Under the pieces are notes generated by a model. It searched no databases. It was given only the letters and a program-made list of their open reading frames with translations, and was not told where the DNA came from. The translations under genes were made by a program, and so were the position numbers. A DNA stretch of 23,041 bases from positions 1-23,041 of the IMG/VR virus record IMGVR_UViG_3300025872_003212. One strand, written 5' to 3'. Shown here one piece after another: positions 1 to 23,041 of this stretch (positions are counted from its first letter, which is position 1; every line of letters begins with the position of its first letter). The stretch comes from a virus.

Positions 1-360
1 GAAAAAATCCTGAAAAATGGAATAATTCTATTGGAGATAATCATTGGACTAAATCTGCAGATAAGGAATATCTTAAGCAATTTGCTAAGCATCTTCCGAT
101 ATTATCGGGTGATTCTAATCATATGAAGAATCCTGAAGTTGCTAAGAAAGTTTCTAAGTGGAGACAAGGAAAAAATATAGAACCTTGGATTGTTGCTGAT
201 GAAATCTATGAAATATGGATTACATCTGGCAAACCCAAACCCACAGCTAAAGCGTGGGCAATGAAAACTAATTTTCCTCATTATTCACTTAGGTCTATGG
301 TTGCTTCATTTTTAGAAGGTTGGATACCTTATGAAGATGAAGAATGGATTTCATGGAAGG
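1..360 (+). ncRNA. 3' end of a putative first psbA intron (core not visible)
   Basis: D1 similarity starts abruptly at I78 (codon 362-364). G360 would be the terminal G of a group I intron, and C361 would complete the codon for I77, so the preceding exon would end in AT with a final U, as group I introns require. No P7 pair (GACTA/TAGTC, present in all three downstream introns) is seen in this stretch. If this is an intron, its core lies upstream and the endonuclease ORF fills a 3' peripheral loop. An endonuclease gene inserted without an intron, leaving psbA disrupted, is the alternative. Confidence 0.45.
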
Positions 361-377
361 CATCTCTGGTGCCGTAG
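3..377 (+). CDS. Homing endonuclease, C-terminal part (5' end outside window)
   Basis: The reading frame is open from the left edge, so the real start lies upstream; the ATG at 123 is only internal. The visible 124 residues contain two short G-D-N/S-H repeats (GDNHWTK, then [16 protein letters not shown]) resembling the NUMOD-type DNA-binding repeats of phage GIY-YIG and HNH homing endonucleases. A helix-rich C-terminus follows, ending [15 protein letters not shown]. No catalytic motif lies inside the window. The stop TAG (375-377) falls inside psbA exon 2, read in another frame, so the gene overlaps the exon by about 17 nt. By position it is inferred to sit in, or next to, a first psbA intron. 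The endonuclease class cannot be decided from this fragment. Confidence 0.7.
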
Positions 378-775
378 TACCGAGTTCAAATGCTATTGGA
401 TTGCATCTCTATAATCTTTGGGATGCTGCTTCTATTGATGAAGCACTTTATAATGGTTGGGCATATCAAGCAGTGGTATTTCACTTTTTGATTGGTGTTT
501 GGTGCTATCTTGGTCGTGAGTGGGAACTCTCATTTAGACTCGGGATGCGTCCTTGGATTGCAGTTGCTTATAGTGCTCCTGCTATTGCTGCTACTGCTGT
601 ATTTCTAATTTATCCTTTTGGACAAGGTTCGTTTTCAGATGGAATGCCTCTAGGTATTTCCGGTACTTTTAATTATATGCTTGTATTTTCTGCAGAGCAT
701 AATATTCTTATGAATCCTCTGCATATGCTTGGAGTTGCTGGTGTTTTTGGAGGAAGTCTTTTCTCCGCAATGCAT
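361..775 (+). other. psbA: psbA exon 2 (D1 residues 78-215)
   Basis: This exon encodes the lumenal and membrane segments from I78 to H215, including the Y161/H190 pair, D170 and the P680 ligand H198. It ends exactly after the CAT codon for H215, a non-haem-iron ligand. The 3' boundary is supported by a P1 pairing of GCAT with GTGC at 784-787, with the expected U775-G784 wobble. The 5' boundary at 361 is inferred from protein similarity only. Confidence 0.85.
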
Positions 776-2593
776 AGGGAACTGTGCCCTTGCTGAGTAA
801 TCAGTAAGTGAAAATCGGGTGAACTGCTGGAAACCTAAGTTACTAAAATGTTACTTGACTTATATAAATAACTCTGGTAACATAAACTTTATGACCAACG
901 ATTACTTATCTTTTATTGAGGAATGTAAATCAAAAACATATCCTCCCAATACTTATCTTGAAGAACACCATATTGTCCCAAAACATGATGGTGGTCTTGA
1001 TAATCCAGAAAATCTTATTTCACTATCTTTTGAAGACCACATACTCGCACATAAAATAAGGTACGATGTATACAGTCAAGTATATGATTTAGCAGCATAT
1101 AACTTGATGTGTGGTTTTGATAGTGAAGGTTGGAGACTTCTTAGAGTTGAAGGTGCTTATAAAACACACGAAGTACTAAGATTATCCAAGAAAAACTTTT
1201 GGAATTCTGATTATCAAAAAGAGATGTCTGCTCGTTCTGTGAAGTCTGAATATGCTATGAAAATGAGAAGTATTGGTGGTAAAGTGGGAGGTAAAAATAG
1301 AAACAAAAATGTTGCTATTACTTCTACAGATAAGTACATTTTTTCTTTCAATAAGATTGAAACAATTTGTATAATAAATTGTGAAACTGGTGGTGAGGTT
1401 TTGGATGAACTACAAAAAATAGTTCCAATCAAAAACTTCAAGAGAGTTACTCCTCTTTTAAAAGGTGAAAGAAAAACTGCTTATTATTGGTCTTGTAAAA
1501 AAGTTTAGTAATATGGTAATCAGCATCCAAGTCTTGAGTACACTCAAGAAAGGTTCAGAGACTACCTGAGGGGTTTAGTCCCCTTAATAACAGGTTTAAG
1601 TGCCCGACAACCTAATAAAATAGGTTGATGATATAGTCCACACCTTATGAAAATAAGGAATAGAGGTGGGTTCCCTCGTAACCTCCTCACTGGTTCGTGA
1701 AACCACCGAAAATGAATCCCAGAACTATGGATACAAGTTCGGTCAAGAAGAAGAGACCTATAACATCGTTGCCGCACATGGTTACTTTGGTCGTCTTATC
1801 TTCCAGTACGCATCATTTAACAACTCTCGTTCACTGCACTTCTTCCTTGCTGCTTGGCCAGTAATTGGAATTTGGTGTGCTGCTATGGGAATTGCCGTTT
1901 CATCTTTCAATTTGAATGGTCTAAATTTTAATCAGAGTATTCTTGATTCTCAAGGTCGTGTAATTAAAACTTGGGCTGACTTATTGAATGGTGCTAATCT
2001 TGGTATGGAAGTGATTTCTTAAATGTAGTCACCCTGGAATAGGAATATTCCTTGACAAACTGGGTTAAACGGGGAAACTCTCAAGTAGACAATCCCGTAC
2101 CAATCCGAAGAGGACATAGGTTCTTCGGCAGGTCTAACGACTAGGTAGTGAGTTCCAACAATAATCTACCCACGAATGCCCAGCATCCAGAACGGATGAA
2201 GAGATAGTCTGGTCTTACTGGCGACAGTAAGAAGTAAAGGATAAAGAACCTTTACGATAACAAAAACGGCATGAACGCAACGCCCATTATGAAAATGGTG
2301 GCTTCATCAAGTAATTGATGAATGAAAATCGGATGAATTGCTGGAACCCCTCCAAAATATAAGGGCAATCAGCATCCAAGCCTCAAACGAACTTTTGAGG
2401 AAGGTTCAACGACTAGGTGGTTTAGGAAGCGTCCTATGTAATACACCATTAGCGTCCGACAACCTAACAAGGTTGATGATATAGTCTTCTCCATAAGAAT
2501 GGTAAACTTATGGGTTCAGAGAATTTTCCGCTAGATTTGGCCGCAGTAGATGCAACTCCTGTTGCTCTTATGACTGCCCCTACAATCGGTTGA
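361..2593 (+). CDS. psbA: Photosystem II D1 protein, split by group I introns (5' exon outside window)
   Basis: D1 is the photosystem II reaction-centre core protein; cyanophages carry it to replace the fast-turning host protein during infection. Joining 361-775, 1669-2015, 2269-2287 and 2522-2593 gives one continuous frame of 283 codons plus stop, matching D1 residues 78-360 without gap or insertion. Key residues are present: E130 (the high-light type), Y161, D170, E189, H190, H198, H215, H332, E333, H337, D342 and A344. The 16 residues after A344 are the usual C-terminal extension removed by CtpA. The 5' part (residues 1-77) is outside the window. The in-frame stops that break the ORF all fall inside predicted introns, so the gene is judged functional if splicing works. 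A sigma70-like promoter and a terminator follow directly downstream. Confidence 0.95.
863..870 (+). promoter_or_regulatory. Late-type phage promoter inside the intron
   Basis: The sequence TATAAATA is an exact match to the T4 late promoter consensus. It lies 20 nt before the ATG of the intron-encoded HNH gene, so transcription starting a few bases downstream would give a short leader for that ORF alone. In T4 the td intron endonuclease I-TevI is also expressed from a late promoter inside its intron. Confidence 0.6.
891..1508 (+). CDS. Intron-encoded HNH homing endonuclease
   Basis: The 205-residue protein has a compact HNH motif near its N-terminus: [12 protein letters not shown] (24-35), N41, then H50 and H54 in [12 protein letters not shown]. 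Such enzymes cut intronless alleles of the host gene so that the intron is copied in. The rest is lysine-rich and includes [13 protein letters not shown], a likely DNA-binding segment. An upstream in-frame GTG at 819 would extend it, but that lies in conserved intron core, so the ATG at 891 was chosen; it also follows the late-type promoter at 863. No strong ribosome binding site is seen. The natural target is expected to be uninterrupted psbA around codon 215 (inference). Confidence 0.9.
   Translation: MTNDYLSFIEECKSKTYPPNTYLEEHHIVPKHDGGLDNPENLISLSFEDHILAHKIRYDVYSQVYDLAAYNLMCGFDSEGWRLLRVEGAYKTHEVLRLSKKNFWNSDYQKEMSARSVKSEYAMKMRSIGGKVGGKNRNKNVAITSTDKYIFSFNKIETICIINCETGGEVLDELQKIVPIKNFKRVTPLLKGERKTAYYWSCKKV
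1669..2015 (+). other. psbA: psbA exon 3 (D1 residues 216-330 plus two bases of codon 331)
   Basis: The exon starts [14 protein letters not shown] and runs through the QB-site region, including [11 protein letters not shown] with H272, to LGMEV. It ends within codon 331 (AT|G, Met). The 3' site after U2015 is supported by P1: GTGAT pairs with GTCAC at 2028-2032, with a U2015-G2028 wobble. A GTG at 1666-1668 could look like a start codon but belongs to the intron end. Confidence 0.93.
2016..2268 (+). ncRNA. ORF-less group I intron in psbA codon 331, td-like
   Basis: P1 is five base pairs (2011-2015 with 2028-2032). P10 is four: guide 2023-2026 (ATGT) with the 3' exon GCAT at 2269-2272. P7 is GACTA (2139-2143) with TAGTC (2205-2209). 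A hairpin GTAAAGG/CCTTTAC (2234-2240 with 2249-2255) lies near the 3' end. The core stretch 2084-2098 (AGTAGACAATCCCGT) matches what I recall of the T4 td intron core, and ACGGG/CCCGT pair as expected there, suggesting subgroup IA2. At 253 nt it is near minimal size and encodes no protein. Confidence 0.9.
2269..2287 (+). other. psbA: psbA exon 4, a 19-nt micro-exon (D1 M331-H337)
   Basis: One base completes the M331 codon, followed by CAT GAA CGC AAC GCC CAT for H332, E333, R334, N335, A336 and H337. H332, E333 and H337 are direct ligands of the oxygen-evolving Mn4Ca cluster. Both boundaries are set by P1/P10 pairings of the flanking introns and by exact frame continuity with the exons on each side. 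Confidence 0.9.
2288..2521 (+). ncRNA. ORF-less group I intron in psbA after H337
   Basis: P1 pairs exon CCAT (2284-2287) with GTGG (2298-2301), with a U2287-G2298 wobble. P10 pairs guide GAAAAT (2291-2296) with ATTTTC (2523-2528) of the next exon. P7 is GACTA (2411-2415) with TAGTC (2482-2486). G2521 is the terminal G. The core matches the intron at 776-1668: 23 of 26 bases around 2323-2348 versus 809-834, and all 14 bases at 2367-2380 versus 1518-1531. It is therefore a relative of that intron lacking the endonuclease gene. Confidence 0.9.
2522..2593 (+). other. psbA: psbA exon 5 (D1 residues 338-360 and stop)
   Basis: The exon encodes [17 protein letters not shown] and then TAPTIG. D342 and the C-terminal carboxylate of A344 are manganese/calcium ligands; residues 345-360 form the extension cut off during maturation. 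The stop is TGA at 2591-2593. Without splicing this exon would not be translated in frame. Confidence 0.95.
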
Positions 2594-2617
2594 TAACAAC
2601 TGAATAACTGATATAAT
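2590..2617 (+). promoter_or_regulatory. Sigma70-like promoter at the end of psbA
   Basis: TTGATA (2590-2595) and TATAAT (2612-2617) are separated by 16 nt. The -35 overlaps the psbA stop codon. Initiation is expected around 2624, inside the terminator hairpin and about 20 nt before the next start codon. It would give the small membrane proteins and talC-zwf-gnd an early, host-RNA-polymerase transcript independent of psbA. Confidence 0.5.
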
Positions 2618-2618
2618 T

Positions 2619-2643
2619 AGAGGGTGTAACAACCCTCTTTTTT
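2619..2643 (+). terminator. Rho-independent terminator after psbA
   Basis: A perfect 7-bp stem, AGAGGGT (2619-2625) with ACCCTCT (2632-2638), has a 6-nt loop and runs into six T residues (2638-2643). The T run touches the ATG of the next small gene. Confidence 0.85.
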
Positions 2644-2766
2644 ATGTCTCATAACCCCCAACACGAACCAATGCCCAACTGGGTCATCTGGGCAGGAATA
2701 GGTCTAATGGGATTCACAGTTCTTATCTTTGTTGCATTTACTCTGGGTCAAATCTACTGGGGATAA
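2644..2766 (+). CDS. Small single-span membrane protein, 40 aa, unrecognised
   Basis: The product starts MSHNPQHEPMPNWVIW and has one hydrophobic segment (about residues 13-36) ending LGQIYWG. The polar N-terminus and single span resemble the low-molecular-weight photosystem subunits in build, and the gene sits next to psbA, but I cannot match it to a named Psb, Psa or Pet protein. The ATG directly follows the T run of the terminator and has no clear Shine-Dalgarno. A shorter form could start at M10. It is likely real because the codon pattern is phage-like and the next small ORF follows four bases later. Confidence 0.65.
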   Translation: MSHNPQHEPMPNWVIWAGIGLMGFTVLIFVAFTLGQIYWG

Positions 2767-2770
2767 TAAG

Positions 2771-2845
2771 ATGCTATTCATTCTCTCTGTTTTCATAATC
2801 TTTGGACTCTTCCTTTTCATAATGTCTATTACACAAGATCTTTAA
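2771..2845 (+). CDS. Possible 24-aa membrane microprotein
   Basis: A very short ORF encodes MLFILSVFIIFGLFLF followed by IMSITQDL, almost entirely one transmembrane helix. It begins four bases after the previous small membrane gene. GGATAATAAG just before the ATG could act as a weak ribosome binding site. Its size makes chance occurrence possible, but the hydrophobic composition and tight spacing favour a real gene. No function can be assigned. Confidence 0.45.
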   Translation: MLFILSVFIIFGLFLFIMSITQDL

Positions 2846-2865
2846 TATCTTCAAATCATAACATT

Positions 2866-2896
2866 TTGCAGACAGTCAAAAATAACTTCTTATAAT
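2866..2896 (+). promoter_or_regulatory. Weak candidate promoter before talC
   Basis: A perfect -10 hexamer TATAAT is at 2891-2896. The best -35 candidate, TTGCAG (2866-2871), is 19 nt away, longer than ideal. Initiation just after 2900 would exclude the ATG at 2902 and support the talC start at 2920. Confidence 0.3.
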
Positions 2897-2919
2897 TACT
2901 AATGAGTTCTTATACTTAT

Positions 2920-3570
2920 ATGAAGATCTTTTTAGACACAGCAGATGTTTCACTTATTGGTTCAGCATACGACACAGGATTAATAGATGGAGTCACTACA
3001 AATCCCACTCTAATCCTTAAAAGTGGTAGACAACTTCAAGAAGTTATTACAGAAATCTCAACAGCATTTCCAGAACTAAAAAGCATTTCGGCAGAAGTCG
3101 TTGCAGATACTGCAGAAGAAATGCAATCTCAAGCAAAAAACTATTATACAATTTCACCAGCAGTTACAATTAAGGTTCCTTGTACTGTTGAAGGACTCAA
3201 AGCATGTAAGTTTCTTTCGGATAAAGGAATTCAAACCAATGTAACTTTGGTGTTCTCAGTTGCACAGGCAATTCTAGCATCCAAAGCAGGAGCAACATTC
3301 ATTTCTCCATTCGTAGGTCGTTGGATGGATAATTCTGTGGATGGCATTGAACTTATCAAGAACATTCGTAAGGCATTTGACTATTCTTATATTCCCACAC
3401 AAATTCTTGCAGCATCTCTTCGTGATGTAAGACAGGTAGAACAATCTTTTCTTGTCGGTGCTGATGTGGTTACAATTCCTCCTATTGTATTTTGGTCAAT
3501 GTATAAGAATATTCTCACGGAAAAAGGTATTGAACAGTTCAATAAGGATTGGGCAGAAGTAACTAAATGA
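2920..3570 (+). CDS. talC: Transaldolase (TalC / fructose-6-phosphate aldolase family)
   Basis: Transaldolase moves a three-carbon dihydroxyacetone unit between sugar phosphates in the pentose phosphate pathway; the small TalC form is a hallmark of cyanophages. At 216 aa the length fits the small family. Motifs are MKIFLDTAD (1-9), GVTTNPT (24-30), the Schiff-base lysine K85 in VTIKVPCTVEGLKA, FSVAQA (112-117), SPFVGRW (129-135) and ILAASLR (162-168). The start at 2920 was preferred over ATG 2902 because family members begin MKIFLDTAD. Its TGA overlaps the zwf ATG (ATGA), indicating translational coupling. With zwf and gnd it would steer host carbon toward NADPH and ribose-5-phosphate during infection. 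Confidence 0.95.
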   Translation: MKIFLDTADVSLIGSAYDTGLIDGVTTNPTLILKSGRQLQEVITEISTAFPELKSISAEVVADTAEEMQSQAKNYYTISPAVTIKVPCTVEGLKACKFLSDKGIQTNVTLVFSVAQAILASKAGATFISPFVGRWMDNSVDGIELIKNIRKAFDYSYIPTQILAASLRDVRQVEQSFLVGADVVTIPPIVFWSMYKNILTEKGIEQFNKDWAEVTK

Positions 3571-4895
3571 AAAATATTATAATCTTCGGTGCAACAGGTG
3601 ACCTCTGTCGTAGGAAACTCATCTCTGCACTGTATGAACTTCATAAGAAACAACTACTTCCAGATGATTATGTAATTACTGGAGCATCAAGAACGGCACA
3701 TACAAAAGAGTCTTGGTTACAAACCTTGGGTTCTTATTCAGAAGACTTTATTCGTCGTTTGAATTATGTTCAATGTGACCTCTCGAATGCTGAAAGTTTG
3801 AAGAAACTGAATCCTGGTGAGGATGTAACCTTCTTTCTTTCAGTTCCACCTGAACGATATGGTGATGCGGTATTAAGTCTCAAATCCACTGGATATTTGG
3901 ATGACCCTGAAACAAGTCGGGTGATTATTGAAAAACCTTTTGGATATGATTTGACATCCGCAGAAGAACTACAGCAAATTGTTTCGGATAATCTTCGAGA
4001 GAAACAGGTTTATCGTATTGACCATTATCTAGGAAAGGATACCGTCAATAATATTCTTGCAACTCGATTTAGTAATATTCTTCTTGAACCATTATGGAAT
4101 CGTGATTATGTCGAAGAAGTTCAAATCTTTGCAACCGAAACAATTGGTTGTGAAGGTCGAGCACAGTATTATGAGACTGCTGGTGCTGTTCGTGATATGT
4201 TGCAGAATCATATGTTGCAACTTCTAGCACTGATTGCAATGGAGGCACCTTGTAAGAATAATGCCAAAGAAATCCGCAGAGAAAAGGTTAAGGTTCTTTC
4301 TGCCGCACGACTAGGAACTAAACTGGTCTGTGGACAATATGATGAATATAAGAATGAAAAAGGAGTTGAACTGAATACACAAACTCCAACCTTTGTTGCT
4401 GGAGACATTTACATTGATAACTGGAGATGGCAGGGAGTTCCATTTTACTTTATGACGGGAAAGAAACTTCCTGTGAGTTGTGTTGAGGTTGTCATCAAAC
4501 TCAAATCACCTCCAGTTAGATTATTTGAAGGTCATTCTTATAATGACCGTATTGTAATGAGATTTCAACCTGACCCTCACTTTGATATTCAAATTGATAT
4601 TAAGTCACCTGGTCTTGATGATAAAATTGAAACTGCAATTCTGAAGCACAACTATCCAGAAGGTGCTATTGACGGATACGTGAAATTGTTCTATGATGCC
4701 ATTCACAAAGACCAATCTCACTTTGTTCATTCAGAGGAAGTATTAGAATCTTGGAGAATTGTGAATGACCTTCTTTGTGTGGGTAATTCCTGTCCAGTGA
4801 ATACAAGACCTTATACTTATTATTCTGGTTCTTGGGGTCCGGTGAATGAAGTTCAAAAAATTACTCAATGGGATTATCCCTTAAAACTCGTATAG
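3567..4895 (+). CDS. zwf: Glucose-6-phosphate 1-dehydrogenase
   Basis: This enzyme oxidises glucose-6-phosphate to 6-phosphogluconolactone and makes NADPH, the entry step of the oxidative pentose phosphate pathway. The 442-aa protein has the nucleotide-binding GATGDLCRRKL (8-18), EKPFG (122-126), the substrate-site signature RIDHYLGKD (150-158) and the conserved ETIGCEGRAQYYE with AGAVRDMLQNH. It is about 60 residues shorter than typical bacterial enzymes, as expected for a phage version. It overlaps talC by 4 nt. The gnd ATG follows after 10 nt, preceded by AGGAGAA, a good ribosome binding site. Confidence 0.97.
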   Translation: MKNIIIFGATGDLCRRKLISALYELHKKQLLPDDYVITGASRTAHTKESWLQTLGSYSEDFIRRLNYVQCDLSNAESLKKLNPGEDVTFFLSVPPERYGDAVLSLKSTGYLDDPETSRVIIEKPFGYDLTSAEELQQIVSDNLREKQVYRIDHYLGKDTVNNILATRFSNILLEPLWNRDYVEEVQIFATETIGCEGRAQYYETAGAVRDMLQNHMLQLLALIAMEAPCKNNAKEIRREKVKVLSAARLGTKLVCGQYDEYKNEKGVELNTQTPTFVAGDIYIDNWRWQGVPFYFMTGKKLPVSCVEVVIKLKSPPVRLFEGHSYNDRIVMRFQPDPHFDIQIDIKSPGLDDKIETAILKHNYPEGAIDGYVKLFYDAIHKDQSHFVHSEEVLESWRIVNDLLCVGNSCPVNTRPYTYYSGSWGPVNEVQKITQWDYPLKLV

Positions 4896-4905
4896 GAGAA
4901 AACGT

Positions 4906-5928
4906 ATGAAAGTCGGTCTAATTGGTCTAGGACGAATGGGGGAAGGAATGTCCCGTCGTATGATGAAAGCAGGCATTGAAGTCTGGGGGTATCGTAGGAA
5001 TTATGCAAAGGCAAATGAAGCATTTGAGAATGGTTATGTAAATGGAATTGCGACTACGATTGAAAACCTTGTTAAGATAGTTAAAGGTAACAATCACCCT
5101 GGAATCTTCCAAATGGTGGTTCCAGCAGAAACTGTAGAAGAAACGATTGAAGAACTTCTACTTTACTGTGATGAGGGTGATATTATCATTGACCACGGAA
5201 ACAGTAACTTCAAAGATAGTCGCAAACGAGCAGAACGTCTTGCAAAACTAGGTATTCAATATATTGACTGTGGTACTTCTGGTGGAGTTTATGGTCTTGA
5301 ACGTGGTTATTGTCTTATGGTTGGAGGTGAAACCACTGCGGTTTCAACTTGCTCTAAAATCTTCTCTGCACTTGCTCCAGACATTCATTCTTGCCCACGA
5401 ACCGACCCTGAAGATGGTGTAACATCAGCAGAACACGGTTGGTTGCATTGCGGTGGTCCAGGTGCAGGACACTTTGTCAAGATGGTACATAATGGCATTG
5501 AGTACGGCATGATGCAGGCATATGCAGAAGGATTTAACATTCTTAAGAGTGCTAATGCTGGTGCTCAATATGTCAGAGAAGGTGATGCAGAGGTTGCTCC
5601 AATGTCCGACCCAGAATCTTATTGTTATGATATTGATGTCTCTGAGGTTGCTGAGTTATGGCGCCGTGGAAGCGTTGTTAGCAGTTGGTTGCTGGACCTC
5701 ACTGCTGATGTGCTACGCAACAATGGTGGACTGGAGCAGTTCTCTGGAGGGGTCTCAGACAGCGGTGAGGGTCGATGGACGGTCAATGCCGCAGTGGACC
5801 TGGGAGTACCTGCCCCGGTCATCACCACTGCTCTTTATGAACGATTTAACTCTCGAAATCTTGGAACCTTCGGAGCAAAAATTCTGAATGGTATGAGGTA
5901 CATGTTTGGGGGGCATAGTGTAAGGTGA
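4906..5928 (+). CDS. gnd: 6-phosphogluconate dehydrogenase, short form
   Basis: It oxidatively decarboxylates 6-phosphogluconate to ribulose-5-phosphate. The 340-aa protein starts with a dinucleotide-binding motif, GLIGLGRMG (4-12), followed by DHGNS (96-100), GTSGGVYGLERG (123-134) and the family signature GAGHFVKMVHNGIEYGMMQ (186-204). The length suits the short, dimer-swapping class (about 300-340 aa) rather than the 470-aa cyanobacterial enzyme. The strong site AGGAG precedes the ATG. The 3' part from about 5641 to 5825 is unusually GC-rich (106 of 180 bases at 5641-5820, against about 40% on each side), suggesting recombination with another source. The stop overlaps a possible small gene that begins at GTG 5925. 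Confidence 0.96.
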   Translation: MKVGLIGLGRMGEGMSRRMMKAGIEVWGYRRNYAKANEAFENGYVNGIATTIENLVKIVKGNNHPGIFQMVVPAETVEETIEELLLYCDEGDIIIDHGNSNFKDSRKRAERLAKLGIQYIDCGTSGGVYGLERGYCLMVGGETTAVSTCSKIFSALAPDIHSCPRTDPEDGVTSAEHGWLHCGGPGAGHFVKMVHNGIEYGMMQAYAEGFNILKSANAGAQYVREGDAEVAPMSDPESYCYDIDVSEVAELWRRGSVVSSWLLDLTADVLRNNGGLEQFSGGVSDSGEGRWTVNAAVDLGVPAPVITTALYERFNSRNLGTFGAKILNGMRYMFGGHSVR

Positions 5929-6050
5929 TAAGTTCAGAAACACCTTATAAACTGGCCGAGATTATTCGTGATACTTGGCCAGGTCTTTACAGGAAACCTA
6001 AAGTATCTTATAATAAAGAAAAGGATAAGAAAGATGAAAAAATATCATGA
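5925..6050 (+). CDS. Possible 41-aa protein overlapping gnd and the next gene
   Basis: A GTG-started ORF shares bases with the gnd stop (GTGA) and ends 17 nt inside the following gene. The product, beginning ISSETPYKLAEIIRDTWPG and then LYRKPKVSY, ends in a lysine-rich tail. Composition looks protein-like and the overlap is typical of phage coupling, but a sigma70-type promoter also lies within it. No function can be assigned. It could be a chance ORF covering the intergenic region. Confidence 0.4.
   Translation: MISSETPYKLAEIIRDTWPGLYRKPKVSYNKEKDKKDEKIS
5986..6014 (+). promoter_or_regulatory. Sigma70-like promoter
   Basis: TTTACA (5986-5991) and TATAAT (6009-6014) are separated by exactly 17 nt. 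Expected initiation is near 6021, giving a very short leader containing AAGGA (6021-6025) before the ATG at 6034. It probably drives the small-gene cluster up to the HNH gene. Confidence 0.55.
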
Positions 6051-6354
6051 AGAATATTTTACAGTAAGAGAAAAAAGAACTCATAAAAAAATTTGTGATT
6101 GTGGTAATTTTGAAGATGCAATAATGATGTTGCATCTAGACGTACAAACTCGTGAAATTATAAAAAACAAGATACTGATGGACCAAGTGATTGATGTTGA
6201 AATTCCTAAGGCATTGCCAACTAATGAGATTGTAGTGAATATGGATGATGGTGTTGGTGGTTCTTGGAGAGTAGATGATCCAATTGGTAATGTACCTGGA
6301 CAATTACCACAAATCAAACTTCCTGATAGACAAGCAGAACCTGTGATAGTATGA
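6034..6354 (+). CDS. Conserved-looking phage protein, 106 aa, unrecognised
   Basis: The protein begins MKKYHEEYFTVREKRTHKK, has a CDC motif (residues 21-23), a mixed charged middle, and a proline-rich, acidic C-terminus (VDDPIGNVPGQLPQIKLP). No transmembrane segment or known catalytic motif is seen. The start at 6034 was chosen because AAGGA lies 8 nt upstream and it follows the promoter; a longer in-frame start at 5968 would begin before that promoter. Its stop overlaps the next start (ATGA at 6351-6354), so the two are translationally coupled. Confidence 0.75.
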   Translation: MKKYHEEYFTVREKRTHKKICDCGNFEDAIMMLHLDVQTREIIKNKILMDQVIDVEIPKALPTNEIVVNMDDGVGGSWRVDDPIGNVPGQLPQIKLPDRQAEPVIV

Positions 6355-6473
6355 TAAAGAAAATCATTCATTTTTTTGAAAGAGACAAAGATATTAGTGT
6401 TTATGATGAGTTTGATTATATTTTTATAACTTTAAGAGAATTAATTGAAGTTATAAAAACTGGAAATAAATAA
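6351..6473 (+). CDS. Small protein, 40 aa, unrecognised
   Basis: The ORF starts in the ATGA overlap with the preceding gene and encodes MIKKIIHFFERDKDISVYDE followed by FDYIFITLRELIEVIKTGNK. It looks like a small soluble alpha/beta or helical protein with mixed charge. The coupling overlap supports translation. It ends 18 nt before the HNH endonuclease gene, whose ribosome binding site (AAAAAGGAAG) lies in the gap. No function can be assigned. Confidence 0.55.
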   Translation: MIKKIIHFFERDKDISVYDEFDYIFITLRELIEVIKTGNK

Positions 6474-6491
6474 AAGAAAAAGGAAGTTTTT

Positions 6492-6863
6492 ATGGTTCCT
6501 CTTCATTCACCTTCAGAGTACTTGTTTCATTTACATACAACAAGTTCTGGGGAGGCGAAACGAATGTGGAGACAAAACATAAAAGAAAGTTGGAATCATC
6601 AATGTGCCTATTGTGGTTCAGAAGAAAATCTCACAATTGATCATATTGTTCCACAGTCAAAAGGAGGAATGGACTTTACAAAGAATGTAATCTGTTGCTG
6701 TCATTCTTGTAATCAATCAAAGGGACATGAGTACTGGAAACTGTGGTATGTTCAACAAGATTTTTATAGTGAAGAAAGGGTTGAAAAAATAGAAGAATGG
6801 ATGAAACCAGATCCTCCTGTTAACTTATTCAAATATCGCCCAAGAAGGAATAATCTAACTTGA
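6492..6863 (+). CDS. Free-standing HNH endonuclease
   Basis: This 123-aa protein has a zinc-bound HNH nuclease fold: C38-x2-C41, D50-H51 in TIDHIVPQSKGGMD, N65, and C70-x2-C73 followed by N74. H51 is the likely general base, with the metal bound by H51 and N74. Small stand-alone HNH genes of this type are common between genes in T4-like phages, where they can promote spread of neighbouring sequence, although some take part in DNA packaging or repair. It is not inside a recognisable intron. A good ribosome binding site (AAGGAAG) precedes the ATG. It is the last gene before the fibre cluster. Confidence 0.9.
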   Translation: MVPLHSPSEYLFHLHTTSSGEAKRMWRQNIKESWNHQCAYCGSEENLTIDHIVPQSKGGMDFTKNVICCCHSCNQSKGHEYWKLWYVQQDFYSEERVEKIEEWMKPDPPVNLFKYRPRRNNLT

Positions 6864-6870
6864 ATAAATA
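6863..6870 (+). promoter_or_regulatory. Putative late promoter before the fibre cluster
   Basis: AATAAATA matches the T4 late consensus TATAAATA at seven of eight positions and overlaps the stop codon of the HNH gene. The same ATAAATA core sits at the gene ends at 14169-14175 and 17774-17780. It would begin late transcription of the 6920 gene, with the palindrome at 6874 at the very 5' end of the message. Confidence 0.5.
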
Positions 6871-6873
6871 TAT

Positions 6874-6899
6874 CAAAGACAGTATATACTGTTTCTTTG
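6874..6899 (+). repeat. Inverted repeat / hairpin upstream of the fibre genes
   Basis: A perfect 14-bp palindrome ACAGTATATACTGT (6879-6892) is flanked by CAAAG (6874-6878) and CTTTG (6895-6899), with two unpaired T residues on one side. No poly-T tract follows, so it is not a standard terminator. It may be an operator, an mRNA 5' stabilising hairpin or a processing site. Confidence 0.6.
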
Positions 6900-6919
6900 G
6901 TAAATACCGAATGCGATAA

Positions 6920-8773
6920 ATGTCAACTCCGATCAGGATTAAACGCTCTGCTGTTCCTGGTAAAAGACCTACAGTAGACCAACTCTTAAGTGCTGAATTA
7001 GCCTATAATACTTATGATGGTGAACTCACTGCAAAGAGAGAGCGTCCAGGAATTGGTACAGATATTATTCGTATCGGTGCAGGTGCAACGGTAACTAATG
7101 TAATCTATGTCACAAAAGACGGAAACGACTCCAACACAGGACTCAAACTCGGAGACGCAAAAGCAACCATCGCAGCAGCAGTCGGAATCGCCTCAGCAGG
7201 TTCCGTTATTAGAGTTAGTGCTGGATCTTATGTAGAAAATAATCCTATTCAAATACCAAATCAAGTTAGCATTGTTGGTGATAGTTTAAGAGAAGTCTCT
7301 GTTACTCCACAAAATCAAGGAGACCTCTTTTATGTTGGTGTCGGAAACTACATTGCTGAGATCGCATTCGTAGGATCTGCAAATACAGGTGCCATTTTTG
7401 CTTTCAATCCAAATAAACCAGTTTATAACGACCAATCACCTTATATTCAGAATTGCACTAACTTCATTCCAAATAGCATCGGAATGAAAGTTGATGGTAG
7501 ATATTCTGTTGGACCAACCAAGTCAATGGTTCTTGACTCCTATACACAATACAATCAAGGTGGTATTGGAGTCTCAATTACAAATGAAGGATACGCACAG
7601 TTAGTTTCACTTTTTACAATCTGTCCAGATACTGCGGTCTTCTGTGGATCTGGTGGTGCTTGTGACTTAACAAACTCCAACGCTTCCTTTGGTAATTATG
7701 GTTTAGTTTCTGATGGTATTGGACCAAAAAAGTATACTGGGATTGTAACAACTGCTGCAGAAGCAAATAGTGATACTTTTGTTTTAGATTTGAACGTGTC
7801 AACTTATAATGTATCAAATGCAGTTTATGATAATGTCAGTGGTGTAACAACAATTACGACTTCAGCAAATCATAACTTCAGTGTTGGAATGGGAGTGACG
7901 ATTGCAGGTCTTGGATTTACCTGTCCTTCTGGTCCTGGCATTGTAACATATCCAAGTGGAAATTTTGGTTATGTGTTTGAAGTTCAGTCAGTTCCAGCAG
8001 CAAATCAACTTGTAGTTAATGTTGGTCCATCAACTCTTCCTCATACTTATGTTTCTGGTGGTACTGTTAAAATTAATGTCGTAAGACCTTTTGATGGTCA
8101 GGTTGTTTATTTTGATAATTTATATTACACTGTTAATAAGATTATAGTTGGGTCTGGAGGTACTGGATATACAAATACACCAATTATTACAATTGATTCT
8201 CCATTAACTGATTGGGGAGTTCAGGCAACAGCAGTTGCAGAAGTTGTGAATGGTTCTGTGACTTCTGTTGAAATTGTTTCAAGTGGAAGGGGGTATACAA
8301 CAACACCGAATATTACTATTTCATCACCTGATGTTGGGATAAATACAGCAATAGTTACTTTACAATTACTTCCAACTTATTATTCAATCTTAAGTTCTAC
8401 TCCAATTTCCTCTGGAATTTGTACAATTACTGTGACTGAGAATGTTCCTTATGCTGTTGGTGTTGGATCAACAGTGCCATTCTTTAAACAAAGTAGAGTA
8501 TTGGCATCTGGACATTCTTTTGAATATATTGGTTCTGGTACAAATATTAATGCTGCTCTTCCTGCTCAAGGTGGTGTTCCAATTCAAGATAATGAAGTTG
8601 ATATGAGAAATGGTGGTCTAGTTGTTTATACAAGTACCGATCAATCTGGTAATTTTAGAATTGGTGAAGGTGTGCAAATTGACCAGCAAACTGGGACAAT
8701 TTCGGGTAGATTTTATTCTAAGAGTTTGTTTTCAACAATGACACCATTTATACTCGCATTAGGGGGAGAATAA
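6920..8773 (+). CDS. Virion structural / fibre-like protein with beta-helix domain
   Basis: The 617-aa protein starts with a fibre N-terminal module (IKRSAVPGKRPTVDQL, then ELAYNTYDGEL) like those that attach phage fibres to the virion. Residues about 61-260 (VIYVTKDGNDSNTG, then SAGSYVENNPIQIPNQVSIVGD) resemble a right-handed parallel beta-helix of the pectate-lyase-like or DUF1565 type. Residues about 410-475 hold two GxGYTxTPxITI beta modules. There is no signal peptide or enzyme motif. The ATG lacks a strong ribosome binding site and lies behind the hairpin at 6874. It leads a run of fibre genes, so a tail-fibre or baseplate-attached role is likely; the exact T4 counterpart is not clear. 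Bases 7100-7200 have unusual codon use. Confidence 0.8.
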   Translation: MSTPIRIKRSAVPGKRPTVDQLLSAELAYNTYDGELTAKRERPGIGTDIIRIGAGATVTNVIYVTKDGNDSNTGLKLGDAKATIAAAVGIASAGSVIRVSAGSYVENNPIQIPNQVSIVGDSLREVSVTPQNQGDLFYVGVGNYIAEIAFVGSANTGAIFAFNPNKPVYNDQSPYIQNCTNFIPNSIGMKVDGRYSVGPTKSMVLDSYTQYNQGGIGVSITNEGYAQLVSLFTICPDTAVFCGSGGACDLTNSNASFGNYGLVSDGIGPKKYTGIVTTAAEANSDTFVLDLNVSTYNVSNAVYDNVSGVTTITTSANHNFSVGMGVTIAGLGFTCPSGPGIVTYPSGNFGYVFEVQSVPAANQLVVNVGPSTLPHTYVSGGTVKINVVRPFDGQVVYFDNLYYTVNKIIVGSGGTGYTNTPIITIDSPLTDWGVQATAVAEVVNGSVTSVEIVSSGRGYTTTPNITISSPDVGINTAIVTLQLLPTYYSILSSTPISSGICTITVTENVPYAVGVGSTVPFFKQSRVLASGHSFEYIGSGTNINAALPAQGGVPIQDNEVDMRNGGLVVYTSTDQSGNFRIGEGVQIDQQTGTISGRFYSKSLFSTMTPFILALGGE

Positions 8774-8777
8774 AAAA

Positions 8778-9119
8778 ATGGCATTAGCACTTAACGTATT
8801 TAAAACAGTTACTAAAATTGCTCCAACAAGTCCAGTTGGAATCTACACCGCACCAGTTGGATATACCGGAGTTGTCCTTTTAGCACAGGCAGCAAATATT
8901 GGAAATAATACTCAAACAATTTCTTTTTCTCATAAAAGGTCAGTTGCAGGAATTGCAGTGACTACAGAAATTTTAAAAAATTATCCAATATCGGCAAGTG
9001 ATACTGCAAATCTTCTTGCAGGTAAATTAGTTCTTGAGTCCGGTGATGTTCTTGTATTATCTGCAAGTAGTGAAACTGATATTAAATTTTTAGGAAGCAT
9101 TCTAGAAACACTTAACTAA
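8778..9119 (+). CDS. Small virion structural protein, 113 aa (putative)
   Basis: The product begins MALALNVFKTVTK and contains PVGIYTAPVGYTGVVLLAQ and a C-terminal stretch GDVLVLSASSETDIKFLGSI, a beta-rich pattern without cysteines, signal peptide or membrane span. It resembles short structural proteins encoded beside fibre genes in cyanomyoviruses; a connector or capping role is an inference from position only. The ribosome binding site GGGGGAG lies directly in the end of the preceding gene, 4 nt before this start. The next gene starts one base after its stop, indicating coupled translation. Confidence 0.75.
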   Translation: MALALNVFKTVTKIAPTSPVGIYTAPVGYTGVVLLAQAANIGNNTQTISFSHKRSVAGIAVTTEILKNYPISASDTANLLAGKLVLESGDVLVLSASSETDIKFLGSILETLN

Positions 9120-9120
9120 A

Positions 9121-12100
9121 ATGGCAAAATACGTTAGCGGCAGACAAAAAAATCTTAAAGTTGGTATATCATCTTATAGTGAAAATTTAACTTCTCTAGA
9201 GGTTATTGGATCTGCTGTTTTTAGTGGTGAAAGTTCTGGGGAACTTGTTAGAATTAGTCAAATTGGTACTGGTCCTGCTTTAATTGTAGAAGATAGTGCA
9301 AATCCAGATACCACACCTTTTGCAGTTACGACGGATGGTAGAGTTGCAATTGGTCTTGGTCCATCTGGTATTAGTACATTTTATAAGTTAGAAGTTGATG
9401 GTAATGGTAATGGTGGAGGTGTTCGTTTTGTAAGTGGTGGGCAGGGTGACTTAATCTTTAGTCACTCAAATTTAGTTTCTAATATTCGTGCTGCTGGATC
9501 TGTTCAACTTGGTCTTGGTGCAAATGGTGAAGATGCAATAAGAATTAATTTGAATAATAATGTTGGTATAGGCACAACTGTACCGACATCAAAATTGTAT
9601 GTTGTTGGTGATGGATATTTTACTGGTGTTATTACTGCTTCAAATCTTAATGTAAGTGCAGCATCTTCTTTTGCACAACTTTATGTTTCAGGTATTTCTA
9701 CTCTCGCTGCAAATGGTGGAATTACTACAACTGGTGGAGACTTATATGTTGGTGGAGACTTGTATGTTGCCGATGATTTAAGATTTGATGAGTTCACTGC
9801 AAGAAATATTAACCTCACTGGTATTGGTACTATTGAAACCTTAGATACCACAACTGGTACTATTGACTACTTATCAGGTACTAATATTTCTTATAGTGGT
9901 ATTGGCACAATAACAACATTAGATACCACCACAGGTACTATTGATTACTTAACTAATACCAATCTAAACACTTCTGGTATCGGTACTATCACCACTTTTA
10001 ATAGTACTAATTCATCCATAACGAATATTAATAGTACGGGTATTAGTACTCTTGGGGTTACAAGTACTACAAACTTAACATCTCAACAACTTTATGTTTC
10101 TGGTGTTTCTACTTTTATAAATTCAATCACTGGAACTATTTCAACTGCAACAAAATTAGAAACTGCAAGAACATTTGAAATTACTGGTGATATTGTAGCG
10201 TCTCCCATTAGTTTTAATGGAACTGGAAATGTATCATTAGCAGCAACAATCCAACCAAACTCTGTTGCTCTTGGATCTGATACTACTGGTGATTATGTGC
10301 AGTCGGTTTCTGGGACTGTAGCACAAATTACAGTTACTGGTGGAACAGGAGAGGGATCTACACCTGTTATATCGATTGCTTCAAATCCAACATTACCTGG
10401 AAACGTAACAGTTGGAAATGATTTACAAGTCAATAATAACTTAAATGTCACTGGTAATATTACAGTTGGTGGCACATCAGGTTTTATTCTTGTAGAGAAT
10501 TTTAGCGTCTCTGACGCAGATATTGTTCTCGGTTTTACTACAAATGCTTCAAACCAAGATATTTCTAATGACACTACCGCAAATCATGGTGGTATTGCTG
10601 TTGCATCTACAGAAGGTAATCCTCTTGTAAATCTTAATATTGCTGGTATTGAGACACTACCTGCCACATATAAGAAGTTTATGTGGTTTAAGGCAGGGTC
10701 TTTTGCTGGACTCAATACCGATGCCTGGTTGAGTAATTATGCTATTGGTATTGGTAGTACTCAATTTCCATCAGGTACAAGACTTGCTGCAGGGGCAGTC
10801 CAAATTACTGAGAGAGACTTAGCAGTTGTAAGAAATATCAATGCTTCTGGTATTATAACTGGAACCCTTGCAAATAATCTTACTCTTAATACTTCTGGAA
10901 CTGGTCTTTCTGGAGTTGCGACTTATAATAACTCTGGTGCGACAACTTTCACTGTTACCAGCAATGCGACTAGTAACAACACACCCAGTACAATAGTTGC
11001 TCGTGATGCTTCAGGAAACTTTAGTGCAGGAACAATAACCGCAAACTTAATTGGTACTGCTTCTACAGCATCATTCGCTACGACTGCTTACAACTTAACT
11101 AATGCTGCAAACATCACTACTGGAACTATTAACAGTGCCAGACTATCTGGAACTTATAATATTGATATAATTGGCAATGCAGCAACTTCTGATTATGCTG
11201 ATGCAGCAACATATGCCATCAATGCTGGTATTTCTACAAATGTTATTGGTGGAATAGCATCAGTTACTACATTAAATGTTTCTGGAATTACTACACTTGC
11301 TTCTGCAGGTGGTATTACTACAACTGGTGGAGATTTATATGTTGGTGGAGATTTATATGTTATCGATGATTTAGTATTTGATGAATTTACCGCAAGAAAT
11401 GGAACAATAACTGGAAGTCTAACTTCAAAACAAGTTGCTTCTCAATATTTTGGAGAATTAAACAGAAATACTCATACATCAATTACTGTAACCTCAGAGA
11501 ATAAAACTTCAAATCATAAGTATAGTGGAAGTGGTTCAGCACTTGGGTATTATTTTGATGGAGATGAATCGCCATATCTTCAGTTTATTCCTGGAAAAAC
11601 ATATAGGTTCGATCAGTCTGATGCTTCAAACACAAACCATCGTTTAAGATTTTATCTTGATGCAAATAAGAATCAAGAATATACTGATGGAGTAACATCT
11701 AGTGGAACTCCAGGAAACTCTGGTGCATATACAGAAATTGTAGTTACTAAAACTACACCAATAGTTCTTTATTACCAGTCAGATAATGATGTTCTGATGG
11801 GTAATCAAATACAAACGGTTGGATCGTTTGTATATCTTGCAAATAATGTTGGTGTAGGAACTACAAATCCAGTCCAACAATTCCAAGTTGGGCAGACATT
11901 TGTTGTAACTTCAAATACTAATGTTGGTGTAGGAACTACAAATCCAACCGCTAAATTAGATGTTATTGGGCACACTGAACTTGATACTCTTAATGTTTCT
12001 GTTGCTTCTACTACAGGGAGATTGAATGTTTCTGGTCTTACAACAACTCAAACATTACATGTAAGTTCTGGATCTACATTCAGAGATGATATTACAGTTC

Positions 12101-20800: not shown

Positions 20801-21414
20801 TATCTACAAGTGTAAGTGGTGGTACTGGATCTCTTACACAACTTAATGTCTCTGGAATTTCAACACTAGGAACTGTAAGAATATCATCGGGTATCGTAAC
20901 AGCAACCTCTGGTGTTGTGACTTATTATGGTGATGGTTCTCAACTATCAGGTATTTCTGCTGGTTTATCAATAACAGATGATACTTCAACAAACGCAACC
21001 AGATATGTTTTATTTGATGATGCAACTTCAGGAACAATCACTGGAGCAAATGTATCATCTACAAAACTCACATTTAATCCATCGACAGGAAACTTAGTTG
21101 CTGGTGGTACGGTCACAGCAAACTCTGACGAAAAACTGAAAACAAATATTAAAACTATAGATAATGCACTGGATAAGGTTTTGTCTTTGAGAGGTGTAGA
21201 GTTTGATCGTATAGATACTGGAGATCATCAAATCGGTGTGATTGCACAAGAAGTTGAAAAGATTATTCCTGATGTTGTTTATCCAAAACAACCAGCACCT
21301 GATTATGAAACTAAGTCAGTTGCTTATGCGAATTTAGTAGGTCTCTTAATTGAAGCAATCAAAGAACAAAATCAAAGAATTGATGAACTGGAAAGAAGAC
21401 TAGGAGAAGGTTGA
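17803..21414 (+). CDS. Tail fibre protein with C-terminal S74 self-cleaving chaperone, 1203 aa
   Basis: The N-terminus MSNNREFSQLAS is typical of cyanophage fibres. The body repeats modules shared with the two preceding fibres, including two internal copies of a FEITGD-to-QPNSVALG segment (around 18727 and 20066) and five 9-residue GIATYATSA-like units. The last 96 residues form a Peptidase_S74 intramolecular chaperone: SDEKLKTNIKTIDNALDKVL, then GVIAQEVEKIIPDVV, VAYANLVGLLIEAIKEQN and a coiled-coil end. S1108 and K1113 have the same spacing as the catalytic Ser-Lys dyad of endosialidase fibres, so cleavage just before S1108 after trimer folding is expected. The fibre probably contacts the host cell. 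Confidence 0.93.
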   Translation: MSNNREFSQLASNIQVNENSNFIGIATEGNYSVGIATSSFKVNSSGLVEIKSIQCSDNISLSVGGISTLGTVKISSGIVTATSGVVTYYGDGSKLSNIISGIAVQDQGSTVGTSVTTLNFSGATVSVSNAVNGISTITVTASGIITYVDNAGIATYATNAGLSTNLKGGLAGNIPYQSAPDTTTFLANGSSGTILQSNGVGNAPSWVTAAPAGAITGLTIRDEGTIVGGANSVSQLNFVGNIVSVASTAGIATVTFLDYVANAGVATYATSSGIATYASSAGISTYATSAGISTYASTAGVATALQNSRTFEITGDIVASPISFDGTGNVSLAATIQPNSVALGTDTTGDYVQSITGTANQITVTGGTGESSTPTLSVPNQFTAPQDVTVTRDLQVNRNLNVNGNITIGGTSATIFSQTLNIYDPDIVLGYRTDGNGNDISNDTTANHGGIAIASTEGNPLVQLFIAGIETNPATYKKIMWFKAGEFAGLGTDAWLSNYAVGIGSTQFPTGTRLAAGNVQFTENDLAVVRNVNASGVITTNNLNVTGVGTFLSSGLKIRNPANTFEYSITGGAITANRILNLPVITITDTVAVLNLSQTFGAQQNFNDTISAIGTLSLTGSSTGTHVFGSNQTSGTLTFGGTSGTGTITLGRATTSQQTDIQAGASGVGTTKTINFGTGGLSGSFTQINIGPTAGIGTVSINTGTNLGIGSARPTSKLDVVGDAKFTGVVTATSFSGNASSATYASNAGVATALQNSRTFEITGDIIASPISFNGTGNVSLAATIQPNSVALGSDTTGNYVASVTNGSYITGADGGSEGASLTIGVAATSANTASQVVARDSSGNFSAGTITASLTGTATSTTNIPNLTGDITSNGTATSIASGVIVNDDINASAGIVDTKLATISTAGKVSNSATTATNANTASTIVARDASGNFSAGTITANLTGTASTASFATTSYNLTDAANITTGTINSARLTGTYNISISGNASSATYATTAGVSTSVSGGTGSLTQLNVSGISTLGTVRISSGIVTATSGVVTYYGDGSQLSGISAGLSITDDTSTNATRYVLFDDATSGTITGANVSSTKLTFNPSTGNLVAGGTVTANSDEKLKTNIKTIDNALDKVLSLRGVEFDRIDTGDHQIGVIAQEVEKIIPDVVYPKQPAPDYETKSVAYANLVGLLIEAIKEQNQRIDELERRLGEG
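18589..18723 (+). repeat. Five 27-bp tandem repeats
   Basis: Units start at 18589, 18616, 18643, 18670 and 18697. They encode AGVATYATS, SGIATYASS, AGISTYATS, AGISTYAST and AGVATALQN. Copies differ at several bases, so the array is older than the 63-bp duplication. Confidence 0.85.
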
Positions 21415-21415
21415 T

Positions 21416-23041
21416 ATGCCAGTTGTTGTAGGTCTAAGTTCAATCACTGGAGTTTCCACGGCAACAAGTGGCACTGATGCTGCTTACAAAGAGTATGTTG
21501 ATAATAAACTAGGTGGATCAGTTCCAAGCATTTATGGAAATGAGAATGAGTTTCTCTTTACGGATGGAAGTACAATATCGTGGGAACCAATACAGGCAAG
21601 TCAAGAATATGCTATGGCAGGGTCTTATACTTTTAATTTACCGTCACAAGCAAAAGAGTTACTGATAGAAGCAACAGGTGCAGGTGGTGGAGGAGCAAGT
21701 GGAAATACTGATGGAAGTTCTTATGTATCAGCAAGCATTTGGGCATTAAGAACTTCTGGTTTTGCTACTAATGCTATTAATGCTCTTACTTTTGGAAATA
21801 ATACTTATGTTGCTGGTGGTGCTAGTGGAGTTTTGAATACCTCAACAGATGCGATTCAGTGGACTTTAAGAACTGCTAGTTTTGGTGGAAGTAGTGTTAT
21901 TGGTCTCACCTTTGGAAACAATATTTATGTTTTTTGTGATAATAGTAGCAGATTAAATACCTCAACAGATGCAATCACTTGGACTTTAAGAACCATTGGA
22001 TTTTCTAATCCTGCTTTTGATGTTACTTATGTAAATGATATATTTATTGCTAGTGTGTCTAATGGACCTTTGATTGTTTCGACCGATGCAATTCAATGGA
22101 ACGCAAGAACTTCACCATTTTCTTCTATTCTTGCTCTAAGTTTTGCTTATGTAGATTCTAATTATTATGTAGCAGGACAGTCTGGAATTTTTGCATCATC
22201 CACAGACACGATCACCTGGACTTTAAGAACTTCTGGTACTGGTAGTTCACTTAATGCTCTTACTTACGCAAACAATACTTATGTTGCGGGAGGAACATCA
22301 GGAACTCTCACAGTATCACCAAACACCACAACAGGATTCTCAGGTGGTGGAGGTGGTGGAGGTGCATTAGCATCATGGATAATTTCTAAGGACCAAATCA
22401 CAGGTTCTTCATTAACCGTAGATGTTGGTGCTGGTGGAACTGCTGGAACTGCTGGTGCTGGAACCACAGTATCTTGGACTGGACCTGGAGGAACTTATAG
22501 TATAACTGCGAATGGTGGAAGTCCTGGAACCAATACTGGACTTGCATTAGGTGGATCTGGAGGAACAGTACCAGCAACAACCACAAATTATCTTCAAGCA
22601 TCTGCTGGTGCTGCTGGTGTTGCTGGAAGAGTATCATCAGTTTTTGGATTTTCAGCACCAACCACAACTGCTTCTTTCCAAACTTCTGGTGGTGGAGGAG
22701 GTGCTTATAGTTCTTCTGGTGGTGTGAGTATTGGTGGTGCTGGAGGAACGATTAATTATTATGCAAACACTAACGCAAACTCTAGTATTGATATTACTGG
22801 AAGAATTGCTCCTAATATTTCTGGATTATCTTATGGTAATGGTGGAGGAGGTGGAGGAGGTTCAAGTGAGAATGCTCTTTATTGGACTTTAAGAACTTCT
22901 GGGTTTTCAAATATAGTTAGAACTTTTCTTTTTCAAGATAATACTTATGTTGCTGCTGGTGATAGTGGAAGATTAAATACTTCAACAGATGCAATCACTT
23001 GGACTTTAAGAACTTCCGGTTTTGCTACGCAAACAATTACT
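21416..23041 (+). CDS. Glycine-rich adhesin-like virion protein with WTLRT repeats (3' end outside window)
   Basis: The ATG follows the S74 fibre stop by one base; AGGAG (21402-21406) is the ribosome binding site. The frame stays open for 542 codons to the edge. Residues about 66-93 (GSYTFNLPSQAKELLIEATG, then AGGGG) look like the start of a glycine-rich domain, which resumes at residues 310-316 (seven glycines) and continues VDVGAGGTAGTAGAG to ITANGGSPG, with further Gly runs at 425-429 and 476-482. Between them lie about five blades of a 40-50-residue repeat (NTSTDAITWTLRTSGF, NNTYVAGGASG), and the repeat restarts after residue 486. This resembles BNR/sialidase-like propeller blades. Position after the fibre and glycine runs suggest a receptor-binding tip protein (inference). 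Confidence 0.8.
   Translation, partial: MPVVVGLSSITGVSTATSGTDAAYKEYVDNKLGGSVPSIYGNENEFLFTDGSTISWEPIQASQEYAMAGSYTFNLPSQAKELLIEATGAGGGGASGNTDGSSYVSASIWALRTSGFATNAINALTFGNNTYVAGGASGVLNTSTDAIQWTLRTASFGGSSVIGLTFGNNIYVFCDNSSRLNTSTDAITWTLRTIGFSNPAFDVTYVNDIFIASVSNGPLIVSTDAIQWNARTSPFSSILALSFAYVDSNYYVAGQSGIFASSTDTITWTLRTSGTGSSLNALTYANNTYVAGGTSGTLTVSPNTTTGFSGGGGGGGALASWIISKDQITGSSLTVDVGAGGTAGTAGAGTTVSWTGPGGTYSITANGGSPGTNTGLALGGSGGTVPATTTNYLQASAGAAGVAGRVSSVFGFSAPTTTASFQTSGGGGGAYSSSGGVSIGGAGGTINYYANTNANSSIDITGRIAPNISGLSYGNGGGGGGGSSENALYWTLRTSGFSNIVRTFLFQDNTYVAAGDSGRLNTSTDAITWTLRTSGFATQTIT

Follow-up and report, generated by a model that had tools for sequence, protein, structure and literature searches.

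Putative beta-propeller inserts in the loops of a probable glycine-rich tail adhesin from uncultured cyanophages

The stretch of DNA analysed here (the window) makes up a complete virus record, 23,041 bases long, in which psbA, talC, zwf and gnd-type genes were found; because of these genes we take the virus to be a cyanophage. At the 3' end lies an open reading frame, gene A, which is still open at the contig end, and as the record ends with the window it holds no further sequence of this gene. A scan of IMG/VR initially yielded five loci, among them the contig IMGVR_UViG_3300006917_000237 (L006), the first 262 bp of which match window positions 22780-23041 exactly, so that L006 can be regarded as the continuation of gene A. 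Joined solely on the basis of this exact 262-bp overlap between two phage contigs, gene A and L006:263-934 encode a protein of 765 aa with 5 + 6 blades, closing with a third glycine-rich segment; this supplies the full gene, of which an earlier reading made from the letters only (the sequence-only reading) had seen the truncated part. The features are as follows, with loop numbers (L1, L2, L5) taken over from the protein gp24 of phage Pam3 by alignment (MAFFT) and inspection by eye.

17803-21414, + strand: upstream tail-fibre gene with a Peptidase_S74 intramolecular chaperone at its end (PF13884, E=4e-16) and matches to several PHROG long-tail-fibre families
21416-23041, + strand: gene A, truncated 5' part, 542 aa, continuing in L006:263-934
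21416-21610, + strand: fibre-type N-terminal leader, residues 1-65 (ITGVSTATSGTDAAYKEYVDN ... LFTDGSTISWEP), kept in paralogs A, B and C; phrog_863 match at residues 43-104
21611-21739, + strand: glycine-rich/TNF-like domain segment 1, residues 66-108, with the first half of loop L1 (GAGGGGASG) at its end; the PF21722 match starts here after excision of the inserts
21740-22330, + strand: insert 1 in the L1 tip, residues 109-305, five 40-aa blades at 109, 149, 189, 228 and 268; relatives have 7 blades or multiples of 7 at L1
22331-22861, + strand: glycine-rich/TNF-like domain segment 2, residues 306-482 (SGGGGGGGA ... YGNGGGGGGG), reaching from the latter half of L1 into the first half of L5; 97.7% nucleotide identity with L002; PF21722
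22862-23041, + strand: short linker, then the beginning of insert 2 at the tip of L5, with blades at residues 490 and 529; L006 extends insert 2 to six blades, followed by domain segment 3 (GNGGNGIKGGGGGGGG ... GGTGGDGYVRISWY)

Gene A starts one base past the stop of the S74 tail-fibre gene, and an S74-type fibre ORF is also found directly 5' of gene A in the related loci L002, L003, L004 and L005. The ORFs that follow gene A in related loci are, first of all, paralogs B and C. Each phage has three paralogous adhesin genes (A, B and C), with protein sizes from 590 to 3,600 aa.

The sequence-only reading described a glycine-rich start, an interruption of about 215 residues by five blades, and a return at a run of seven glycines, and this description was confirmed. 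W.xRT motifs start at residues 109, 149, 189, 228 and 268 (spacing 40, 40, 39 and 40), and runs of glycine occur at 90-93, 310-316 (G7), 425-429 (G5) and 476-482 (G7); the strict blade array (109-305) comprises 197 aa and the interruption, from 94 to 309, 216 aa. Glycine content is 29% at residues 310-482 versus 10% at 96-309. The second blade set that had been noticed after the second G7 run is equally real, with motifs at 490 and 529 and a continuation in L006. A blade HMM detected the 40-aa unit in more than 100 ORFs from related viral contigs, where it recurs in identical positions relative to the glycine segments that flank it, so that the pattern is not due to chance; low complexity arising by chance was dropped as an origin.

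The glycine segments on either side of the blades were compared with PF21722 (Gly_rich_2, gathering cut-off 24.3 bits), the family with which the sequence-only reading had suggested comparison. With its blades in place, the window protein scored 13.6 bits, under the cut-off, while removal of both blade arrays from gene A gave a full-length match (46 bits, E = 8e-12, profile 3-226 of 226). Gene B of L003 shows the same effect: the intact protein has no PF21722 match up to E = 10, a score of 26.8 bits is reached over profile positions 1-225 when its single array is cut out exactly (34.1 bits was also recorded), and control excisions of the same length shifted by -60 or +60 residues gave 7.7 bits or no match. 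Because exact and not shifted excision restores the match, the blades lie within one domain; judged by these profile scores, the glycine segments are a single discontinuous domain that holds the blade arrays, which upholds the earlier proposal that blades occupy loop positions of a glycine-rich domain. The excised scaffold also matches PHROG minor tail protein families (phrog_754/phrog_356) through to its end.

Members of this adhesin family are present in dozens of uncultured viral contigs. In tblastn searches of the phage collection the excised scaffold gave no match, and genes A, B and C together with the excised scaffold gave blade matches only and no glycine scaffold. A scan of genome contigs for cellular relatives with an alignment returned 582 pattern matches, none of which was confirmed, and a scaffold-only profile found nothing among PDB sequences.

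In the aligned, excised scaffolds the inserts occupy three loop tips, L1, L2 and L5; gene C has a further insert position that precedes the domain. The L1 socket lies between GAGGGGASG and SGGGGGGGA, the L2 socket after VGAGG, and the L5 socket between GGGGGGG and AGNGGNG.KGGGG. Genes A fill L1 and L5, L010 and L021 fill L1, L2 and L5, genes B fill L1 and sometimes L5, and genes C fill L2 and L5. Empty sockets were found at L1 in gene C (GGGGGASGRYTGTLGSGGGGGSG) and at L5 in gene B of L003 and others, and each of the three tips is occupied in some paralogs and vacant in others. Relatives with other inserts at the same glycine positions, for which the sequence-only reading had suggested looking, thus exist, as do relatives in which the position is empty.

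Structures were predicted with AF2 for L002 gene A, with two inserts (model 1), and for L003 gene B, with a single insert and a register-checked alignment of 48 rows (model 2). In model 1 the propellers were not built (mean pLDDT 41), and the confident parts are confined to the surroundings of the inserts (about 61-100, 401-460 and 861-896), all of them glycine domain, where the flanking segments mostly reach pLDDT 73-91; residues 61-100, the counterpart of segment 1 in the window, have 73-88. Model 2 reached a mean pLDDT of 70.6. Its insert (107-383), mostly at 72-91 with the first two blocks at 58-59, has a strand list in which seven four-strand blades can be read; residues 461-466 and 509-588 of its glycine domain are below 50.

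A Foldseek search of the PDB with the L003 gene B model gave 1,364 matches at E<=1e-3, of which the best 50 are beta-propeller proteins or complexes containing one. Among the best matches in BFVD are BNR, DUF6242 and the tail proteins of further phages, so that propellers in phage tails are as such not new. A full-alignment profile retrieved from PDB sequences the designed propellers Tako8, Ika8 and Ika4 as well as chance matches. The propeller-like nature of the inserts is therefore upheld by profile, AF2 and Foldseek results on relatives. Sequence comparison and prediction revealed neither a continuous propeller with the glycine runs as linkers nor relatives that lack insert variation.

A regularity that could not be seen in the sequence-only reading concerns the number of blades, counted with the 40-residue HMM in all loci. 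The great majority of complete inserts carry 7 blades, and a length of 266-305 aa, which corresponds to this number, was measured for about 60 of the 85 unique inserts. Longer inserts fall on steps at 569-598, 881-907, 1157-1195, 1386, 1773 and 2060-2068 aa, the gaps between the lower steps being empty, so that among about 80 related inserts the arrays mostly have 7, 14, 21, 28 and up to about 49 blades. Twelve of the 85 spans lie off the steps: two of 338 and 343 aa (L039 and L031) and ten short ones (14-256 aa). Two of the short spans are the inserts of window gene A (196 and 223 aa), and another, of 236 aa, is site 3 of gene C in the window phage, where the long tail segment contains an apparent degenerate seventh blade; the others come from the divergent loci L013, L030 and L038, in which weak blades may have been missed. 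Inserts with one propeller are to some extent passed on within a site, so that independent evidence for a rule of seven comes mainly from the multi-propeller arrays. Within the blade, positions 1, 4, 5, 23, 30, 35-37 and 39 are conserved, and the most variable positions are among 9-17, 28, 31 and 33.

Additional loci have arrays of 14, 21 and 28 blades, some of them in proteins without a glycine scaffold. One such viral contig (L074:2082-11171) has three consecutive genes with 21, 21 and 28 blades and short non-glycine ends, which indicates that propeller arrays occur without the scaffold too. At the upper end of the range, gene C-like homologues (L023:3469-14238, L030:2897-11854, L031:4279-14265 and L027:9303-17483) encode 2,700 to 3,600 aa and have a total of about 60 to 80 blades each; their long arrays, with spans of up to 2,068 aa, may represent several propellers in tandem within one loop.

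Seven-bladed propellers are thus indicated in the relatives by blade number in multiples of seven, by AF2 and by Foldseek, whereas window gene A has five blades in insert 1 and six in insert 2 and stands outside this pattern. The two inserts may be a real exception or an assembly error. That the short-read assembly collapsed arrays of seven blades, in which case this exact protein would not exist, seems to us a question on which the arguments balance evenly. The related inserts come in multiples of seven and the contig terminates within insert 2, both as expected from a collapse; however, exact repeats in the joined A-C cluster do not exceed 45 bp, which is short for a collapse though still compatible with one, and five-bladed propellers are known in phage receptor-binding proteins (phi11, PMC4901313). 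A collapse would concern the window copy only and not the family, and is compatible with the explanation of the architecture that we favour below.

The scaffold and its inserts differ in how well they are conserved. When the window phage is compared with its nearest relative, identity is 86-99.7% for the scaffolds but only 71-79% for four of seven inserts. In the comparison with L002, the scaffold segments of gene A have 96-99% nucleotide identity and its inserts 79% and 71%; inserts 1 and 3 of gene C have 72%, and the inserts of gene B 100% (insert 1) and 95%. As identity differs from insert to insert, inserts have been replaced or diversified individually. In other phages, inserts that lie at different sites, or belong to different paralogs, of one genome have exact tracts of 54-117 bp in common. 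By global alignment, which was used because BLAST proved unreliable owing to the repeats, the nearest relative of an insert occupies the same site in 25 of 52 cases versus 7.5 expected. This points to strong inheritance at the site with exchange on top of it, and the jumping of whole cassettes between sites is not the rule.

Among known systems, Pam3 gp24 is probably the closest in kind. Its published structure shows a TNF-like plus glycine-rich domain bearing six loops (L1-L6), the variable distal tips of which are the proposed receptor site, and its authors note a likeness to gp38 and ALK (PMC9608196). Both proteins appear to share a nearly full-length PF21722 domain (borderline in gp24), paired glycine-rich motifs in long loops, variable tips and a cyanophage tail (PDB 7YPX; 7yfw). 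However, gp24 has short hypervariable peptide tips in a protein of 280 aa, whereas here three tips can hold propellers in proteins of 590 to 3,600 aa; there are three paralogs per phage, and the N-terminus is unlike that of gp24, which trimerises via an N-terminal helical bundle and has gp25 as its dedicated Tfa-type chaperone. With 23.8 bits against PF21722 (profile 10-225), just below the cut-off, the gp24 tip is by its sequence score a borderline member of this family. An hhalign comparison of the scaffold with gp24 gave no signal, so that the link to gp24 rests on PF21722 and a weak Foldseek match. In the Foldseek search of the PDB with the scaffold of model 1, the best match was a tail-tip chain of mycobacteriophage Bxb1 (9d93_Qa, prob 0.97, E = 0.03), followed, with weak E-values, by ALK/LTK glycine-rich domains and the Pam3 fibre (7yfw, E=3.4). 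In Bxb1 and in the minor tail families that match across the excised scaffold (viewed overall), no sign of propeller inserts was seen.

The sequence-only reading had invoked polyglycine tip adhesins of the gp38 type. Glycine-rich motifs do alternate with hypervariable segments as in S16/T2-type gp38 (PDB 6F45), where the gene also directly follows a fibre gene, and this part of the comparison stands, yet the alternation is common to PF21722. The core of gp38 is a beta-helix with a Trp-bearing helical attachment domain and short loops; here there is no sequence match, 6F45 is absent from the Foldseek matches of model 1, and the N-terminal region predicted by AF2 has one 5-residue helix and is mostly strands and coil (low confidence). 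Membership of the gp38 group was accordingly rejected, and S16 gp38 is regarded as a functional analogue whose core and attachment domain differ. The interpretation offered in the sequence-only reading is thus supported in part: its nearest family, and a better reference than gp38, is PF21722, of which the TNF-like/glycine-rich tip of Pam3 gp24 is a borderline member.

Propellers have a proposed receptor-binding role in phi11 Gp45 (5 blades, proposed GlcNAc binding), PRD1 P2 and PhiKZ gp131C (7 blades) (PMC4901313), but there the propeller is single and placed in series, not within a glycine loop. Exactly seven 40-aa blades make up a free-standing 290-residue product of Actinomycetia phage DSL-LC01 annotated as 'photosynthesis system II assembly factor' (WJZ48562.1); this and DUF6242-like propellers share the 40-aa blade but are stand-alone propeller genes without a scaffold. 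The same phage encodes an 'ALK tyrosine kinase receptor' (L102, OQ999401.1, 8222-16783), a tail-region protein of 2,853 aa without blades, the glycine-rich stretch of which (about 200-450) could explain this annotation. No described case of propellers combined with glycine-rich phage fibres was found in the open-access papers searched.

Of the possible explanations for this architecture, we favour one that we consider probable: the product of gene A is an adhesin that binds receptors at the tail tip of a T4-like cyanophage, with exchangeable propeller modules in the loops of a PF21722 core. It draws on the discontinuous domain, the insert positions, blade numbers that are mostly multiples of seven, empty and filled sites, the contrast between scaffold and insert and the identity tracts across sites, all read from the sequences, and on the predicted folds of propeller and scaffold. 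The core would be a single PF21722 domain resembling that of Pam3 gp24, in which long loops of paired glycine-rich strands project from a TNF-like beta-sandwich, and the loop tips would carry complete beta-propellers, at L1 and L5 in window gene A and at L2 too in other copies. The two ends of a closed propeller adjoin, and for this reason it can be spliced into a loop with the scaffold undisturbed. The scaffold would then stay near constant while the propellers are diversified or replaced, partly via recombination among the many similar 120-bp blade units of the three paralogous genes in each phage. In this way the range of surface receptors recognised (most likely cell-surface glycans) could change and the part in the virion would not. 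The constant domain may hold the propellers at the tail end, their faces binding surface molecules, for which the analogy with phi11 Gp45 (PMC4901313) makes glycans the most likely candidates; a trimer like that of gp24 would present six or more propellers per tip. The tail context consists of the S74 fibre upstream and the similarity of the excised scaffold to PHROG minor tail proteins. We infer a tail-tip position, a trimeric state, binding to a receptor, a glycan ligand and a role in host range.

Propellers within the same architecture might instead be glycan-degrading enzymes and not pure binding modules, as in phage endosialidases, which use propellers (PMC4901313), and the blades do resemble BNR/Asp-box sialidase repeats. 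They fail the Asp-box signature S-x-D-x-G-x-[TS]-W, however: in S35-T36-D37-A38-I39-T40-W1 the S is conserved in 99%, the D in 86% and the W in 100% of blades, but the required Gly is Ile in 97%. No catalytic set was identified in an unsystematic look, and inserts that are highly variable, tandem and up to about 49 blades long fit avidity better than catalysis, so that we regard an enzymatic role as unlikely. Somewhat less likely still is that the propellers serve as spacers or structural decorations of the tail and that the host is recognised elsewhere. Structural propellers do occur in tails, for example in the SU10 nozzle protein (PMC9509320), and a conserved scaffold by itself is no proof of binding, yet divergent inserts on a 96-99% conserved scaffold are the pattern of a specificity determinant, and the insert sites appear to correspond to the loop tips for which receptor contact has been proposed in Pam3 gp24.

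It is very unlikely that the propellers are independent units strung together through glycine-rich linkers that do not themselves constitute a domain. Such linkers are common between domains, and arrays without a glycine scaffold exist, as in L074 (21, 21 and 28 blades); here, however, the three glycine segments score end-to-end as PF21722 only after correct removal of the inserts, they have conserved strands mostly at pLDDT 73-91, and empty sites occur.

Extended from gene A to the family, the adhesin with propellers in its loops would be a constant scaffold with fixed sockets that receive seven-bladed propellers, singly or in tandem (up to about seven per socket), the blades of which recombine between sockets and paralogs to give a phage a large and quickly reassorting repertoire of surface-binding heads; this broader statement has, in our judgement, an even chance of being correct. 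In known glycine-rich phage tips the variable unit is a short loop peptide, whereas here it would be a whole folded domain in a defined socket, to which evolution would add or from which it would remove blades seven at a time. If true, this would explain how cyanophages could switch receptor with the tail not rebuilt. It would also provide natural examples of domain insertion into loops and make host-range predictions testable from propeller content.

Several other observations were made in these contigs. A fibre protein of L002 (2-2776), related to window 14211-17774, has a repeat block VYVFDRVG...SVATSADGKTIIVGA (FG-GAP-like) that is absent from the window copy and is possibly another propeller inserted in a fibre. 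An ORF of kelch-like repeats (AGYFGGG...MDKxxYSTDT) lies upstream of the tail cluster in L003 (2-1171). In the window, a free-standing HNH endonuclease ORF (6492-6860; PF14279, PF01844) is located between metabolic and tail genes. The psbA gene of the window (D1, 344-2600) contains a minimum of three Rfam group I introns (1450-1659, 1980-2231 and 2278-2505) that interrupt it, with an HNH ORF (819-1508) within the first intron and, ahead of the last exon, an apparent tiny exon (HERNAH, near 2266-2286) about 20 bases long. D1 lacks its first part before 344, where an unrelated ORF (3-377) stands, and a further psbA intron upstream of this position is possible.
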